Below are positions 1-64,000 of a stretch of 64,000 nt of DNA, one piece after another. The stretch's first letter is position 1; the number at the start of each line of letters is the position of its first letter. Position numbers and translations under genes: made by a program. The DNA is taken from NCBI RefSeq assembly GCF_900105925.1, contig NZ_LT629791.1:5302001-5366000 (forward strand). Reading direction: 5' to 3'. Source of the DNA: Jiangella alkaliphila (GTDB lineage Bacteria; Actinomycetota; Actinomycetes; Jiangellales; Jiangellaceae). The notes beneath the pieces were generated by a model. The model ran no database searches. It had not been told where the DNA came from and saw nothing but the letters and a program-made list of their open reading frames with translations.

Positions 1-187
1 CCAGGCCCGACAGCTTCAGCCCGGCGTTGGCGCCCTTGTCCGTCGGCACGCTCAGGTGCTCATCGCCCAGCTCGCGCAGCCGTGCCTCGCCGGCCAGGGC
101 CATCGCCGGGACCAGGCCCGCCGACGACACGAGGTTGGGCTCATCGAAGGCCGCCGAGACGACCGGTCGGGTGTGAGAGAGTTGCAT
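1..187 (-). CDS. IS1380-type transposase, N-terminal part cut by the window edge
   Basis: The minus strand reads from an ATG at 187 to the window edge without a stop. The N-terminus begins MQLSHTRPVVSAAFDEPNL and continues into a stretch with HLSVPTDKGANAG, which I recognise as the start of actinobacterial IS1380-family DDE transposases. Only about 62 of an expected 450 or so residues are present, so whether the element is intact is unknown. Its right terminal repeat should lie between 188 and about 600, but I could not assign it. Confidence 0.75.
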   Translation of the reverse strand, partial: MQLSHTRPVVSAAFDEPNLVSSAGLVPAMALAGEARLRELGDEHLSVPTDKGANAGLKLSGL

Positions 188-310
188 CTACGAGATGCCC
201 TTCTTGAGCTGGCGATACGTGCCTTAGACAAGTCGTATCCTCCCAGCTCAGAAGCGCATTCTCACGCTCCCACGCCCTACCACGACACTCCACCTGTCGG
301 TGGATCGAGG

Positions 311-407
311 CTTAGACCGCGAGGGTGCGGGTCAAGTCCAAGCCCCGCAAGCACAGCGAACAATCACCACAGCGGGCGCCGACTTGAGGCGCACCCTCGC
401 GGCTAAG
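311..407. repeat. Hairpin element, copy C of the GG/TCAAG family
   Basis: An 18-bp stem (311-329 with 390-407, one bulged A) is followed on each strand by GG (330-331 and 388-389) and then a 7-bp inner stem TCAAGTC/GACTTGA (332-338 and 381-387), with a 42-nt loop. The same order of parts occurs at 23754-23831 and 61734-61811 with a different outer stem. The gene-free stretch 188-602 otherwise holds a small hairpin at 291-306 and the terminator at 563-597. It could instead be a miniature transposable element, but no target duplication was seen. Confidence 0.6.
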
Positions 408-562
408 ACCATGGGCAGCAGGGGGACGGCCAACGGTCGCGATCCCCGGCGAACGAACCGATCAGGCCAGCCGGTTCACCAGAGAGCGCGGCGGCGAGTG
501 TCGGTGCCCGCCCTAGGGTGGGGGCCCTCCCTCACGGGGCGGGGTCCACCTACGGCAGCGAA

Positions 563-597
563 GAGGCGGGGACTCGCCGACGCGAGCCCCCGCCCTC
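563..597 (-). terminator. GC-rich hairpin after the amidohydrolase gene
   Basis: An imperfect inverted repeat (563-576 against 583-597) with a 6-nt loop lies just past the stop codon of the leftward gene. No clear T-run follows, so it is a plausible but not certain terminator. Confidence 0.4.
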
Positions 598-602
598 GTC
601 CG

Positions 603-2333
603 TCACTCGTAGGGCTGGACGTTGCCCGGCGGGATGGGCGGGCCGATGCTCTCCCACTTGGTGTGGCCGACGATCCGCTCGGGCGGCCAGGTGATCTGCC
701 CGTTGGGCCACGTCTGCCCGGTCCGCTTGAGGAACCAGTCGGGCGGCGCGACGGCCGGCGGCTGGAAGTCGGCCGGCAGCAGGCTCGCCCACGAGACGTT
801 CGCGGTGCGGGCGGCGTGCTCCTCCTTGATCTCCGTCACCAGGGCCGGCTGCGTGAACAGGTCGACGGCGACGGCGGCGAGGTAGCGGGCGGCGGCCAGG
901 AGGGCCACGTGGCCCGCGTGCGACACCGTCGAGCCGGTCGTCAGCCAGCTGTGGTTGGCCGTCCCCGACGGGCTGACCGGGGTGCCGAGGCTGAGCGTCG
1001 GGATGATCCAGCTGATGTCGGAGACGTCGGTGGAGCCGCCGCCGAGGAACGTCTCGTCCGGCGGGCGCAGGTCCGCGACGCCGGTGCTGAAGCCGTTCTC
1101 GGCGATGCCGGCCGCGGCCTGCAGCCCCTTCCCGTACGCCTGGTCCTCCTCGGTGAACTCCGGCGCGCCGATCTGGACCATGTTGTCGTGGACGAGCTCG
1201 GCGCCGCGCTTGTTCGGGAGCATGTTCCAGATGTTCGCGACGGTGCGCTCGTGCACCTCCATGCGCATCGCGAGGCCGGCCGCCCGCGCACAGTCGGTCA
1301 CCTTGTCGGCAAGAATCGACACCCGCTCCGGCGTCGCCTCGCGGACGAAGTACCAGGCGCCGGCCATCGCCGCGTGCACGTTCGGCGCCTCGGCCGAGTG
1401 CCGGATCGCGTGGTGGATCCGCCCCGCCGGTGCGACGTGGTGCTCGCGCAGCATGTCGGTGAGCATCGTCAGGGCCCGGACGGCGTTCTGCGCGTTCTTG
1501 TTGCCCAGCGGGCTGCCGCCGTGGCCGTGCGTGCCGCTGTAGTTGAACGCCATCGCCTTGAGCGCGTTGTTCGAGCCGAAGCCGGTGCTCGTGTTGCGGC
1601 CGGGGTGCCAGTCGACGAACACGTCGCAGCCGTCGTAGACGCCCTTCATGACGTCGAAGGACTTGCCGACCAGCTGCTCCTCCGCCGTCGACCCGAAGAA
1701 CTTGACGGTGCCGTCGAGCCGGTGCCGGCGCAGCGCGCTGGCAACCGCGACCGCCGCGCCGGCCGCCGCCGCGCCCAGCGCCGAGTGGCCGCAGCCGTGC
1801 CCGTAGCCGTAGTTCGGCGAGTACGGGTCGTCCTCGTAGACCAGCGGGTCGTGCTCGGTGGACCCCTTCTTCTGCGAGACGCCGGGCAGCGCGTCGTACT
1901 CGCCGCTGAACCCGATGACGGGGCTGCCGGTCCCGTTGCTGAACGTCGCGACGAACGTCGTCGGCAGGCCGCCGACGGCCCACTGGATGCGGAACCCGTT
2001 CCGGCGCAGGAAGTCCGCCTCGGCGATCGACGAGTTCCACTCGGCCAGCGACGGCTCGGCGTACTCCCAGATGGTGTCGCTGAGGCCGGTGATCGAGTCG
2101 GCGTTCCGGTCGATGACGCCGAGCGCGGTGTCCTTGGCGTTGCTGTCCAGCGCCAGGCCGGTGGGCGCCTCGTAGTTGTCCGGGCTCACCTCCGCCGCGG
2201 CGTACGCCGCCTGCCGGCCGGTCAACCCCGGGACGACGGTGGCGGCGGCCGCGGCGGCGGCGCCCAGGCCAATGGCCTGGCGCCGGCTGAACTGCGGCCT
2301 GCTGACGGGTTCGTTGTGATCGGTGTCGCACAT
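603..2333 (-). CDS. Tat-exported M20-family amidohydrolase (AbgB-like)
   Basis: A 576-residue metallopeptidase-fold amidohydrolase related to the AbgB subunit of p-aminobenzoyl-glutamate hydrolase. The N-terminus carries a twin-arginine signal (SRRQAIGLG at about 16-24, then an Ala-rich core to about 47), so a folded enzyme is probably exported. Metal-site motifs are visible: GHGCGHS (178-184), the glutamate pair in STAEE (215-219), DWHPG, GHGGSP in the lid domain, and a C-terminal HAGH. The family cleaves N-acyl or amide bonds of amino-acid conjugates; the substrate here is unknown. It stands alone with its own promoter (2509-2538) and a hairpin behind it. The next gene upstream is a binding lipoprotein on the same strand, but a strong terminator at 2573-2600 separates them. 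Confidence 0.85.
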   Translation of the reverse strand: MCDTDHNEPVSRPQFSRRQAIGLGAAAAAAATVVPGLTGRQAAYAAAEVSPDNYEAPTGLALDSNAKDTALGVIDRNADSITGLSDTIWEYAEPSLAEWNSSIAEADFLRRNGFRIQWAVGGLPTTFVATFSNGTGSPVIGFSGEYDALPGVSQKKGSTEHDPLVYEDDPYSPNYGYGHGCGHSALGAAAAGAAVAVASALRRHRLDGTVKFFGSTAEEQLVGKSFDVMKGVYDGCDVFVDWHPGRNTSTGFGSNNALKAMAFNYSGTHGHGGSPLGNKNAQNAVRALTMLTDMLREHHVAPAGRIHHAIRHSAEAPNVHAAMAGAWYFVREATPERVSILADKVTDCARAAGLAMRMEVHERTVANIWNMLPNKRGAELVHDNMVQIGAPEFTEEDQAYGKGLQAAAGIAENGFSTGVADLRPPDETFLGGGSTDVSDISWIIPTLSLGTPVSPSGTANHSWLTTGSTVSHAGHVALLAAARYLAAVAVDLFTQPALVTEIKEEHAARTANVSWASLLPADFQPPAVAPPDWFLKRTGQTWPNGQITWPPERIVGHTKWESIGPPIPPGNVQPYE

Positions 2334-2508
2334 CGCAATCGCTCCTCACTGCGGCCGCCATGGGCCGGACAGACGCCTGAGCTGCGGAGATGAGCGGCAT
2401 GGCGCCGTCGCCAGAAACCGCTACCTGGACGCGACCAGAGCAGTCGCACATAGGCATGACGGATGTCGAAATAGTCGACTTGGAGATGATTCGGCGCCTT
2501 GAATGAGG

Positions 2509-2538
2509 AACGTACTAGCGTGATGGATAAAATGTCAA
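2509..2538 (-). promoter_or_regulatory. Sigma-70-type promoter for the amidohydrolase gene
   Basis: On the minus strand TTGACA (2538-2533) is followed by an 18-nt spacer and TACGTT (2514-2509). This is a perfect -35 and a TAnnnT -10, about 175 nt before the start codon. The leader between them shows no other clear signal. Confidence 0.5.
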
Positions 2539-2572
2539 CGGTCGTATCACGCAGGGTCGGAGCGCGCGAAAA

Positions 2573-2600
2573 GGCCCCGCCGGGCGTACCCGGCGGGGCC
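2573..2600 (-). terminator. Perfect 12-bp terminator after the binding-protein gene
   Basis: Arms 2573-2584 and 2589-2600 are perfectly complementary around a 4-nt loop, and on the minus strand the stem is followed by TTTT. It ends transcription of the lipoprotein gene at 2623-3903. Confidence 0.85.
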
Positions 2601-2622
2601 GGTCGCTGAACTCAGGCCAGGT

Positions 2623-3903
2623 CTACTCCATGGTCCGCTCGACGAATTCCAGCGAGGTGTAGGTGTTGTCCGGGCCGTACTGGTAGACGCCGATGGTGGC
2701 CGTCTCGGGGTCGCCGGCCTCGGTGAACTCGACCGGGCCCGACACGCCCTGGTAGTCGATGTCCTCGCCGTCGGCCAGCAGGTCGGCGCACTCCGTGAAG
2801 CCGGAGCACTCGGTGCCCTCGCGGGAGACGGCGACGAGGTTGTCGGCGATCTCGCGGCTCTCGACCGAACCGGCCTGGATGGAGGCCAGCGCCAGCAGCA
2901 TCGTCGCGTCGTACGACTCCGGGCCGTAGCTGAAGTCCTGCAGTTCGGGGTCGATCTCGAGCATCCGCCCCTGGAAGTCTTCACCGGTCTCGGCGCCCGG
3001 CAGCGTGCCCTTGTTACCGTCGAGCGTGCCGGCCGGCAGCTGGTCGCCGTAGTTGGAGAGGTTTCCGTCGACGAAGTACAGCGGGATCGTCTGCGGGCCG
3101 ATGCCCTGCGTGACCAGCTCGGGGATGATCGTGACGGTCTCCTCGAAGCCGATCAGCGCGATGGCGTCGGGCGCCGCGCCGACGAGCTGGGTCACCTCGG
3201 CCGAGTAGTTCGAGGCCTGCGGGTCGTAGACGATGCGCGCCGCGACGGTGCCGCCGCCGCTCTCGATCGTCTCGGCGAGGTAGTCGCCGAGGCCGTTGCC
3301 GTAGGCGTCGTCGAGGTTCAGGATCGCGACGTTGGCGTGGCCGTCACCGAGGATGGTGTCGCCGAGCACCTGGCCCTGCAACACGTCGGACGGCGCCGTG
3401 CGGAAGTACAGGCCGTCGTCCTCGTACGTGGTGAAGTCGGGCGAGGTGTTCGCCGGCGAGAACATGATGGTCTCGTCCTGGACGATGCGGTCGAGCACGG
3501 TGAACGACACGCCGGACGACGCGGCGCCGATGATGGCCGCAACCCCCTCGTTGAGCAGCGAGTCCGTCGACTGCTGGGTGACCGCCGAGTTGCTGGCGTC
3601 GCTGGAGTCGGTGTGCGTGACCTCGACGTCATGGCCGAGGACGCCGCCGCCCTCGTTGATCTCCTGGATCGCGAGGTCGACGCCGGCGAACTCAGGCGGG
3701 CCCAGGAAGGCGAGGTTGCCGGTCTCGGGCAGCAGCGTGCCGAGCCGCAGCGGGTCCTCGCTGGTCGCCGTACCACCGTTGCCGCCGGCTCCGGGCGACT
3801 CGTCGTCCGTGCCGCCGTCGTCGTCGCCGCCACAAGCGGCCAGCACGAGCGAGGCCGCTCCGGCGACGGCAAGAGACCGCCACAGTCGCGATGTGCGGGT
3901 CAT
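2623..3903 (-). CDS. Branched-chain-amino-acid-type ABC binding lipoprotein
   Basis: A 426-residue periplasmic-binding-protein-like lipoprotein of the LivJ/Peripla_BP_6 family. The signal peptide ends in a lipobox (LVLAACGGDDD, Cys about 24) followed by an acidic Gly/Asp linker, typical of actinobacterial solute receptors anchored to the outer membrane face. The mature part has the two-lobed type I pattern (LRLGTLLPETGNLAFLG near the start, IIGAASSGV, and FSPANTSPDF in the middle). The start is supported by GAAGGAGA about 7 nt upstream. No permease or ATPase genes lie nearby in this window. In Streptomyces the liv transport genes lie near the same ANTAR regulator, so the receptor may serve a transporter encoded to the left of the window or elsewhere. 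The ligand is inferred only from family. Confidence 0.85.
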   Translation of the reverse strand: MTRTSRLWRSLAVAGAASLVLAACGGDDDGGTDDESPGAGGNGGTATSEDPLRLGTLLPETGNLAFLGPPEFAGVDLAIQEINEGGGVLGHDVEVTHTDSSDASNSAVTQQSTDSLLNEGVAAIIGAASSGVSFTVLDRIVQDETIMFSPANTSPDFTTYEDDGLYFRTAPSDVLQGQVLGDTILGDGHANVAILNLDDAYGNGLGDYLAETIESGGGTVAARIVYDPQASNYSAEVTQLVGAAPDAIALIGFEETVTIIPELVTQGIGPQTIPLYFVDGNLSNYGDQLPAGTLDGNKGTLPGAETGEDFQGRMLEIDPELQDFSYGPESYDATMLLALASIQAGSVESREIADNLVAVSREGTECSGFTECADLLADGEDIDYQGVSGPVEFTEAGDPETATIGVYQYGPDNTYTSLEFVERTME

Positions 3904-4088
3904 GAGATGTCTCCTTCGCCGAGCCGGCTGCCGTGACCGGCCGCCGGTTGGGTCTGCGATGATTTCCGAAACCTATGCCGTGAAGAGAGCTAAACGTAGT
4001 GGTCGTGGCCAACCAGGATCATCTTGTTAGGACACTGTGACCTTGGACATCATGCGGCTACATGGGCGACTGACGTCAGACCTTGCGG

Positions 4089-5231
4089 TCAGCTACCAGC
4101 CTCTACACCCGCGACTTCCCAGGCTTCTTCCTGTAGAACGCTGAACCGCACGCTTCCGCCCGCGCGGTCGCCGTACTCGTCGAACGAGACCTCCCCGGTG
4201 GCGCCGGCGAAGTCCAGCTGGCTCATCTCGCCCAGGCAGCCGCGGCGGGCCGACGACGCCGAGCTGGCCGGCGGCAGGCAGCGCGCCAGCACCGTGCCGA
4301 CGGCCGTCCCGGCGTCGTGCGCGGCCGCGCCGAACTCCCCCAGCGCGACGCCGATCTCGTCGGCCAGCCGCCCGGACCGCACCCCCGCCGTCGCGTCGAG
4401 CTCGGCCGGCTGCGCCCGCACGGCGCCGTCGGCCGCGTCGTCGCCGAAGTCGCCGCCGAACGCCGTCGCGCCCAGCAGGGTCGCCTCCAGCCCGGCGCTA
4501 CGGACCTGGCGGTCCACCTGGACCGCGACGTCCGGGTCGCCGGCTACGAACACGGCGGTCGCGCCCTCGGTCCGTGCCGTGGAGATGACGGTGCCGACGT
4601 CGCTGCCGCTGGCCACGACCGCGCCGCCGAGGTCGTCGACGGCCTCGGTGAACGCGCGCACCTCGGCCGGGTCTCCCCCGTCGACGACGGCGACCGCCTC
4701 GGCACCCAGCCCGCTGACGGCGTACCGGGCCAGCGCCGCAGCCGGCGGCTCGGCGCCGACGGCCGTCCGGAAGTAGGAGCGGTACGGACGCAGCGGCGCG
4801 CTCGGGTCGGCGCCCAGCGTGTGCTCGGGCACCACGTCGGCCGGCGACACGAACAGCACGTCCTCGTCGTCGAGGATCGGCTGCGCCGCCCGCACAGCCG
4901 CCGTGTTCAGCCCGCCGACCACCGCGACCGCGTCGCCGTCGACCAGCTGCGTCATGGCGTCGGCGGTCGCCTCGCCCTTCTCACCTTCGTCGACCGCGAC
5001 GACCTCGACCGTCCAGCCGCCGATGTCGCCCGCCCTCTCCTCGACGGCCGCACGGACCGCCGCCAGCACGGCCTCGCCGTCGGCCTGCTGCCAGCCCTCG
5101 GCCGGCACCAGCACGCCGACCGTCGCCGTCTGCGCCCCGGCGTCGTCGTCGCCCAGGGCGCCGACCAGCCCGCAGGACGAGAGCAACGCGGCGACCGCCG
5201 TCAGCGCGGCCCACCCCGCGCCACGACGCAC
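4089..5231 (-). CDS. Second type I solute-binding lipoprotein
   Basis: I place the start at the GTG at 5231, giving 380 residues beginning VRRGAGWAALTAVAALLSSC. This yields a compact signal peptide with a lipobox (LLSSCG), whereas the longer open frame upstream is Arg-rich and lacks a signal. GGAGAG lies about 11 nt upstream. The mature part resembles Peripla_BP_6 receptors (TVGVLVPAEGW, AVVGGLNTAAVRAAQPILDD, VLFVSPADVV) but is more divergent than its neighbour. It lies between the ANTAR regulator and the LivJ-like protein, all leftward. Alternative roles include an ANP-receptor-like sensor lipoprotein. The ligand is unknown. Confidence 0.75.
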   Translation of the reverse strand: MRRGAGWAALTAVAALLSSCGLVGALGDDDAGAQTATVGVLVPAEGWQQADGEAVLAAVRAAVEERAGDIGGWTVEVVAVDEGEKGEATADAMTQLVDGDAVAVVGGLNTAAVRAAQPILDDEDVLFVSPADVVPEHTLGADPSAPLRPYRSYFRTAVGAEPPAAALARYAVSGLGAEAVAVVDGGDPAEVRAFTEAVDDLGGAVVASGSDVGTVISTARTEGATAVFVAGDPDVAVQVDRQVRSAGLEATLLGATAFGGDFGDDAADGAVRAQPAELDATAGVRSGRLADEIGVALGEFGAAAHDAGTAVGTVLARCLPPASSASSARRGCLGEMSQLDFAGATGEVSFDEYGDRAGGSVRFSVLQEEAWEVAGVEAGS

Positions 5232-5360
5232 GAACCATTCAACTCTCCATGTGTCGCGCCGTGCACATCCTGCCTGTCCGGCCCTCCATCGGTGACGGGC
5301 CGACGACTCGTGGGAGCCTCCGGCCCCCAGTCGCCGCCGGCGTGCACGGCACTCCACGGG

Positions 5361-5972
5361 TTAGGCCTTCGACTCGCCCTCGGTGTCGGACAGGACGACC
5401 TTCGCGACGTCGCGCATGGACGTGCGCTTGTCCATGGCGGCCTTCTGGATCCACCGGAACGCGTCGGGCTCGCTCAGCCCGTACTTCGTCTGCAGGAGCC
5501 CCTTCGCGCGGTCGACCAGCTTGCGCGTCTCGAGCCGCTCGTTGAGGTCGGCGACCTCGTTCTCGAGCTGAGTGATCTCTTCGTGCCGCGACAGCGCCAT
5601 CTCGATGGCCGGCACGAGGTCGGCCTTGCTGAACGGCTTCACCAGGTACGCCATGGCGCCCGCGTCGCGGGCGCGCTCGACGAGGTCGCGCTGGGAGAAG
5701 GCGGTCAGGATCAGCACGGGCGCGATGCGCTGCTCGACGATGCGGGCCGCGGCCGAGATGCCGTCGAGCACCGGCATCTTCACGTCCATGACGACGAGGT
5801 CGGGGCGGTGCTCCTCGGCCAGCCTGACGGCACTCGCGCCGTCGGCGGCCTCTCCCACGACCTCGTAGCCCTCCTCACCCAGCATCTCGATGAGATCGAG
5901 GCGGATGAGCGACTCGTCCTCGGCCACGAGAACACGTCGGGCGGGCGCGGCTGGAGTAGGCGTTTCGGTCAC
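5361..5972 (-). CDS. pdtaR: ANTAR response regulator, PdtaR type
   Basis: 203 residues. A receiver domain (about 13-130) has the acidic pair E18/D19, the phosphoacceptor D63 (VVMDVKMP), T90 and K112 (YLVKPF). It is followed by a coiled linker (about 132-148) and an ANTAR RNA-binding domain (about 140-195, KLVDRAKGLLQTKYGLSEPDAF). Known family members are phosphorylated by soluble histidine kinases and bind paired hairpins in mRNA to prevent termination. The length and domain order match mycobacterial Rv1626. The gene is divergent from the tRNA at 6040. No partner kinase (PdtaS) is in the window. Confidence 0.9.
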   Translation of the reverse strand: MTETPTPAAPARRVLVAEDESLIRLDLIEMLGEEGYEVVGEAADGASAVRLAEEHRPDLVVMDVKMPVLDGISAAARIVEQRIAPVLILTAFSQRDLVERARDAGAMAYLVKPFSKADLVPAIEMALSRHEEITQLENEVADLNERLETRKLVDRAKGLLQTKYGLSEPDAFRWIQKAAMDKRTSMRDVAKVVLSDTEGESKA

Positions 5973-6039
5973 CCGCGAAGCCTACTCGGCGCATGTTACG
6001 GATGACGGTAGGCTGGGCACCTGTCGCCGCCGAGCGAGC

Positions 6040-6113
6040 GGCCCGGTAGGCAAATTGGCAAAGCCGCCGCACTCAAAATGCGGTGCCTGTGGGTTCGAGT
6101 CCCACCCGGGCTA
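6040..6113 (+). tRNA. tRNA with CAA (Leu) anticodon and a 5-nt variable loop
   Basis: A full cloverleaf can be drawn: acceptor 6040-6046/6106-6112 (first pair G-U), D stem GGC/GCC, anticodon stem CCGCA/TGCGG with loop CTCAAAA (anticodon 6074-6076 = CAA), variable loop TGCCT, T arm GTGGG TTCGAGT CCCAC, discriminator A6113. CCA is not encoded. Bacterial tRNA-Leu normally has a long type II variable arm, and this one does not, yet every stem pairs well. It is either a genuine atypical tRNA-Leu or a tRNA-like gene. Small mobile-type genes lie directly downstream. Confidence 0.85.
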
Positions 6114-6188
6114 CATCCCCTCACCTGCAAGTTCGTGTGGTCGAGCGGGCATGACCTGAGAGCACCTCGGCTGCCTTCTGCTCATGGA

Positions 6189-6476
6189 TCATCCCGCCAG
6201 CCTCCCCATCGCCGCCATGGCCGCAAGCCCACTGCCCACCGCAACGACAACCGCGAGCGCCGCAGACGGCTCGTCCCTCACTCTCGTGTGGGGGTCCGCG
6301 CGGGCCTGTCCAAGGATCAGAGCCGTCAAGGCCAGCACGATGGAAGCGCACCCGAGGATCACGACGGCGGCGGTCCATGGGGTAAGGAACGCCGCCACAG
6401 CGGCTAGCAGCGCCCAGACCGAGAGCGCCTTGGTGACCTTAAGGCCACCAGCGACAGGTCGACGGCCCACGGTCAC
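6189..6476 (-). CDS. Small membrane protein, unknown function
   Basis: 95 residues from a GTG at 6476 that overlaps the upstream stop codon as GTGA, a sign of translational coupling. Two hydrophobic segments are clear (about 18-33 ALLAAVAAFLTPWTAAV and 35-50 VILGCASIVLALTALIL), followed by a charged hinge (ARADPHTRVRDEP) and a third segment near the C-terminus. A TTG at 6485 is an alternative start. I do not recognise a family. With the 37-residue gene before it, it forms a two-gene unit behind the tRNA. Confidence 0.5.
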   Translation of the reverse strand: MTVGRRPVAGGLKVTKALSVWALLAAVAAFLTPWTAAVVILGCASIVLALTALILGQARADPHTRVRDEPSAALAVVVAVGSGLAAMAAMGRLAG

Positions 6477-6586
6477 TCGCTCCAAGCCGGTGCCAGCCAG
6501 ACCTTGATCTCGGGCTGTCGGCTGGCCTCGAACCAGTCGTTGTCAGCAAGGCAGTACTCGTCAAGCACATGACTCGATGACTCCAC
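6473..6586 (-). CDS. 37-residue acidic protein coupled to the membrane protein
   Basis: It reads from a GTG at 6586 with GAGGAG 9 nt upstream, and its stop overlaps the next start by 4 nt. The product is acidic and aromatic (DEYCLADNDWFEASRQPEIK, then VWLAPAW). The good ribosome site and the coupled overlap argue that it is translated. The function is unknown. Confidence 0.5.
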   Translation of the reverse strand: MESSSHVLDEYCLADNDWFEASRQPEIKVWLAPAWSE

Positions 6587-6887
6587 GAATGCTCACTCCT
6601 CGATGTCGAGTCGCCTGTTTGAGGCATGCCATCCGAAGGCGACGCCCCTAGAAAGGGCCCAACTCGCTGCTGGCGCAGCCTACGTAGGGGCTCGGACAGA
6701 ACCGCGAGCGTGAGTGATCAATGGTCGCCAGGAACGCAGTGGCGCGGGCTTGAGACCGTTCCAGCACGACAGCAACACCATGAGGTGCAAGGCAACGCTG
6801 CTCGATCGGCATATCTGTAGAGCCAGCTCAGGCCCGGCTGTTAAGTCGAGCCAGCCAGCGGCCGTGATGGTTTGGCGCGCCCGTGCC
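6587..6887. other. Gene-free stretch, lower GC than its surroundings
   Basis: I see no convincing reading frame, RNA gene or repeat in these 301 bases. Base composition is less GC-rich than the flanking chromosome, in line with remains of a transferred element. Confidence 0.4.
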
Positions 6888-7097
6888 TCATGGGCGCTCC
6901 CGCCCCGGGTGGTACGTCGTGCCGTAGATGCGGTTGCCGCGGTCGTCGCCGACGTAGACGGTGTGGCTCTTGTCGTCGGCGTGGCGGCGGGCGGCCGCCT
7001 CGGCGATGCGCAACCGGCGGACCAACTGGCCCTGGCTGGGACAGTCGCAGCACCGGGCCCGATACCAGAGCTCGCTCGACGCCTCCCCTTGATCCAC
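6888..7097 (-). CDS. Small protein of mobile-element type, unknown function
   Basis: 69 residues from a GTG at 7097 with GGAGGG about 6 nt upstream. The frame is open further upstream but has no better start. The middle holds a Cys pair (RARCCDC), then an Arg/Ala-rich helix (VRRLRIAEAAARRH), and the end reads HTVYVGDDRGNRIYGTTYHP, a pattern I associate with small actinobacterial phage and integrative-element proteins. It is divergent from the RHH-like gene at 7293 across an operator-like region. Confidence 0.5.
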   Translation of the reverse strand: MDQGEASSELWYRARCCDCPSQGQLVRRLRIAEAAARRHADDKSHTVYVGDDRGNRIYGTTYHPGRERP

Positions 7098-7212
7098 CCG
7101 GTGCCCTCCTGCGCATGGGCCCCCCAACGCTTGAGTCAGCCACCCGCGGGAGTGTGCAGGCTGCACGGATCCTGGCAGGGACCGTGTCCAGCGGGCGGCC
7201 GACGCCGTCGAC

Positions 7213-7259
7213 GCTATACCCCAACTATGCACTGTGTCTATGCATACCTACCCCATAGC
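7213..7259. promoter_or_regulatory. Operator-like repeats between divergent small genes
   Basis: CTATGCA occurs twice (7225-7231 and 7238-7244), and the block is bracketed by GCTAT (7213) and ATAGC (to 7259), with ACCCC next to each end. It sits in the gap between two divergent small genes, one of which looks like a ribbon-helix-helix protein. It may be that protein's binding site (inference). Confidence 0.35.
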
Positions 7260-7292
7260 TGTATCGGGACGTTGAAGTGACAGCATCTTCCC

Positions 7293-7451
7293 ATGGCAGG
7301 GACTGTGAAGGGTGTGTACGTTCAAGAGAAGGATCTGCCCCTCTGGGAGCGAGCCCAGCAGGCCGCCGGGGCGCAGCGCCTGGCGATGGCGTCCTACGTG
7401 CTGATCGCGCTGGAGGAGAAGCTGGAGCGCGACGGCGATCCCGCGACCTGA
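7293..7451 (+). CDS. RHH-like small protein (52 residues)
   Basis: Begins MAGTVKGVYVQEKDLPLWER and continues with two Ala-rich helices. The pattern beta strand (KGVYV), acidic turn, helix, helix is that of CopG/Arc-type ribbon-helix-helix DNA-binding proteins found on actinobacterial plasmids and integrative elements. Length fits. No strong ribosome site is visible before the ATG. It probably regulates its own promoter or the divergent gene, but no toxin or relaxase partner is present. Confidence 0.55.
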   Translation: MAGTVKGVYVQEKDLPLWERAQQAAGAQRLAMASYVLIALEEKLERDGDPAT

Positions 7452-7464
7452 CGACCGGCGACGG

Positions 7465-7926
7465 TCAGAGGACGGCGGCGAGCTTGGCCAGCGTCTGCTC
7501 CAGCCCCAGCCGGGACAGCTGGACGGTCTCGGCCGTCCCGTAGCCGCGCTCGGTCACCGTCAGCTCCGTACCGCCGCCGGACGGGGTCAGCGTCAGCTCG
7601 TGCGGCACACCGTCCGCGGGGATGTCCGCGGGCAGGCCGAGCGACGACGGCGGCACCGGCCGGCCGGACGCGTCGCAGAACCGCAGGACGTACTCGAGCC
7701 GCCGCGGCGCATCGACCACGCCGTACGTCCAGGTGTTGTAGAGCTCGAACCCGTCCGGCGAGCGCATCGACACCAGCGACGCGCCGCCGGGGCGGACGTC
7801 CATGCGGGCGAGCGGTGCGGTGAACCCGTCGGGATCCCACCAGCGCCGGACCAGCTCGCCGTCGGTCAGGGCCGCCCACACCCGCTCGGGCGGCGCGTCG
7901 TACGTCCGGGTGACGGTGAGGTCCAT
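7465..7926 (-). CDS. SRPBCC (AHSA1-type) protein 1
   Basis: 153 residues: a START-like lipid-binding fold beginning TRTYDAPPERVWAALTDGEL, with the family's RWWDPDGF box and the closing LSRLGLEQTLAKLA helix. Its start overlaps the stop of the SRPBCC gene before it. It is the third gene of an ArsR-SRPBCC-SRPBCC operon. Such pairs are common in Actinomycetota, with the ArsR protein controlling the SRPBCC genes. Ligands are unknown. Confidence 0.8.
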   Translation of the reverse strand: MDLTVTRTYDAPPERVWAALTDGELVRRWWDPDGFTAPLARMDVRPGGASLVSMRSPDGFELYNTWTYGVVDAPRRLEYVLRFCDASGRPVPPSSLGLPADIPADGVPHELTLTPSGGGTELTVTERGYGTAETVQLSRLGLEQTLAKLAAVL

Positions 7927-8420
7927 CAGCGCACCGCCTCGAGCAGGCCGTCGAGCAGGTCGTGCGACTCGCGGATGCCCGTGTCCATGTCCGTCGGGAT
8001 CCAGCCGTCGCGGTCGTCGGGCGACTGGAAGAGCGAGACGTTCGTATAGCGCGTGCCGCCGTCGCCGGTGGGCTCGAACGCGTCCGTGACCAGCTGCAAC
8101 CGGCCCGGCCCGCCCATGGCGAACTCCAGCGTCGACACGACCAGCTCGCCCGGGACGACGTCGTGGTAGACGCCCCAGAAGGCGTAGGGCGTGCCGGCGC
8201 CGTCCGCCGGGTCGCGGTGCCGGGTGACGAACCGCCAGAGCCCGCCGCGGCGGACGTCCATCGCCTCGACGGTGGTCTCGAACCGGCGCGAGCCCCACCA
8301 GCGCGGGATCAGCTCCGGGTCGGTCATCGCGGCGAACACCACCGCCGGCGGCGCGGCGAACTCCCTGGTGACGACGATGTCCTGCCGCCCGGGCTCGAAG
8401 AGCACCTCAGTCGTGCGCAT
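7926..8420 (-). CDS. SRPBCC (AHSA1-type) protein 2
   Basis: 164 residues with the same fold as its neighbour: VVTREFAAPPAVVFAAMTDPEL near the N-terminus, RWWGSRRFET, and a closing segment ESHDLLDGLLEAV. The start overlaps the end of the ArsR gene by 14 nt. The pair probably arose by duplication, and their sequences have diverged well beyond recent duplication. Confidence 0.8.
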   Translation of the reverse strand: MRTTEVLFEPGRQDIVVTREFAAPPAVVFAAMTDPELIPRWWGSRRFETTVEAMDVRRGGLWRFVTRHRDPADGAGTPYAFWGVYHDVVPGELVVSTLEFAMGGPGRLQLVTDAFEPTGDGGTRYTNVSLFQSPDDRDGWIPTDMDTGIRESHDLLDGLLEAVR

Positions 8421-8757
8421 GGTCGTGCCTCCCCTGGATACGGACGATCTCCTGCTCGAGGCGGCCCAGGGAGTCGTCCCAGACCGCGCGGTACTGCTCG
8501 ATCCAGCCGCCCGCGCTGTCGAGCGGCGCGACCTCGAGCCGGCACGGGCGCCACTGGCCCTGCCGGCTGCGGCTGATCAGGCCGGCCCGCTCCAGCACCT
8601 TGAGGTGCTTGGAGATCGCCTGGGCGCTCATGTCGAACGGCCGGCCGAGCTCGGTGACCGGCGCGGGGCCTTCGGCCAGCCGGGCCAGGATCGCCCGGCG
8701 GGTCGGGTCGGCCAGCGCGCCGAAGACCCGGCTCAACGTGTCAGTCGTCTCGTCCAT
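8407..8757 (-). CDS. ArsR-family winged-helix regulator
   Basis: 116 residues from the ATG at 8757 (AGGA about 6 nt upstream). The open frame extends 19 codons further upstream but crosses the operator, so I reject that start. ADPTRRAILARLAEG, the recognition helix MSAQAISKHLKVLERAGLI, and the wing SRQGQWRPCRLEV are classic. There is no thiol metal site; this is the SRPBCC-linked subgroup. It is the first gene of the operon, behind a 32-bp dyad at 8769-8800 that is probably its own operator. Confidence 0.85.
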   Translation of the reverse strand: MDETTDTLSRVFGALADPTRRAILARLAEGPAPVTELGRPFDMSAQAISKHLKVLERAGLISRSRQGQWRPCRLEVAPLDSAGGWIEQYRAVWDDSLGRLEQEIVRIQGRHDHAHD

Positions 8758-8768
8758 CGACGTCCTAC

Positions 8769-8800
8769 TCAACCTTCCGGTTGATAAACCGATAGGTTGA
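8769..8800 (-). promoter_or_regulatory. 32-bp dyad, likely ArsR operator
   Basis: The two 16-bp halves match each other's complement at 13 of 16 positions, with TCAACC and GGTTGA at the ends and CCGGTT/AACCGA inside. It lies between the ArsR start and the end of the methyltransferase gene, where autoregulation would be expected. Confidence 0.6.
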
Positions 8801-9478
8801 TTATCGCCCGCCATCCGCTCCTGTCAACCCGACGGTGGCGACGAGGGCGTAGCGCTCGTCCGCGACCGGCCGGCCCCACAGCGCGGCCTCGCCGCTGAGC
8901 ACGTCGACCCGCACCTCCCGGGCGAGCGGCCGCACCGCTGCCATCAGCTCGTCCGCCCGGACGCCGCCGTCCCACGGCAGCCGCGCCGGCTCGACGGCGT
9001 AGGGCATGGACTCCCCCGCCCCGGCCCAGCGTCCCTCGACGAGCACGAGCCGGCCGCCGGGGCGCAGCCGGCCACACCAGTCGCGCAGCGCGGCCGGCGG
9101 GTCGGGCAGCGTCCACACGACGTGGCGCGCCAGCACGACGTCGAAACGCTCGTCGCCGGTGGGCGGTGAGGCGGCGTCGCCGACCAGGAACCGGCCGAGC
9201 CGACCGGCCGCCGCGAGCTTGGCGCGGGCCAGGTCGACCATGCGCGGCGCCAGGTCGACGCCCGTCACGCGGTGTCCGGCCTCGGCCAGCAGCAGCGAGA
9301 GTGAGCCCGTCCCGCACCCGGCGTCGAGGACGTCGAGAGGCCCGGCCGGCATCCACTCGCTCAGCCGCCGTCGCCACGCCTCGCGGGTCGGTTCGGCCCG
9401 CAATCCGTGATCGGCCTCGTCGTCGAACGCTCCTGCCGCGTCGTCCCAGAACGCCCGGATGGCGGCCTCTTGCGTCAC
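8801..9478 (-). CDS. Class I SAM-dependent methyltransferase
   Basis: 225 residues from a GTG at 9478 (GAGG and GGGGAG just upstream). Motif I is VLDAGCGTGSLSLLLA, with VTGVDLAPRMVDLAR following and FDVVLARHVVWTLPDPPAAL as the post-I/II region, the Methyltransf_11 pattern. The N-terminus (RAFWDDAAGAFDDEADHG) resembles small-molecule methyltransferases. It is divergent from the MFS gene with a gap of 61 bp, so the two may share control. The substrate cannot be told. Confidence 0.8.
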   Translation of the reverse strand: MTQEAAIRAFWDDAAGAFDDEADHGLRAEPTREAWRRRLSEWMPAGPLDVLDAGCGTGSLSLLLAEAGHRVTGVDLAPRMVDLARAKLAAAGRLGRFLVGDAASPPTGDERFDVVLARHVVWTLPDPPAALRDWCGRLRPGGRLVLVEGRWAGAGESMPYAVEPARLPWDGGVRADELMAAVRPLAREVRVDVLSGEAALWGRPVADERYALVATVGLTGADGGR

Positions 9479-9539
9479 GCGCCTCACTCCCCTTCCGTCG
9501 AGCTCGAGTATCGCTGCGGGGTCCGACAAGGTCCGTACC

Positions 9540-10760
9540 ATGGCCGGCATGCGCCTGGGCAACTCGTTCTGGCGGTTCTGGACCGCCGCCACGCTCGCGA
9601 ACCTCGGCGACGGCATCCGGCTGGCCGCGTTCCCGCTGCTGGCCGCGTCGCTGACCGACGACCCGTTCGCGGTGGCCGCGATCGGCGCGGCGACGGCGCT
9701 GCCGTGGCTGCTCACCGGGCTGGCCGCCGGGTCGCTGGCGGACCGCCGCAGCGCCCGCACGCTGCTCACCGCCGCCGACATCGGCCGCATCGTGGTGCTG
9801 CTCGGCCTGGTCGCGGCGCTGCTGACGAACACCGCGACGCTGCCGCTGGTCGCCGTCGCCGCGTTCGCGCTGGGCGTCGCCGAGACCGTCCGCGACACCG
9901 CCGCCCAGACCGTCGTGCCGCGGCTGGTGCCGTCGCAACTGCTGGAACGGGCCAACGGGCGGCTGGTCGCCGGCGAGGTGACCGCCAACGAGTTCGCCGG
10001 ACCGCTGATCGGCGCCGCGCTGTTCTCGGCCGGCATGGCGCTGCCGTTCGCGGCCAACAGCGCGACGCTGGCGATCGCCGTCCTGCTCGTCCTGTCGCTG
10101 CCCGCGTCGCTGCTGGCCGCGACCGCCCGGCGCGGCGAGGCCGGCGGGCCTCCGGTGGCGGACGGGGTGCGAGCCGGGCTCGGCTGGCTGGCGCGGCAGC
10201 AGGTGCTTCGCGGGCTGATGGGCGCGGTCGCGATGGTGATGCTCGCCGACGCCGCCTGGTTCGCGGTGTTCGTGCTCTACCTGGACGCGCAGCTCGACGC
10301 GGGCGCGCTCGGCTTCGGCGTGTTCCTCGCGATCGGCGCGGCCGGCGGCCTGACCGGCGCCCTGCTCGCCGACCGCCTCATCGGCCGGCGGCGGCACCGG
10401 GCCGTCCTGCTGGGCAGCATCGCCGTCATCGCCGTGACACCGGCACTGCTGCTGGCCGCGCCGACGACGTGGGCAGCGGTCGTCGTCATGGTGGCGACCA
10501 GCGGCGGCTTCACCGTGCTCAACGTCGCCGCCTCCTCGGTGCGGCAGCGGCTGACGCCGCCGGGGCTGCTCGGACGGGTCACCGCGGCCTGGCGGACGGT
10601 GGTGTTCGGCGCCGGCGCGGTGGGCGCGCTCGGCGGCGGCGCGGTCGCGTCCTGGCAGGGCCTGCAGGCGCCGTTCGTTCTGAGCGCCGTCCTCGGTGTC
10701 GTCGCCATCGCCCTCTGGTGGCTGTCCGCCCGCCGCGGCCCCGGCCCGCTCATCGCCTAG
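9540..10760 (+). CDS. MFS transporter, MFS_3/EntS-like
   Basis: 406 residues from the ATG at 9540 (MAGMRLGNSFWRFWTA; AAGG upstream). About 12 membrane segments; the ADRRSART loop between helices 2 and 3 is the family signature. This subgroup exports drugs or siderophores. The stop codon TAG is the last codon before the IS982-type element, and the CTAG duplicated by the insertion includes it, so the protein is intact. The first in-frame Met after that (MRLGNS, 9549) is an alternative start. Confidence 0.8.
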   Translation: MAGMRLGNSFWRFWTAATLANLGDGIRLAAFPLLAASLTDDPFAVAAIGAATALPWLLTGLAAGSLADRRSARTLLTAADIGRIVVLLGLVAALLTNTATLPLVAVAAFALGVAETVRDTAAQTVVPRLVPSQLLERANGRLVAGEVTANEFAGPLIGAALFSAGMALPFAANSATLAIAVLLVLSLPASLLAATARRGEAGGPPVADGVRAGLGWLARQQVLRGLMGAVAMVMLADAAWFAVFVLYLDAQLDAGALGFGVFLAIGAAGGLTGALLADRLIGRRRHRAVLLGSIAVIAVTPALLLAAPTTWAAVVVMVATSGGFTVLNVAASSVRQRLTPPGLLGRVTAAWRTVVFGAGAVGALGGGAVASWQGLQAPFVLSAVLGVVAIALWWLSARRGPGPLIA

Positions 10761-11764
10761 ATGACCTATTCCAAGGGGTCGGGTGCGTGTCGTGAGGCAG
10801 TGGCATGGGCGAGGGTGTCCAAGATCGGTTTGTGAAGACAGACCTGGACACCCTCGCGACTGCACTGTACGTGACGGTCGATGACCTGTTGATCGAATCT
10901 CCGCACCGGTTGCCGTGGCGGCCGCGGGTGGGGATCGAACCGAAGATCAGCGACGCTGAGCTGGTCACGTTGGCGGTGATGCAGGCGCTGCTGGGCTTCA
11001 CCTCCGAAGCGCGCTGGCTGCGTCATGCGCGCGCTCACCTGCGGCATTTGTTCCCGTGCTTGCCGCAGCAGCCCGGCTACAACAAGCGGCTGCGGCGGCT
11101 GGCCGACACGATCGGCTGGCTGGTCGGGGCGCTGGCCCGCGACACCAGCTTGTGGACCGATGACGTCTGGGTGGTCGATTCCACCCCGGTCGAATGCGGC
11201 CGGTCGAAGGAGACGGTGCAGCGTTCGGACCTGGCCGGGTGGGCAGAGTACGGCTACTGCGCCTCCCATTCCAGGTTCTTCTGGGGACTGCGGCTGCACC
11301 TGCTGTGCACGCTGCACGGGCTGCCGGTCGGGTTCGCCCTGACCGGCGCGAAGGCCGACGAACGCCAGACCCTGCTGGGCATGCTCGGCGCCGATCCCGA
11401 CCTGAGCACCGCCCGCGTCGGGCAGGTCGTGATCGCGGACAAGAACTACTACGGCCGCCAGTTCGAAGCAGCGCTTGCCGAGGCCGGCCTGGACCTGCTG
11501 CGCCCGGCCCGCAAGGGCGAACGCCCACGCGCCGGAGTCCGCTTCTTCAAACCGTTGCGGCAGGTCATCGAGTCGATCAACGACACGTTCAAGGGCCAAC
11601 TGGACCTGGAACGACACGGCGGGCACACCCCGACCGGGGTCTGGGTCCGCGTCGCGCAACGCGTCCTGGCACTGACCGCGGCGATCTGGCACAACGACCG
11701 CACCGGCCAACCGATCAAACGATCCCTTCTCGCATACGACCACTGACCCCTTGGAATAGGTCAT
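10761..11764 (+). mobile_element. Intact IS982-type insertion sequence
   Basis: Perfect 20-bp terminal inverted repeats (10761-10780 and 11745-11764) enclose a full transposase. The flanks read CTAG on both sides (10757-10760 and 11765-11768), a 4-bp target duplication. The element is 1004 bp. The 4-bp duplication resembles some IS5 groups, so family placement rests on the transposase. Confidence 0.85.
10805..11746 (+). CDS. IS982-family transposase
   Basis: 313 residues. The N-terminus (DLDTLATALYVTVDDLL) and SDAELVTLAVMQALLGF are typical of IS982 transposases. The acidic triad is visible as WVVDSTPVECGRSK (Asp), VVIADKNYYG (Asp) and VIESINDTFKGQLDLERHGG (Glu). Full length and unbroken, so probably still active. 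A related IS5-type assignment is the alternative. Confidence 0.85.
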   Translation: MGEGVQDRFVKTDLDTLATALYVTVDDLLIESPHRLPWRPRVGIEPKISDAELVTLAVMQALLGFTSEARWLRHARAHLRHLFPCLPQQPGYNKRLRRLADTIGWLVGALARDTSLWTDDVWVVDSTPVECGRSKETVQRSDLAGWAEYGYCASHSRFFWGLRLHLLCTLHGLPVGFALTGAKADERQTLLGMLGADPDLSTARVGQVVIADKNYYGRQFEAALAEAGLDLLRPARKGERPRAGVRFFKPLRQVIESINDTFKGQLDLERHGGHTPTGVWVRVAQRVLALTAAIWHNDRTGQPIKRSLLAYDH

Positions 11765-11783
11765 CTAGGGCGTGCCCCTCGCC

Positions 11784-11844
11784 GTTGATCATGGAGAAGG
11801 TCGGCTCCCATCGCGGTTTTGAGCCGACCTTCTCCATGATCAAC
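11784..11844. repeat. 24-bp-arm hairpin of the TGATCATGGA family
   Basis: Arms 11784-11807 and 11821-11844 are perfectly complementary around a 13-nt loop. The core TTGATCATGGA recurs at 23535-23600 and 56844-56874. It lies between rightward IS/MFS genes and the end of a leftward gene, so it could end transcription from both sides. Confidence 0.75.
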
Positions 11845-11866
11845 AGCTGTTGGCGGCGCACTACGG

Positions 11867-12526
11867 TCAGGGGCGGGCCCGCAGGTCCAGCAGGCCGACA
11901 GCCACGGCCCAGAGGCCGGCCAGCGCGGACACCGGGAAGAGCGGGTCGAACCGGTCGGTGAAGGCGATCGTCGCCGAGGCCAGCGCGAAGGCCAGCCCGC
12001 CCACCAGGCCGAGCGGCAGCGTGTACCGGTTCCCCACCGTCCGGGTCAGGCCGCCGGCCAGCGCCAGTGCGGCGATCGCCAGCCCCCAGGACGCGTCGGC
12101 GACGGTCTCGTTCACGGTCTGCAGACGCGAGACGAACGACTGATCGCCGTCCGCGAGCGCGTCGGCGTCGAGGGCGGCCAGCAGGTGGAACAGCATCGCG
12201 ACGGTCGCGACGCACGCGACCACCGCGACCACCGTCACCAGCCGGGCCATCGCCGGTCCGAACGCACGGTGCCGGCTCCGGCGCAGCCGCAGGATCCCGG
12301 CGGCGAAGCCGGCCAGCGCGAGCAGCATGAGCAGGTGCGACGGGTACCACATCGGGTCGACGAGCATCTCGTGCAACTGGTGGACCTTGCTGCCCTGGCC
12401 GCTGTCGCTGGGATGGGTCGCTCCCCCGGCGACGAACAAGACGCCGCCGGCCACGAGGAAGGCCGGCCCGAGGCGGTCGGGACCGCCCGCGCGGGCGGTC
12501 GCAGGGGTGAGGCTGGAGGTGGTCAT
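11867..12526 (-). CDS. Integral membrane protein, unknown function
   Basis: 219 residues with about six membrane segments (for example LGPAFLVAGGVLFVAGG, LLMLLALAGFAAGIL, VTVVAVVACVATVAMLF). AGGAG lies 7 nt before the ATG. The layout resembles DUF4386-like proteins, but I cannot name the family with confidence. Divergent from the histidine kinase at 12668, so possibly under control of that two-component system. Confidence 0.65.
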   Translation of the reverse strand: MTTSSLTPATARAGGPDRLGPAFLVAGGVLFVAGGATHPSDSGQGSKVHQLHEMLVDPMWYPSHLLMLLALAGFAAGILRLRRSRHRAFGPAMARLVTVVAVVACVATVAMLFHLLAALDADALADGDQSFVSRLQTVNETVADASWGLAIAALALAGGLTRTVGNRYTLPLGLVGGLAFALASATIAFTDRFDPLFPVSALAGLWAVAVGLLDLRARP

Positions 12527-12667
12527 GTCCGGCTCCTGGATGGACGACGGGAATGGGTGCGCCCACCGTCGGCCACCCGGACCGTCCGCCACAGGAGGGC
12601 AGACCCTGGAGGTTCTTCCGGGAAAACCCGCATCACCCGCCCGCCGTTCCTGTGCCACGATGCGTCC

Positions 12668-14632
12668 ATGTCCAAGGCGGCCGTCGCGGTGCTCGCGCTG
12701 CTGGTCACCGGCCTGCTCGGGTACGGCTGGTCGCTGGGCTTCCACCTGGACAACGCCCACAACGGGCTGATCGGCGCCTCGTTCACGGCGGTCGGCCTGT
12801 ACGTCCTGCGCATGCGCCCGCGGCACCGCGAGGGCCGGCTGTTCCTGGCCGTCGGCCTCCTGCACGTCGTCATGTTCTTCGGCCGCCAGTACGGCCTGCA
12901 CGACGACCCGCTGCCGGGCGCGGCCTGGGTCGGCTGGATCGGCGTGTGGCCGCTGCCGCTGGCGATCGCGGTCAGCGGCTGGGCCCTGATGGCCTTCCCG
13001 GACGGCCGGCTGCTGTCGCCGCGGTGGCGGGTCCCGCTCGGCGTCATGATGGCGGTCGCGACGGCGATGTCCGTCGTGTCGGCGCTGTGGCCGGTGGAGT
13101 ACGAGCGGACCGGGCTGGCCGGCCACCCGCTGGACCTGCCCGGCGCGGACGCCGCCACCGCGGCCTGGCCGTACGTCCGGTTCGCCTACCTGCTCTTCCA
13201 GGTGCTGTGGACGGTGGCGCTCGTGGTCCGCGTCCGCCGGGCCCGCGGCGACGAGCGACGCCAGCTCTACTGGCTCGGCTACGCGGTCGTGCTGGACCTC
13301 GCCCTCCTGGTGGCCGGCCTGGCGCTGCTCGGCAGCCCGGTGCCCGGTCTGCTCGGCGTCCCGCTGGTGCCGCTGGCCGCGGGCGTCGCGATCCTCAAGT
13401 ACCGGCTCTACGACATCGACCCGCTGCTCGGCAAGACGATCGTCATCGGCGCCATGCTGGCGGTCGTCACCGGCGGGTACGTCGCCGTCGTCGTGGGCGT
13501 GGGCGCGCTGGTGCCGGCGCCGGACGGCCTGCTGTCGGTCGTCGCGACGGCGCTCGTGGCGGTCGCGTTCGAGCCGCTGCGGCGGCGGGCGCAACGGCTC
13601 GCCGACCGGATCGTCTACGGCCACCGCGTCACGCCGTACGAGGCGCTCTCGACGCTGTCCACGCAGCTCAGCGCGGCGCCCGACGAGCTGCTCGACGGCG
13701 TCGCCGCGACGGTCGGCGGCGCGGTCGGCGCCCGTGAGGTGGTCGTCTGGGTCGGCGACGAGGCGCGCCTCGTCCCGGCGGCCGCCTGGCCGGCGCCGGT
13801 CGGGTCGGAGCCGTCCTCGCTCGACGGCCTCGGCGGGCCGGGCGTGCACGTCCGCCCGGTGCGCCACGACGGCCTCCTCCGCGGGGCCATTACGCTGCGC
13901 AAGCCGCCCGGCGAGCCGCTGCTGGCCGGCGAGGAGCAGTTGCTCGGTGACCTCGCCGCGCAGACCGGCATGGTCATCGTGCACGAGGCGCAGCGGGCCG
14001 AACTGCAGTCGACCGCCCGGCGCATCGTCACCGCCCAGGACGAGGCCCGGCAGCGGATCGAGCGCGACCTGCACGACGGCGCGCAGCAGCGGCTGGTCAC
14101 CCTCGGCCTCGAACTGGGCGTGCTGGCCGCGCACGCGAAGGCGTCCGGCGACGGGGAGCTGGCCGGCGGCGTCCAGGCCGCGCGCACCCAGCTGCTCGAG
14201 GCGACGTCCGAGCTGCGCGAACTGGCCCGCGGCCTGCATCCGTCCGTGCTCACGCAGGCCGGCCTGCCGGACGCGCTGCGGACGCTCGCCGACCGGTCCG
14301 CGGTGCCGGTGCGGCTCGACGCCGACCTCGCGGCCCGGCCGCCGGCCGAGGTGGAGGCGACGGCGTACTTCCTGGTCAGCGAGGCGCTGACGAACGCGGC
14401 GAGGCACGCCGGGGCGACGCTCGTCACCGTCACACTCGCGCGCGACGAGCAGGGGCTGCGGGTCGAGGTGGCCGACGACGGCGCCGGCGGCGCGCGGCTC
14501 GGGGACGGCGACGGCGACGGCAGCGGCCTGCAGGGGCTCGCCGACCGGCTGGCCGCGCTCGGCGCGCGCCTCGACGTCGACAGCCCGCCCGGCGGCGGGA
14601 CCCGGCTGCGGACGGTGATCCCGTGCGCGTGA
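12668..14632 (+). CDS. Membrane histidine kinase, NarX/HisKA_3 type
   Basis: 654 residues from the ATG at 12668; the longer open frame upstream overlaps the divergent gene and is rejected. About seven N-terminal membrane helices (1-300) are followed by a degenerate GAF-like region, then the dimerisation box RIERDLHDGAQQRLV with the phosphorylated His, and a C-terminal ATPase with the N box SEALTNAARHA and G box GSGLQGLADRL. The 3' end overlaps its response regulator by 10 nt. The signal is unknown. Confidence 0.88.
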   Translation: MSKAAVAVLALLVTGLLGYGWSLGFHLDNAHNGLIGASFTAVGLYVLRMRPRHREGRLFLAVGLLHVVMFFGRQYGLHDDPLPGAAWVGWIGVWPLPLAIAVSGWALMAFPDGRLLSPRWRVPLGVMMAVATAMSVVSALWPVEYERTGLAGHPLDLPGADAATAAWPYVRFAYLLFQVLWTVALVVRVRRARGDERRQLYWLGYAVVLDLALLVAGLALLGSPVPGLLGVPLVPLAAGVAILKYRLYDIDPLLGKTIVIGAMLAVVTGGYVAVVVGVGALVPAPDGLLSVVATALVAVAFEPLRRRAQRLADRIVYGHRVTPYEALSTLSTQLSAAPDELLDGVAATVGGAVGAREVVVWVGDEARLVPAAAWPAPVGSEPSSLDGLGGPGVHVRPVRHDGLLRGAITLRKPPGEPLLAGEEQLLGDLAAQTGMVIVHEAQRAELQSTARRIVTAQDEARQRIERDLHDGAQQRLVTLGLELGVLAAHAKASGDGELAGGVQAARTQLLEATSELRELARGLHPSVLTQAGLPDALRTLADRSAVPVRLDADLAARPPAEVEATAYFLVSEALTNAARHAGATLVTVTLARDEQGLRVEVADDGAGGARLGDGDGDGSGLQGLADRLAALGARLDVDSPPGGGTRLRTVIPCA

Positions 14633-15270
14633 CGCTCGCCGACGACGCCGTCCTCTTCCGCGAGGGCATGGCCCGGATCCTCGCCGACGTCGGGTTCACC
14701 ATCGTCGACCAGGTGCGCGACGGCGCCGCGCTGGTGGAGCGGGTGCGGGCCGACCCGCCCGACGTCGTGATCACCGACCTGCGGATGCCGCCCGGCTTCG
14801 CCGACGAGGGCATCGAGGCCGCCGCCGCGATCCGGTCGTTCGCGCCCGAGGTCGGGCTGATGCTGCTCTCGCAGTACGTCGAGGCGCACCATGCGCTGCG
14901 CCTGATGAACGAGTTCGCCGGCGGCGTCGGGTACCTGCTCAAGGACCGCGTCTCCGACCTCGGCGCGTTCGCCGCCGACGTGCGCCGCGTCGCGGCCGGC
15001 GAGGTCGTCGTCGACCCGGAGCTGGTCGCCCTGCTCGTCGGGCGGCGCCGCCGGGACGACCCGCTGGACCGGCTGTCCGAGCGGGAGCGCGAGGTGCTCG
15101 GCCTGATGGCGCAGGGCCTGTCCAACGCCGCCCTCTCCGCGGAGCTGCACCTCAGCGCGAAGACGGTCGAGGGCTACGTGAGCAGCATCTTCACCAAGCT
15201 CGACCTCGCGCCCGACCAGCGCGGGAACCGCCGGGTGCTGGCGGTGCTGCGGTTCCTCCGCGAGCAGTGA
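14623..15270 (+). CDS. LuxR/NarL-family response regulator
   Basis: 215 residues from a GTG inside the end of the kinase gene. Receiver domain with D7/D8 and phosphoacceptor D52 (VVITDLRMPPG), then a GerE-type helix-turn-helix (LSEREREVLGLMAQGLSNAALSAELHLSAKTVEGYVSSIF, residues about 150-190). It is the cognate partner of the kinase before it. Target genes are unknown; the divergent membrane protein at 11867-12526 is a candidate. Confidence 0.9.
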   Translation: MRVTLADDAVLFREGMARILADVGFTIVDQVRDGAALVERVRADPPDVVITDLRMPPGFADEGIEAAAAIRSFAPEVGLMLLSQYVEAHHALRLMNEFAGGVGYLLKDRVSDLGAFAADVRRVAAGEVVVDPELVALLVGRRRRDDPLDRLSEREREVLGLMAQGLSNAALSAELHLSAKTVEGYVSSIFTKLDLAPDQRGNRRVLAVLRFLREQ

Positions 15271-15285
15271 CTACTGGAGGGCTTG

Positions 15286-15331
15286 CGGATACCCCTCCCC
15301 CGTATCTACTGTTACCCCCACGGGGTATCCG
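15286..15331 (+). promoter_or_regulatory. 10-bp inverted repeat before the GNAT gene
   Basis: CGGATACCCC (15286-15295) and GGGGTATCCG (15322-15331) are perfect inverted copies 26 nt apart, just ahead of the AAGGAGGAG ribosome site at about 15335. It may be an operator or a leader hairpin. Confidence 0.5.
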
Positions 15332-15348
15332 TATAAGGAGGAGACGAC

Positions 15349-15822
15349 ATGACGAGCACGCTGCGGGTCGAGATCGCGCCGGCGACGGTCGAGGAGACCG
15401 GGGCGCTGACCACCATGGTGCGCACCTCGGCCGCGTACACCGGCGAATACCGGGTGATGGTCGCCAACCAGACCATCGACGCCGCCTATATCGCGCAACA
15501 CCTGACCCGCGTCGCGCACGGGCCCGACGGCGAGCTGCTGGGGTTCGTCACGCTGCAGGTGCCCGGGCGCGGCGGGCCGGGCGAGGGCGAGGTCGACTTC
15601 ATGTTCGTCGCCGACGACGCGCAGGGGCGCGGCATCGGCCGGCTGCTGATCGAGGATCTCGTCGAGCAGGCGGCGGCGCTGGGCCTGCACCGGCTGCACG
15701 CCGTGTCGCACCCGCCGTCGGCCGGGTTCTACCGCGGCTGCGGCTTCCGCGACGTCGCCGTCATCGAGCCGTACGGGCGGATCGGCTGGAGCCGCCCGCA
15801 CCTGGTCCTGACTCTGGGCTGA
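15349..15822 (+). CDS. GNAT-family N-acetyltransferase
   Basis: 157 residues with a strong AAGGAGGAG 5 nt before the ATG. The acetyl-CoA loop is AQGRGIGRLL (about 93-102), preceded by the strand EGEVDFMFVADDA and followed by FYRGCGF. The N-terminal TSAAYTGEYRVMV is shared by a subgroup of actinobacterial GNAT enzymes. The substrate is unknown. The 3' end overlaps the convergent DUF4118 gene by 62 bp. Confidence 0.85.
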   Translation: MTSTLRVEIAPATVEETGALTTMVRTSAAYTGEYRVMVANQTIDAAYIAQHLTRVAHGPDGELLGFVTLQVPGRGGPGEGEVDFMFVADDAQGRGIGRLLIEDLVEQAAALGLHRLHAVSHPPSAGFYRGCGFRDVAVIEPYGRIGWSRPHLVLTLG

Positions 15823-16549
15823 CGCCCGCGACGGCGCCGACCTGCTCGGCGAGGGTGACGGCGACCAGCCGCTGCTCCAGGGTCGGCCGGGCGACCCCGG
15901 TCGCCGCGGTCAGGTAGAACCGGCCGCGGACGGTGCCGCCGAACTCCACCGGCAGCTCGATCTCGTCGTTGACCGGCAGCCCGTCGCGGGCGACGTCGAC
16001 TGGCACGCCGTTGCGGGTGACGGTGCCGTCGCGGTTCAGCCGGGGGTACTCGCGGCCACGGCCGGTGCCGGCCTCGAACCTGGCGCCGTCGATGTCCAGG
16101 ACCGCGGTGATCTGCCGTCCGACGTGCTCGACGATGGCCGGCGCCGGCGCGGAGCCGGACGCGACCAGCTCGGCCGCCGACACCACGCCGGACAGGTAGC
16201 CCGCGCGGACGCTGGCGCCGGCCTGCTGCCGCCGTCCCCACAGCGCGATCTCCGTGACGGCGAGCCCGACCAGCGTCAGCAGGACGGCGGTCTCGATGTC
16301 GTCGCGGTCGTCGATCGCGAACGTCTGGTACGGCCGGGTGAGGAAGAAGTCGAACCAGGCGGCGCTGGACAGCGCCGCGACGATGCCGGCGGACCGACTG
16401 CCGGTCGCGGCGGCGGCGACCACCAGCAGGACCAGCACGAGCGCCGCGTTCGTGTTCGCGATGTCGTCGCGGAACAGGGCCAGCAGCGCGCACGCCGCCA
16501 GCGGCACGACGAACGCCAGCGCCAGGATCGGGAGGGACCGGGTCCTCAC
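15761..16549 (-). CDS. DUF4118 (KdpD-like) membrane sensor without kinase
   Basis: 262 residues from a GTG at 16549; a TTG at 16585, overlapping the upstream stop, is an alternative. Four membrane helices (about 10-115) with FFLTRPYQTFAIDDRDDIETAVLL match the DUF4118 domain of KdpD-type sensors. A GAF-like cytoplasmic part follows (AELVASGSAPAPAIVEHVGRQI, LEQRLVAVTLAEQVGAVA). There is no kinase domain. It may be a stand-alone sensor or regulator of a kinase encoded elsewhere. Confidence 0.7.
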   Translation of the reverse strand: MRTRSLPILALAFVVPLAACALLALFRDDIANTNAALVLVLLVVAAAATGSRSAGIVAALSSAAWFDFFLTRPYQTFAIDDRDDIETAVLLTLVGLAVTEIALWGRRQQAGASVRAGYLSGVVSAAELVASGSAPAPAIVEHVGRQITAVLDIDGARFEAGTGRGREYPRLNRDGTVTRNGVPVDVARDGLPVNDEIELPVEFGGTVRGRFYLTAATGVARPTLEQRLVAVTLAEQVGAVAGVSPESGPGAGGSSRSARTAR

Positions 16550-16581
16550 GCCTCCATCAACGTCCCGCGCGGACGTCGGCG

Positions 16582-17190
16582 TCAAGGGTCTTGACGAAGC
16601 CTTAGCGCCTTGCGCAGCTGCCGACGACGTCGCCAGCCGGGCCGGCGCACGCTGACGCTGCCCATGCTGGCCGAGCCGACGACGTGGACGACGGCGCGCG
16701 GCGCGGCCGGCGGCTCCGGCACCTTGACGTCGACACTGGAGAACCGGGTCTCGACGTCGACCTCGACGAGGACGTCGTCGGGCACCACCAACTGCAGCGA
16801 CGACGCCGACAGCTCCACCTCGATGCGGTGGGCGGACGCCGCGAACACGGCCTCGGTGAAGTCGAGCCGCACCGACGACATCGAGCCCTTGACGGTGAGC
16901 CGCTCAGGTACCGCCCAGCGGCCGACGCGCTGCACGGACGAGCCGTCGGCGCGGATCACCGCCGCCTCGGGCGCCGGACGCGCGGCGACGCCGTCGTCGT
17001 CCAGATCGGCGACGACGGCGTCGAGGTCGCGGCGCGTGCGCGCGGCCAGGGCCGACCCCAGTCGGTCGTCCAGCTCGTCCAGGCCCAGCCGGCCGTCGGC
17101 GGCGGCCGTGCGGATGCGCTCGGCCACCTTGTCCCGGTCGGCGTCGGACACCCGCTGGAGCGCACGCCGGGCCACCTCGTCATCGGCCAT
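16582..17190 (-). CDS. DUF1707 / LiaF-like protein
   Basis: 202 residues. The N-terminal DUF1707 domain has ADRDKVAERIRTAAADGRLGLDELDDRL, and the second half has the short beta repeats of the cell-wall-stress LiaF-type C-domain (AVFAASAHRIEVELSASSLQLVVPDDV). It ends in a basic tail. It directly precedes the DUF4118 gene, so both may belong to an envelope-stress circuit (inference). Confidence 0.75.
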   Translation of the reverse strand: MADDEVARRALQRVSDADRDKVAERIRTAAADGRLGLDELDDRLGSALAARTRRDLDAVVADLDDDGVAARPAPEAAVIRADGSSVQRVGRWAVPERLTVKGSMSSVRLDFTEAVFAASAHRIEVELSASSLQLVVPDDVLVEVDVETRFSSVDVKVPEPPAAPRAVVHVVGSASMGSVSVRRPGWRRRRQLRKALRLRQDP

Positions 17191-17213
17191 GACGGCGATC
17201 TTACGGCCGCCGG

Positions 17214-17378
17214 TCAGCGGTCCTCGCGGAACTCCACGTGCCGCTTCGCCAGCGGGTCGTACTTGCGCAGCACCAGCCGGTCGGGGTCGTTGCGGCGGTT
17301 CTTCCGGGTCACGTACGTGTACCCGGTGCCAGCCGTCGACCGCAGCTTCACGACGGGGCGCAGATCGGTGCGTGCCAT
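17214..17378 (-). CDS. rpmG: Ribosomal protein L33, zinc-free paralogue
   Basis: 54 residues, [20 protein letters not shown] onward, with AAGGAGG before the ATG. The Cys pairs that hold zinc in the usual L33 are absent. Such C-minus paralogues replace zinc-binding L33 when zinc is scarce. It is the second gene after rpmJ, 50 nt downstream, behind a Zur-type box. Confidence 0.9.
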
Positions 17379-17428
17379 GGTGGCCCTCCTTCGGTTCTTC
17401 GGTCCTTCGGTTCGAGCGTGAGCGGTCG

Positions 17429-17551
17429 TCAGCCCTGGCGGGCCTTCAGCCGCGGGTTCTGCCGGTTGATGACGAACACCCGGCCGCGCCGGCGGACGAC
17501 CTGCGAGCCGGGCCGGTTCTTCAACGACCTGAGCGAGTTGCGGACCTTCAT
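17429..17551 (-). CDS. rpmJ: Ribosomal protein L36, zinc-free paralogue
   Basis: 40 residues beginning [20 protein letters not shown] and ending [13 protein letters not shown]. The four zinc ligands (Cys/His) of ordinary L36 are missing. GGAAGG lies 7 nt upstream. It forms an operon with the C-minus rpmG and is preceded by a Zur-type palindrome. Confidence 0.9.
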
Positions 17552-17567
17552 CACGACACCTTCCTTC

Positions 17568-17582
17568 TGAGAACGCTTCTCA
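17568..17582 (-). promoter_or_regulatory. Zur-type operator before rpmJ-rpmG
   Basis: TGAGAACGCTTCTCA has 6-bp arms TGAGAA/TTCTCA around CGC and fits the actinobacterial Zur pattern TGAnAA...TTnTCA. It lies 17 nt before rpmJ. Zur represses zinc-free ribosomal protein genes when zinc is ample, which fits both gene products here. Confidence 0.75.
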
Positions 17583-17748
17583 TAACACCCCGGGTCGCGC
17601 GGATGTTCCCGCGCGCACGGAGCCGTCGTCTCTCCGCAGCCGGGCGGTCACGCCGCCGCCATCGCGTCGCCCCGGCTCAGACCCGTGACCGAAGCGGGCT
17701 GGGCTGGAACATCACGGGAACGAGCGTTTGCCACGGCAGCCTTCGCCT

Positions 17749-18741
17749 TCATCGGCCCAGGATTCGCGATCGGGTTCCTCTGGCTGCACGACCGCCTGGC
17801 GCCACGCTGGTGGCTCGGGCGGTCGGCTGACTCTGCTCGGTCATGGCGAACGTCGTCCGGCAGTGGGCCAGGAATGCCTCGGCACGCCGGGTGAGGCGCC
17901 CGCCCGCGGCCCAGCCCATCACCACTGGTGTCGTGGGCACCGTGCCTGACAGCGGGCGGGTGACCACCTCGAGCCCTTCGAGGGACTGGTCCACCGCCGG
18001 CTGTTGCACGGCCATCGAGTAGCCGAGTCCGCGGGCGACCAGGGCGCGGGCCAGTTCGAAGCTCGACGCGCGGTAGGCGGGTCTCATCTCCAGGCCGGCC
18101 GCGTCGAAGACGGTCTGGAAGTAGTGTTCGCTTGGCGGAACGTCGAGCAGCACAAAGGGTTCGTCGTTGAGCTCGGCCAGCGCGACCGAGCGGCGCCGGG
18201 CCAGCCGGTGATGCCCGGGCAGCAGGACCGAGGGCTGCCGGTCGTGCAGGACCACGGTGTCGATGTCGGCCACCAGGTCCTGCTGGTAGAGGAACGCCAG
18301 TTCGCACCGGCCGTCCAGCAGGTAGTTCTGGATCTCCGGCAGAGTGCCTTCGACGAACTGGACATCCACCTCCGGACGCACTGTCCCGAACGTGGCGATC
18401 GCGGCGGGGACATGGAACGGCGCGATGGGCGCGTAGCAGCCGATGTCCAGGCGTCCGCTGAGATCCTGGCCGAGGGAGCGGGCACTGGCGCCGAGTTCGG
18501 ACATGGCGGTGATGACCTTCCTGGCATCGGCCGTCACCTGACGGCCCGCGTCGGTCAGCACTGCGCCGCGGCGGGAGCCGCGGATGAACAGCCGGACGTC
18601 CAGGGCTCGTTCCAGTTCGGCCATCGCCAGGGACACCGCGGATTGCGATACGTGGCACAGCTTCGCCGCGGCGGTCATGCCGCCGGTCTCGGCGATCGCG
18701 ACCAGGTACTCGAGCTGCCGCACCGTGACGTTCGGCCTCAT
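17749..18741 (-). CDS. LysR-family regulator
   Basis: 330 residues from the ATG at 18741 (MRPNVTVRQLEYLVAIAETG). The longer frame would need a TTG start at 18774. Helix-turn-helix about 18-38 (GGMTAAAKLCHVSQSAVSLA), then the two-lobed effector domain (LDIGCYAPIAPFHVPAAIA, ELAFLYQQDLV). The C-terminal 30 residues are Arg-rich and atypical. It is divergent from the nitroreductase gene, its likely target, with a dyad between. Confidence 0.85.
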   Translation of the reverse strand: MRPNVTVRQLEYLVAIAETGGMTAAAKLCHVSQSAVSLAMAELERALDVRLFIRGSRRGAVLTDAGRQVTADARKVITAMSELGASARSLGQDLSGRLDIGCYAPIAPFHVPAAIATFGTVRPEVDVQFVEGTLPEIQNYLLDGRCELAFLYQQDLVADIDTVVLHDRQPSVLLPGHHRLARRRSVALAELNDEPFVLLDVPPSEHYFQTVFDAAGLEMRPAYRASSFELARALVARGLGYSMAVQQPAVDQSLEGLEVVTRPLSGTVPTTPVVMGWAAGGRLTRRAEAFLAHCRTTFAMTEQSQPTARATSVAPGGRAARGTRSRILGR

Positions 18742-18798
18742 CAGCTCATCATATGGGTCAGCGGAGTTTTTCAAGCTGGCCTGATGGCTGAGCTGATG
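18739..18798. promoter_or_regulatory. Inverted repeat spanning the LysR-nitroreductase gap
   Basis: CATCAGCTCA (18739-18748) and TGAGCTGATG (18789-18798) are perfect inverted copies that flank the whole gap between the two divergent starts. They overlap the LysR start codon on one side and touch the nitroreductase start on the other. Confidence 0.5.
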
Positions 18799-18800
18799 TC

Positions 18801-19496
18801 ATGGTCGACTCTGTGCAGCAGACACCCCGCGCCCACACGTATCCGTTCGTCCCGTACACCCCCGCCCGCGTGCCCATCGAGGACGGGCTGCGCCGGGGCG
18901 AAGAGTTCTACCGCCACCTCGATCAGCGCCGGTCAGTGCGATGGTTCTCGCCGGACCCGGTACCGCTGGCGGCCATCGAGATCGCCGTCCGTGCGGCGAA
19001 CACGGCGCCCAGCGGTGCGCACCACCAGCCGTGGACCTTCGTCGCGACCAGCGACCCAGCCATCAAGAGCCGGGTCAGGGCGGCCGCGGAAGCCGAGGAG
19101 CGGACGTTCTACCACGATCGCGACCTGCCGGCCTGGCACTCCGCCCTCGCTCCACTGGAGACGGACGAGCACAAGGAATTCCTTGATGTCGCACCATGGC
19201 TGGTGGTCGCGTTCGCCCAGAAGCACACGCGCCTGCCCGACGGCATCGTGCGCAAGAACTACTACGTCACCGAGAGCGTCGGCATCGCCTGCGGCTTCTT
19301 CATCGCCGCGTTGCACAGCATGGGCCTTGCGACCTTGACCCACACACCGAATCCCATGTCGTTCCTGAGTGAGGTCTTCGACCGGCCGTCGGCCGAGCGC
19401 CCGTTCATCCTGTTCCCGGTCGGCTATCCGGCCGACAACTGCGAAGTTCCCGACCTGACCCGCAAGCCGTTGCCGGAGGCGTTGATCGTCCGGTGA
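18801..19496 (+). CDS. Nitroreductase-family flavoprotein, iodotyrosine-dehalogenase-like
   Basis: 231 residues. RRSVRWFSPDPVP and NTAPSGAHHQPWTFV are the FMN-binding motifs of the nitroreductase superfamily, and the overall pattern is close to the IYD (reductive dehalogenase) branch; YYVTESVGIACGFFIAALHSMGLATLTHTPNP closes the domain. The start is the ATG at 18801, with weak ribosome-site support. Probably controlled by the divergent LysR. The substrate may be a nitro- or halo-aromatic (inference). Confidence 0.8.
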   Translation: MVDSVQQTPRAHTYPFVPYTPARVPIEDGLRRGEEFYRHLDQRRSVRWFSPDPVPLAAIEIAVRAANTAPSGAHHQPWTFVATSDPAIKSRVRAAAEAEERTFYHDRDLPAWHSALAPLETDEHKEFLDVAPWLVVAFAQKHTRLPDGIVRKNYYVTESVGIACGFFIAALHSMGLATLTHTPNPMSFLSEVFDRPSAERPFILFPVGYPADNCEVPDLTRKPLPEALIVR

Positions 19497-19583
19497 GCTG
19501 AGGTCCACCCCGCTGGGCGGCGGCCTTCGGTCCCCGTGGAGTTCGTGCTCGCGCGGCGACGGCCGACGCCGGCCGCAGCCGAT

Positions 19584-19604
19584 ATTCACCCCGTCGGGGT
19601 GAAT
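19584..19604. terminator. 21-bp perfect palindrome between convergent genes
   Basis: ATTCACCCCG and CGGGGTGAAT flank a single T. It lies between the stop codons of the convergent nitroreductase and FMN-reductase genes, so it may be a bidirectional terminator. A protein-binding site is also possible. Confidence 0.45.
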
Positions 19605-19661
19605 CACGCCGGTGCCGGTGCGACGCACGGTGGTCCCGAGATCACCGAGCGCTCCACACCC

Positions 19662-20249
19662 CTACACCCGCGAGCTCCTGGCCGCCGTCCCCGCGCTGCG
19701 GACCTGAGCGAGCGCGCCGGCCCAGCTCACCAGCTCGTCCAGCATCGTCCCCGCCAGCGCCGCGTGCCGCTCCCGCGGCTCTGGCCGGACGAAGTCGGCG
19801 AAGTCGTCGTACAGCGACAGCGCCACCTGCGCCCGGACGTCCGCGACGAGCAGCATGCCCATGACGCCGCGCAACTGCTCGACCGCGCGGATGCCGCCAT
19901 CGGCGCCGTAGCCGACGAAGCCGGCCGCCTTGTGGTGCCACTCGGCGTAGACGAGGTCGATCGCGGTCTTCAGGACGCCCGGGAAGGAGTGGTTGTACTC
20001 CGGCGTGACGAAGACGAAGCCGTCGAAGGCGGCGACGGTCTCGGCCAGCCGCAGGGTGTGCGGGCGGGTGTACTGGCCGGACGACGCGGGCAGCGGCTCG
20101 TCGAGATGCGGGAGGTCGAAGTCGGCGAGGTCGACCAGCTCGTAGTCGGCGTCGCCGCGCTGTTTGGCCAGGTCGAGGATCCACTGGGCGACGGCCGGGC
20201 CGAGCCGGTCCGGTCGCGTGCTGCCGATGATGATCGCGATGCGTGTCAT
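19662..20249 (-). CDS. NADPH-dependent FMN reductase
   Basis: 195 residues from the ATG at 20249 (MTRIAIIIGSTRPDRLGPAV, the flavodoxin-like FMN phosphate loop GSTRP). FVFVTPEYNHSFPGVLKTAID is the family hallmark for isoalloxazine contact and dimerisation. A longer open frame to 20351 crosses the divergent regulatory region and is rejected. It is divergent from the AraC gene, with an IR between them. Confidence 0.85.
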   Translation of the reverse strand: MTRIAIIIGSTRPDRLGPAVAQWILDLAKQRGDADYELVDLADFDLPHLDEPLPASSGQYTRPHTLRLAETVAAFDGFVFVTPEYNHSFPGVLKTAIDLVYAEWHHKAAGFVGYGADGGIRAVEQLRGVMGMLLVADVRAQVALSLYDDFADFVRPEPRERHAALAGTMLDELVSWAGALAQVRSAGTAARSSRV

Positions 20250-20309
20250 GTCCTCGACGCTAGGGACGCACCCGCGCCGCGGCCATGGGCGGGCGTCTCG
20301 TCGTCCTAC

Positions 20310-20348
20310 GCGATCGTCTCGCGGCCGGGCGCCGGGCGAGACGATCGC
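20310..20348. promoter_or_regulatory. 13-bp inverted repeat between FMN reductase and AraC
   Basis: GCGATCGTCTCGC (20310-20322) and GCGAGACGATCGC (20336-20348) are perfect inverted copies with a 13-nt loop, ending 14 nt before the AraC start. It is the likely operator of this divergent pair. Confidence 0.55.
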
Positions 20349-20362
20349 CATAGGCTGGCGGT

Positions 20363-21286
20363 ATGGACCCGTTGAGCCAGGTCGTCGCCGTCATGCGCAC
20401 CGGGCGGCCGCGCTCGTTCCGGCTGCGCGCGGCCGGGCCGTGGGGCTGGCGGTACCCGCCGGTGCGCGGCGCCGCCTTCCACGTCGTGTTGCAGGGGTCG
20501 TGCTGGCTGCTGCCCGAGTCGGGCGAGCCGATCGCGCTGAGCGCCGGCGACGTCGTCCTGTTCCCGCACGGTACCGGGCACGGGCTGGCCGACGGGCCCG
20601 ATACCCCGCTCGTCGAGCTGTGCGCCGGCGACCCCGGCCACCGCGTGCTGTCCGCCGGCGCACAGGCGGCGGCGCCTGACCTGGTGGCGCTGTGCGGCCA
20701 GTACCTCGTCGACCGCGATCGGCCGCACCCGATGCTGGCCGCGCTGCCCGACGTCGTGCACCTGCCGAACCGGCTCGGCCGGCACCCGTCGCTGCACGCC
20801 GCCGTGGAGCTGCTCGGCCGCGAGGTCGACGCGCCCGCGGCCGGTTCCGACGCCGTCGTGCCGGCGCTGCTCGACGTGCTGCTGCTGTATGTGCTGCGGG
20901 CGTGGTTCAGCGACGACGGCTGCGCGGGCGCGCACCCCACCGGGTGGGGCGCGGCGCTGACCGACGACGCCGTCGCCGCCGCGCTCGCCGCCATGCACGC
21001 GAGCCCGGAGCGGCCGTGGACGGTGGAGTCGCTGGGCGCGGTAGCCGGGCTGTCGCGGGCGGCGTTCGCGCGCCGGTTCTCCGCGCTCGTCGGCAGCGCG
21101 CCGCTGGCATATCTGACCTGGTGGCGCATGACGACGGCCGCGCGGCTGCTGGCCGAGACCGACCTCCCGATCGGCGCCGTCGCGCGGCGGGTCGGCTACA
21201 CGTCGGAGTTCGCGTTCGCCGCCGCGTTCAAGCGCGAGTACGCCCGGCCGCCGGGTCGGTATCGCAGCGAGCTGACGGCCGCCTGA
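20363..21286 (+). CDS. AraC-family regulator with cupin sensor
   Basis: 307 residues. The N-terminal cupin (AraC_binding_like) runs through about residue 185 (FHVVLQGSCWLLPESGEPI, VVLFPHGTGHGLAD); the C-terminal pair of helix-turn-helices includes LSRAAFARRFSALVGSAPLAYLTWWRM and IGAVARRVGYTSEFAFAAAFKREY. Members of this group often control nearby reductase genes. Flavin reductase genes lie on both sides, one divergent and one convergent with a 59-bp overlap. Confidence 0.88.
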   Translation: MDPLSQVVAVMRTGRPRSFRLRAAGPWGWRYPPVRGAAFHVVLQGSCWLLPESGEPIALSAGDVVLFPHGTGHGLADGPDTPLVELCAGDPGHRVLSAGAQAAAPDLVALCGQYLVDRDRPHPMLAALPDVVHLPNRLGRHPSLHAAVELLGREVDAPAAGSDAVVPALLDVLLLYVLRAWFSDDGCAGAHPTGWGAALTDDAVAAALAAMHASPERPWTVESLGAVAGLSRAAFARRFSALVGSAPLAYLTWWRMTTAARLLAETDLPIGAVARRVGYTSEFAFAAAFKREYARPPGRYRSELTAA

Positions 21287-21821
21287 GCTCGTCGACCGCT
21301 GCCGCCAGCAGCCCGGCGTGGCGCCGCGCCCACCCGTCGGCCAGCGCCGCGACGTCGGCCAGCTCGCCCTCGTCGACGACGAACGACGCGACCGGCAGGG
21401 CCGCGCCGAGGCTGCCGAGGACGGGGCGCAGCTGCAGGTCCGCGGCCTGCCGCTCGGCCGGGTCGCGGGCCAGCGTCACCGGGACCACGACGGTGCCCGC
21501 GAACGCGTCGTCGGGCAGCCGGTCGAGGAACAGCTTGAGCACGCCGGTGTAGGACGCCCGGCTCACCGGCGTCGCGAGCACGACGACGTCGGCGTCCAGG
21601 ACCGCGTCGACCAGCTGCGCCACCCCCGCCGACGGCACGCCGACGAGGTCGGGCACGTACGTCGTGAGGTCGACGACGTCGCGCCAGACCGGCGTGCGCG
21701 GCAGCCGTCCGGCCAGCTCGACCGCGAACGCCGCCGCGACCGCCCTGATGCGCGACGACGGCGCCGTCCCCGCCGTCAGCACCACCAGGTCGACGGGGCG
21801 ATCGTGCTGCTCAGCCGGCAT
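21228..21821 (-). CDS. NAD(P)H-dependent FMN reductase, SsuE/MsuE-like
   Basis: 197 residues. VVLTAGTAPSSRIRAVAAAFAVEL is a degenerate FMN phosphate loop, and VVLATPVSRASYTGVLKLFLDRLP is the SsuE-type flavin site. GAGGAG lies before the ATG. Such enzymes supply reduced flavin to sulfonate or other monooxygenases; no monooxygenase is in the window. An AT-rich imperfect palindrome (TCCTATC...TAGGA, about 21854-21872) upstream may be a control site. The 3' end overlaps the AraC gene. Confidence 0.8.
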   Translation of the reverse strand: MPAEQHDRPVDLVVLTAGTAPSSRIRAVAAAFAVELAGRLPRTPVWRDVVDLTTYVPDLVGVPSAGVAQLVDAVLDADVVVLATPVSRASYTGVLKLFLDRLPDDAFAGTVVVPVTLARDPAERQAADLQLRPVLGSLGAALPVASFVVDEGELADVAALADGWARRHAGLLAAAVDELRRPSARCDTDPAAGRTRA

Positions 21822-21921
21822 GGCGGGCTCCTCTGATCACGGTCGGCTCTTTATCCTATCAATTCACTAGGATTTGGTGGAGGGGCCGGAAATCCCCGCG
21901 CGTGCGCCGTCGGCCGGATGC

Positions 21922-22066
21922 TAGGGTCCACGGCATGCAGCGCGCCTACGTGACGACGACGCCGGAGACCGTCCCGGCGCGCTGATTCCTGTTCACGATG
22001 CCCGGGGCGAGAGCCCCGGAGCGCCGCCGTGGTCACTCGCCTCGCCTGTCCTTCGAGGAGACCGCC
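21922..22066 (+). promoter_or_regulatory. Leader region with attenuator hairpins before the ThrRS gene
   Basis: A -10-like TAGGGT (21922-21927) sits 8 nt before the leader-peptide ATG, so its mRNA may start at or near that ATG. A 7-bp stem (21940-21946 with 21976-21982) spans the peptide-coding part, and a second stem with a GAGA loop (22002-22008/22013-22019) follows. This layout fits ribosome-mediated attenuation; no U-run is obvious. Confidence 0.55.
21935..21985 (+). CDS. Thr-rich leader peptide (16 residues)
   Basis: Reads MQRAYVTTTPETVPAR and stops at 21985. Four of 16 residues are Thr, three of them consecutive ACG codons. It precedes a threonyl-tRNA synthetase gene by 81 nt. Stalling of a ribosome at the Thr codons when charged tRNA-Thr is low would alter pairing of the downstream stems (inference from known amino-acid leader peptides). 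Confidence 0.6.
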   Translation: MQRAYVTTTPETVPAR

Positions 22067-23278
22067 ATGCATGACCACCGCAAGCTCGGCCGCGAGCTGG
22101 ACCTGTTCGGCTCCGATCCGCTGATCGGCGCCGGCCTGCCGTACTGGCTGCCGGCCGGTGCCGCCGTCCGCCATGCGCTCGAGCAATACGTCCACGACGT
22201 CGAGCGGCGGGCCGGCTACCAGCACGTCCACTCCCCCGTGCTGGCCAAACGCGAGCTGTACGAGCTGTCCGGCCACTGGTCGCACTACCGCGACGACATG
22301 TTCCCGCCGATGTCCGTCGGCGGGGAGGAGTTCGTGCTGCGGCCCAGCCTGTGCCCGCACCACGCCCTGATCTACAAGTCCCGCGGCCGGTCCTACCGGG
22401 AGCTGCCGCTGCGGCTGGCCGAGCTCGGCGGCATGTACCGCTCCGAGGCGTCCGGCGTGCTCGGCGGGCTGACCCGCGTGCGCGCGATCCAGCTCAACGA
22501 CGCGCACATCTTCTGCGACGTCGACGACGCGGCCGCCGAGGCCGCCGACGCGCTGGCGATGATCCGCGACGCGTACGCCGCGATGGGCATCGAGCCGGCC
22601 CGTGTGCGGCTGTCGCTGCCCGGCGCCGGCGGGAAGTACGCAGGCGCGCCGCCGCTGTGGTCGCGAGCGGCCGCGCTGCTACGGGAGGCGTTGTCGTTGT
22701 CGGGGTTGTCGTACGAGGCGGAGGAGGGTGAGGCGGCGTTCTACGGTCCCAAGATCGACGTGCAGATCGTCGACTCCGCCGGCCGCGAGTCGACCCTGTC
22801 GACCGTCCAGATCGACTTCCACCAGCCCGAGCGGTTCGGCCTCGAGTACGTCGGCGCCGACGGCGAGCGGCACCGGCCGGTCATGGTGCACCGCAGCGTC
22901 ATCGGCAGCCTGGAACGGGCCTTGGCGCAGCTGATCGAGGTGCACGGCGGCGCGTTCCCGCCCTGGCTGGCGCCGGTGCAGGTGGTGCTGGTGCCGATCG
23001 GCGAGGAGCAGTCCGTTGCCGCTCGGTCCGTTCTGTCGCGCTGCCTCGACGCCGGGCTGCGGGTGGAGGTCGCCTGGGCCGACCAGGGCAGCGTCGGCGC
23101 GCGTATCCATGCCGCCGGGCCGGTGCCGTATGTGGCCGTGATCGGGGCGCGCGAGGCCGGTGCGGACGCGGTTGCCCTGCGGCTCCGGGACGGCCGCCGG
23201 CTCGATCCGCTGCCGGTTGGCGAGGTGGTTGGCAGGATCGCTGAGCGGGTGTCGTCTCGTGCGTTGGATCTCTGGTGA
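22067..23278 (+). CDS. Short threonyl-tRNA synthetase lacking the editing domain
   Basis: 403 residues from the ATG at 22067 (GAGGAG before it), against about 650 for a housekeeping ThrRS: the N-terminal TGS and editing domains are absent. The class II core is intact. Motif 2 region FVLRPSLCPHH carries the zinc Cys, DAHIFC the first zinc His, and VMVHRSVIGSLERALAQLIE the second; the C-terminal anticodon domain starts at WLAPVQVVLVPIGEEQ. It is probably a second ThrRS, made on Thr starvation or as an inhibitor-resistant form. Confidence 0.85.
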   Translation: MHDHRKLGRELDLFGSDPLIGAGLPYWLPAGAAVRHALEQYVHDVERRAGYQHVHSPVLAKRELYELSGHWSHYRDDMFPPMSVGGEEFVLRPSLCPHHALIYKSRGRSYRELPLRLAELGGMYRSEASGVLGGLTRVRAIQLNDAHIFCDVDDAAAEAADALAMIRDAYAAMGIEPARVRLSLPGAGGKYAGAPPLWSRAAALLREALSLSGLSYEAEEGEAAFYGPKIDVQIVDSAGRESTLSTVQIDFHQPERFGLEYVGADGERHRPVMVHRSVIGSLERALAQLIEVHGGAFPPWLAPVQVVLVPIGEEQSVAARSVLSRCLDAGLRVEVAWADQGSVGARIHAAGPVPYVAVIGAREAGADAVALRLRDGRRLDPLPVGEVVGRIAERVSSRALDLW

Positions 23279-23534
23279 TCGCGGTTTGGTCCAGCCTTGT
23301 CCCCGCGCTTCTTTGGCTCCGCTGGCCGCTCACTGGCCGTGAGTGGCAAATGGCGACCGACTCCGCTGTTGGTCGCCCTCCGCTGGCCTCTTCACCCGCC
23401 GCAGGTGTACCTCACCCGCCAGAAGTGCGCACCCGGCCCCGAGACGAGTCCAGTACGACCCCCAGGCGAGTGAGGAGCACCCCCAGCGAGTGAGGTGCCC
23501 CGCCAACCCCGCCGGAAAGCGCTCACCCACGCCT
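23279..23534. other. Gene-free stretch with inverted and direct repeats
   Basis: No gene is supported here. Around 23346-23394 lies, in reverse orientation, a segment matching the AGAGG..GGCCAGCGGA / AGCGGAGTCGGT block of the larger repeat at 23601-23875 and 61549-61835. Further on, CGAGTGAGG occurs twice (about 23465 and 23484) in a C-rich context. Confidence 0.45.
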
Positions 23535-23600
23535 CCGTTCCATGATCATCAAAGAAACGGTGCGCCCCGACGCCCCAAAACTTTGATGATCATGGAACGG
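23535..23600. repeat. 20-bp-arm hairpin of the TGATCATGGA family
   Basis: Arms 23535-23554 and 23581-23600 are perfectly complementary around a 26-nt loop. The core TGATGATCATGGA is shared with 56844-56874 and, less fully, 11784-11844. It may serve as a terminator after the ThrRS gene. Confidence 0.7.
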
Positions 23601-23875
23601 GCGGGGCCAGAGGAGGCCAGCGGACCCGTCACCCACAGCGGAGTCGGTTGCCAAGAGGGGTGGTAACCGTGAGAGGCCGGCGGAGGGCGAACAGTCAGCG
23701 GTCCTGAAAGCCCGGTCCACTTTCCGGAAGGCTCCCTGATGCTGTGAGAACGAGGGCGCGGCGGCGCGGGTCAAGCGGTCATCGATGGCGCGAAGCGCCC
23801 ATCAGTCCGCTTGAGGCGCGCCGCCGCGCCCTCGACAATCGAACAGCAGGGGGCCGACGAACCGGCCAACTGTGC
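23601..23875. repeat. Dispersed intergenic repeat, copy A, with hairpin 23754-23831
   Basis: This block matches 61549-61835 over most of its length: CAGAGG.GGCCAGCG, AGCGGAGTCGGT, CTTCCGG and CCTGA.GCTG occur in the same order. It contains a hairpin with a perfect 15-bp outer stem (23754-23768/23817-23831), GG on each strand, an inner stem TCAAGCGG/CCGCTTGA and a conserved GCGCGAAGCGC tip. After it, CGAC.ATCGAA and AGCAGGGGG are shared too. No coding frame is supported. Confidence 0.7.
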
Positions 23876-23882
23876 ACCAAGA

Positions 23883-24064
23883 TCACGCAACCTCGCCGAT
23901 CTCCTGCTGGGTGAGGCCGCGCTGGCCACCTGGTGCAGGTCCTCGGCGTCGATGCCGCGCCCGGCGTAGCGCCGGCTGATCGCCTCGGCCAGACCGAGGT
24001 TGCGGATGATGACGTCGTCGGGGGCGCGCTGACGATCGGCGCCTGACAGCCGGGCGGCTCGCAT
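23883..24064 (-). pseudogene. SigB/SigF-type sigma factor remnant with internal deletion
   Basis: The minus strand from 24064 reads IIRNLGLAEAISRRYAGRGI and DAEDLHQVA, the start of sigma-70 region 2 in the SigB/SigF group. Shortly after, in another frame, it reads GLTQQEIGEVA then stop, which looks like region 4. The middle of the gene is gone, so this is a deleted remnant. It abuts the dispersed repeat, which may have taken part in the deletion. Confidence 0.65.
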
Positions 24065-24095
24065 TTCCCGGCCGATGTCAACCGATCCGCACGGA

Positions 24096-25027
24096 TCAGG
24101 CGTGCGACGCGTTGCGCGCCACCTGGTCGCGCAGGTCCTCGACGCCGAGGCGGGCGGCCATGACGTCGATCGGCGTCGCGGGGTCGTCGGACCAGAACAG
24201 GCCGACGTCCTCGCGTGCGGAGTAGTGGTAGCCGGCGCGGTCGCCGAACGCGTCGCGGAACGCCAGGCCGTCGCGCAGCGCCTCCGACCAGCCGAGCACG
24301 ACGTAGCTGAGGTCCAGCTCGTGCACCAGGATCCCGGCCCCGAGCACCCGGGCGGCCATCAGGCCGGACGGCTCGTAGACGGCGGCGTTGTCGCGCGGCG
24401 TGCCGGACACGACGTAGTACCGGTGCCGCGCGGCATGGGCGGCGGTCCGCACCGTCGCTGGCGAGGCGGACGGGAACGCGACGACCTCCGCGCCGCCCTC
24501 GGCCAGCGCCCGCCAGCCGTCGTCGTACATGACGTCCCAGCAGATCTGGATGCCGACGGCGCCGAAGTCGCAAGCGAACACCGGGAACGACGAGCCGGGC
24601 GTCACCCCGCCCTCGAACGAGGACGACCCGGCGGCGGCGACGGGGTGCGCCTTGCGGTACACGCCCCCACCGCGCCGGCCCGGTCCAGCAGGACGGCCGC
24701 GTTCGAGACAACGCCGTCCTCGGCCAGGTCCAGGGTGACGACGAGGTACGTCCCGTGCCGCCGCGCCACCGCGCGGTAGACCTCGAACACGGGGTCGTCC
24801 AGCGACAACGCCCGCAACGACGCGACCGGGCCGGGCGGGCTCGCCACCAGCTCCGGCAGTACGACGAGGTCCAGCCCGCCCCGCGTGGTCCCCGACGCCG
24901 CGGCCGCCGCCATCTCGGCGACGAGGGACGACACCTCCGCCGCCCGCTCAGCCACGCCCGGGAACGGCCGGCCGCCGCCGAACACGGCCGTTCCTACGAC
25001 AACTTTCCGCGGCCCGCGCGCCGTCAC
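24096..25027 (-). pseudogene. Nitrilase-family amidohydrolase, frameshifted
   Basis: The reading starts at a GTG (25027) that overlaps the previous stop as GTGA. The catalytic triad of carbon-nitrogen hydrolases is present but split over two frames: Glu in VVLPEL, then after the shift Lys in YRKAHPV and Cys in QICWDVMYDDGW. The break is at about 24660-24670, beside a run of five G/C; total length 932 nt is one short of a multiple of three. It may be a true lesion or a base-calling error. It ends the second importer operon, and related genes act as amidases or carbamoylases. Confidence 0.75.
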
Positions 25028-26683
25028 CCCATCGCCTCCTGCAGCCGCTCGCGGGTCTCGTTGCCGATCTTCTCGGTCCAGTTCTCGGTGATCGCGCGGA
25101 AGTCGTCGATCGAGATCCGCTCGGCCGTGACGTCGGCGACCGCGTCGTAGACGGCCTGCAGCGCGCCCGTGGTGTCCTCGACCGGCTCGATGTAGACGCC
25201 GACGGTCGGGTCCGGGATGGTCGCCGGGATGACCGCGGACTCCCACGCGTGCTGGGCCTCGACCCACTGCGGCGACTGCCCGCTGAACATCACCCCGGGC
25301 GGCGCGCCGATGAACTTGAACATGGTCCGGATCTCCTCGATCCCCTTGTCCGTCAGCACCGGCAGCCCGCCGGTCATCTCGTGGTCCACGCCGTCGACGC
25401 CGTAGTTGAGCAGGAACCACTCCTCCGTCCCGAACGGCGCGGCGAGGAAGTCCAGCAGCTTCAGCCGGTCCTGCACGACGGCGGGATCGTCCTGGCGCAG
25501 CGCGGTGATGCCGAAGATCCCCGAGGCGACGTGGAAGACGGGGTCCGCGCCGGGCAGCGCGAACGGCAGCATGACGCCGATCTCGTCGACGCTGCGCCGC
25601 TCCTGCTCGACGAAGCCGCGCCAGGCCGCGAGCCCGTCCATGTACAGCGCCGTCGTCCCGGACGAGAACGCCTGCTTGGCCTGCGTGACCGTGTACCCGG
25701 TGAAGTCGGGGTGGAAGTAGCCCTGCTTGGACAGCTCGAGGTGGTACTCGACGGCGGCGAAGTACTCGTCGGTCTCCCAGTCCTTCGTCAGCGTGCCGTC
25801 CGGCTCCTGCCGCCAGTTGTTCGGCACCCCGAACGCGGCCCAGAACAGCAGCATCATCGTCGGCCCGAACGGGCCCATCGCCCAGCGGCCGGACGACGGC
25901 GCCGTCAGCTCCGCACACAGGTCGGTGAAGTCGTCGGTGGTCTTGACGTCGGCCGGCGCCACCCCGATCGACGACAGCAGGTCGACCCGCGCCATCATCA
26001 CGTTCGTCAGCACCTGCTGCTCGACGGGGACGCCCCACAGCCGGCCGTCGACGCGGGCGCCGCGCCAGGCGTAGGTCGGGATGTTCGCGAGGTTCGGGTA
26101 GGCCTCGACGGCGTCGCCGGACAGGTACTCGGACAGGTCGGCGAACCGGGCGTCCAGCAGGTCCGGCAGCCGCGGCATGGTCAACTGGTCGCCGGTCAGC
26201 AGGACGGTGTCGGGGATGTCGTTGCCGGCCATGACGGCGTTGAACTTCTCCCGGTAGTCCGCCTGCGGGACGATCGTCGGCGCCAGCTCGCCGCCGATGC
26301 GCTCGTTGACCGCCGTCCAGTAGGCGTTGTCGCCGGCGGCGGGGCGGCGGTGGGTCGTACGTCAGCACCAGCGACGTCAGCGTGTTCCAGCCGGTCGGCA
26401 GGTCCTCGGCCGACCGCTGCAGCTGCGTCGGGAAGCGCAGGTAGCCGTCCTGGACGCCGTCGGCGCTGCCGGGCAGGTCCGGCTCGACGTAGCGGGCCGG
26501 CCGGTACGACGGCAGGTCGACGGGGCCGCTGCCGGCGCTGGACCCGTCGCCGGAGCCGGAGCCGGAGCCCGACCCGGAGTCGGATGATCCGCAGGCGGCC
26601 AGGAACGGCCCGCCCAACGCGGCCGCCGAGGCGCCGAAGAGGGCGCTGCGCAGGATCGACCTGCGGCTGATCGACTGGTTCAT
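25024..26683 (-). pseudogene. Sugar ABC importer binding lipoprotein (LplA/YtcQ-like), frameshifted
   Basis: The N-terminus has a Tat-like or lipobox signal (SRRSILRSALFGASAAALGG, then FLAACGSS) and a Gly/Ser linker. After LTLYDP-type sequence, the frame breaks at about 26338-26352 in a C/G-rich run and resumes as DNAYWTAVNERIGGELAPTI, continuing to the end. Both parts are clearly one type I sugar receptor of about 553 codons, related to receptors for complex or plant-derived sugars. Two permease genes of matching type lie directly upstream. A single extra base (1660 nt in all) explains the break; a sequencing error is possible. Confidence 0.8.
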
Positions 26684-26711
26684 GAGGTCCTCCAGGAACG
26701 AGAGAAGCGGC

Positions 26712-27620
26712 TCAGCCCTTGACGGCGCCGGTGAGGACGCCCGTGGCGAAGTGCCGCTGCAGGAAGGGGTAGACGCAGAGGATGGGGACGAGCGCGATGA
26801 CGACGACCGCCATCTGCACCGACTGCACGGGCGGCAGCGACGCCGCCCCGCCGGGGTCGAACGAGCTGGACCCGCCGAGCGTCGAGCCGCCCAGCACGTA
26901 GGTCCGCAGCAGCAGCTGCAACGGCCACTTGGCCGTGTCGTTGAGGTAGAGCATCGCGGTGAAGAAGGCGTTCCAGTACGCGACGGCGTAGAACAGCCCG
27001 ATGACCGCCAGGACGGCCTTGGACAGCGGCAGCACGATGGTCAGCAGCACCCGCCACTCGCCGGCGCCGTCGATGCGGGCGCTGTCGAGCAGCTCCTGCG
27101 GCACGTTCATGAAGAACCCGCGCATGATGACGACGTTGAACGCGCTGACCGCGGTCGGCAGCACCAGCGACGCGTACGTGTCGAGCAGGCCGAGCTCCTT
27201 GACCACCAGGTAGCTCGGGATGACGCCGGGCGGAAACAGGAATGTCAGCAGGACGATCGCCAGCAGCGTCCGGTGCGCGAACGAGCCGCGCCGGCTCAGC
27301 CCGTACGCCAGCAGGACAGTGGCCACCAGGCTGACCGCCGTCCCGGCGACGGTGACACCGACGCTCACCAGCACGGCCCGGGTGACGATGCCGCCGCTGA
27401 GGATCGCCTCGTAGGCGGAGAAGTCCAGCGACGTCGGGAACACGACGTAGCCGCCGGTCTGGTCCAGCGTCTCCGCGCTGGACAGGCTGGTCGAGACGAT
27501 GACCAGGAACGGGAACGCCACCAGCAGGCAGACCGCGACCAGGACGGCCGCCTTCGACACCTGCCCGGCGACGGACGGCCGCTCCATCCAGATCGGGCGC
27601 ATGATGCGGCTACCGCTCAC
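26712..27620 (-). CDS. Sugar ABC permease, YtcP/LplC type
   Basis: 302 residues from a GTG at 27620 that overlaps the previous gene by 11 nt; an internal Met (27602) is an alternative. Six membrane helices; the EAA loop that contacts the ATPase is ELLDSARIDGAGEWRVLLTI. FLFPPGVIPSYLVVKELGLLDTYASLVLP is characteristic of the YtcP branch of CUT1 importers. No ATPase gene is nearby, as is usual: such systems share one MsiK-type ATPase. Confidence 0.85.
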   Translation of the reverse strand: MSGSRIMRPIWMERPSVAGQVSKAAVLVAVCLLVAFPFLVIVSTSLSSAETLDQTGGYVVFPTSLDFSAYEAILSGGIVTRAVLVSVGVTVAGTAVSLVATVLLAYGLSRRGSFAHRTLLAIVLLTFLFPPGVIPSYLVVKELGLLDTYASLVLPTAVSAFNVVIMRGFFMNVPQELLDSARIDGAGEWRVLLTIVLPLSKAVLAVIGLFYAVAYWNAFFTAMLYLNDTAKWPLQLLLRTYVLGGSTLGGSSSFDPGGAASLPPVQSVQMAVVVIALVPILCVYPFLQRHFATGVLTGAVKG

Positions 27621-28521
27621 GGGAGTACACCCCCTGCTCTCCGAGGGCGTGCGCGACCCGGTTCGCGGCCAGGATCAGCGCCAGCCCGACGACCCCCTTG
27701 AACAGGCCGGCGGCGGCCGCGACGCCCCACTCGCCGCCGACGACGCCGTAGAAGTACGAGTACGTGTCCAGCACCTCGGCGGCGGCCGCGCCGACGGCGT
27801 CGCGCTGCAGCAGGATCTGCTCGAACCCGACCGACAGCACCTCGCCGAGCCGCAGGATCAGCAGCAGGACGATGATCGGCCGGATCCCCGGCAGCGTGAT
27901 GTGCCACAGCCGCCGCCACGGCCCGGCGCCGTCGACCGCCGCGGACTCGTACCGCGACTCGTCGATGGTCGACAGCGCCGCGAGGAAGATGATCGTGCCC
28001 CAGCCGGCCTCCTTCCAGATCACCTGCGAGGTGACGAGGAAGGCGAACAGGTCCGGGTTGGTCATCAGCTCGAACGTGCCGAGGTCGTGCTGGCGCAGGA
28101 ACTGGTTGACGACGCCGGCGTTGCCGAGCACCTGCTGGAACAGCGCCACGACGATGACCCACGACACGAAGTGCGGCAGGTAGAGCACGCTCTGCACCAG
28201 CTTGCGCACGCCGGGCGAGAGCACCGAGTTCAGCAGCAGCGCCAGCGCGATCGGCACCGGGAACAGCAGCACCAGCTGGCAGAACGCGAGCACCAGGGTG
28301 TTCTGCAGGGCGTCCCAGAACCGCGGGTCCTCGAACAGCCGGCGGAAGTTCTCCAGCCCGGTGAACGGGCTGTCGGCGATGCCGATGTAGGGCAGGTAGT
28401 CCTGGAACGCGACCACGTTGCCCAGCAGCGGCAGGTACCAGAAGACCAGCAGCAGGCCGATGCCTGGGACCGCCATCAGCAGCAGCGCTCGGTCCCGCCT
28501 CAAGCGGTCCCAGGTGGTCAT
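27610..28521 (-). CDS. Sugar ABC permease, LplB type
   Basis: 303 residues with a strong GAGGAGGTG before the ATG. Six membrane helices beginning LLLMAVPGIGLLLVFWYLPLLG; the EAA loop is YESAAVDGAGPWRRLWHITLPGI. FQDYLPYIGIADSPFTGLENF is the LplB-family periplasmic segment. It partners the downstream YtcP-like permease. It lies 37 nt after the secreted beta-helix protein gene. Confidence 0.85.
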   Translation of the reverse strand: MTTWDRLRRDRALLLMAVPGIGLLLVFWYLPLLGNVVAFQDYLPYIGIADSPFTGLENFRRLFEDPRFWDALQNTLVLAFCQLVLLFPVPIALALLLNSVLSPGVRKLVQSVLYLPHFVSWVIVVALFQQVLGNAGVVNQFLRQHDLGTFELMTNPDLFAFLVTSQVIWKEAGWGTIIFLAALSTIDESRYESAAVDGAGPWRRLWHITLPGIRPIIVLLLILRLGEVLSVGFEQILLQRDAVGAAAAEVLDTYSYFYGVVGGEWGVAAAAGLFKGVVGLALILAANRVAHALGEQGVYSRER

Positions 28522-28558
28522 CGCACCTCCTCGTGAATGTCGGGACGGACGGTGAGAG

Positions 28559-30529
28559 CTACGGCAGCGCCCAGACCTGGTCGGCCCTCGTCAGGCAGTC
28601 CCAGATGATCAGCCGGGTGCCGTTCGCGGACGAGCCGCCGGTGGTGGACAGGCACCTGCCTGACTGCGGGTTCAACAGCTCGCCGTCGGTCTGCTCGACC
28701 CACTGCTGCGACCCGCTGCCGATGCAGTCGTAGAGCTGGATGACCGTGCCGTTGGGCGTGAGGCCCCACTGCACGTCCAGGCACTTGCCCAGCGCCCTGA
28801 TCGAGCCGTCGCCGGGCAGCGACCAGGTCTGCGACGCGCCGGCGCCGCAAGGCTCCAGCTCGATCGGCGTGGTGTTCGCGGTGTTGCCGTTCTCGACGGT
28901 GACGCACTTGCTGGCGATGCCGACGATCTGGCCGGACGGCACGACGGGATCCGGGTCGGGCACCAGGTAGCCGGTCACGTTGTCGCCGACCCCGACGCCC
29001 GCGTGCGGCGACGCCGCGGTGAGCCTGACGTCGTCAGACGGTTGGGGAAGCGCTTGCCAGACAGCCGTGCTTGAACCAGGCGGGACCTCCTGGTTGTCCT
29101 CCAGCGCTTCGTAGAGGGTGCCGCCGTGCACGACGACGTCGCCCTCGTCGTAGACCATGACGGGCTGGCCGTCCTGCAGCGTCTCGCGGTCGGTCCACCA
29201 CTCCAGCCGGCGGTAGTCCTGGTCGAGGTAGCTGCCCATGAAGTCGCGGAACTGCACCCGCGGCACCGTCGCGTAGGTGGTGTTCGTGTCGGTGACGTTC
29301 GGCCGCGACGTCGCCTGCAGCGGCGGCCCGTCGATGACGTTGTCGGTCCAGCGATGCGTGACGGAGGTGGTGTCGCCCGGGCTGAACATGTCCGCCGGCG
29401 CCGTCACGTTCGGGTAGACCTCGTTGTAATTGAAGTTGAAGCCGCGCCACGTGTTGCCGGTGAACTCCACGTCGACGCCGGTGCCGCCGGCGTGGGTGAA
29501 GACGCCGCCGTACGAGGTGTCGGCGAAGTAGTTGTCCTCGAACGTGACGGTGTCCGACGGGCAGTACGGGTCGCCGCTCACCGTCGTCGGGAAGAACTCG
29601 ATGAACAGGTCGCCGGTGCCGATGACGACGTTGTCGTGGAAGGCCGCGCTGCCGTAGCGCTGTCCCCACTGGATGTTGCCGTCCTGCCAGTGGCTGAACG
29701 CCGAGCGCCACCGCGTCGCGGCCGGGCCGAACACGTTGTGGTGGACGGCGATCTGGTCGCCCGCCTGCCCCACCTGCAGCGCCTCGGTGCCGGTGCGCAG
29801 CACGCGGTTGTTGTAGATCTCGACGTTCTCGAAGATGTGCTGCGGCTGGGCCTGCGTGCTGCCCATGTAGATGCCCTCGGCGCCGGTGTCGTGGATGTAG
29901 AGGTCGTGCACCCGGACGCTGCGCATCGTCGCCGCGCCGGTGTTGTCGGTCTTCATCATCAGCCCGGCGAACTCGAGCCGCCGGATCTCGATCATGTCCA
30001 GCTCGAAGTGGCTGGCGCCGCTGCTGACGGACAGCCCGATGCCGCCCTGGCGGCTGAACTCGTCGTCGACGACGATGCCGTAGGTGTCCTGGCTGTCGGC
30101 CCAGTCGCCGTCGGCGTGGCCGCGGTAGCTCGTGTGGCCGGTCTGCGCGGCCGCGTCGTAGCGGCCGGTCAGGACCCAGTTCCGGCCGCCGTTGACGGCG
30201 AAGACGTACGGGTGGTTCTCGCCGCCGACGCGGACCTGGCCGCCGCTGTTCGTGATGACCAGCGGCCGGTCGGCGTCGCGGTCCGGTAACCCGCCGAGGT
30301 GGATGGAGCGGTACTGACCGGCCGGGATGTAGAGCCGGTCGAGGGTCTCCCAGTCGACGGACGGGAAGGCCGTGACGATGTTCGCGTGGTTGATGTCGCC
30401 GTTGGCGTCCGCTCCGGGGAGCGTGAACGTCTCCAACGTGTTCGCGTTGGCGGACTGCGTCGCGACGGGCGCCGCGAGCAGGGTGGTGACCACCAGCAGC
30501 ACGGTGGTCATGAGGGATCTGAGCCTCAT
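28559..30529 (-). CDS. Secreted beta-helix protein with CBM5/12-like and ricin-type modules
   Basis: 656 residues with a Sec signal (to about residue 29, ATQSANA). Residues about 60-400 are a right-handed parallel beta-helix of the polysaccharide-lyase/hydrolase type, with short repeated turns (IFENVEIYNNRVLRTGTEAL, IAVHHNVFGPA). At about 440-490 VYDEGDVVVHGGTLYEALEDN resembles a CBM5/12 chitin-binding module. The C-terminal 110 residues form a ricin-type CBM13 (KCVTVENGN, KCLDVQWGLTPNGTVIQLYD, RCLSTTGG). The catalytic role is not certain. It is likely to act on plant or microbial polysaccharide outside the cell and feed the importer encoded after it. Confidence 0.8.
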   Translation of the reverse strand: MRLRSLMTTVLLVVTTLLAAPVATQSANANTLETFTLPGADANGDINHANIVTAFPSVDWETLDRLYIPAGQYRSIHLGGLPDRDADRPLVITNSGGQVRVGGENHPYVFAVNGGRNWVLTGRYDAAAQTGHTSYRGHADGDWADSQDTYGIVVDDEFSRQGGIGLSVSSGASHFELDMIEIRRLEFAGLMMKTDNTGAATMRSVRVHDLYIHDTGAEGIYMGSTQAQPQHIFENVEIYNNRVLRTGTEALQVGQAGDQIAVHHNVFGPAATRWRSAFSHWQDGNIQWGQRYGSAAFHDNVVIGTGDLFIEFFPTTVSGDPYCPSDTVTFEDNYFADTSYGGVFTHAGGTGVDVEFTGNTWRGFNFNYNEVYPNVTAPADMFSPGDTTSVTHRWTDNVIDGPPLQATSRPNVTDTNTTYATVPRVQFRDFMGSYLDQDYRRLEWWTDRETLQDGQPVMVYDEGDVVVHGGTLYEALEDNQEVPPGSSTAVWQALPQPSDDVRLTAASPHAGVGVGDNVTGYLVPDPDPVVPSGQIVGIASKCVTVENGNTANTTPIELEPCGAGASQTWSLPGDGSIRALGKCLDVQWGLTPNGTVIQLYDCIGSGSQQWVEQTDGELLNPQSGRCLSTTGGSSANGTRLIIWDCLTRADQVWALP

Positions 30530-30575
30530 CGATCCTCACCTCACTGTGTGTCGAGATCCGATTCCCCCGCTCTCC

Positions 30576-32516
30576 CTACGGCGTCAAGAGCTCGGCTATC
30601 ACCACCCCGAACGGCGGCAGCGTCACCGTGGTGGTGAGGTCCGCCTGGTCCAGGACGCCGGTCAGCCGGTGGCTCGCGGGCACCACGGGCTCGGCCGTGA
30701 CGTCGTCGGGCGAGAGGTTGACCAGCCAGACGAAGCGCCGGCCGGTCTCGTGGGTCAGGCCGTCGACGACCACGCGCGAGTCGTCGACGCTGACCTCGGG
30801 TCTGGCACCGGCCGCGTGCGCGAGCGCGCGGTACAGCCGGTGGACGTGGTCGTCGCGGTGGGCGTCGGGGCGGGCCGAGCCGAAGTACTCGACGGGGTAG
30901 GTGCCGACGTAGACGGCCCCTACGCCGACGGTGCGACGCAGCAGCGCGGGGCGGCCGCGCTGGTCGCGGGCGAGGACGACGGTGCCGCCGCCCTCCGGCT
31001 CCGCCAAGGGCAACATCGCCCGGGCCTGGTCGGTGCCGGCGACGGGGAACGTCAGTGTCTCCCCCGCGACGAGGTCGCCGAACGGCTCCTCGACCTGCCA
31101 CCGCACGACGTCGTCGACCGGCTCGCGCAGCCCGTACCGCAGCGTGTGCCGCGCGCCGGTGACGCCGTCGACGTCCGGCCACCACGAGCCGCGGTGCGCC
31201 CCGCTGACGCCGGCGAACCAGGACAGGTACACATGGCTCCCCCGCCCCGCCCACTCGTCCAGCAGGTCGAACGTCGGCGCCGTCAGCAGCTTGTTCGACG
31301 GGACGAGCACCAGCCGCGGGCGGTCGGCCGGGTCCAGCGACTCCTCGCGGACGACGGCGGGCGCGAGGCCGGCGACCTTGGCCGCGAGGTAGGCGTGCTC
31401 GGTGATCGGAGTGATGCAGCGGCGGTCGGCGTCGGGGATGCGCGGGTGCAGGTCGAGGTACGACGGCACGACGATCGCCGTCGCCGTGTCGGTGCGGCGG
31501 CAGCGCGCGACGTCGACGGCGTCGAGCGCGGCCCGGAAGTCGCGCAGCTCGAGCAGCGGCGCCTTCGGCGTGCCGTCGGGCGTGGTCAGCCCGAAGCCCA
31601 GCTCGAACGGGTGGTGCCGGTACGGGTCCTGCTCGGGCAGGTCGAAGTCGGTGTTGTTCCAGGCGATCCAGCCGGTCGCGCCGGCCAGCAGCGACGCGTG
31701 CAGCGCCTGCCGGTAGAAGTGCGCGGCGTTGGCCTCGGAGCTGAGCGCGTTGGGCACCCCGAACTCCTCCAGCACGACCGGCGGGCCGAAGTGCGACAGC
31801 TCGCAGGCCAGCGCCGCCGCCCAGTGCACCCGCGCCTGGTCGTCGCCCATCGGGTAGCTGTGCGGCCCGGCGAAGTCGACGAGGTCGAGCTGGCGGCGCA
31901 GCCGGAACCCGTTGTCGGTGCCGTACAGCTCCTTCGTCCATGCGCCGTCGCCCAGCGACACCGGCAGGTCCGACCCGCCGGCCCGGACAGCCTGCGTGCA
32001 CACGATCGCCCACGCGCGGACGTCGTCGGGCGCGGCGGTGCCGGCGTAGTTGGTGAACTCGTTGGAGATCAGCCAGCCCGCGACCGCCGGCGAGGCGCCG
32101 AACCGGCGCACCGTCTCGGCGATGAAGAACGCCTGCTGACCGAGCATGAACCCGTCGGTGTAGAGGTCGCGCCCGTGCCGCCACACGACGTCCCAGTCCT
32201 CGCCGGACATGTGCCCGACGAGGAACGTCGGGATGGTCCGCACGCCCTCCTCCATGCACGCGTCGAGGAAGCGTTGATAGCGCTCACAGAAGACGTCGTC
32301 GACGACGTCCGGCGCAGGCTGGAAGTCCGGCCAGAACAGGAACGACCTGGTCAGCTCCAATCCGTGGTCGCGCAGCACCCGCAGCTCGCGGCGCACGACG
32401 GCGTCGTCGTACGTCCGCCACATGAACGGCCCGCCGGCCGCCGACCAGTAGTTGGCGCCCAGCCAGGTGGCCCCGTCCAGGCGCGGGTTCGGCCGGCCGA
32501 TCGTCCCGTCCGTCAT
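30576..32516 (-). CDS. GH5-like glycoside hydrolase, cytoplasmic
   Basis: 646 residues without a signal peptide. A TIM-barrel clan A hydrolase: acid/base in GWLISNEFTNY (E153) and nucleophile in VVLEEFG (E251), with FLFWPDFQPAPDVVDD early in the barrel. The second half (about 330-646) is a beta-galactosidase-trimerisation-like and beta-sandwich region ending VTLPPFGVVIAELL. The closest match in character is GH5 mannosidase-type or GH42-like enzymes. Lack of a signal suggests that it acts on imported oligosaccharides. Confidence 0.75.
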   Translation of the reverse strand: MTDGTIGRPNPRLDGATWLGANYWSAAGGPFMWRTYDDAVVRRELRVLRDHGLELTRSFLFWPDFQPAPDVVDDVFCERYQRFLDACMEEGVRTIPTFLVGHMSGEDWDVVWRHGRDLYTDGFMLGQQAFFIAETVRRFGASPAVAGWLISNEFTNYAGTAAPDDVRAWAIVCTQAVRAGGSDLPVSLGDGAWTKELYGTDNGFRLRRQLDLVDFAGPHSYPMGDDQARVHWAAALACELSHFGPPVVLEEFGVPNALSSEANAAHFYRQALHASLLAGATGWIAWNNTDFDLPEQDPYRHHPFELGFGLTTPDGTPKAPLLELRDFRAALDAVDVARCRRTDTATAIVVPSYLDLHPRIPDADRRCITPITEHAYLAAKVAGLAPAVVREESLDPADRPRLVLVPSNKLLTAPTFDLLDEWAGRGSHVYLSWFAGVSGAHRGSWWPDVDGVTGARHTLRYGLREPVDDVVRWQVEEPFGDLVAGETLTFPVAGTDQARAMLPLAEPEGGGTVVLARDQRGRPALLRRTVGVGAVYVGTYPVEYFGSARPDAHRDDHVHRLYRALAHAAGARPEVSVDDSRVVVDGLTHETGRRFVWLVNLSPDDVTAEPVVPASHRLTGVLDQADLTTTVTLPPFGVVIAELLTP

Positions 32517-32540
32517 CGCAGGTCACCGTCACTTTCTGCG

Positions 32541-32608
32541 CCTTTTTGCAATGAGCACCTATACGCACCGGGCCGGGGTGGTGCGTATTGGTGCTCATTG
32601 CAAAAGGG
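32541..32608. terminator. Long hairpin between the two hydrolase genes
   Basis: Arms of about 28 bp (32541-32569 and 32580-32608) are complementary at all but two or three positions, around a 10-nt loop, with T- and A-rich outer ends (CTTTTT and AAAAGG). It lies in the 123-bp gap after the alpha-galactosidase-like gene and before the GH5-like gene, and would reduce read-through between them. It also looks like a dispersed palindrome. Confidence 0.6.
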
Positions 32609-32639
32609 GCCGCGACGTCCTCCCCGCGTGGAGGTGGTC

Positions 32640-34757
32640 TCAGGCGTGGTCAACGGTCCAGCCCTCCAGTCCGGAGTCGAGGTCGTCGTCGGTGGCGGTC
32701 AGCTCGAGGACGCCGTCGTGCCAGACGGGGTCGGCGGCGGCCGCGCGGCCCTCGGCCCAGCGCGCCACGGCGGCGGGCGGACGGGGGCACGGCAGCCGCA
32801 GCGTGCCGGCGGCGACGGAAACGGCGGCGGCCCGGCCCATGCCCGAGCGGAGGTCGGCGTCGTCCTGAGCGATCAGCGCCCAGCGGCCGGTGTAGGCGAG
32901 CTCCGGCGGCGCGGCGCCGTCGCGCAGGCACAGCGCCGTGAGCACGCCGTTCTCGAGCCGGCCCCAGCTGCGCACGTCCGGCTCGGCCGTCAGCGACCCG
33001 ACGGACGAGCTCAGCCACAGCGGCCGCCACGTCCGGGTGCGACGGTGCCAGCGGTTCAGCGCCCGCCGCCGGGCCAGCTGTCGTGCGGCCGGCGATGGGT
33101 TCGACGAGAGCAATGGCAGCACCGCGCCCGGCGCCCCCAGCACGGCGGTGTCCAGCAGCACCTCGTCGTCCTGCGCCCAGTCGTAGCCGCTGGAGCCGTT
33201 GACGGTGACGCCGCCGGTCCCGGCCAGCGCGGCCCAGACGCTCCAGTGCCGGTGCCCGGCGCCCTCGTGGGCGGCGCCGTGATCGCCCATGTCGTCCAGC
33301 GCGACGACGTCGGCCAGCGCCAGGTGCAGCGGGTGCAGCCCGTAGACCAGGATCGCGACGTCGGGGTCGGCGCGGCGGGCGGCCTCGGCGACGATGCGGT
33401 GCAGCTCCTGGCTGAGCCGCTCGCCGCGCAGCCTGGGGTCGGCCGGGACGGCGACGTCGGGGCCGGGCAGGCCGTAGCCGAAGTCCAGCTTGAGCACGGC
33501 CGGACGGTGCTCGCGGACCAGCGCCTCGGTCCGCTCGGCGAGGAACGCCCGGGTCCGCGGCGAGCTGGGGTCGAGGCACCAGTGCTGCGCGGGGTCGCGC
33601 GGGTCCTGTGCCCAGTTCGCCCGGCGTGGCCGGCCGTCGGCGCCGCGCAGCAGGTCGTCGTCGGTGAGGCCGACGGCGCCCGGGTCGTCGATCCAGCCGA
33701 CCGACTGCCAGAAGCCCACGGCCAGACCGGCCGAGCGGGAGGCGTCGAGGTCGGCGGCGAAGTTCGGGAACCGCCCGGTGTGCGGGACGCCGCTGGAGAC
33801 CATGCTCTCCCACTGGTCGTCGAGCACCAGCGCCGCGCACTCGAGGTCGGCGGCGGCCTTCGCGGCGGCCGGCAGGTCGTGCGTGCCGGAGCGGAAGTCG
33901 CCCCAGGTGTTCCAGACGCTCAGCGCCGCGTGCGGCGACCGCTCCCGGTCCGGCGCGTCGCCGGCGAACGACGCGAAGTACCGGTCGTACGCGTCCCAGG
34001 CGGTGTCGCCCCAGGTCAGCCGCAACGGGTTGACCCAGCTTCGCGGCCCGGAGACGGCCCCCCAGAGGTCCTCGCGGTACGACCAGCGCAGCCCGAAGTT
34101 CGCCGAGCGCGCCTCCAGCGTCAGCGCCGCGTCGGGGACCGACCCCGCGCCGGCCAGCAGCCAGCCGCGGTCGTCGCCGAACGCCGCCGCGTACAAGGGG
34201 CGCGGGAACGCCGCCGCGTACGGGCTGCCGACGGCCGGGCCGAACGCGCCCAGCGGCACCGTCGCCTGGCCGAGGTCCCAGCTGCGGAAGAAGCTGGCCG
34301 CCGGGGCCGGCCGGCCGCTCGGCACACACACGCCGCCGGCCCGCCAGTCCGGCCAGAACGGCAGGTCCGCCGGCGCCGCCACCCGCTGGTCGTCCGTCAG
34401 AGGCGACGCGCCGAACCACAGGTCGACGATCCGCACGCCCTCGGCCAGGTCGAGGGACAACGTCGCGAGGTCGAGCCCATCGTCGGTCTCGGCCCAGACG
34501 GCCTCCCCGGAACCGGCCGGCCCCAGCGAGAGTGCGACCCGGCCGCCGTCGGACACCGAGGTTCCCCGCACCGGGAGCAGCGCGCGCGACCCGTCCGGCA
34601 GCACCGCCCACAGCGACGGGTACAGCGTCCCGGACCAGACCGACCGATCCGCTGGGCCGAGGCGCGCCGCCCCGGTCGCCAGGTCGACGGACAGGGCGTG
34701 GCTGTGCCGAGCCACCGTCAATGTCTGGCCCACCGTGAGCGAGTGGTCCACCCTCAT
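32640..34757 (-). CDS. Alpha-galactosidase-like (GH36) hydrolase
   Basis: 705 residues starting at 34757 (the start overlaps the permease stop as ATGA). A beta-sandwich N-domain (about 1-280) precedes a TIM barrel with LVLDDQWESM, the nucleophile region VLKLDFGYGLPG and an acid/base candidate Asp in ALDDMGDHG, as in GH36 and GH31-related enzymes. A C-terminal beta domain follows. No signal peptide, so it is cytoplasmic and acts after import. The substrate is likely alpha-linked galactose or a related sugar; the divergence is large enough that this is not certain. Confidence 0.75.
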   Translation of the reverse strand: MRVDHSLTVGQTLTVARHSHALSVDLATGAARLGPADRSVWSGTLYPSLWAVLPDGSRALLPVRGTSVSDGGRVALSLGPAGSGEAVWAETDDGLDLATLSLDLAEGVRIVDLWFGASPLTDDQRVAAPADLPFWPDWRAGGVCVPSGRPAPAASFFRSWDLGQATVPLGAFGPAVGSPYAAAFPRPLYAAAFGDDRGWLLAGAGSVPDAALTLEARSANFGLRWSYREDLWGAVSGPRSWVNPLRLTWGDTAWDAYDRYFASFAGDAPDRERSPHAALSVWNTWGDFRSGTHDLPAAAKAAADLECAALVLDDQWESMVSSGVPHTGRFPNFAADLDASRSAGLAVGFWQSVGWIDDPGAVGLTDDDLLRGADGRPRRANWAQDPRDPAQHWCLDPSSPRTRAFLAERTEALVREHRPAVLKLDFGYGLPGPDVAVPADPRLRGERLSQELHRIVAEAARRADPDVAILVYGLHPLHLALADVVALDDMGDHGAAHEGAGHRHWSVWAALAGTGGVTVNGSSGYDWAQDDEVLLDTAVLGAPGAVLPLLSSNPSPAARQLARRRALNRWHRRTRTWRPLWLSSSVGSLTAEPDVRSWGRLENGVLTALCLRDGAAPPELAYTGRWALIAQDDADLRSGMGRAAAVSVAAGTLRLPCPRPPAAVARWAEGRAAAADPVWHDGVLELTATDDDLDSGLEGWTVDHA

Positions 34758-35584
34758 CCCTTCATCGCCCCTGCCACCAGCGCGTTCTCCATGCGGCGGC
34801 GCAGCAGCAGATAGACGGCGTAGATCGGCAGCAGCGTGTTCACCGTGCCGGCGGTCAGCAGGCCGTACTCGGCCGACACGTTCGTCACCAGCGTCGGCAG
34901 CGCCACCTGCGCCGTCCGCACGTCCGTCGACGGACCGGCCACGACCAGCGCGATCAGGTACTCGTTCCAGATGTTGATGAAGGTCAGCAGCATGACGGTC
35001 GCGATGGCCGGCATCGCCAGCGGCGCGTAGATGCGGCCCAGCACTTGCAGCCGGTTGGCGCCGTCGAGCCGGGCGCTCTCCTCCAGCTCGCGCGGGATCG
35101 TGCGCATGTACTGCGTGATCAGCACGACCGACAGCGGCACCGACGTGCCGACGTAGTACAGGACGAGGAACGTGCGGGTCTGGTAGAGGTCCAGCCAGAT
35201 CGCCAGCAGCACCGTCGGCACCAGCGCGGCGAACCCGGGGATCAGGAAGCCCAGCGCCAGCGACCGCTCCACCAGCCGCCCCAGCCGCCCGGAGTTCGTC
35301 GCCAGCGCGTACGCCGCCGGCACCACGACCAGCAGCGCCAGCACCTCGGCGGCCAGCGTCACCAGCAGCGAGTTCGTCAGGCCCTGGCCGAGCGACACGT
35401 ACTCCCAGGCCAGCCGGTAGTTCTCGAACGACCAGCTCTCCGGCAGGCCGAACGCGTTGGTGAAGATCTCGGTGTTGTCCTTGAACGACGACATCAGCAG
35501 GTAGTAGAGCGGCAGCGCCAGGAGCAGCGCGTACACCCACACCAGCACGTGGCTGACCAACAGCCCGGGACTCGCGCGCCTCAT
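34754..35584 (-). CDS. Sugar ABC permease (MalG-like), second subunit
   Basis: 276 residues from the ATG at 35584, which overlaps the previous stop as ATGA. Six membrane helices; YYLLMSSFKDNTEIF near the N-terminus, EAA loop ELEESARLDGANRLQVLGRIYAPL. It is a CUT1 permease and, with the gene before it, forms the channel of the first importer. It overlaps the following hydrolase gene by 4 nt. Confidence 0.88.
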   Translation of the reverse strand: MRRASPGLLVSHVLVWVYALLLALPLYYLLMSSFKDNTEIFTNAFGLPESWSFENYRLAWEYVSLGQGLTNSLLVTLAAEVLALLVVVPAAYALATNSGRLGRLVERSLALGFLIPGFAALVPTVLLAIWLDLYQTRTFLVLYYVGTSVPLSVVLITQYMRTIPRELEESARLDGANRLQVLGRIYAPLAMPAIATVMLLTFINIWNEYLIALVVAGPSTDVRTAQVALPTLVTNVSAEYGLLTAGTVNTLLPIYAVYLLLRRRMENALVAGAMKG

Positions 35585-36507
35585 ACCCGGCTCCGCAGCG
35601 CCGAGCGGATCGCGACCGCCCCGGCCAGGCCGGCGACGAACAGCACCACGCCGACCGCCTGGCTGTAGCCGATGTCGGACTGCTGGAACGCCTTGACGTA
35701 CACCAGGTACGACAGCGTCACCGAGCTGGTGCCCGGCCCGCCGGACGTCAGCAGCAGCACCGTCGCCGCCGACAGGAACAGCGTCCACAGGAACTGCAGC
35801 ATCGCGACGATCCCGACGAAGCCGCGGATCATCCCGAACGCGACGTGCCACATCGACCTCCAGTGGCCGCACCCGTCGATGCGGGAGGCCTCGATGACGT
35901 CGGACGGCAACGCGGTGAGCTGCGCACCGAACAGGACGGCCAGGAACCCGACGCCGGACCACAGGTCAACCGCCATGATCACCGGCAGGGTCGTCGACGG
36001 GTCGGCCAGCCAGTTGCGCGCCAGCGTGTCCAGGCCGATCGCGTCCAGACCCTGGTTGACCAGCCCGTCCGGCGCGAGGATCGCGTAGAACACCATCGCC
36101 TTGGTGGCCACCGACAGCAGCGCGGACGTGAAGAACAGGATCCGCAGCAGCCCGGCCAGCGGCGGCCGCAGGAACAGGTAGTAGCCGAGCATGAACCCGA
36201 GCACCACCATGACCGGCACGACCACGCCGATCTGGACGGCGGTGTTGCGCACCGCCGTCCAGAACACGTCGTCGGCGAACATCGTCTGGAAGTTCTCCAG
36301 GCCGACGAACTCGCGCGGCGCGATCAGGGTGGTCGCGTTGGTGAGACTGACGACGAAGACGCTGGCCAGTGGCCCGACGAGGAACACCAGGTACCAGAGG
36401 AACGCCGGCAGCGCGAGGACCATCGGGGTGTCCCTGTGCCGGGACCTCCGCGCGGTCTCGCGGGCCGGACCTGGCGCGCCCGGCGGCGCCTGTACCAGCG
36501 TGGTCAC
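35581..36507 (-). CDS. Sugar ABC permease (MalF-like), first subunit
   Basis: 308 residues from a GTG at 36507, 2 nt after the binding-protein stop. The N-terminus is basic (RETARRSRHRDTPMVL) before the first helix; six helices follow, with FVSLTNATTLIAPREFVGLENF-type periplasmic loop and EAA loop VIEASRIDGCGHWRSMWHVAF. It pairs with the next permease (4-nt overlap). Confidence 0.88.
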   Translation of the reverse strand: MTTLVQAPPGAPGPARETARRSRHRDTPMVLALPAFLWYLVFLVGPLASVFVVSLTNATTLIAPREFVGLENFQTMFADDVFWTAVRNTAVQIGVVVPVMVVLGFMLGYYLFLRPPLAGLLRILFFTSALLSVATKAMVFYAILAPDGLVNQGLDAIGLDTLARNWLADPSTTLPVIMAVDLWSGVGFLAVLFGAQLTALPSDVIEASRIDGCGHWRSMWHVAFGMIRGFVGIVAMLQFLWTLFLSAATVLLLTSGGPGTSSVTLSYLVYVKAFQQSDIGYSQAVGVVLFVAGLAGAVAIRSALRSRV

Positions 36508-36509
36508 GC

Positions 36510-37808
36510 TCAGCTCCCGTAGGTGGTGTCCAGCGCGGCGCAGATGTCGTCCGCCGACGTGCCGTCGGTGAACGCGACCGCCGTCTCGCGGATGACGCTC
36601 TGGCTGATCGCGCCGGGGATCCAGCGGTCCGGCAGCACCGCGTAGTCGACCGACGCGGGCAGGTCGGCCTGCACCTGGGTGAGCAGCGGCTGGCCGTCGC
36701 CGAGGTCGGCGGCATCGGTGACGAGTGCCGTGGTGGTCTGGGCCTCGTCGACGAACGCCGTCACCGTCTCGGGCCGGTACATGAACTCGATGAACTGGCG
36801 GACGGCGTCGATCTTGTCCGCGCCGTTCTGGCTGATCCAGAAGCCGTTCGAGGTGCCCTGGTAGGCCGTCGGCCGCTCGTAGGCGCCACCGTCGGGGACC
36901 GGCAGGCCGGCCAGCTGGATGCTGTCGACAAGCTCGGGCGGGACCTGGGCGAACTCCCACGAGCCGGCCGACATGATGGCCGCCTCGCCGGAGATGAACT
37001 GGGCCACCATGCTCTGCGCCTCGAACCCCTCGGCGTCGTCGACGAACACGCCGGCGTCACGCAGCTGGGTGAACAGCTCGATGCCCTGCATGGTTTCAGG
37101 GCTGGCGCACCAGCCGCCGTTGGTGAACAGCTCGCGGGCGGCGTCGGGGTCGAGGTAGGCCTGGGCGACCTGGAAGAACAGCTTCTGCCCGCTCCAGTCG
37201 TTGCCGCCGATGGCGAACGGCTGGATGCCGGCCGCGCGCAGCGCCTCGGCCGCGGCGATCAGGTCGTCCGTCGTCTCCGGGATCTCGGTGACGCCGGCCT
37301 GGTCGAGCAGCGCGGTGTTGTACCAGACCGGCCACTGGTAGCCCTCGAACGGGAAGCCCTGGATCTGGCCGTCCTCGCGGGTCCACTCCTCGATCGCGCC
37401 GGGCGACAGCCGATTCGTCAGCCCCCACTCGTCGAGGTAGTCGCCCACCGGGACCACCACCTCGTTGTCGATCCAGGTCAGCGGCTTGTCGACCGGGTTG
37501 ATGTGGACGATGTCGGCCTGCTGGCCGGCCGCGACGGAGGTCTCGAACACCGTCGGCAGGTCCTCGCCGGCCACCTCGACCTGCACCTCGATGCCGGTCT
37601 CGTCGGTGAACTGCTCGATGACCTCGCGCAGCACCTGACCACCGGCCGAGCTCGGCGCGGCCGGCGTCAGCAGCGTCAGGCTGTCCGCGCTCTGGGCCTC
37701 GTCGCCCCCGTCGTCGTCCCCCTCGCCGCCACCGCCGGAACATGCGGCGGCCGTCAGCAGGACCGCGCCGGCCAGCAGCGCGTACACCCGCCTCGTCGTG
37801 CGACTCAT
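36510..37808 (-). CDS. Sugar ABC binding lipoprotein (CUT1, SBP_bac_1)
   Basis: 432 residues; GGAG lies 6 nt before the ATG, which overlaps the FAD-oxidoreductase stop as ATGA. Lipobox LLTAAACSGGGG (Cys about 23), an acidic linker, then a type I sugar receptor: VLREVIEQFTDETGIEVQVE, NPVDKPLTWIDNEVVVPVGD, WPVWYNTALLDQAGV, and FISGEAAIMSAGSWEF. Intact, unlike the receptor of the second importer. The ligand is unknown, probably an oligosaccharide. Confidence 0.9.
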   Translation of the reverse strand: MSRTTRRVYALLAGAVLLTAAACSGGGGEGDDDGGDEAQSADSLTLLTPAAPSSAGGQVLREVIEQFTDETGIEVQVEVAGEDLPTVFETSVAAGQQADIVHINPVDKPLTWIDNEVVVPVGDYLDEWGLTNRLSPGAIEEWTREDGQIQGFPFEGYQWPVWYNTALLDQAGVTEIPETTDDLIAAAEALRAAGIQPFAIGGNDWSGQKLFFQVAQAYLDPDAARELFTNGGWCASPETMQGIELFTQLRDAGVFVDDAEGFEAQSMVAQFISGEAAIMSAGSWEFAQVPPELVDSIQLAGLPVPDGGAYERPTAYQGTSNGFWISQNGADKIDAVRQFIEFMYRPETVTAFVDEAQTTTALVTDAADLGDGQPLLTQVQADLPASVDYAVLPDRWIPGAISQSVIRETAVAFTDGTSADDICAALDTTYGS

Positions 37809-39160
37809 CTCCAACTCCGTTCGTAGGAAAGGTTGTGGTCCACGGCGACCGCACCGTCGGAGTCGACGATCGCGCCCTGGTCGCGGAGCCGGCCGCGCAG
37901 CCACGCCGCGTCGACCTTCCGGACCTCGCCGTGGTCGCGGGCGGCGGCCGCCGCCTCGCCCGCCGCCTGCCCCATCGCCATGCACTGCGCCATCGAGCGC
38001 ACGGCCGCGTGGGCGGCGTGCGTCGCGGAGAAGCAGCGCCCGGCGACGAGGACGTTGACGGCGTCCCGGGGAACGAGGGTCCGGACGGGAATGCCGACGA
38101 CTCCCCCGTCCGGGATGTGCTGCCACGCGGTGTCGGCGCCGTCGTGGTGGTCCTCGATCGGGGCCCCGCACAGCCCGATCTGATCGTCGAACTGGGTGGC
38201 CGCGAGGACGTCGGCCCGGTCGAGCCGATAGTCGCCGTGGATCCGGCGGGTCTCGCGGACGCCGATCTGGCTGCTGAACGACGCCAGCTCGGCGCGCTCG
38301 TAGCCGGGGACGCGGTCGCGCAGGAACCGGACGTACTCCAGCGCCTGCTCGCGGCCCTGCCGCTCCCGTTCGGAGAGCAGCTCGGGGTCGGTGGCGGTGA
38401 CGACAGCGCCGGCCCGTTCCTCGGCGGACGGCAGCCGGGTCATGATGGTCGCGGTCATGCCCTCGACGGCGGCGCGGTGGTCGCTGCCCTCCAGCCGCGG
38501 CAGCGCGTAGTCGTCGCTCGCGGCGGCGGTCCGCATCAGCGCCTCCAGGTCGGAGCGGCTGACGGTGGCGCGGCGGGCGAGGTCGACGTTGACCATCTTG
38601 AACGTGGTGGTGAGCGTCTGCGCCGGGCTCTGCACGCCGGCCAGCTCGTAGCCGAAGCCGGCGAAGTGGCACAGGTCGGCGTCGCCGGACGCGTCGACGA
38701 AGACGTCGCCGCGCACGCGCAGCAGCCCCTGCTTGGTGGCGACGGTGACCGCGCGGACCACGCCGTCGGTGACGTCGGCGTCGACGATGCGCGCGTGCAG
38801 CAGGATGCGGGCGCCCGCTCGGGAGACCAGGCGCTCCCAGACGACCTTGAGGTACTCGGGGTGGTAGGTGACGCCGGTGCCGGCGCCGAACGAGTTCGGC
38901 CGGTAGATCGTCCGGCTGACGGCGGCCAGGCCGGCCAGCACGTCGTCGCCGATGCCGCCGACCACCTTCCGCGACGTCGCACCCGGGGTGAAGAAGCCGT
39001 AGAACGTGTCGAGCACGGCCGCACCGGTGCCGCCCAGGAAGCCGTTGGCGTCGATCAGCAGCACGTCCGCCCCCGCCCGGGCCGCCGCCGTCGCCGCCGT
39101 GGCGCCGGCCGACCCGCCGCCGGCGACCACCACCTCGGCGGTCAGTTCCCGATCCGTCAT
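37805..39160 (-). CDS. FAD-dependent oxidoreductase (FAD_oxidored family)
   Basis: 451 residues from the ATG at 39160. GGGSAGATAATAAARAGADVLLID is the Rossmann FAD motif, GDVFVDASGDADL the second flavin contact, and NVLVAGRCFSATHAAHAAVRSMAQCMAMGQAAGEAA the C-terminal flavin site of the FAD_oxidored (PF12831) group. Such enzymes often lie beside sugar importers and glycosidases and may oxidise sugars or glycosides. First gene of the leftward operon, behind a good promoter with GntR-type sites. Confidence 0.85.
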   Translation of the reverse strand: MTDRELTAEVVVAGGGSAGATAATAAARAGADVLLIDANGFLGGTGAAVLDTFYGFFTPGATSRKVVGGIGDDVLAGLAAVSRTIYRPNSFGAGTGVTYHPEYLKVVWERLVSRAGARILLHARIVDADVTDGVVRAVTVATKQGLLRVRGDVFVDASGDADLCHFAGFGYELAGVQSPAQTLTTTFKMVNVDLARRATVSRSDLEALMRTAAASDDYALPRLEGSDHRAAVEGMTATIMTRLPSAEERAGAVVTATDPELLSERERQGREQALEYVRFLRDRVPGYERAELASFSSQIGVRETRRIHGDYRLDRADVLAATQFDDQIGLCGAPIEDHHDGADTAWQHIPDGGVVGIPVRTLVPRDAVNVLVAGRCFSATHAAHAAVRSMAQCMAMGQAAGEAAAAARDHGEVRKVDAAWLRGRLRDQGAIVDSDGAVAVDHNLSYERSWR

Positions 39161-39208
39161 CGCCTGCCCTCGATTGGTTGCGCAGTGGTTCGATTGGTTG
39201 TGGCGGCG

Positions 39209-39237
39209 ACTGTACGCGGGAGGGTGAACGTGGTCAA
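39209..39237 (-). promoter_or_regulatory. Promoter of the FAD-oxidoreductase/importer operon
   Basis: On the minus strand TTGACC (39237-39232), a 17-nt spacer, and TACAGT (39214-39209). The predicted start lies near 39202, next to the repeat at 39191-39200. Confidence 0.65.
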
Positions 39238-39293
39238 GGACACATTTCTGAACCGTTACAGATCGATATTGTCGCAGCTCAATTGGTTCTCTC

Positions 39294-39322
39294 TTGACGG
39301 AGCAGTTTCCCGGGCGTAATGT
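39294..39322 (+). promoter_or_regulatory. Promoter of the gntR operon
   Basis: TTGACG (39294-39299), a 17-nt spacer and TAATGT (39317-39322). The predicted start is at about 39329, just before the CAATTGGTCTAG site. Confidence 0.7.
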
Positions 39323-39362
39323 TCGCGGCCAGACAATTGGTCTAGTCGTTCGGAGGTGAGGG

Positions 39363-40091
39363 TTGCTGACCCGGCTGGCACAACAGCTCGCGGCCACCCT
39401 GGAGGCGCAGATCCTCGACGGCCGCTGGAAGGTCGGCGACCGGCTGCCACCCGAACGGGACCTCGCCGGTCAGCACCAGGTGAGCCGGACGGTGGTCCGC
39501 GAGGCCCTGGAGGACCTCGAGCGGTCCGGGCTGATCCTCCGGCACCAGGGCCGCGGCACCTTCGTCGCACCGCGCCGGCTGGAGCAGTCGCTGCTCGGCC
39601 ACTTCTCGATCGTCGAGTCGCTGCGCGCGTCCGGCAAGGCGGTCTCGACCCGGCTGCTGGACGAGCGGGTCGTCCCGGCGTCGCCGTCGACCGCCCGCGA
39701 CCTCGACGTCGAGGTCGGCGCCGACGTGTTGCACATCGAGCGGCTCAGGCTGGCCGACCGCGTCCCGTTCATGGTCGAGCGCACCTGGCTGCCGCTGACC
39801 CGGCTGCCCGGCCTCGACGCGCTCGACCTCACCGAGCGCAGCCTGTACGAGGCGCTGCGCACGGAGTACGGCGTCGTGCTGGAGCGTGCGGTCGAGTCGT
39901 TCGAGCCGGTGCTGCTCACCACGTACGAGGCCGAGTCGCTGGAGCGTCCGGCCGGGTCGCCGGCGCTGCTACTGCTGCGCACGACGTTCGACGCGCGCGA
40001 CGTGCCGGCCGAGGCGGCCCGCGCCGTGCTGCGCGCCGACCTCGTCCGGCCGCTGGTCGAGCGCAAGGTGCACGAGCCGGTCCGGTTCTGA
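39363..40091 (+). CDS. GntR/HutC-family repressor
   Basis: 242 residues from a TTG start with GGAGG 7 nt upstream; there is no earlier ATG or GTG in the frame that fits. The winged helix-turn-helix (about 1-70) includes KVGDRLPPERDLAGQHQVSRTVVREALEDLERSGLI. The UTRA effector domain follows (about 90-235: RLADRVPFMVERTWLPL, LERPAGSPALLLLRTTF). HutC members respond to sugar phosphates or other small metabolites. It probably represses both divergent units through the ATTGGT sites. Confidence 0.88.
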   Translation: MLTRLAQQLAATLEAQILDGRWKVGDRLPPERDLAGQHQVSRTVVREALEDLERSGLILRHQGRGTFVAPRRLEQSLLGHFSIVESLRASGKAVSTRLLDERVVPASPSTARDLDVEVGADVLHIERLRLADRVPFMVERTWLPLTRLPGLDALDLTERSLYEALRTEYGVVLERAVESFEPVLLTTYEAESLERPAGSPALLLLRTTFDARDVPAEAARAVLRADLVRPLVERKVHEPVRF

Positions 40092-40120
40092 CGTCCGTCC
40101 GTCGCTGGGAGAGTTCCGAG

Positions 40121-41083
40121 TTGATCGTCACCGTCCTGGGCGAGATCCCGGCCGCCGAGCTGGGCCGCACCGACTGCCACGAGCACCTGCTGATCCGCGG
40201 CGGGCTGCCGATCGTGCTGGAGCCTGACTTCGCGCTGGACTCCGTCGACGCCGCGGTCGCCGAGGTGGGCGAGTTCCTCGCCGCCGGCGGCGCCGCGCTG
40301 GTCGACTGCATGCCGCTGGGCGTGGGCCGCGACGCGCGGGGCTTGGTCGAGATCGCGCGTCGGACCGGCGCCGTCGTCATCGCGACGACCGGGTTCCACA
40401 AGGACCGCTACTACGCCGCCGACCACTGGGTGCACACGTACTCCGTCGAGTCGATCGTGGAGTTGCTGGTCTCCGAGTTCACCGAGGGCCTGGAGGTCTC
40501 CGGGTACGGCGGGCCGCTGGTGCAGCGTCTCGAGGCGCGGCCCGGGGCGATCAAGGTGGCCACCAGCGGGCCGGTGCCGACGCCGACCGAGCTGCGGCTG
40601 GTCGAGGCCGCGGGATACGCGCAGGTGCGCACCGGGCTGCCGGTGCTGACGCACACCGACGACGCCGGCTCGGCCGACGTCCAGCTGTCGATCCTCGCCG
40701 GGTGCGGCGTGCCGCCGTCGTCGATCGTGTTCGGGCACATGGACCGGCACGCGTCTGTGTCCGCGCTCGCCGAGCTCTGCGCCGCGGGGGCGTCGGTCTG
40801 CCTGGACTGGATGGGCCGGCACGACCGCCGTCCCGACGAGTACATCGCCGACCTGGTGGCCTCGCTGGCCTCGCGCGGTCATCTCGAGCACGTCGTGCTC
40901 GGCCAGGATCTCGCCCGCCGCACCTACTGGCATGCCTATGGGGGCGGCCCGGGGCTGGCGAATCTGATGGAATCGTTCCCGGCGTTGCTCCGCAAGGCCG
41001 GGCTCACCGACGACCACATCGACCAGGTGCTGGTCGGCAACCCACGCCGTGTACTGGACCGGATGGAGACACCACCCGCATGA
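40121..41083 (+). CDS. Phosphotriesterase-family metal hydrolase (probable lactonase)
   Basis: 320 residues from a TTG at 40121 (GGAGAG 8 nt upstream), the best-placed start; the open frame before it overlaps gntR in a false frame. DCHEHLLI is the HxH of the amidohydrolase fold; further metal residues sit in AIKVATSG (bridging Lys), LTHTDDAG, GHMDRH and VLGQDLARR. COG1735 members include lactonases for phosphorylated sugar lactones, which would fit a route with an oxidase and kinase. Whether this enzyme is such a lactonase is inference. Confidence 0.8.
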   Translation: MIVTVLGEIPAAELGRTDCHEHLLIRGGLPIVLEPDFALDSVDAAVAEVGEFLAAGGAALVDCMPLGVGRDARGLVEIARRTGAVVIATTGFHKDRYYAADHWVHTYSVESIVELLVSEFTEGLEVSGYGGPLVQRLEARPGAIKVATSGPVPTPTELRLVEAAGYAQVRTGLPVLTHTDDAGSADVQLSILAGCGVPPSSIVFGHMDRHASVSALAELCAAGASVCLDWMGRHDRRPDEYIADLVASLASRGHLEHVVLGQDLARRTYWHAYGGGPGLANLMESFPALLRKAGLTDDHIDQVLVGNPRRVLDRMETPPA

Positions 41084-41847
41084 GCCTTCGCTACGCCGCC
41101 GTCGCCCGCGAGATCATCGACCGCATCGAGCAGACGCAGGAGGAGCCGATCCGGGCCGCGGCCGACCTGTTCGCCGGCTCGATCGCCGCGGGCGGGCTGG
41201 TGCACCTGTTCGGCGCCGGCCACTCCCGCATGGGCGTCGAGGAGATCTTCCCGCGCATCGGGTCGATCGTCGGCTACCACCCGATCGTGGAGATGTCGCT
41301 GTCGTACTACACCAACGTCGTCGGCACGATGGGCCTCGCGCAGTCGCTGTTCCTGGAGCGGATGGACGGCTTCGGCGAGGTGCTGCTGGACAACTACGTG
41401 TTCGACCCTGCGCGCGATGCCGCGCTGGTCATCTCGTCCACGGGGATCAACAACGTGCCGGTGGAGGTGGCGCTGGGGCTGCAGACGCGGGGGCTTCGAG
41501 TCGTGGCCATCACCAGCGTCGGGCACTCCTCGTCCGTGCCGTCGCGGCACCCGTCCGGGCAGCATCTCTATGAGGTGGCCGACATCGTCATCGACAACTG
41601 CACCCCGCCCGGCGACGCGTCGATCCAGGTCGAGGGTGCGGACTACCCGGTCTCGCCGACGTCGACGCTGGCCACCACGACCATCGTGCACAACCTCAAC
41701 TACCTGGTGGCCGAGGGCATCGTGGCGCGCGGCGCGAAGCCGCTGGTGCTGGGCAGCCCGCACTTCACCGACCAGGAGTCGGCCCGGGCCAACCTGCGCG
41801 AGTACTACGCCGAGTTCCGCCGGCGCACGGCGCGGCCGGGAGCCTGA
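41080..41847 (+). CDS. SIS-domain sugar isomerase-like protein
   Basis: 255 residues, start overlapping the previous stop as ATGA. LVHLFGAGHSRMGVEEIFPRIG is the sugar-phosphate-binding SIS P-loop, followed by ALVISSTGINNVPVEVALGL and LRVVAITSVGHSSSVPSRHPSG. It belongs to the SIS group often called sugar isomerase domain protein, near N-acetylglucosamine-type sugars. It may isomerise or bind a phosphorylated sugar made by the kinase after it. Confidence 0.85.
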   Translation: MSLRYAAVAREIIDRIEQTQEEPIRAAADLFAGSIAAGGLVHLFGAGHSRMGVEEIFPRIGSIVGYHPIVEMSLSYYTNVVGTMGLAQSLFLERMDGFGEVLLDNYVFDPARDAALVISSTGINNVPVEVALGLQTRGLRVVAITSVGHSSSVPSRHPSGQHLYEVADIVIDNCTPPGDASIQVEGADYPVSPTSTLATTTIVHNLNYLVAEGIVARGAKPLVLGSPHFTDQESARANLREYYAEFRRRTARPGA

Positions 41848-43280
41848 TGCGCTCCGGCCCCGTCATCGGCGTCGACGTCGGCACCAGTTCGGCGAAGGCG
41901 GTGGTGTTCGCGCCGGGTTCCGGGGTGCTGGGGTCAGGCTCGGCGGAGCACCCGACCAGGGTGCCGCGGCCGGGCTGGGCCGAGCAGGACCCGGCGGCAT
42001 GGTGGACGTCCGTGATGGCGGCCGTGCGCGCGGCGGTGGCCTCGGCCGGGGTGGCCGGGCGTGACGTGACGGCGATCGCGGTCAGCGGACAGGGCGCCGC
42101 GCTGGTCGCCCTGGACGGCGCGGGGGTGCCGGTGTTCCCGGCCCTCATCCACCTCGACCAGCGCGCGGCTGTTCCCTCCGTCGCGTGGCGCTCGGATGCG
42201 GCGCACGGGGCGTGGAACGTGGCGGCGAAGCTGGGCTGGCTGCGGGCCGAGGCTCCGGCGGCGTCCGAGGCGGCCGCCGTGTTCACCTCTGCCAGCGGGT
42301 ATCTGCTGCGTCGGCTGACCGGCGAAGCGTGGCAGTCGCATTCCGACGCCGGGATCGCCGACCTGTACGACGTGGCAGCACGGGGGTGGTCCGCCCGCGG
42401 GCTGGCGGCGGCCGGGGTGGACCAGGACCGCCTGCCGCAGCTCGCGTCGTCGACGTCGGTCGTCGGGTCGCTGCGGCCGGGACCGGCCGCGGACCTGGGG
42501 CTGAGCACGTCCTGCCTGGTCGTGGCCGGTGGCGAGGACACGTCGAGCGCGGCGCTGGCCGCTGGGGTGACCGGCCCGGCGGACGGCTTCCTCAGCCTGG
42601 GGTCGGCGGCGGTGCTGGGCGTGGCGGTCCCGGCCGGCGGCGACGGGCCGGTGCCGGTGCTGCGGTTCCCGCACGTGCTGGACGGACTCGACCTGCTGTC
42701 CGGCTCGAACGCGACGGCCGGCGCGGCGCTGCGGTGGCTGGCCGGGCTGCTCGGGCGCCCGGTGGACGAGCTGCTGGCGCTGGCCGCGGCGGAACCCGCC
42801 GGCGCCGACGGCGTCGACTTCCTGCCCTACCTGGCCGGCGAGCTGCACCCGGTCGCCGACCCGGCGGCGCGCGGGGTGTTCGCGGGGCTGTCGCTGGCGG
42901 CCGGGCCGGGCACGCTGGCCCGCGCCGTCGTCGAGGGCACGGCGTCGGCGATCGCGCACAACCTCGCCGCCGCGCGGTCGGCCGGGGCGACGCCGGACGC
43001 GCTGGTGGCGGTCGGCGGGCCGGCCCGGTCGGCTCTGTGGTGTCAGGCGATCGCCGACGCGACCGGGCTGCCCGTCACCGTGGCGTCCGGCGACGGCGCT
43101 GCCGGGGCCGCGGTGGGCGACGCGATGCTGGCGGCGGGCGAGGACAGCGGCGAGGCACGCGTCCTCGCCATCGAGCACCTGCGGACAGGACGGCGGCATG
43201 AACCCGACCCCAGCGAGCACGACCGAGCCGGCCAGCGCCTCGAGCGGCTCCAGCGCCTCTACGCCGCCACCCGTGGCTGA
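41847..43280 (+). CDS. FGGY-family carbohydrate kinase
   Basis: 477 residues, start overlapping the previous stop (TGATG). IGVDVGTSSAKAVVFAPG is the first phosphate loop, WAEQDPAAWW and ALIHLDQRA are family signatures, and the second half has GGEDTSSAALAAG, NATAGAALRWLAG, FLPYLAGELHP and the adenosine motif ALVAVGGPARSALWCQ. The sugar substrate is not identifiable from sequence. It lies between the SIS and SDR genes of the rightward operon. The extended C-terminus overlaps the SDR gene. Confidence 0.88.
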   Translation: MRSGPVIGVDVGTSSAKAVVFAPGSGVLGSGSAEHPTRVPRPGWAEQDPAAWWTSVMAAVRAAVASAGVAGRDVTAIAVSGQGAALVALDGAGVPVFPALIHLDQRAAVPSVAWRSDAAHGAWNVAAKLGWLRAEAPAASEAAAVFTSASGYLLRRLTGEAWQSHSDAGIADLYDVAARGWSARGLAAAGVDQDRLPQLASSTSVVGSLRPGPAADLGLSTSCLVVAGGEDTSSAALAAGVTGPADGFLSLGSAAVLGVAVPAGGDGPVPVLRFPHVLDGLDLLSGSNATAGAALRWLAGLLGRPVDELLALAAAEPAGADGVDFLPYLAGELHPVADPAARGVFAGLSLAAGPGTLARAVVEGTASAIAHNLAAARSAGATPDALVAVGGPARSALWCQAIADATGLPVTVASGDGAAGAAVGDAMLAAGEDSGEARVLAIEHLRTGRRHEPDPSEHDRAGQRLERLQRLYAATRG

Positions 43281-43998
43281 GCCACAGGCCCTCGTCACCG
43301 GCGGCGCGTCCGGTATCGGCGCGGCCACGTGCGCCGCCCTGCTGGCCGACGGCTGGATGGTGACCAGCCTCGACCTGCGCCCGTCGCCCCTGACCGGGGT
43401 CCGCTCCGTGATCGCCGACGTCACCGACGAGGCCGGGCTGCGCGCCGCCGTCGCGTCGGCCGGCCCCTTGCGGGCGCTGGTCTGCTCGGCCGGGATCTCC
43501 GGCAGCTCCGCCGGCGACGGCCCGGTCGAGGCGGCCGACGCGGCCGCCTTCGACGCCGTCCTGGCGGTGAACCTGCGCGGCGCGTTCCTGGCCGCGGGGG
43601 CCGCCTGGGCGGCGCTGACCGCGCAACCAGGCGCGGCGATCGTGACGGTGTCGAGCGTGCTCGGCCTCACCGGCGGCGGCGGGCCGTTCCGCAGCCACGC
43701 CTACGTGGCGGCCAAGGGCGGCCTGGTGTCGCTGACGAAGGCGCTGGCCGCGGCCGGTGCGGCCAGCGGACTGCGGGCCAACTGCGTCGCGCCCGGGCTG
43801 GTGCGCACGCCGCTGGCCCGCCGGGTCAGCGAGGACCCGGCGCTGGCGGAGTGGGTGGCGGCCAAGCAACCGCTGCTCGGCGACCTGCTCGAGCCCGACG
43901 ACGTCGGCGCGCTGATCGCCTTCCTCTGCGGCCCCGCCGCCCGCGCCGTCACCGGCCAGACCATCGCCGTCGACGCCGGCTGGCAACTGGACGGGTGA
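43273..43998 (+). CDS. Short-chain dehydrogenase/reductase
   Basis: 241 residues from a GTG at 43273, which overlaps the kinase stop by 8 nt. An ATG at 43198 would add 25 low-complexity residues inside the kinase gene, and I prefer the shorter form. TGGASGIGAATCA binds NAD(P), CSAGISGS is the NAG-like motif, and the catalytic pair is in SHAYVAAKGG with VSSVLG before it. It probably oxidises or reduces the sugar or its alcohol. Last gene of the operon. Confidence 0.85.
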   Translation: MAEPQALVTGGASGIGAATCAALLADGWMVTSLDLRPSPLTGVRSVIADVTDEAGLRAAVASAGPLRALVCSAGISGSSAGDGPVEAADAAAFDAVLAVNLRGAFLAAGAAWAALTAQPGAAIVTVSSVLGLTGGGGPFRSHAYVAAKGGLVSLTKALAAAGAASGLRANCVAPGLVRTPLARRVSEDPALAEWVAAKQPLLGDLLEPDDVGALIAFLCGPAARAVTGQTIAVDAGWQLDG

Positions 43999-44508
43999 TC
44001 ACGCCTGCCCAGGAACGTAAGGGATCAGGCCCAGCCGTGCTGCCTCCTCTTGGAGGTCCTGTGGCAAGGTCCGAGCGTCGACGACGAAACCGTTGCTCAG
44101 CTGGACCAGCCAGGCCATGGGGTTCTTCTCGATCATGTCGTGTCTCGTCCACTGCGGATCCATCACCCCGATCCGGAGCAGGTCCATGATCAGACGTCCC
44201 TTGTTGCCCATGGTCGCCTGCTTCACGCCGAACAGCCGGGCCAGTTCGTCGGTGCGCAGGTGCGGACGCTGGGCGGGGTCGGACAGGAAGTTCACCCGTC
44301 CGATCGTGTACACCACGCCCGCCGCCCAGATCCGCCGATCGCCGCGCGCCAGCGGCGACGGCCGCTTCCGCGCGAGGGTCTCGACGAGGCGGCGACTCAG
44401 CTGCGCATAATCGTCGTCAAGATGATCAGCGCAGAACGCGTCCGTGATCTCGGAGACCTCACTGACGACCGGCCGCAGCGCGATCGGCAGGGTTGTCGGT
44501 GTCGTCAC
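43999..44508 (-). CDS. DUF6398-domain protein
   Basis: 169 residues from a GTG. VVSEVSEITDAFCADHLDDDY, KRPSPLARGDRRIWAAGVVY and VKQATMGNKGRLIMDLLRI are the conserved segments of DUF6398, a domain of unknown function that is often found with SEC-C motifs or alone. It is cytoplasmic and convergent with the SDR gene, with no gap between their stops. Confidence 0.75.
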   Translation of the reverse strand: MTTPTTLPIALRPVVSEVSEITDAFCADHLDDDYAQLSRRLVETLARKRPSPLARGDRRIWAAGVVYTIGRVNFLSDPAQRPHLRTDELARLFGVKQATMGNKGRLIMDLLRIGVMDPQWTRHDMIEKNPMAWLVQLSNGFVVDARTLPQDLQEEAARLGLIPYVPGQA

Positions 44509-44556
44509 GCACCGCGACGATACCCACTGCCGTGCCAGGCCGCACGACCGCGTCCG

Positions 44557-46311
44557 TCAGAATGGCGGGATCTCCGCCGGGTCGGCGGCGCCGGGCAGCG
44601 TGGGCATGACCGGCGGAGGCCGGTTCGTGTAGGTATGCCTGAGCGGACTCGTCCACACCGTGAGCTCCGGCGCAGATCGGGTGAGCCCCCAGCCTCCGTC
44701 GTGCTTGAGCCGGTGATCGTGGCGGCAACACGAGCCGAGATTCGCCTCGTCCGTCGGCCCGCCGGCTGCGTGGTCGAGAGCATGGTCCTGGTCGCCGCGC
44801 GTGGCCGGAGCCCGGCAGGCCGGGTGGGTGCAGTACCGGTCGCGGATCTGCACCGTCCGTCGCAGCCGGGATCGCGCGCGACGCCGGAGCGGGTCGTCCG
44901 GCGGGACGTCGTCGGCTTCGCCGGTGGCGTGCTGTGCGGCGACATCGGCGAGCACGGCGTCCCAGCCGCGCTCGAGGCCGACCGCGATGAGCTCAGGCAG
45001 TTCGCCGGCCTTCAGCTGCAGCTCGACGATCGCGGAACGGCCGCGGCCGGGCACGCCTGCCAGCGTCGGCGCTCCGCTGCCGGCAGGGGTCGGTCGGAGG
45101 CGCGTGACGCCGCCGTCGATCGGGCGGCCGTCGTGATCGCAGATCACCCAGCGCCACTCCGCACCGCGCATCGACGCGAGGAGGGGCCGGGCCTGTGATG
45201 CCGGAACGAAGTCCCAGCCGACGATCTCGGCGGGATGCTCGTTCAACCCGAGCATGGCGGCGACCTCGACGCGCAGCTCCCGAACGCACCACCCGCTCGG
45301 CGCAGCGCCGGCAGCGGCCGGGCCACCCGGTCCAGGGGTCATAGTCGTGTCCGTCGTGCCCGCTGTCACCGCCCCATCGGCTGCTCGCCGGTCCAGCGCG
45401 GTCTCAGCCGCCGGGCGGCCACCGTCGCCGCGATCGCCGTCACAGGAGTGGCCGCCAGCGGTGGTGCCCTGCTCCCGCTCCGCCGAGTCGACGACGGGGT
45501 GGGCGAGGACGTGGTCGATGATCTGGTTCTCGGCGAGCGCGTCGAAGGTGCCGTCGAGCATGCCGAGATAGAGGTCGGCGCGGATGTGGTCGATCGGCCG
45601 GGCGTCACCGGCGTGTTTGCAGGCCCGTGCCAGCGTGTCGATGCGGTCGCACGCCGCGGCGGCCCGATCGATCGGCAGGTCCAGCCCGTGCAGGTTCGCG
45701 GTGCCGTCGTCGTTGCGCGATCCCTCGACTCGGCGGCCCTTGACCGCGGCCCGGTAACGGCGCTCGGCCCAGCCGGGGTCGATCGCGATCGCCGCCCGCT
45801 TGATCCGGTCGATCAGCACACCGACCAGCAACCCGGCCGCGACCGGCAGCAGGGCGGCGATCACCTGAGCGGCGTGGTCGTCGTCCAGTCCGATGGTCCA
45901 GTGGACGAACGCACGTGCCCGCGGCTCGTCCAGGACGCCGGCCTCCATCGCCTCACCCAGCATCGGCAGCCGCTCGTGCACCTGCCAGGCGAACTCGAAC
46001 GTGCTGTCGGCGCGGCGGCGCGACCACATCAGCGCCGCCCTGGCCTCCTCAGCGGCGAACTCGCCAGGGCTCTCCAGCCGCGACACACCCTCCGGAGTAT
46101 GCGGCCGGCGCATCCCAGTCTCCAGCAGCGCCCGCAGGAACACCCCCTGCGCATGACACACCTGCCGATACGCCGCGGCCATCACGTCCACCGTGTCGTG
46201 CCCACTGACCCGCCGCACCGGGATCTCCGCCAGCACCGCACTCAGCTCGGCACCCGGCCGCATCGTCGCCAGCCCGGCGGGGACCGCTTCGAGGGTGTTC
46301 ACAGGCGACAC
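44557..46311 (-). CDS. DUF222/HNH endonuclease protein, 13E12 type
   Basis: 584 residues from a GTG with AAGGG 9 nt upstream. The N-terminal DUF222 region (about 40-230) includes ALMWSRRRADSTFEFAWQVHERLPML and ERRYRAAVKGRRVEG; the C-terminal HNH motif has RDRYCTHPACRAP, DHALDHAAGG and NLGSCCRHDHRLKHDGGW. This multi-copy family (REP13E12 in mycobacteria) is of uncertain function and in mycobacteria contains LexA-bound copies. Here a SOS-type box lies inside its promoter. Confidence 0.88.
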   Translation of the reverse strand: MSPVNTLEAVPAGLATMRPGAELSAVLAEIPVRRVSGHDTVDVMAAAYRQVCHAQGVFLRALLETGMRRPHTPEGVSRLESPGEFAAEEARAALMWSRRRADSTFEFAWQVHERLPMLGEAMEAGVLDEPRARAFVHWTIGLDDDHAAQVIAALLPVAAGLLVGVLIDRIKRAAIAIDPGWAERRYRAAVKGRRVEGSRNDDGTANLHGLDLPIDRAAAACDRIDTLARACKHAGDARPIDHIRADLYLGMLDGTFDALAENQIIDHVLAHPVVDSAEREQGTTAGGHSCDGDRGDGGRPAAETALDRRAADGAVTAGTTDTTMTPGPGGPAAAGAAPSGWCVRELRVEVAAMLGLNEHPAEIVGWDFVPASQARPLLASMRGAEWRWVICDHDGRPIDGGVTRLRPTPAGSGAPTLAGVPGRGRSAIVELQLKAGELPELIAVGLERGWDAVLADVAAQHATGEADDVPPDDPLRRRARSRLRRTVQIRDRYCTHPACRAPATRGDQDHALDHAAGGPTDEANLGSCCRHDHRLKHDGGWGLTRSAPELTVWTSPLRHTYTNRPPPVMPTLPGAADPAEIPPF

Positions 46312-46380
46312 GGCAGCGGACCCTTCTCAAGCGCAGGCGACGATCTAGAGGCGCCTCAACACGTTCAACGGCACTCCATC

Positions 46381-46409
46381 ATTATATTTCGAACATGTAT
46401 TCGCCACAA
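46381..46409 (-). promoter_or_regulatory. SOS-type promoter of the DUF222/HNH gene
   Basis: On the minus strand TTGTGG (46409-46404), 17-nt spacer, perfect TATAAT (46386-46381). The spacer holds GCGAATACATGTTCGA (46404-46389), which matches the actinobacterial LexA box TCGAAC-N4-GTTCGA with one perfect half. LexA bound there would block polymerase until DNA damage. Confidence 0.7.
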
Positions 46410-46456
46410 CTCGAAACCGAGCCGGACGCTGGATCTGCGCGCAGCAGGGCGACCGG

Positions 46457-47320
46457 TCACTTCGACTGGGGCAGCTTGACCGAGCCGCGACGAGGGACGG
46501 CGGCGGAGGGCGGGGGCACGACCGGGCCGATGTCGCCGTCAGGGGCGGTGTCGAGGTCGACGATGAGCGGAGCGTGGTCGCTGGGGCCGGTGCCCTTGCG
46601 GGCGTGGCGGTCGACCCAGGCGGCGGCGACCCGGTCGGCGACCGGGGCGCTGGCGAGTATGAGGTCGATGCGCATGCCGAGGTCCTTGTGGAACATGCCG
46701 GCGCGGTAGTCCCAGTACGTGAACACCCGCTGCGTCGGCCACCGGTCGCGGACAACGTCGTGGAGGCCGGCGGACTGGAGGCCGGCCAGGGCGGCCCGCT
46801 CGGGCTCGGTGACGTGGGTCTGCCCGGCGTAGGCGTCGGGGTCGAACACGTCGGCGCCGGCGGGGGCGATGTTCATGTCGCCGCACACCATGACGGCGTC
46901 GGGGCCGGCCACGACCTGGGCGCGCAGCGCCGCCAGCCACTCCAGCTTGTACGCGTAGTGCTCGGAGTCGGGCTCGCGGCCGTTGGGCACGTAGACGGAG
47001 TGCACCCGCACTCCCCCGCACGTGGCGGAGACGGCGCGGGCCTCCTGATGCGGGAAGCCCGGCCCGCCCGGCAGCCCCAGCACGACGTCGTCGAGGCCGA
47101 CCTTGGAGAACAGCGCGACGCCGTTCCAGCGCGCCTCACCGTGGTAGGCCGCCTGGTAGCCGCGCTTCTCCAGCTCGGCGCCGAGCAGTTCCTCGACGAG
47201 GTCGTCGGCGAGCTTGGTCTCCTGCAGGCAGACGACATCGGGTTGGCGCTGGTCGAGCCAGGGCAACAGCCGCGGCATGCGCTGCTTGACGGAGTTGACG
47301 TTCCACGTGGCGACTCTCAC
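46457..47320 (-). CDS. xth: Exodeoxyribonuclease III
   Basis: 287 residues from a GTG at 47320 (VRVATWNVNSVKQRMPRLL); a GTG ten codons earlier is possible but less typical. EEP-fold motifs: CLQETKLAD (metal Glu), WNGVALFSK, VMVCGDMNIAPAGADV, HKDLGMRIDLILAS and GPSDHAPLIVDL. Known members act at abasic sites and 3' blocks in base-excision repair. It lies upstream (in transcription order) of the SOS-controlled HNH gene but has its own promoter region. Confidence 0.9.
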   Translation of the reverse strand: MRVATWNVNSVKQRMPRLLPWLDQRQPDVVCLQETKLADDLVEELLGAELEKRGYQAAYHGEARWNGVALFSKVGLDDVVLGLPGGPGFPHQEARAVSATCGGVRVHSVYVPNGREPDSEHYAYKLEWLAALRAQVVAGPDAVMVCGDMNIAPAGADVFDPDAYAGQTHVTEPERAALAGLQSAGLHDVVRDRWPTQRVFTYWDYRAGMFHKDLGMRIDLILASAPVADRVAAAWVDRHARKGTGPSDHAPLIVDLDTAPDGDIGPVVPPPSAAVPRRGSVKLPQSK

Positions 47321-47361
47321 CGCACCTACCGTAGCGGCGTCCACCGACACCCACGGACCAC

Positions 47362-47883
47362 GTGGCCGACAAGGGATCCCGGATCACCGGGCTCGCTCCG
47401 GGCCGGGCTCCAGGACGCCTCACGCCACGTCTGCTGGTGTCAGCGTTGCTGACCTTCACGACCTGGGCCGCCGTGACGCTGCTCGGCTCGGCGTCGCTGT
47501 GCAGCGCGTCGTCCGCCGACTGCTCCGCGGGCGTCGGCACGGGGTGGCTCGTCTGTGGCGTACTCGTCGTCGGCTACCTGACTCTCCACGTCACGATCGA
47601 CCTGGCCGAACACGCGCGAGAGCGCTTCGGGCAGCGCCGAGCGGCCTGGTTGACCTGCCGGGCGCCGCTACTCGCCGGCATCACCACGGGTGCGGGTGCC
47701 GGGGCTGCCCTCGCGCTCGGCCCCGACCGAGCCGAAGGCGTGCGCCAGGCGCTCGACGGCGTGCCCGGCACCGAAGCGGCCTTCATCTCGGCGGTCGTCG
47801 CGGTGCTGGCCGCCCTCTGGGGCCTGACCGTGGCGGCGCGGCTGCCGTCGGCGCTGCGCCAGCGCTATACCGCGTCCGAATAG
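47362..47883 (+). CDS. Membrane protein, unknown function
   Basis: 173 residues from a GTG. About four hydrophobic segments (LLVSALLTFTTWAAVTLLG, GWLVCGVLVVGYLTLHVTI, and two near the C-terminus), with a short loop CSASSADCSAG that may hold a disulfide. No ribosome site is obvious and I cannot name a family. It is divergent from xth. Confidence 0.5.
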   Translation: MADKGSRITGLAPGRAPGRLTPRLLVSALLTFTTWAAVTLLGSASLCSASSADCSAGVGTGWLVCGVLVVGYLTLHVTIDLAEHARERFGQRRAAWLTCRAPLLAGITTGAGAGAALALGPDRAEGVRQALDGVPGTEAAFISAVVAVLAALWGLTVAARLPSALRQRYTASE

Positions 47884-47908
47884 GTCGTGTGCGGGCCGAA
47901 TGACGGCG

Positions 47909-48611
47909 TCAGCGGTGCTGCAGCGCCAGCCGCAACCCGAAGCCGACCAGCACGACGCCCGTCACGCGGTCGGCCACGCGGGCGAACCGGGACCGGCCGA
48001 GGGTGCGCGCCATGAATCCGGCGCCGGTGATGACGAACGCGAACCAGAGCATTCCGATGAGGTTGTGCACGACCGCCAGCGCAATTCCCATCAGCAGCGG
48101 CGACGTGCCGTCCGGAATGAACTGCGGAATGGTCGCGACATAGAAGACGCCGATCTTCGGATTCAGGATGTTCGTGCCCAGTCCGGTCAGCCACGAGACC
48201 CACAGCGAGCCGCGGCCGGACGGTTCCTCCGGCAGCACCGCGTCCTCGGAGTCGCCGCGCCGCCGGAGGCTCGTCCACAGCAGGTGGACGCCGAGCCAGA
48301 TCAGGTACACCGCGCCGGCCAGCGTGAGCACCCGGTACGCCGTCTCCGACGCGACCAGCAATGCCGACGCGCCCACGGCGGCGGCGACGCCCCACGCCAG
48401 GCAGCCGGCGCCGGGACTAGCCAATGGCCACCGCCAGGTCCTAGACGGCGGCGAGACCCACAAGGGAAAAGAAGAACAGCGCGGCGGCGACGGCGTGCGC
48501 GCGGCCGCGGCTGACGGCGGCGCGCAGCACCAGCGCGGTGTCGATGCCGGGGATGACGGTGAGCAGCGCGGCGACGACGGAGAACGACAACAAAGCCTGG
48601 CTGATGGTCAC
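47909..48611 (-). pseudogene. LysE-family exporter, disrupted
   Basis: From a GTG at 48611 the frame reads SQALLSFSVVAALLTVIPGI and ALVLRAAVSRGRAHAVAAAL, the start of a LysE/RhtB exporter, then goes into foreign sequence with a stop. From about 48405 a second frame resumes at GCLAWGVAAAVGASALLVAS and runs to the end (LNPKIGVFYVATIPQF, the family motif). Length 703 nt is not a multiple of three. About 50 bp between the parts do not belong. The gene is almost certainly non-functional. Confidence 0.75.
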
Positions 48612-48690
48612 GGACCAGCCTAACCCGGGGCGAACTCGGACGGATTCCCCGCTATCGGCCCCGCGTGATTTTACTCGTCGTGACAATCGC

Positions 48691-48704
48691 GAACAAGACT
48701 GTTC
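48691..48704. promoter_or_regulatory. Small inverted repeat before the 71-residue gene
   Basis: GAACA-AGAC-TGTTC, a perfect 5-bp-arm dyad in an AT-richer stretch 72 nt before the start. It resembles a LexA box but with the wrong spacing of the GAAC/GTTC cores. Operator function is inference. Confidence 0.3.
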
Positions 48705-48775
48705 ATGATCGGCCGCTTCGGTTACCGTCCGAATCGGAGCTGCTGGACTTTCGAACGCGAGAAACGAGGCCGCCC

Positions 48776-48991
48776 ATGGACCGTCTGCAGCACATCGTGA
48801 CGTTCTGCGGCAACTGCGACTGCGGGTGTCCGGAGTTGTTCCTGGACCACAACGCACCGCCCGAGCGCCGGGTCGTCATCACCGACGACTTCGGCCAGCG
48901 CGTGCAAATGAGCCTGGCCCAGTTCCGGATCATCGTCGAGTCGGCCAAGGAGGGCCAGCTCGACGAGGTGCTGCAGCCGGCCAACGCCTGA
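48776..48991 (+). CDS. Conserved small Cys-rich protein
   Basis: 71 residues from the ATG at 48776 (MDRLQHIVTFCGNCDCGCPE). CGNCDCGCPELF looks like a metal-binding cysteine cluster; VVITDDFGQRVQMSLAQFR follows. I recall similar small proteins in Streptomyces and relatives without known function. The longer frame from 48665 adds residues with no match. No strong ribosome site. Confidence 0.7.
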   Translation: MDRLQHIVTFCGNCDCGCPELFLDHNAPPERRVVITDDFGQRVQMSLAQFRIIVESAKEGQLDEVLQPANA

Positions 48992-49021
48992 CGACGCCGG
49001 CCGGCCGCACACCCGTCCGCG

Positions 49022-50473
49022 TCAGTGGTACGCCGGCGCGACCTTGCCGACGGCGTCGCCGATGCGGTGCACCCGCATGGCGTTGGTGGAGCCGGGGATG
49101 CCGGGGGGCGAGCCGGCGACGATGATGACGAGGTCGCCGCGGCGGCAGCGCTCCTGCTCGAGCAGCATGCGGTCGACCTGCTTGACCATCTCGTCGGTGT
49201 GGTCGACGTGCTCGGCGGTGAACGCCTCGATGCCCCACGACAGCGCCAGCTGGTGCCTGGTGGCGCTCAGCGGGCTGAACGCCAGCAGCGGGATACCGGG
49301 CCGCAGCCGGGCCATCCGGCGCGCGGAGTCGCCGCTCTGGGTGAACGCGACCAGGTACTTCGCGCCCAGCAGGACGCCGGTCTCGACCGCGGCCTTGGTG
49401 ATGGCGCCGCCCTTGGTGCGCGGCTTGGTGCCCAGCGGCGGGATGCGCTCGAGGCCGTGTTCCTCGACGGTCTCGACGATCTTCGCCATGGTCCGGACGG
49501 TCTCGATGGGATAGGCCCCCACGCTGGTCTCGCCGGACAGCATGACGGCGTCGGCGCCGTCGAGCACCGCGTTGGCGACGTCGGAGGTCTCGGCGCGGGT
49601 GGGCCGCGGGTTGGTGATCATGGAGTCGAGCATCTGGGTGGCGACGATGACCGGCTTGGCCCGCCGGCGGCACATCTCGACGGCGGTCTTCTGCACCAGC
49701 GGGACGTCCCACAGCGGCAGCTCGACGCCGAGGTCGCCGCGGGCGACCATGACGCCGTCGAACGCGTCGACGATGTCGGCGAGGTTCTCGACCGCCTGCG
49801 GCTTCTCGACCTTCGCGATGACCGGCAGCCGCACGCCCTCTTCGGCCATGATGCGGTGGACGTCGTCGACGTCGGACGCGGACCGGACGAACGACAGCGC
49901 GATCATGTCGGCGCCGATGCGCAGCCCCCAGCGCAGATCCTCGATGTCCTTCTCGGACAGCGCCGGCACGCTGACCGCGGTGCCGGGCAGGTTGAGGCCC
50001 TTGTGGTTGGAGACCTTGCCGCCGATGACGACGGTGGTCACGACGTCGGTGTCGGTGACCTCGGTGACGTCCAGCGCGAGCCGGCCGTCGTCGATGAGCA
50101 CGCTGTCGCCGGCCGCGACGTCGCCGGGAAGGCCCTTGTAGGTGGTGGACGCACGCTCGGCCGTGCCCTCGACGTCCTCGACCGTGATGGTGAACGTCTG
50201 GCCGACCTCCAGCTCGGCCGACCCGCCGGCGAACTCGCCGAGGCGGATCTTCGGGCCCTGCAGGTCGACGAGGACGCCCACGTTGCGCTCGGCCTCGGTG
50301 GCCGCCTTGCGCACTCGCAGATACCGTTCCTCGTGCTCCGCGTGGCTGCCGTGGCTGAGGTTGAACCGGGCGACGTCCATGCCGACGTCGATCAGTTCCC
50401 GCAGCCGCTCCGGCGAGTCGGTCGCTGGACCAAGAGTGCAAACAATCTTCGCTCTACGCACGTCCGCCAACAC
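49022..50473 (-). CDS. pyk: Pyruvate kinase
   Basis: 483 residues starting GTG (VLADVRRAKIVCTLGPA). The substrate/metal sites VARFNLSHGSHAEH, DLQGPKIRLGEF, VIAKVEKPQAVENL, GVMVARGDLGVELP and MLDSMITNPRPTRAE are all present. Converts phosphoenolpyruvate and ADP to pyruvate and ATP in glycolysis. TAGTGT just before the start suggests a leaderless message. It lies 15 nt after gltD. Confidence 0.95.
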   Translation of the reverse strand: MLADVRRAKIVCTLGPATDSPERLRELIDVGMDVARFNLSHGSHAEHEERYLRVRKAATEAERNVGVLVDLQGPKIRLGEFAGGSAELEVGQTFTITVEDVEGTAERASTTYKGLPGDVAAGDSVLIDDGRLALDVTEVTDTDVVTTVVIGGKVSNHKGLNLPGTAVSVPALSEKDIEDLRWGLRIGADMIALSFVRSASDVDDVHRIMAEEGVRLPVIAKVEKPQAVENLADIVDAFDGVMVARGDLGVELPLWDVPLVQKTAVEMCRRRAKPVIVATQMLDSMITNPRPTRAETSDVANAVLDGADAVMLSGETSVGAYPIETVRTMAKIVETVEEHGLERIPPLGTKPRTKGGAITKAAVETGVLLGAKYLVAFTQSGDSARRMARLRPGIPLLAFSPLSATRHQLALSWGIEAFTAEHVDHTDEMVKQVDRMLLEQERCRRGDLVIIVAGSPPGIPGSTNAMRVHRIGDAVGKVAPAYH

Positions 50474-50488
50474 TAGTCTTCTCTGGGC

Positions 50489-51955
50489 TCAGACCGCGAG
50501 CGGACGGTCGGTGGGCGAGACCGGCGACGGGAGCCGGTCGACCCCCGTCAGCTTCCGGTCGACGGCCGCCGCGACCGACCGGCCCTCGGCGATGGCCCAC
50601 ACGATCAGCGACTGCCCGCGCCCGGCGTCGCCGGCCACGAACACGCCGGGGATCGTCGTCTCGAACGAGCCGTCGCGGACGATGGTGCCGCGCGCGTCGA
50701 GCTCGACGCCGAGCTGCTCGATCAGCGCCGACTTCTCCGGGCCGACGAACCCCATGGCCAGCAGGACGAGGTCGGCGGGGAGGTCGCGCTCGCTGCCGGG
50801 TACCGGCTCGAAGCCCGACGGCGTGCGCTCGACTTCAACAAGCCGCAGCGCCGTCACCTTGCCGTCGTCGCCGGTGAACTCCAGCGTGGAGACGGCGTAG
50901 ACGCGGTCGCCGCCCTCCTCGTGGGCGCTGGACGTGCGCAGCATCAGCGGCCACATGGGCCACGGCGTCGACGTGTGCCGGGTGCCCGGGGGCTCCGGCA
51001 TGATCTCCAGCTGCGTCACCGACGCCGCGCCCTGCCGGTGGGCGGTGCCCAGGCAGTCGGCGCCGGTGTCGCCGCCGCCGATGATGATGACGTGCTTGCC
51101 CTCGGCGGTGATCTGGCCGGGGACGGTCTCGCCGAGCGAGCTGCGGTTGGCCTGCGGCAGGTACTCCATGGCCTGGTGGACGCCGTCGAGCTCGCGGCCC
51201 GGGATGGGGAGGTCACGCCAGTCGGTGGCGCCGACGGCCAGTACGACGGCGTCGTAGCGCGACCGCAGGTCCTTGCCGGTGACGGCGACGCCGACCTCGA
51301 CGCCGGTGCGGAAGATGGTGCCCTCGGCGCGCATCTGGTCCAGCCGGCGGTCGAGGTGGCGCTTCTCCATCTTGAACTCGGGGATGCCGTAGCGCAGCAG
51401 CCCCCCGGCGCGGTCGGCCCGCTCGTAGACGGCGACGGTGTGACCGGCGCGGGTCAGTTGCTGGGCGACGGCCAGGCCGGCCGGGCCGGAGCCGATGACG
51501 GCCACCGTCCGGTCGGTCAGCCGCTCGGGCGGCAGCGGCGCCACCCAGCCCTCGTCGAACGCGCGGTCGATGATCGAGACCTCGACGTTCTTGATGGTGA
51601 CGGCGTCGTCGGCGATGGCGACGACGCAGGCCGCCTCGCACGGCGCCGGGCACAGCCGTCCGGTGAACTCGGGGAAGTTGTTGGTGGCGTGCAGCCGCTC
51701 GGCCGCCACCTTCCAGTCGTCGCGCCAGACGAGGTCGTTCCACTCGGGGATCAGGTTGCCCAGCGGGCAGCCGTGGTGGCAGAACGGGATGCCGCAGTCC
51801 ATGCAGCGTCCGGCCTGCTCGACGATGATCGGCAGCAACGTGCGGCCGATGCCCGGTGCGGGGTAGACCTCGTTCCAGTCGCGCAGCCGCTCCTCGACCG
51901 GCCGGGGCGTGGCGCCCTGGCGTGGGGTCTTGAGGAAGCCTCGTGGGTCAGCCAT
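50489..51955 (-). CDS. gltD: Glutamate synthase small subunit
   Basis: 488 residues. Two cysteine sets for iron-sulfur clusters ([17 protein letters not shown] and [10 protein letters not shown]) precede the FAD motif [17 protein letters not shown] and NADPH motif [17 protein letters not shown]. It supplies electrons from NADPH to the large subunit for glutamate formation from glutamine and 2-oxoglutarate. Its start overlaps the end of gltB by 8 nt. Confidence 0.95.
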
Positions 51956-54900
51956 GCGCCGCCTCCATGATCGCGACGTCCACGTCGCGTCCCTCGAGCT
52001 CGGCGGCGGCCATGGCGGCGAGCACTCGCTTGTAGTCCGTGGGCATGATGAGCGAGAACCGGGCCATCGACGCCGGCCAGTCGGCCAGCAGCGCCTCGGC
52101 GACCACCGAGCCGGTCTCGTCGCGGTAGTTCCCGATGATGGTGTGCAGCCGGGCCAGCTCGCCCGCGTCAGGCGTCTCGATCTCGACCATGTCGGGGTTG
52201 ACCAGGCTGGTGTCGAGGTCGAGCACGAACGCCGTGCCGCCGGACATGCCGGCCGCGACGTTGCGGCCGGTGCGGCCGAGGATCACGACGGTGCCGCCGG
52301 TCATGTACTCCAGCGCGTGGTCGCCGACGCCCTCGACGACCGCCGTGGCGCCGGAGTTGCGCACGCAGAACCGCTCGCCCACGAGGCCGCGGACGAACAG
52401 GTCGCCGCCGGTGGCGCCGTAGGCCGCGACGTTGCCGGCGATGATGTTCTCTTCGGCGGCGAACGGCGCGTTGCGGTCGGGGCGGACGATGACGCGGCCG
52501 CCGGACAGCCCCTTGGCGAGGTAGTCGTTGACGTCGCCCTCCAGCCGCAGCGTGACGCCGGCCGGCAGGAACGCGCCGAAGGACTGCCCGGCCGAGCCGG
52601 TGAACGTGACGTCGACGGTGTCGTCGGGCAGGCCGGCGCCGCCGGTGCGCTTGGTGACCTCGTGGCCGAGCATGGTGCCGACGGTGCGGTTGACGTTGCG
52701 CACCTCGAGCTTGATCTGCACCGGCTCGCTGTGCTCCAGCGCGTCGGTGGCCAGCGCGATCAGCTGGTTGTCGAGCGCCTTCTCCAGCCCGTGGTCCTGG
52801 CCGACCACCTGGCGCCGGGCGGCGCCGTCGGGCAGCTCGGGCACGTGCAGGATCGGCGAGAGGTCCAGGCCCGCGGCCTTCCAGTGCCCGACGGCGGCCT
52901 CGGTGTCGAGCAGGTCGGCCCGGCCGATGACCTCGTCGAGACTGCGGAAGCCCAGCTCGGCGAGGTACTCGCGCACCTCCTGGGCGATGTACTCGAAGAA
53001 CGTGACGACGAACTCCGGCCGGCCGGTGAACTTCTTGCGCAGCTCGGGGTTCTGCGTCGCGACGCCCACCGGGCAGGTGTCGAGGTGGCAGACCCGCATC
53101 ATGATGCAGCCCGACACCACCAGCGGCGCCGTCGCGAACCCGTACTCCTCGGCGCCCAGCAGCGCGGCGACGATGACGTCGCGGCCGGTCTTGAGCTGGC
53201 CGTCGGTCTGCACGACGATGCGGTCGCGCAGGCCGTTGAGCAGCAGCGTCTGCTGGGTCTCGGCCAGCCCCAGCTCCCACGGGCCGCCGGCGTGCTTGAG
53301 GCTGGTCAGCGGCGCCGCGCCGGTGCCGCCGTCGTGACCGGAGATCAGCACGACGTCGGCGTGCGCCTTCGAGACGCCCGCCGCGACCGTGCCGACGCCG
53401 ACCTCGGCGACCAGCTTCACGTGGATGCGGGCCTGCGGGTTGGCGTTCTTGAGGTCGTGGATGAGCTGCTTGAGGTCCTCGATCGAGTAGATGTCGTGGT
53501 GCGGCGGCGGCGAGATGAGGCCGACGCCCGGCGTGGAGTGCCGGGTGCGCGCCACCCACGGGTACACCTTGTGCCCGGGCAGCTGGCCGCCCTCGCCGGG
53601 CTTCGCGCCCTGCGCCATCTTGATCTGGATGTCGTCGGCGTTGCTCAGGTAGTCAGACGTCACGCCGAACCGGCCGCTGGCGACCTGCTTGATGGAGCTG
53701 CGCCGCTCGGGGTCGTACAGGCGGTCGGTGTCCTCGCCGCCCTCGCCGGTGTTCGACTTGCCGCCGAGGCGGTTCATCGCGATGGCGAGGGTCTCGTGCG
53801 CCTCCTTGCTGATGGAGCCGTACGACATGGCGCCGGTGGAGAACCGCCGGACGATGCTCTCGACGCTCTCGACCTCGTCGATCGGGATGGACGGGCGCTC
53901 GCCGGTCTTCAGGCTGAACAGGCCGCGCAGGGTCATCAGCCGCTTCGACTGCTCGTTCACCTGCTCGGTGTACTGCTTGAAGACGTCGTAGCGGCCGGCC
54001 CGGGTCGAGTGCTGCAGGCGGAACACCGTCTCGGGGTCGAACAGATGCGGCTCGCCCTCGCGCCGCCACTGGTACTCGCCGCCGACCTCCAGCTTGCGGT
54101 GCCGGGTGGCGCTGCCGCCGCGCGGGTAGGCCTGGGCGTGCCGGCGGCGCACCTCCTCGGCGACGACGTCGAGGCCGATGCCGCCGAGCCGCGACGTCGT
54201 GCCGGTGAAGTACCGGTCGACGACCTCGCGGGACAGGCCGACCGCCTCGAAGATCTGCGCGCCGGTGTACGACGCGACCGTCGAGACACCCATCTTGCTC
54301 ATCACCTTGAGCACGCCCTTGCCGAGCGCCTTGATGAGGTTGGCGACCGCCTTCTCGGGGCTGACGCCGGGCAGCAGCGTGCCCTGGCGGACGAGGTCCT
54401 CGACGCTCTCCATGGCGAGGTACGGGTTCACCGCGCCGGCGCCGTAGCCGATCAGCAGCGCGACGTGGTGCACCTCGCGCACGTCGCCGGCCTCGATGAC
54501 CAGGCCGACCTTGGTGCGGCTCTTCTCGCGGATGAGGTGGTGGTGCACCGCGGAGATGAGCAGCAGCGACGGGATGGGCGCCAGCGTGGTGTCGGAGTTG
54601 CGGTCGGACAGCACGATGATGCGCGCGCCCGACTCGATCGCCTTCGACGCCTCGGCGCAGATCTCGGCCAGGCGCCGGCCCAGCGCCGCTCCCCCGCCGG
54701 CGACGTCGAACAGGCCGCGGATGACGTGGGTCGCGTAGCCGGGGAGGTCGCCGTCGCGGTTGGTGTGGATGACCTTGGCGAGTTGATCGTTGTCGATGAC
54801 CGGGAACGGCAGCACCAGCTGGCGGCACGACGCCGGGCCGGGGTCGAGCAGGTTGCCCTCCGGGCCGATGGTGCCGGCCAGCGACGTGACCAGCTCTTCC

Positions 54901-56483
54901 CTGATGGCGTCCAGCGGCGGGTTCGTGACCTGCGCGAACAGCTGCGAGAAGTAGTCGAACAGCAGCCGCGGGCGGGTCGACAGCGCCGCGATGGGCGTAT
55001 CGGTGCCCATCGATCCGATCGGCTCGGCGCCGGCCTTGGCCATCGGCGCGAGCAGCAGGCGCAGTTCCTCTTCGGTGTAGCCGAAGGTCTGCTGGCGGCG
55101 GCTGACGCTGGCGTGCGTGTGCACGACGTGCTCGCGCTGCGGCAGGTCGCCGAGGCGGATCAGGCCGGCGTGCAGCCACTCGCCGTACGGCTCCTGCACG
55201 GCCAGCTTGTCCATGACCTCGTCGTCGTCCATGACCTTGTGGCCGGCGACGTCGACGAGGAACATGCGGCCCGGCTCGAGGCGGCCCTTGCGCACCACCG
55301 TCGCCGGGTCGAGGTCGAGGACGCCCGCCTCGGACGCGAGCACGACCAGGCCGTCGTCGGTGATCCAGTACCGGCCCGGGCGCAGGCCGTTGCGGTCGAG
55401 CACGGCGCCGACCAGGCTGCCGTCGGTGAAGACGACCGCGGCCGGGCCGTCCCACGGCTCCATGATCGTGCTGTGGAACTCGAAGAAGTCGCGTCGCGCC
55501 TTCGAGATGCCCTGATGGTTCTCCCACGCCTCGGGGATCATCATGCGCACCGCGTGCGGCAGGCTCCGTCCGCCCAGGTGCAGCAGCTCGAGCACCTCGT
55601 CGAAGCTGGCGGAGTCGCTGGCCTCGGGCGAGATGACCGGGTACAGCCGCGACAGCTCTCCGCCGATGACGTCGCTGGCCAGCTGCGACTCGCGGGCGCG
55701 CATCCAGTTGCGGTTGCCCTGGACGGTGTTGATCTCGCCGTTGTGCGCGACGAAGCGGTACGGGTGCGCCAGCGGCCAGCTCGGGAACGTGTTCGTCGAG
55801 AACCGCGAGTGCACGACGGCGATGGCGCTGGCCAGCCGCTGGTCGGACAGGTCGGGGAAGAACGGTTCCAGCTGGCCGGTCGTCAGCATGCCCTTGTAGA
55901 CGATGGTGCGCGCCGACAGGCTCGGGAAGTACACGCCGGTGGTGCGCTCGAGCCGCTTGCGCAGGGCGAACGCCTTCCGGTCCAGCTCGATGCCTTGGGC
56001 CTGGGCGCCGCTGCTGTCAGCGACGAACAGCTGGCGCACGCGCGGCAGCGTCGAGCGCGCCGTCCGGCCCAGCAGCCCCGGCGTCGTGGGCACGTCGCGC
56101 CACGTCAGCACCGTCAGGCCCTCCTCGGCCGCGATGCGTTCGGTGGTCGCGACGATCTCTGCGTCCTGCGCGTCGTCGTCGGGGATGAAGGCGAGCCCGG
56201 TGGCGTAGTGCCCGGCGGACGGCAGCTCGACGCCCGCGACCGCCCGGCAGAACGCGTCGGGGACCTGCAGCAGGATGCCGGCACCGTCGCCGGAGTCGGG
56301 CTCGGCGCCCGAGGCGCCCCGGTGGTCGAGGTTGCTCAGGGCGGTCAGTCCGCGATCGACGATGGCGCGACTGGCCACGCCGTCGAGCGTGGCCACGAAG
56401 GCCACGCCGCAGGCGTCGTGCTCGAACCGTGGGTCGTACAGACCCTGGCTGGGAAAGCCCGGGGGGTGAGGCGTGAGGCGCAT
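51948..56483 (-). CDS. gltB: Glutamate synthase large subunit
   Basis: 1511 residues from the ATG at 56483. The catalytic Cys is C25 ([12 protein letters not shown]), so about 24 residues are a propeptide cleaved to expose it. Type 2 glutamine amidotransferase (25-about 420), a central domain, the FMN/TIM-barrel synthase domain with the iron-sulfur ligands in [15 protein letters not shown], and a C-terminal beta-helix GXGXG domain. The open frame extends 130 codons upstream but has no support. Forms an operon with gltD, followed by pyk. Confidence 0.95.
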
Positions 56484-56558
56484 GGCACTCCCGTCGTCGT
56501 CAGACTGGCGGCGGGTGCAGGGACGGCGATGGCCCGTGCGTGAAGTTTCGTGGAGATT

Positions 56559-56584
56559 ACAACACTTCGGCCGTCGTGTGTTGT
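56559..56584. promoter_or_regulatory. 7-bp inverted repeat in the gltB leader
   Basis: ACAACAC (56559-56565) and GTGTTGT (56578-56584) are perfect inverted copies, 76 nt before the gltB start. It may be an operator or leader stem. The stretch 56484-56843 has no gene I can support. Confidence 0.35.
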
Positions 56585-56712
56585 CGCGTCTCTCCATGAT
56601 ATCGACGACCGTGCCGGTCGGCACAGGCACGAACCCGCTGTTGATCATCGGATTCTCCACCGATGACCGTCCGTTGCCGCAGATCGTCAGGTCAGCGGAC
56701 TGTCGGACCGTA

Positions 56713-56738
56713 CAACTACGTTGACGTCCATGTAGTTG
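56713..56738. promoter_or_regulatory. 26-bp dyad upstream of gltB
   Basis: CAACTAC (56713-56719) and GTAGTTG (56732-56738) surround GACGTC; 22 of 26 positions are symmetric. It is about 230 bp before gltB, where a nitrogen regulator could bind. No known consensus fits well enough to name the protein. Confidence 0.45.
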
Positions 56739-56843
56739 ACGCCGGCGCCGCATCCGGCGTGGCGGGCGCGGTTCGTGGCCGTTTCGTGACGTAACACGGC
56801 GCTTTGTTGCGCGCCGCCCTGGTGGCAGGCCCCGTCGACGCGC

Positions 56844-56874
56844 GTTGATCATGGAGAAGTCCATGATCATCAAC
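56844..56874. repeat. Hairpin of the TGATCATGGA family, next to the IS1182 element
   Basis: GTTGATCATGGA, a GAAG loop, then its complement with a 3-nt insertion. It matches the hairpins at 11784 and 23535. The IS1182 target GTTTC begins right after it, and repeat copy B follows the far end of the element. Confidence 0.65.
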
Positions 56875-59195
56875 GTTTCGGTGTGTCATGGAGCCCGTTG
56901 CTCTTTGCGGGTTGTGGGTGGCGGGCGTGGTTCTGGCTGATGGGCGCGGCTTCGTGGGCGTGTCGGGTCGGTGCTGGTGGCCTGTCAGGCGGTGGCAAGC
57001 TGGGCGGTGGTGATGCCGTTGGTGGCGATCTTGAGCAGGTTGGTGACGGCTGCGGCGAGGGAGAGTTCGGCTTGGACGGCGTCGATGCCGCGGCGGGCGA
57101 AGCCACGTCGTAGTCCGCGGCGGTCTTTGAGCCAGCCGTTGGGGGCTTCGACCATCGGGGCGCGGCGGGCGTAGAGGGCGTGCCCGTCGTCGGTGCGCAG
57201 CCGGTGGTCCATCTGTTCGCGGGTGGTGGCGTCGGGTGGTGGTGGGCCGGTGGCCGGGTCGGTGGCGGCGGCCTGGTTCAGGTCGCGTCGGGTGGCGTTG
57301 GCGATGAGCCGGTCCGGGCCGGGCGCGGTCAGGTTGGCGTGGCTGTCGTAGCCGGCGTCGCCGATCATGGTGCCCACGGCGAGGTCGTCACGGCCGGTGT
57401 GCTCGGCCAGCATGCCGGCGGTGGCGGTGACGTCGTTCATGGTCGGGACGAACTGGTGCACGTCGTTGGCGTCCTGGGTCGCGCGGGCGGAGATGATGAA
57501 CCCGTCGGCGCTGGTCGCGGTCTGGCAGTTGTAGCCCTGCATCCAGCCGTTGCGGGTCTTGAGCAGCCGGGAGTCCGGGTCGGTCAGGTTCGCCCGGTGA
57601 GCGCTGGTGGTGGTGTCCGGGCCGCTGCTGGTGTCGGGGTGCTCGGCGGCGGTGCGTGCCTGGTCGTAGGCCGCTCGCAGCCGCATCACCGTGGGGTGGT
57701 CGTCCGGTGCCGCGGCCGGGGTGCCGGGCAGCCGGTGTCCTCGTGCGGCCGCAGCGGCGGCCTTGACCTGGTAGGCGTCGAAGCGGGCCTGGGCGCGGTC
57801 GTGTTCACGCTGCCAGCGGGCCCGAGCCACCGCCACCGGGTCCGCGGCCTTCGGTGCCTGCCCCGTCGGAGCCCGGCCGGCCGGGTCACCGGCCTTCGCG
57901 ACGTATTCCGCCGCCGCGGCCCGCTCGGCCTCGGTCCCGGCCTGCTCGGCGGCCCGGCGTCGTTCGATCTCGGCCAGCGCCTGGCTGATCCGCTCACCGC
58001 GGCGGGTGTGGTCGGTCAGGTCCTCGGGCAGCTCGTCCCCGCGCTGGTCCTCGCCGAACAGCTCATCTTCGGCGTCATCGGTGGCCGCGGCCCGACCCAG
58101 ATACTGCCGGGCGAGTTTGCGCAGGTGCGCCTCGGACCGGTTCGCTCCCATCGACGCGTTCGCGGCGATCTTGGTGCCGTCGAAGGCCACCGTCCCGGGC
58201 GTGTTGAATCTTTCGTGTAAGGCCGGGTGGGCCAGGATTGGTCCGGGCGTGTTTGCGTCGTGGCCGCGAGAGGATTCTTTGTGTCGGAGCAGGAGAAGGT
58301 TGTCGATTCCTCGGATGAGGCAGCTCGTCGGTTGGCGGCGGTGTTGTCGGATGAGGCGATTGATAATCTGTTGGCGGATGCCGAGTCGTCCGGGACACCG
58401 GTTGATGGTGTTCATGGGTTGTTGAATCGGTTGACGTCGAGAGTTCTGGAGCGGGCGTTGGAGACCGAGATGACCGATCATCTCGGTTATGAGCCCGGTG
58501 ATCCGGCTGGGCGCGGATCGGGGAACTCCCGGAATGGGCGTTCGGCCAAGACGGTCGCGACGACGGCCGGCCCGGTGAACGTGACCGTGCCACGAGACCG
58601 GAATTCGACATTCGCCCCGCAGATCGTGCCGAAACACTCCCGGCGTGTCGGCGCGATCGAGGACATCATTCTGTCGTTGTATGCGCGCGGGCTATCGACC
58701 CGGGAGATCGAGGCGCACCTGAAGGAGATCTACGACATCAACACGTCGCCGGCGCTGATCTCCAAGATCACCGACGTGGTCGTGGACGAGATCACACTGT
58801 GGCAGAACCGGCCGGTCGACGAGGTCTACCCGATCGTCTACGTCGACGCCATCCGGATCCGGGTCCGCGACCGCGGCTCGGTCACGCTGAAGTCCGCACA
58901 CCTGGTCGTGGGCGTCGACGTCGACGGGTTGAAGGACGTGCTGGGGATCTGGATCGCCGCGGAGGAGGGCGCGAAGTTCTGGGCGCACGTGCTCACGCAG
59001 CTGCGCAACCGGGGCCTGCGCGACGTCCTCATCCTGTGCTGCGACGGGCTGACCGGGCTGCCTGACGCCGCGCGCAGCGTGTTCGACAAGGTCACCGTGC
59101 AAACCTGTGTGGTGCACGTGATCCGCAATACGATGCGGTTCATCTCCTACGGCGACCGGAAAAAGGTCGCCACGGCGATGCGTCACATCTACACC

Positions 59196-60617
59196 GGGCG
59201 TGTTGAATCTTTCGTGTAAGGCCGGGTGGGCCAGGATTGGTCCGGGCGTGTTTGCGTCGTGGCCGCGAGAGGATTCTTTGTGTCGGAGCAGGAGAAGGTT
59301 GTCGATTCCTCGGATGAGGCAGCTCGTCGGTTGGCGGCGGTGTTGCCGGATGAGGCGATTGATAATCTGTTGGCGGATGCCGAGTCGTCCGGGACACCGG
59401 TTGATGGTGTTCATGGGTTGTTGAATCGGTTGACGTCGAGAGTTCTGGAGCGGGCGTTGGAGACCGAGATGACCGATCATCTCGGTTATGAGCCCGGTGA
59501 TCCGGCTGGGCGCGGATCGGGGAACTCCCGGAATGGGCGTTCGGCCAAAACGGTCGCGACGACGGCCGGCCCGGTGAACGTGACCGTGCCACGAGACCGG
59601 AATTCGACATTCGCCCCGCAGATCGTGCCGAAACACTCCCGGCGTGTCGGCGCGATCGAGGACATCATTCTGTCGTTGTATGCGCGCGGGCTATCGACCC
59701 GGGAGATCGAGGCGCACCTGAAGGAGATCTACGACATCAACACGTCGCCGGCGCTGATCTCCAAGATCACCGACGTGGTCGTGGACGAGATCACACTGTG
59801 GCAGAACCGGCCGGTCGACGAGGTCTACCCGATCGTCTACGTCGACGCCATCCGGATCCGGGTCCGCGACCGCGGCTCGGTCACGCTGAAGTCCGCACAC
59901 CTGGTCGTGGGCGTCGACGTCGACGGGTTGAAGGACGTGCTGGGGATCTGGATCGCCGCGGAGGAGGGCGCGAAGTTCTGGGCGCACGTGCTCACGCAGC
60001 TGCGCAACCGGGGCCTGCGCGACGTCCTCATCCTGTGCTGCGACGGGCTCACCGGGCTGCCTGACGCCGCGCGCAGCGTGTTCGACAAGGTCACCGTGCA
60101 AACCTGTGTCGTGCACGTCATCCGCAACACGATGCGATTCATCTCCTACGGCGACCGGAAAAAGGTCGCCACGGCGATGCGTCACATCTACACCGCTCCC
60201 GGCGTCGCGGCGGCCGAGATCGCGTTGAAAGAATTCGAGCAGAATTTCGGGCAGCAGTATCCCGGCGCGATCGAGGTGTGGAAGAATGCGTGGAACGAGT
60301 TCATCCCGTTCCTGGATTACCCGGCCGAGCTACGCCGAATCGTCTACACGACGAACCTGATCGAATCAATCAACTACCAGCTGCGGAAGATCACCAAGAC
60401 TCGCGGCCACTTCCCCGACGATGACGCCGCCATGAAGCTGCTCTTTCTCGGGATCCGTAACATCAGCCGGAAACGAGGAGGAGCATCAGGCACCGGAACC
60501 CATGGATGGAAGAAAGCACTCAACTTCCTGGTCGTGGAATTCCCAGGACGACTCACCTAGAAAAGTCACATCAAGGTAAAGGTTTGCCCTGTCTTACACG
60601 AAAAACTTGACAGGCCC
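59196..60617 (+). mobile_element. Inner intact IS256-type element
   Basis: 1422 bp with the same ends as the outer copy. The 8-bp duplication TCTACACC is at 59188-59195 and 60618-60625, within the outer transposase gene. It is complete and may be active. Confidence 0.92.
59280..60560 (+). CDS. IS256-family (mutator-type) transposase
   Basis: 426 residues from a GTG at 59280 (GAGAGGA 6 nt upstream). Catalytic residues lie in YPIVYVDAIRIRVRD (Asp), VLILCCDGLTGLPDAA (Asp) and TNLIESINYQLRK (Glu). ETEMTDHLGYEPGDPAGRGS is the usual N-terminal zone. A longer frame to 59226 lacks a ribosome site. Intact. Confidence 0.92.
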   Translation: MSEQEKVVDSSDEAARRLAAVLPDEAIDNLLADAESSGTPVDGVHGLLNRLTSRVLERALETEMTDHLGYEPGDPAGRGSGNSRNGRSAKTVATTAGPVNVTVPRDRNSTFAPQIVPKHSRRVGAIEDIILSLYARGLSTREIEAHLKEIYDINTSPALISKITDVVVDEITLWQNRPVDEVYPIVYVDAIRIRVRDRGSVTLKSAHLVVGVDVDGLKDVLGIWIAAEEGAKFWAHVLTQLRNRGLRDVLILCCDGLTGLPDAARSVFDKVTVQTCVVHVIRNTMRFISYGDRKKVATAMRHIYTAPGVAAAEIALKEFEQNFGQQYPGAIEVWKNAWNEFIPFLDYPAELRRIVYTTNLIESINYQLRKITKTRGHFPDDDAAMKLLFLGIRNISRKRGGASGTGTHGWKKALNFLVVEFPGRLT

Positions 60618-61548
60618 TCTACACCGCTCCCGGCGTCGCCGCGGCCGAGATCGCGTTGAAAGAATTCGAGCAGAATTTCGGGCAGCAGTATCCCGGTGCC
60701 GTCGAGGTGTGGAAGAATGCGTGGAACGAGTTCATCCCGTTCCTGGATTACCCGGCCGAGCTACGCCGAATCGTCTACACGACGAACCTGATCGAATCAA
60801 TCAACTACCAGCTACGGAAGATCACCAAGACCCGCGGCCACTTCCCCGACGATGACGCCGCCATGAAGCTGCTCTTTCTCGGGATCCGTAACATCAGCCG
60901 GAAACGAGGAGGAGCATCAGGCACCGGAACCCACGGATGGAAGAAAGCACTAAACTTCCTGGTCGTGGAATTCCCCGGAAGACTCACCTAGAAAAGTCAC
61001 ATCAAGGTAAAGGTTTGCCCTGTCTTACACGAAAAACTTGACAGGCCCACCGTCCCGAGCCGGACCATGCCCAGTTCCGTGGCCAGCAGCAGCGACGCGG
61101 TCAGCAGGTCTTCCAGCGCCTGCCCGTGGTCGCGGCGGAACCGGGCCAGCACCGTGTGGTCGGGCACATCGGAGGCGCAGATGATCCGGAACGCCACATC
61201 GGTGCCGCACAACCGTTCGATCTGCCGCGACGAGGACACCCCGTGCGCCATCGCGTAGATGAACAAGGTGAGCAGCATGTCCGGGTCGAAGCCCCGCCGG
61301 CCCACCGAGCCGAGCCTGGCCCGGGCGTGGAACGCGGTCGTGTCCATCCGCTTCACCGCCGCGATCACGAACCACACCAGATGATCACCGGGCAGCCAGT
61401 CCGTCATCGACGGCGGCAACAGAAACGCCTGGTCACGATCGACCGGCCGGTATCCCTTCGCCATGACCCGCACCATTCCAAACCATGATCAACCAGGCCA
61501 GACGCCACGCCGAGACAAAAAGCAACAGGCTCCATGACGCACCGTTTC

Positions 61549-61835
61549 TTGGATGATCATCGAAGTGGGCGGTGGCCGGGTGGGCACGGCCAGAGGCGGC
61601 CAGCGAACGGCAAGCCGAGCGGAGTCGGTAGCCGAGAACGCAACCCACGGCCAGAGGCGGCCAGCGGACAGAAGCCCAGCGAGCCTTGGAGGCCAGGCCC
61701 ATCTTCCGGCCAGCCCCCTGACGCTGCTGTTACGGGCGCGCGGGAGGCCGGGTCAAGCGGTCATCGCCGCGCGAAGCGCCAATAGTCCGCTTGAGGCGGC
61801 CTCCCGCGCCCCCGACCATCGAAAGCAGCAGGGGG
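61549..61835. repeat. Dispersed intergenic repeat, copy B, with hairpin 61734-61811
   Basis: Begins with a TGATGATCATC-type sequence and then follows copy A (23601-23875) part by part. Its hairpin has an outer stem 61734-61750/61797-61811 (2-nt bulge) that differs in sequence from copy A but still pairs, then GG on each strand, TCAAGCGG/CCGCTTGA, and a GCGCGAAGCGC tip. Lies between the IS1182 element and the end of lgt. No gene is supported in 61549-61894. Confidence 0.7.
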
Positions 61836-61894
61836 CAGGCCAACTCGGCGATCTGGCCCACGCGAACCCCGCCGACGACAGAACCGGCGACGAT

Positions 61895-63259
61895 TCAATC
61901 GCCGGCGGTCGGCGTACTGGTCGACTCGCCGGCCGGCGTCTCGGCCGGCTTCTCGGCTGCGGCCTTCTTCGCCGGCGCCTTCTTGGCGGCCGTGGCCTTC
62001 TTGGCGGTCGTGGCCTTCTTCGCCGCTGCCGTCTTCTTCGCCGCCGCGGTCTCGGTCGCGGCCTTCTTCGCGGGCGCCTTCTTGGCCGTCGACGCCTTCT
62101 TCGCGGCCGTGGTCTTCGCCGTCGTCGCCGAGGCGGTGCCCGCGGCAGCGCTGGTCTTCGCCGACGCCGCAGCCGCCGGCTCCGCGACCTTCTCGTCCGC
62201 CGGCTTCTCGCCCGCCGGCTTCTCCTCAGCGGGCTTCTCTTCAGCCGGCTTCGCCTCGGCGTCGACCTTCTCGGCGTCGGCGGCCTTCGTCTCGGCCGGA
62301 TCCTTGCCGTCGGCGGGTTCCTTCGCGCCGTCCTCGGGCTCGTCGTCCGGAAGGGTGATCGGGGTGTCGTCCTCGGACTTGCCCTTGTCGTCGAACGGGT
62401 CGGGCTGGTCGTAGAAGCCGCGCAGCGACTCCGGGTCCTCGCGCCCCGGGTTCCGCTTGAGCGACCAGAAGAAGAAGCCGACCGCCGCCACGAAGATCAG
62501 ACCGGTCACCCACAGGTTCACCCGGACGCCGAAGATCTCGTTGGCGCTGTCGATGCGCAGGTACTCCCAGAAGCCGCGACCCAGCGTGTAGCCGGCCACG
62601 TACAGCGCGAACAGCCGGCCGTAACCGATGGTGTAGCGCTTGTCCAGCCACAGCAGCAGGAACGCCACCCCGACCGCCCACAACGCCTCGTACAGGAACG
62701 TCGGGTGGAAGGTGGTGAAGTCGGCGTAGCCCTCCGGCCGGTGCGCGGGGTCGATCTCCAGGCCCCACGGCAGGTCGGTGGGCCGGCCGAACAGCTCCTG
62801 GTTGAACCAGTTGCCGACCCGGCCGATGGCCTGGGCGAACAGGATGCCCGGCGCCATGGTGTCGGCCATCGCCGCGAACGGGACGCCGCGGCGGCGGCAG
62901 GCGATCCAGACGCCCAGGGCGCCCATGGCGATGGCGCCCCAGATGCCCAGGCCGCCCTCCCAGATCTGCAGCGCCTGCCAGGGGTCGCGCCCCTCGCGGA
63001 AGTAGAGCTGGTTGTCGGTGATGACGTGGTAGATGCGGCCGCCGATGATGCCGAACGGCACCGCCCACACCGCGATGTCGGCGACGACGCCGGGCTCGCC
63101 GCCACGGGCCAGCCAGCGCCGGTTGCCGAGCCAGATCGCCAGCACGATGCCGGCCATGATGCACAGGGCGTACGCCCTCAGATCGAACCCGAAGATGTCG
63201 ATGGCGTTGCTGTCCGGGCTGGGAATGGAGGTGGGCACCACGGCCGGCGTCGCGATCAC
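61895..63259 (-). CDS. lgt: Prolipoprotein diacylglyceryl transferase with a Lys/Ala-rich tail
   Basis: 454 residues from a GTG without a clear ribosome site. Seven membrane segments; catalytic and lipid-binding motifs GGRIYHV, IGRVGNWFNQELFG, HPTFLYEALW and GRGFWEYLR. It transfers a diacylglycerol group to the lipobox Cys of prelipoproteins, such as the several receptors in this window. After about residue 280 comes a cytoplasmic tail of about 170 residues, acidic first and then made of AAKKA/PAKKA/EKPA repeats like a histone-H1 tail. The typical enzyme ends near residue 290. Confidence 0.92.
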   Translation of the reverse strand: MIATPAVVPTSIPSPDSNAIDIFGFDLRAYALCIMAGIVLAIWLGNRRWLARGGEPGVVADIAVWAVPFGIIGGRIYHVITDNQLYFREGRDPWQALQIWEGGLGIWGAIAMGALGVWIACRRRGVPFAAMADTMAPGILFAQAIGRVGNWFNQELFGRPTDLPWGLEIDPAHRPEGYADFTTFHPTFLYEALWAVGVAFLLLWLDKRYTIGYGRLFALYVAGYTLGRGFWEYLRIDSANEIFGVRVNLWVTGLIFVAAVGFFFWSLKRNPGREDPESLRGFYDQPDPFDDKGKSEDDTPITLPDDEPEDGAKEPADGKDPAETKAADAEKVDAEAKPAEEKPAEEKPAGEKPADEKVAEPAAAASAKTSAAAGTASATTAKTTAAKKASTAKKAPAKKAATETAAAKKTAAAKKATTAKKATAAKKAPAKKAAAEKPAETPAGESTSTPTAGD

Positions 63260-63313
63260 AGGCGAACCGTACCGGACCGGTCGATCCGGGTCATCATCGC
63301 GGTGTGCTCCAGA

Positions 63314-64000
63314 TCACTGGGTGGCGGACGGGTCGGGCGTCTCGCCCGCGGGCGGCGTGACCGGCGGGGTGGCCGGCGCCGTGCCCGTGGCGTCGGGCGC
63401 CGGGGTGGCGAGGCTGCCACCAGCGGCGACGGTCGCGACGGCGGCGTTGAGGCCCTCGGGCGTCCACTGGGCGGCGTCGAGCACCTCACCGTTGACGAAC
63501 ACCGTCGGCGTGCCGGTGATCTCGTTGTCGCGGGCCGTCTCGGGCACCGCGGCCGCCCAGTCCTCGAAGTCGTCGTCGCGGACGCAGCTCTCGTAGTCGC
63601 CGCCGATGCCGACCTGCTCACCGAGGTCGACCAGCGAGCTGGTGGACCACTGGGTGCCGGCCGCGGCGAACGCGGCGCCCTTGAACTCCAACGCCTGGTC
63701 CTCCTGCGCGGCGCAGGCGAACGCGTTGTTGGCGCGGCGGGAGTAGACGGCGCCGGTGAAGTCGAGCGGGTGGTAGACGATGTTCGCCTGGCCGGAGTCG
63801 ACCAGCGACTGGATCGCCGTGCTGTTGGTCGCCTCGAACTCCGCGCAGTGCGGGCAGAGGAAGTCCATCCAGTAGTCGATGGTGACCGGCGCGCTGGCCT
63901 CGCCGACGAGGATGCCGCCGCCGTCGCCCTCGATGGCCTGGCCGTTCCCGGACCCGACGGCGTCAGGCACCTCGACCGGGCCGTCGCTGCCGCCGCGGCT
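63314..64000 (-). CDS. DsbA-family thioredoxin-fold protein, N-terminus outside the window
   Basis: At least 228 residues; the frame is open to the window edge, so the true start (and any membrane anchor) is missing. ITIDYWMDFLCPHCAEFEA-type sequence carries the CPHC redox pair; further on TGTPTVFVNGEVLD has the cis-Pro loop. The end is Pro/Thr-rich. It is a predicted exported disulfide or thiol oxidoreductase. Separated from lgt by 54 nt. Confidence 0.8.
   Translation of the reverse strand, partial: SRGGSDGPVEVPDAVGSGNGQAIEGDGGGILVGEASAPVTIDYWMDFLCPHCAEFEATNSTAIQSLVDSGQANIVYHPLDFTGAVYSRRANNAFACAAQEDQALEFKGAAFAAAGTQWSTSSLVDLGEQVGIGGDYESCVRDDDFEDWAAAVPETARDNEITGTPTVFVNGEVLDAAQWTPEGLNAAVATVAAGGSLATPAPDATGTAPATPPVTPPAGETPDPSATQ

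Follow-up and report, generated by a model that had tools for sequence, protein, structure and literature searches.

A LexA-type box in the promoter of a DUF222-HNH gene of Jiangella alkaliphila and an SSB-like ending on its putative nuclease

Introduction

The window studied here (the whole 64-kb stretch of Jiangella alkaliphila DNA that was analyzed) holds a 13E12-type gene, encoding a DUF222 domain and an HNH site, with a LexA-type SOS box lying between its promoter hexamers. This arrangement provokes a question: is the gene summoned by DNA damage and, if so, what would its product do there?

LexA control of mycobacterial 13E12 genes is reportedly owed to Davis 2002 and to the ChIP-seq of Smollett, the sources that are cited for it. 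That some 13E12/HNH/DUF222 genes of mycobacteria are controlled by LexA, as the preliminary description of this DNA had stated, is in print (PMC5005354, PMC4181829). The underlying switch, repression by LexA and its RecA-triggered cleavage, is established (PMC4181829), and mitomycin C induces five putative HNH endonucleases in M. tuberculosis, an effect that depends on RecA (PMC8151990). REP13E12, HNH and DUF222 have been grouped together, the repeat lying near insertion sequences (PMC10589994).

The promoter and its SOS box

The gene and the elements ahead of it are as follows.

44557..46311, minus strand: DUF222-HNH (13E12-type) gene, 584 aa, with a GTG start according to the ORF finder
46404..46409, minus strand: -35 hexamer TTGTGG, read directly
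46389..46404, minus strand: LexA-type SOS box GCGAATACATGTTCGA, a 16-mer, from direct reading, a mismatch scan and its position in relatives
46381..46386, minus strand: -10 hexamer TATAAT, read directly

The promoter (46381-46409, minus strand) consists of TTGTGG, a 17-nt spacer and TATAAT, and stands 77 nt ahead of the DUF222-HNH gene, whose transcription is expected to start near 46374. The box GCGAATACATGTTCGA occupies the greater part of the spacer, shares one base, the last, with the -35 hexamer, and departs from TCGAAC-N4-GTTCGA at two positions. The preliminary description had credited it with one perfect half; indeed, GTTCGA is perfect, and both mismatches fall in the other half, where GCGAAT stands for TCGAAC. 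Its term “near-consensus promoter” fits only in part: the -10 hexamer is perfect, but the -35 hexamer agrees with TTGACA in TTG only and is weak, and a sigma-70 scan of 43900-47500 (at least 4/6 per hexamer) listed no promoter.

Might the box be a chance match, the gene lying outside LexA control? Two mismatches alone are not rare, as the window holds seven sites with at most two (51 with up to three mismatches, where shuffles gave 30.3, sd 5.8), and a LexA-like site with at most two mismatches occurs in 7/53 non-DUF222 control genes (SSB, xthA and WYL; 830 nt each). The core CGAAYNNNNRTTCG, however, is rare: it has 21 sites in the 7,716,500 bases of this single-contig genome, against one for the backward control. 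These sites include those ahead of recA, dinB and ruvC, names that we presume from translations rather than from a family search. The genome also has a lexA gene, near the start of whose reading frame lie boxes of one, one and two mismatches; the two-mismatch box of the window thus falls within the range of the genome’s own sites. Together with the conserved register described below, the rare core led us to reject the chance reading, which we regard as very improbable.

Conservation of the box among relatives

The strongest evidence for the putative LexA site is its conserved position among relatives. A box with at most two mismatches is present in 31/34 same-family relatives, although at least two of those 31 (L080 and L063) have it at a great distance upstream, probably by chance. 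Among clade relatives whose box has at most two mismatches, the register of -35, box and -10, judged by eye, is the same in 21/22, a set that leaves out the window gene’s own two copies, L080, and L081 and L088 (three mismatches), and that includes nine near-copies from one genome. In 21/22, TTG begins 5 or 6 nt ahead of the box, and in 21/22 TANNNT begins 2 nt past it, L083 being the lone exception for both. Direct reading, the rare core and this register agree with the earlier placement of an SOS box inside the promoter spacer of the HNH gene. With a box at the promoter, its retention in relatives and lexA in the genome, the SOS switch on the window gene looks real, as judged from sequence.

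Such control can evidently be lost: in L021, the paralogue nearest to the window gene (78% identical), the promoter persists, whereas one half of the box has decayed.

The leaders of these genes show features of their own. Spacer-type relatives carry GC-rich, inverted-repeat-like leaders, possibly structured, and an alike 5' UTR leader (approximately CCGTCACCGGGAGCGG...GTGGGTTCC) follows just past the box in L011, L014, L006, L068, L070 and L119.

Two damage promoters among the DUF222 genes of the genome

Merging 29 DUF222 matches, and excluding a C-terminal fragment (L027, near L014), gave 20 DUF222 genes in the window’s genome. The preliminary description had proposed a survey of these genes for the same promoter. 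As such it is not shared: ten genes are of the LexA type and ten carry another motif, TTGTCRGTG-N8-TANNNT (L001, L002, L004, L005, L007, L008, L012, L013, L015 and L018). In mycobacteria, tTGTCRgtg-8 nt-TannnT is the consensus of LexA-independent damage promoters (PMC5656591), which are activated by PafBC (PMC6789036), itself activated by ssDNA (PMC11804915).

The ten LexA-type genes differ in the register and quality of the box. The spacer-type box is confined to the window gene and L021; in L006, L010, L011, L014, L016 and L017 a box of two or three mismatches abuts the -10 hexamer (TAAGAT in five), while L003 and L020 have boxes of two mismatches and one, respectively. Four of the boxes (L010, L016, L017 and L021) have three mismatches and lie at the homologous position. 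Several copies in the genome (L011, L014, L017, L018 and L020) look truncated or frameshifted.

In its ten genes the PafBC motif is perfect in eight and has one mismatch in two, whereas 40 shuffled -35 motifs gave no site with at most one mismatch on the same 20 genes. Among spacers of 5-12 only 8 yielded perfect matches. Because the shuffled controls reach 8/20 genes here and 14/89 in the wider sample at two mismatches, PafBC motifs were counted at one mismatch or fewer only. Altogether, 16/20 genes have either a LexA box with at most two mismatches or a PafBC motif with at most one; the other four are those with three-mismatch boxes. The window gene has no PafBC site at two mismatches or fewer, its best match having five.

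Perfect PafBC motifs number 19 genome-wide (backward control, 0). Eight face DUF222 genes, and others are directed at genes whose sequences look like recA and uvrB. Adjacent WYL-domain genes lie approximately 5 and 6 kb beyond a Pup ligase gene and are candidates for pafB and pafC. Elsewhere in the genome (L041/L249; G000:C1:4328960-4329008), a gene that resembles the SAV_6107-type HEPN family has both a PafBC motif and a LexA box without mismatches, approximately 33 nt apart from start to start.

Regulator switching across the phylum

Are these two promoter types peculiar to one genome? DUF222 was found in 45/119 sampled genomes of the phylum, several of which carry many copies of DUF222-HNH genes. 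Our sample of 89 genes comprised 29 best-per-genome loci and 60 regions hand-picked among the matches listed, with several genes each from G024, G125, G147, G163 and G167. In this sample, the LexA box was present in 14, 48 and 66 genes with at most zero, one and two mismatches, respectively, as compared to means of 0, 0.10 and 2.0 (maxima 0, 2 and 8) for 59 permuted palindromes on the same genes. The PafBC motif was perfect in 13/89 and had at most one mismatch in 18/89 (shuffled maxima, 0 and 1). One further shuffled -35 nearly equalled the real motif, with maxima of 21 perfect and 44 with at most one mismatch against 22 and 47, but it probably differs from that motif only in the place of the degenerate letter; we relied instead on the 59 permuted LexA motifs and 40 shuffled PafBC motifs.

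Pooling all genes, after removal of duplicates and of relatives with fewer than 150 bases upstream, left 171, of which 146 have a LexA or PafBC site and 25 have neither. Genes of G033 and G055, most of them first taken to be without a LexA box, had seemed to be free of damage control. This idea was abandoned, as 15/20 carry a PafBC motif, in every case with exactly one mismatch and none perfect. The xthA genes were likewise dropped as negative controls after they proved to carry PafBC motifs themselves: among the 53 control genes (SSB, xthA and WYL, 830 nt each), PafBC-like sites with at most one mismatch occur in ten, seven of them xthA and three SSB.

In some genes of family f4 the two elements meet, the box overlapping the PafBC spacer and -10 (L175 and L177) or beginning at the last base of the -10 (L173); on this evidence, a composite promoter is predicted. 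A quick tree of 106 genes, in which many long branches were flagged, requires at least 18 changes among LexA, PafBC and both, whereas shuffled assignments averaged 37.6; the regulator thus follows descent, yet has switched repeatedly. The tree holds 106 of the 113 genes outside the “other classes” (seven were too short), the 12 without a promoter class being uncounted, and in some genes assigned to both regulators, L002 for one, the LexA match is probably fortuitous.

The box overlaps a possible ATG start in several sampled genes (for example, L115-L117, L169 and L173). The right half ATGTTCGA of such boxes holds the likely start codon, so that MF(E/D) is encoded within the box itself. In several PafBC-type genes of the window’s genome, only this right half ATGTTCGA is left.

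Does a common box type make these genes ordinary repair genes? A mismatch-repair-like system of M. tuberculosis, comprising 13E12 HNH proteins, RuvABC and DnaE2-ImuAB, has been proposed (PMC4181829), and in the window’s genome DUF222-HNH genes share their box type with ruvC, dinB and recA. The proposal rests on co-expression and annotation only, and the patchy presence of DUF222 across the phylum, with large differences in copy number, fits poorly with core repair. An ordinary repair nuclease is accordingly an unlikely description of the window gene.

Neighboring genes and the question of mobility

The genes on either side are listed here.

46457..47350 as listed, minus strand: exonuclease III (xthA), its coding start more likely the GTG at 47320
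47328..47350, minus strand: PafBC (RecA-NDp) type promoter of xthA, GTGTCGGTG-N8-TACGGT, one mismatch
43999..44508, minus strand: DUF6398 gene, just downstream of the DUF222-HNH gene, a possible operon partner

As had been noted at the outset, the upstream neighbor, encoded on the same strand, is exonuclease III (46457-47350). Its PafBC-type promoter, present with at most one mismatch in 7/12 genomes of the genus, makes it probable that xthA is damage-induced too, via another regulator; from their promoters, xthA and the DUF222-HNH gene would thus probably answer the same stress by two routes. A DUF222-HNH gene lies within 1.5 kb of xthA only in G000 and G007 of the 12 genus genomes, the window’s own included. 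The DNA of the DUF6398 start region is conserved behind the G007 copy as well. By eye, G002 and G005 (L121 and L129) have small toxin-antitoxin-like genes between xthA and an SDR gene. The xthA-SDR interval is therefore a variable spot, with DUF222-HNH and DUF6398 in the window versus toxin-antitoxin-like genes in congeners.

The presence of the gene beside xthA in only two of 12 genomes speaks for a mobile or selfish element, as do the 20 DUF222 genes of the genome and the standing of 13E12 as a known repeated sequence of mycobacteria (PMC10589994). On such an account, the DUF222-HNH gene and its damage promoter would form a mobile unit, SOS would time its spread as with integrases and homing endonucleases, and the SSB-like C-terminal tip (see below) and HNH cleavage would help the unit to be copied into breaks. 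A further argument comes from genome G019, in which a unit of 3.0-3.2 kb is shared among loci (L089-L099 and L058) with unrelated flanks. It starts at the -35 hexamer CTTGC (nine left ends) and stops at, or a few bases from, the stop codon (eight right ends); five loci have both ends, and seven are cut by contig or locus ends. However, no empty site was found with the one flank tested, which is present in four sister genomes: its homology stops approximately 175 nt short of the unit, beside which the opposite flank did not turn up. By eye, the ends of the G019 units show no evident target-site duplication or terminal repeat, and similar genes within differing flanks could also result from gene conversion among old paralogues. 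We consider mobility less likely than not, though worth keeping in view.

The protein and its HNH site

Two parts of the protein can be delimited by family and by conserved residues.

45448..46137, minus strand: DUF222 domain, residues 59-288, mostly helical, from a Pfam profile match
44713..44832, minus strand: HNH site, residues 494-533 (C494, C499, H510, N524 and H533), from residue conservation and structure matches

The DUF222 match (27.5 bits) is above its cut-off of 24.4, and the Pfam HNH match (16.4 bits) is below its cut-off of 21.4. Over 29 sequences, H510 and H533 are invariant, and N524, C494 and C499 are kept in at least 90%. The DUF222 score and the conserved HNH site justify calling this a 13E12-type HNH gene. 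Searches of the window protein against NCBIfam gave no match, a sequence search of solved structures gave two chance matches only, and no relative of the protein turned up in viral contigs.

An AlphaFold model built with 29 sequences (mean pLDDT 78, pTM 0.68) begins with an N-terminal half made of helices, followed by an insert of low confidence (275-340) and a middle of mixed structure; the HNH part comes next, and the end is floppy, residues 580-584 having pLDDT values below 50. Foldseek found nothing below E 0.001 in the pdb. With VIA-align, residues ~21-182 matched Noc, ParB and Spo0J at Z values of 7.9, 7.5, 7.5, 7.1 and 5.6, which are under the trust level and fall where helical models get by chance; the weak likeness of residues ~50-180 to the DNA-binding part of ParB/Noc is suggestive only.

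Would such a nuclease destroy its own cell? Upon strong or lasting damage, phage attack included, a suicide or defense nuclease would be induced to shred DNA and cause cell death. There is a precedent in MSMEG_1275 of M. smegmatis, an HNH nuclease whose overexpression leads to cleavage of the chromosome and to cell death; its H258, N272 (essential) and N281 (partly needed) are spaced by 14 and 9, just as H510, N524 and H533 are here (PMC9416677). Yet MSMEG_1275 may represent a different type of HNH protein, as the main text of that paper names neither DUF222 nor 13E12, and it alone among five overexpressed HNH genes inhibited growth strongly (PMC9416677). Moreover, twenty damage-induced suicide genes per genome would be costly. 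We judge a suicidal role to be improbable.

An SSB-like C-terminal tip

The end of the protein adds one further feature.

44560..44577, minus strand: C-terminal tip AEIPPF, residues 579-584, an SSB-like sequence

The best SSB match of the window’s genome ends in ADEPPF. Relatives of the window protein end in DDIPPF, DDEIPPF, DTPPF, DEPPF and the like, after variable stretches. The best-match SSBs of 12 same-class genomes all end in (D/E)EPPF, and those of six other-class genomes are mixed. Such endings are uncommon elsewhere: among 222 non-DUF222 ORFs, only eight end in PF, all of them SSBs from loci fetched as SSB, in a count whose ORF filter retained only 47 DUF222 ORFs (seven with PF ends).

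Among closed DUF222 genes, PF ends occur in 42/158: 6/20 in the window’s genome, 22/25 in the same family, 3/19 in f13, 10/37 in the rest of the class and 1/57 in other classes. Does the tip go with LexA control? In the window’s genome, none of the ten PafBC-type genes ends in PF as read (L018 is interrupted), and in f13 it marks all three of the genes whose LexA box is perfect and none of the 15 PafBC-type genes. The f4 genes break this pattern both ways (for example, L174 and L132). When relatedness was allowed for, the association was not significant (seven independent pairs, median p 0.5), and it is only a trend. Being absent from PafBC-type paralogues and from nearly all members in other classes, the tip is not needed by every member. 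In the window gene, the SSB-like ending suggests where the nuclease may be sent. The SSB tail is bound by PriA, RecQ and the like. RecO binds it as well (PMC7913777).

Discussion

We favor, if only slightly, a reading in which the window gene encodes a damage-induced HNH nuclease that borrows the docking tip of SSB. In an undamaged cell, LexA bound in the promoter spacer would keep RNA polymerase off the DNA. Upon damage, RecA filaments would prompt LexA to cleave itself, turning the gene on. The product would combine a mostly helical N-terminal part, perhaps DNA-binding, with an HNH site like those of McrA and IscB; it would also have disordered segments and end in an acidic PPF tip. Through that tip it may dock on proteins that bind the SSB tail (RecO, PriA, RecQ and others) and so be carried to stalled forks or single-stranded DNA, which it would cut. 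What the sequences show is the promoter and box with their conservation, the conserved HNH residues and the tip; from these we infer LexA binding, induction, docking and cutting. The preliminary description had taken SOS induction to point to damage response, mobility or defense, all of them candidate roles only.

More broadly, DUF222-HNH proteins may be nucleases called up by damage that form a large class in actinobacteria; their genes would mostly be wired to LexA, PafBC or both with repeated switching, and a subset would bear an SSB tip that lets the nuclease compete for, or ride on, the SSB network at damaged forks; we offer this wider view tentatively, placing it just short of an even chance. 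The evidence for damage control by two regulators and for SSB-like ends in a subset provides a direct handle on the function of 13E12/DUF222-HNH genes. LexA control of some 13E12 genes is known, and the PafBC share and the SSB-like tip are apparently new: in the literature searched, we found no report of PafBC control of DUF222 genes and none of an SSB-like tip on DUF222-HNH proteins, although other papers or supplementary gene tables may hold one of either.

Comparison with known systems

The HNH part resembles those of IscB (Z 7.2 and 6.7), TagI (6.7), EcoKMcrA (6.5) and ScoMcrA (5.6), IscB and McrA-type nucleases being the closest known kinds, with alignments that span approximately 63-86 residues, mostly of the HNH part; a Gme HNH structure was also among the matches. 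Unlike IscB, the window family has no guide-RNA-like family beside it, Rfam giving, on nine loci, a single match far below its threshold. With SSB the protein shares a variable linker that leads into acidic residues and a terminal PPF; here, however, the tip is carried by an HNH protein, in which Pfam scans found no SSB family match.

The regulation has counterparts in mycobacteria. The consensus of the mycobacterial PafBC regulon recurs perfectly at 8/20 paralogues and with one mismatch at xthA, although the window DUF222-HNH gene itself is without such a site. The tip and the PafBC promoters go unmentioned in the portions of the M. tuberculosis 13E12 accounts on which we draw. Rv0515, Rv1702c, Rv3074 and Rv3776 of M. 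tuberculosis, as described there, belong to the same 13E12 family and are under LexA control, the mode of regulation predicted for the window gene.
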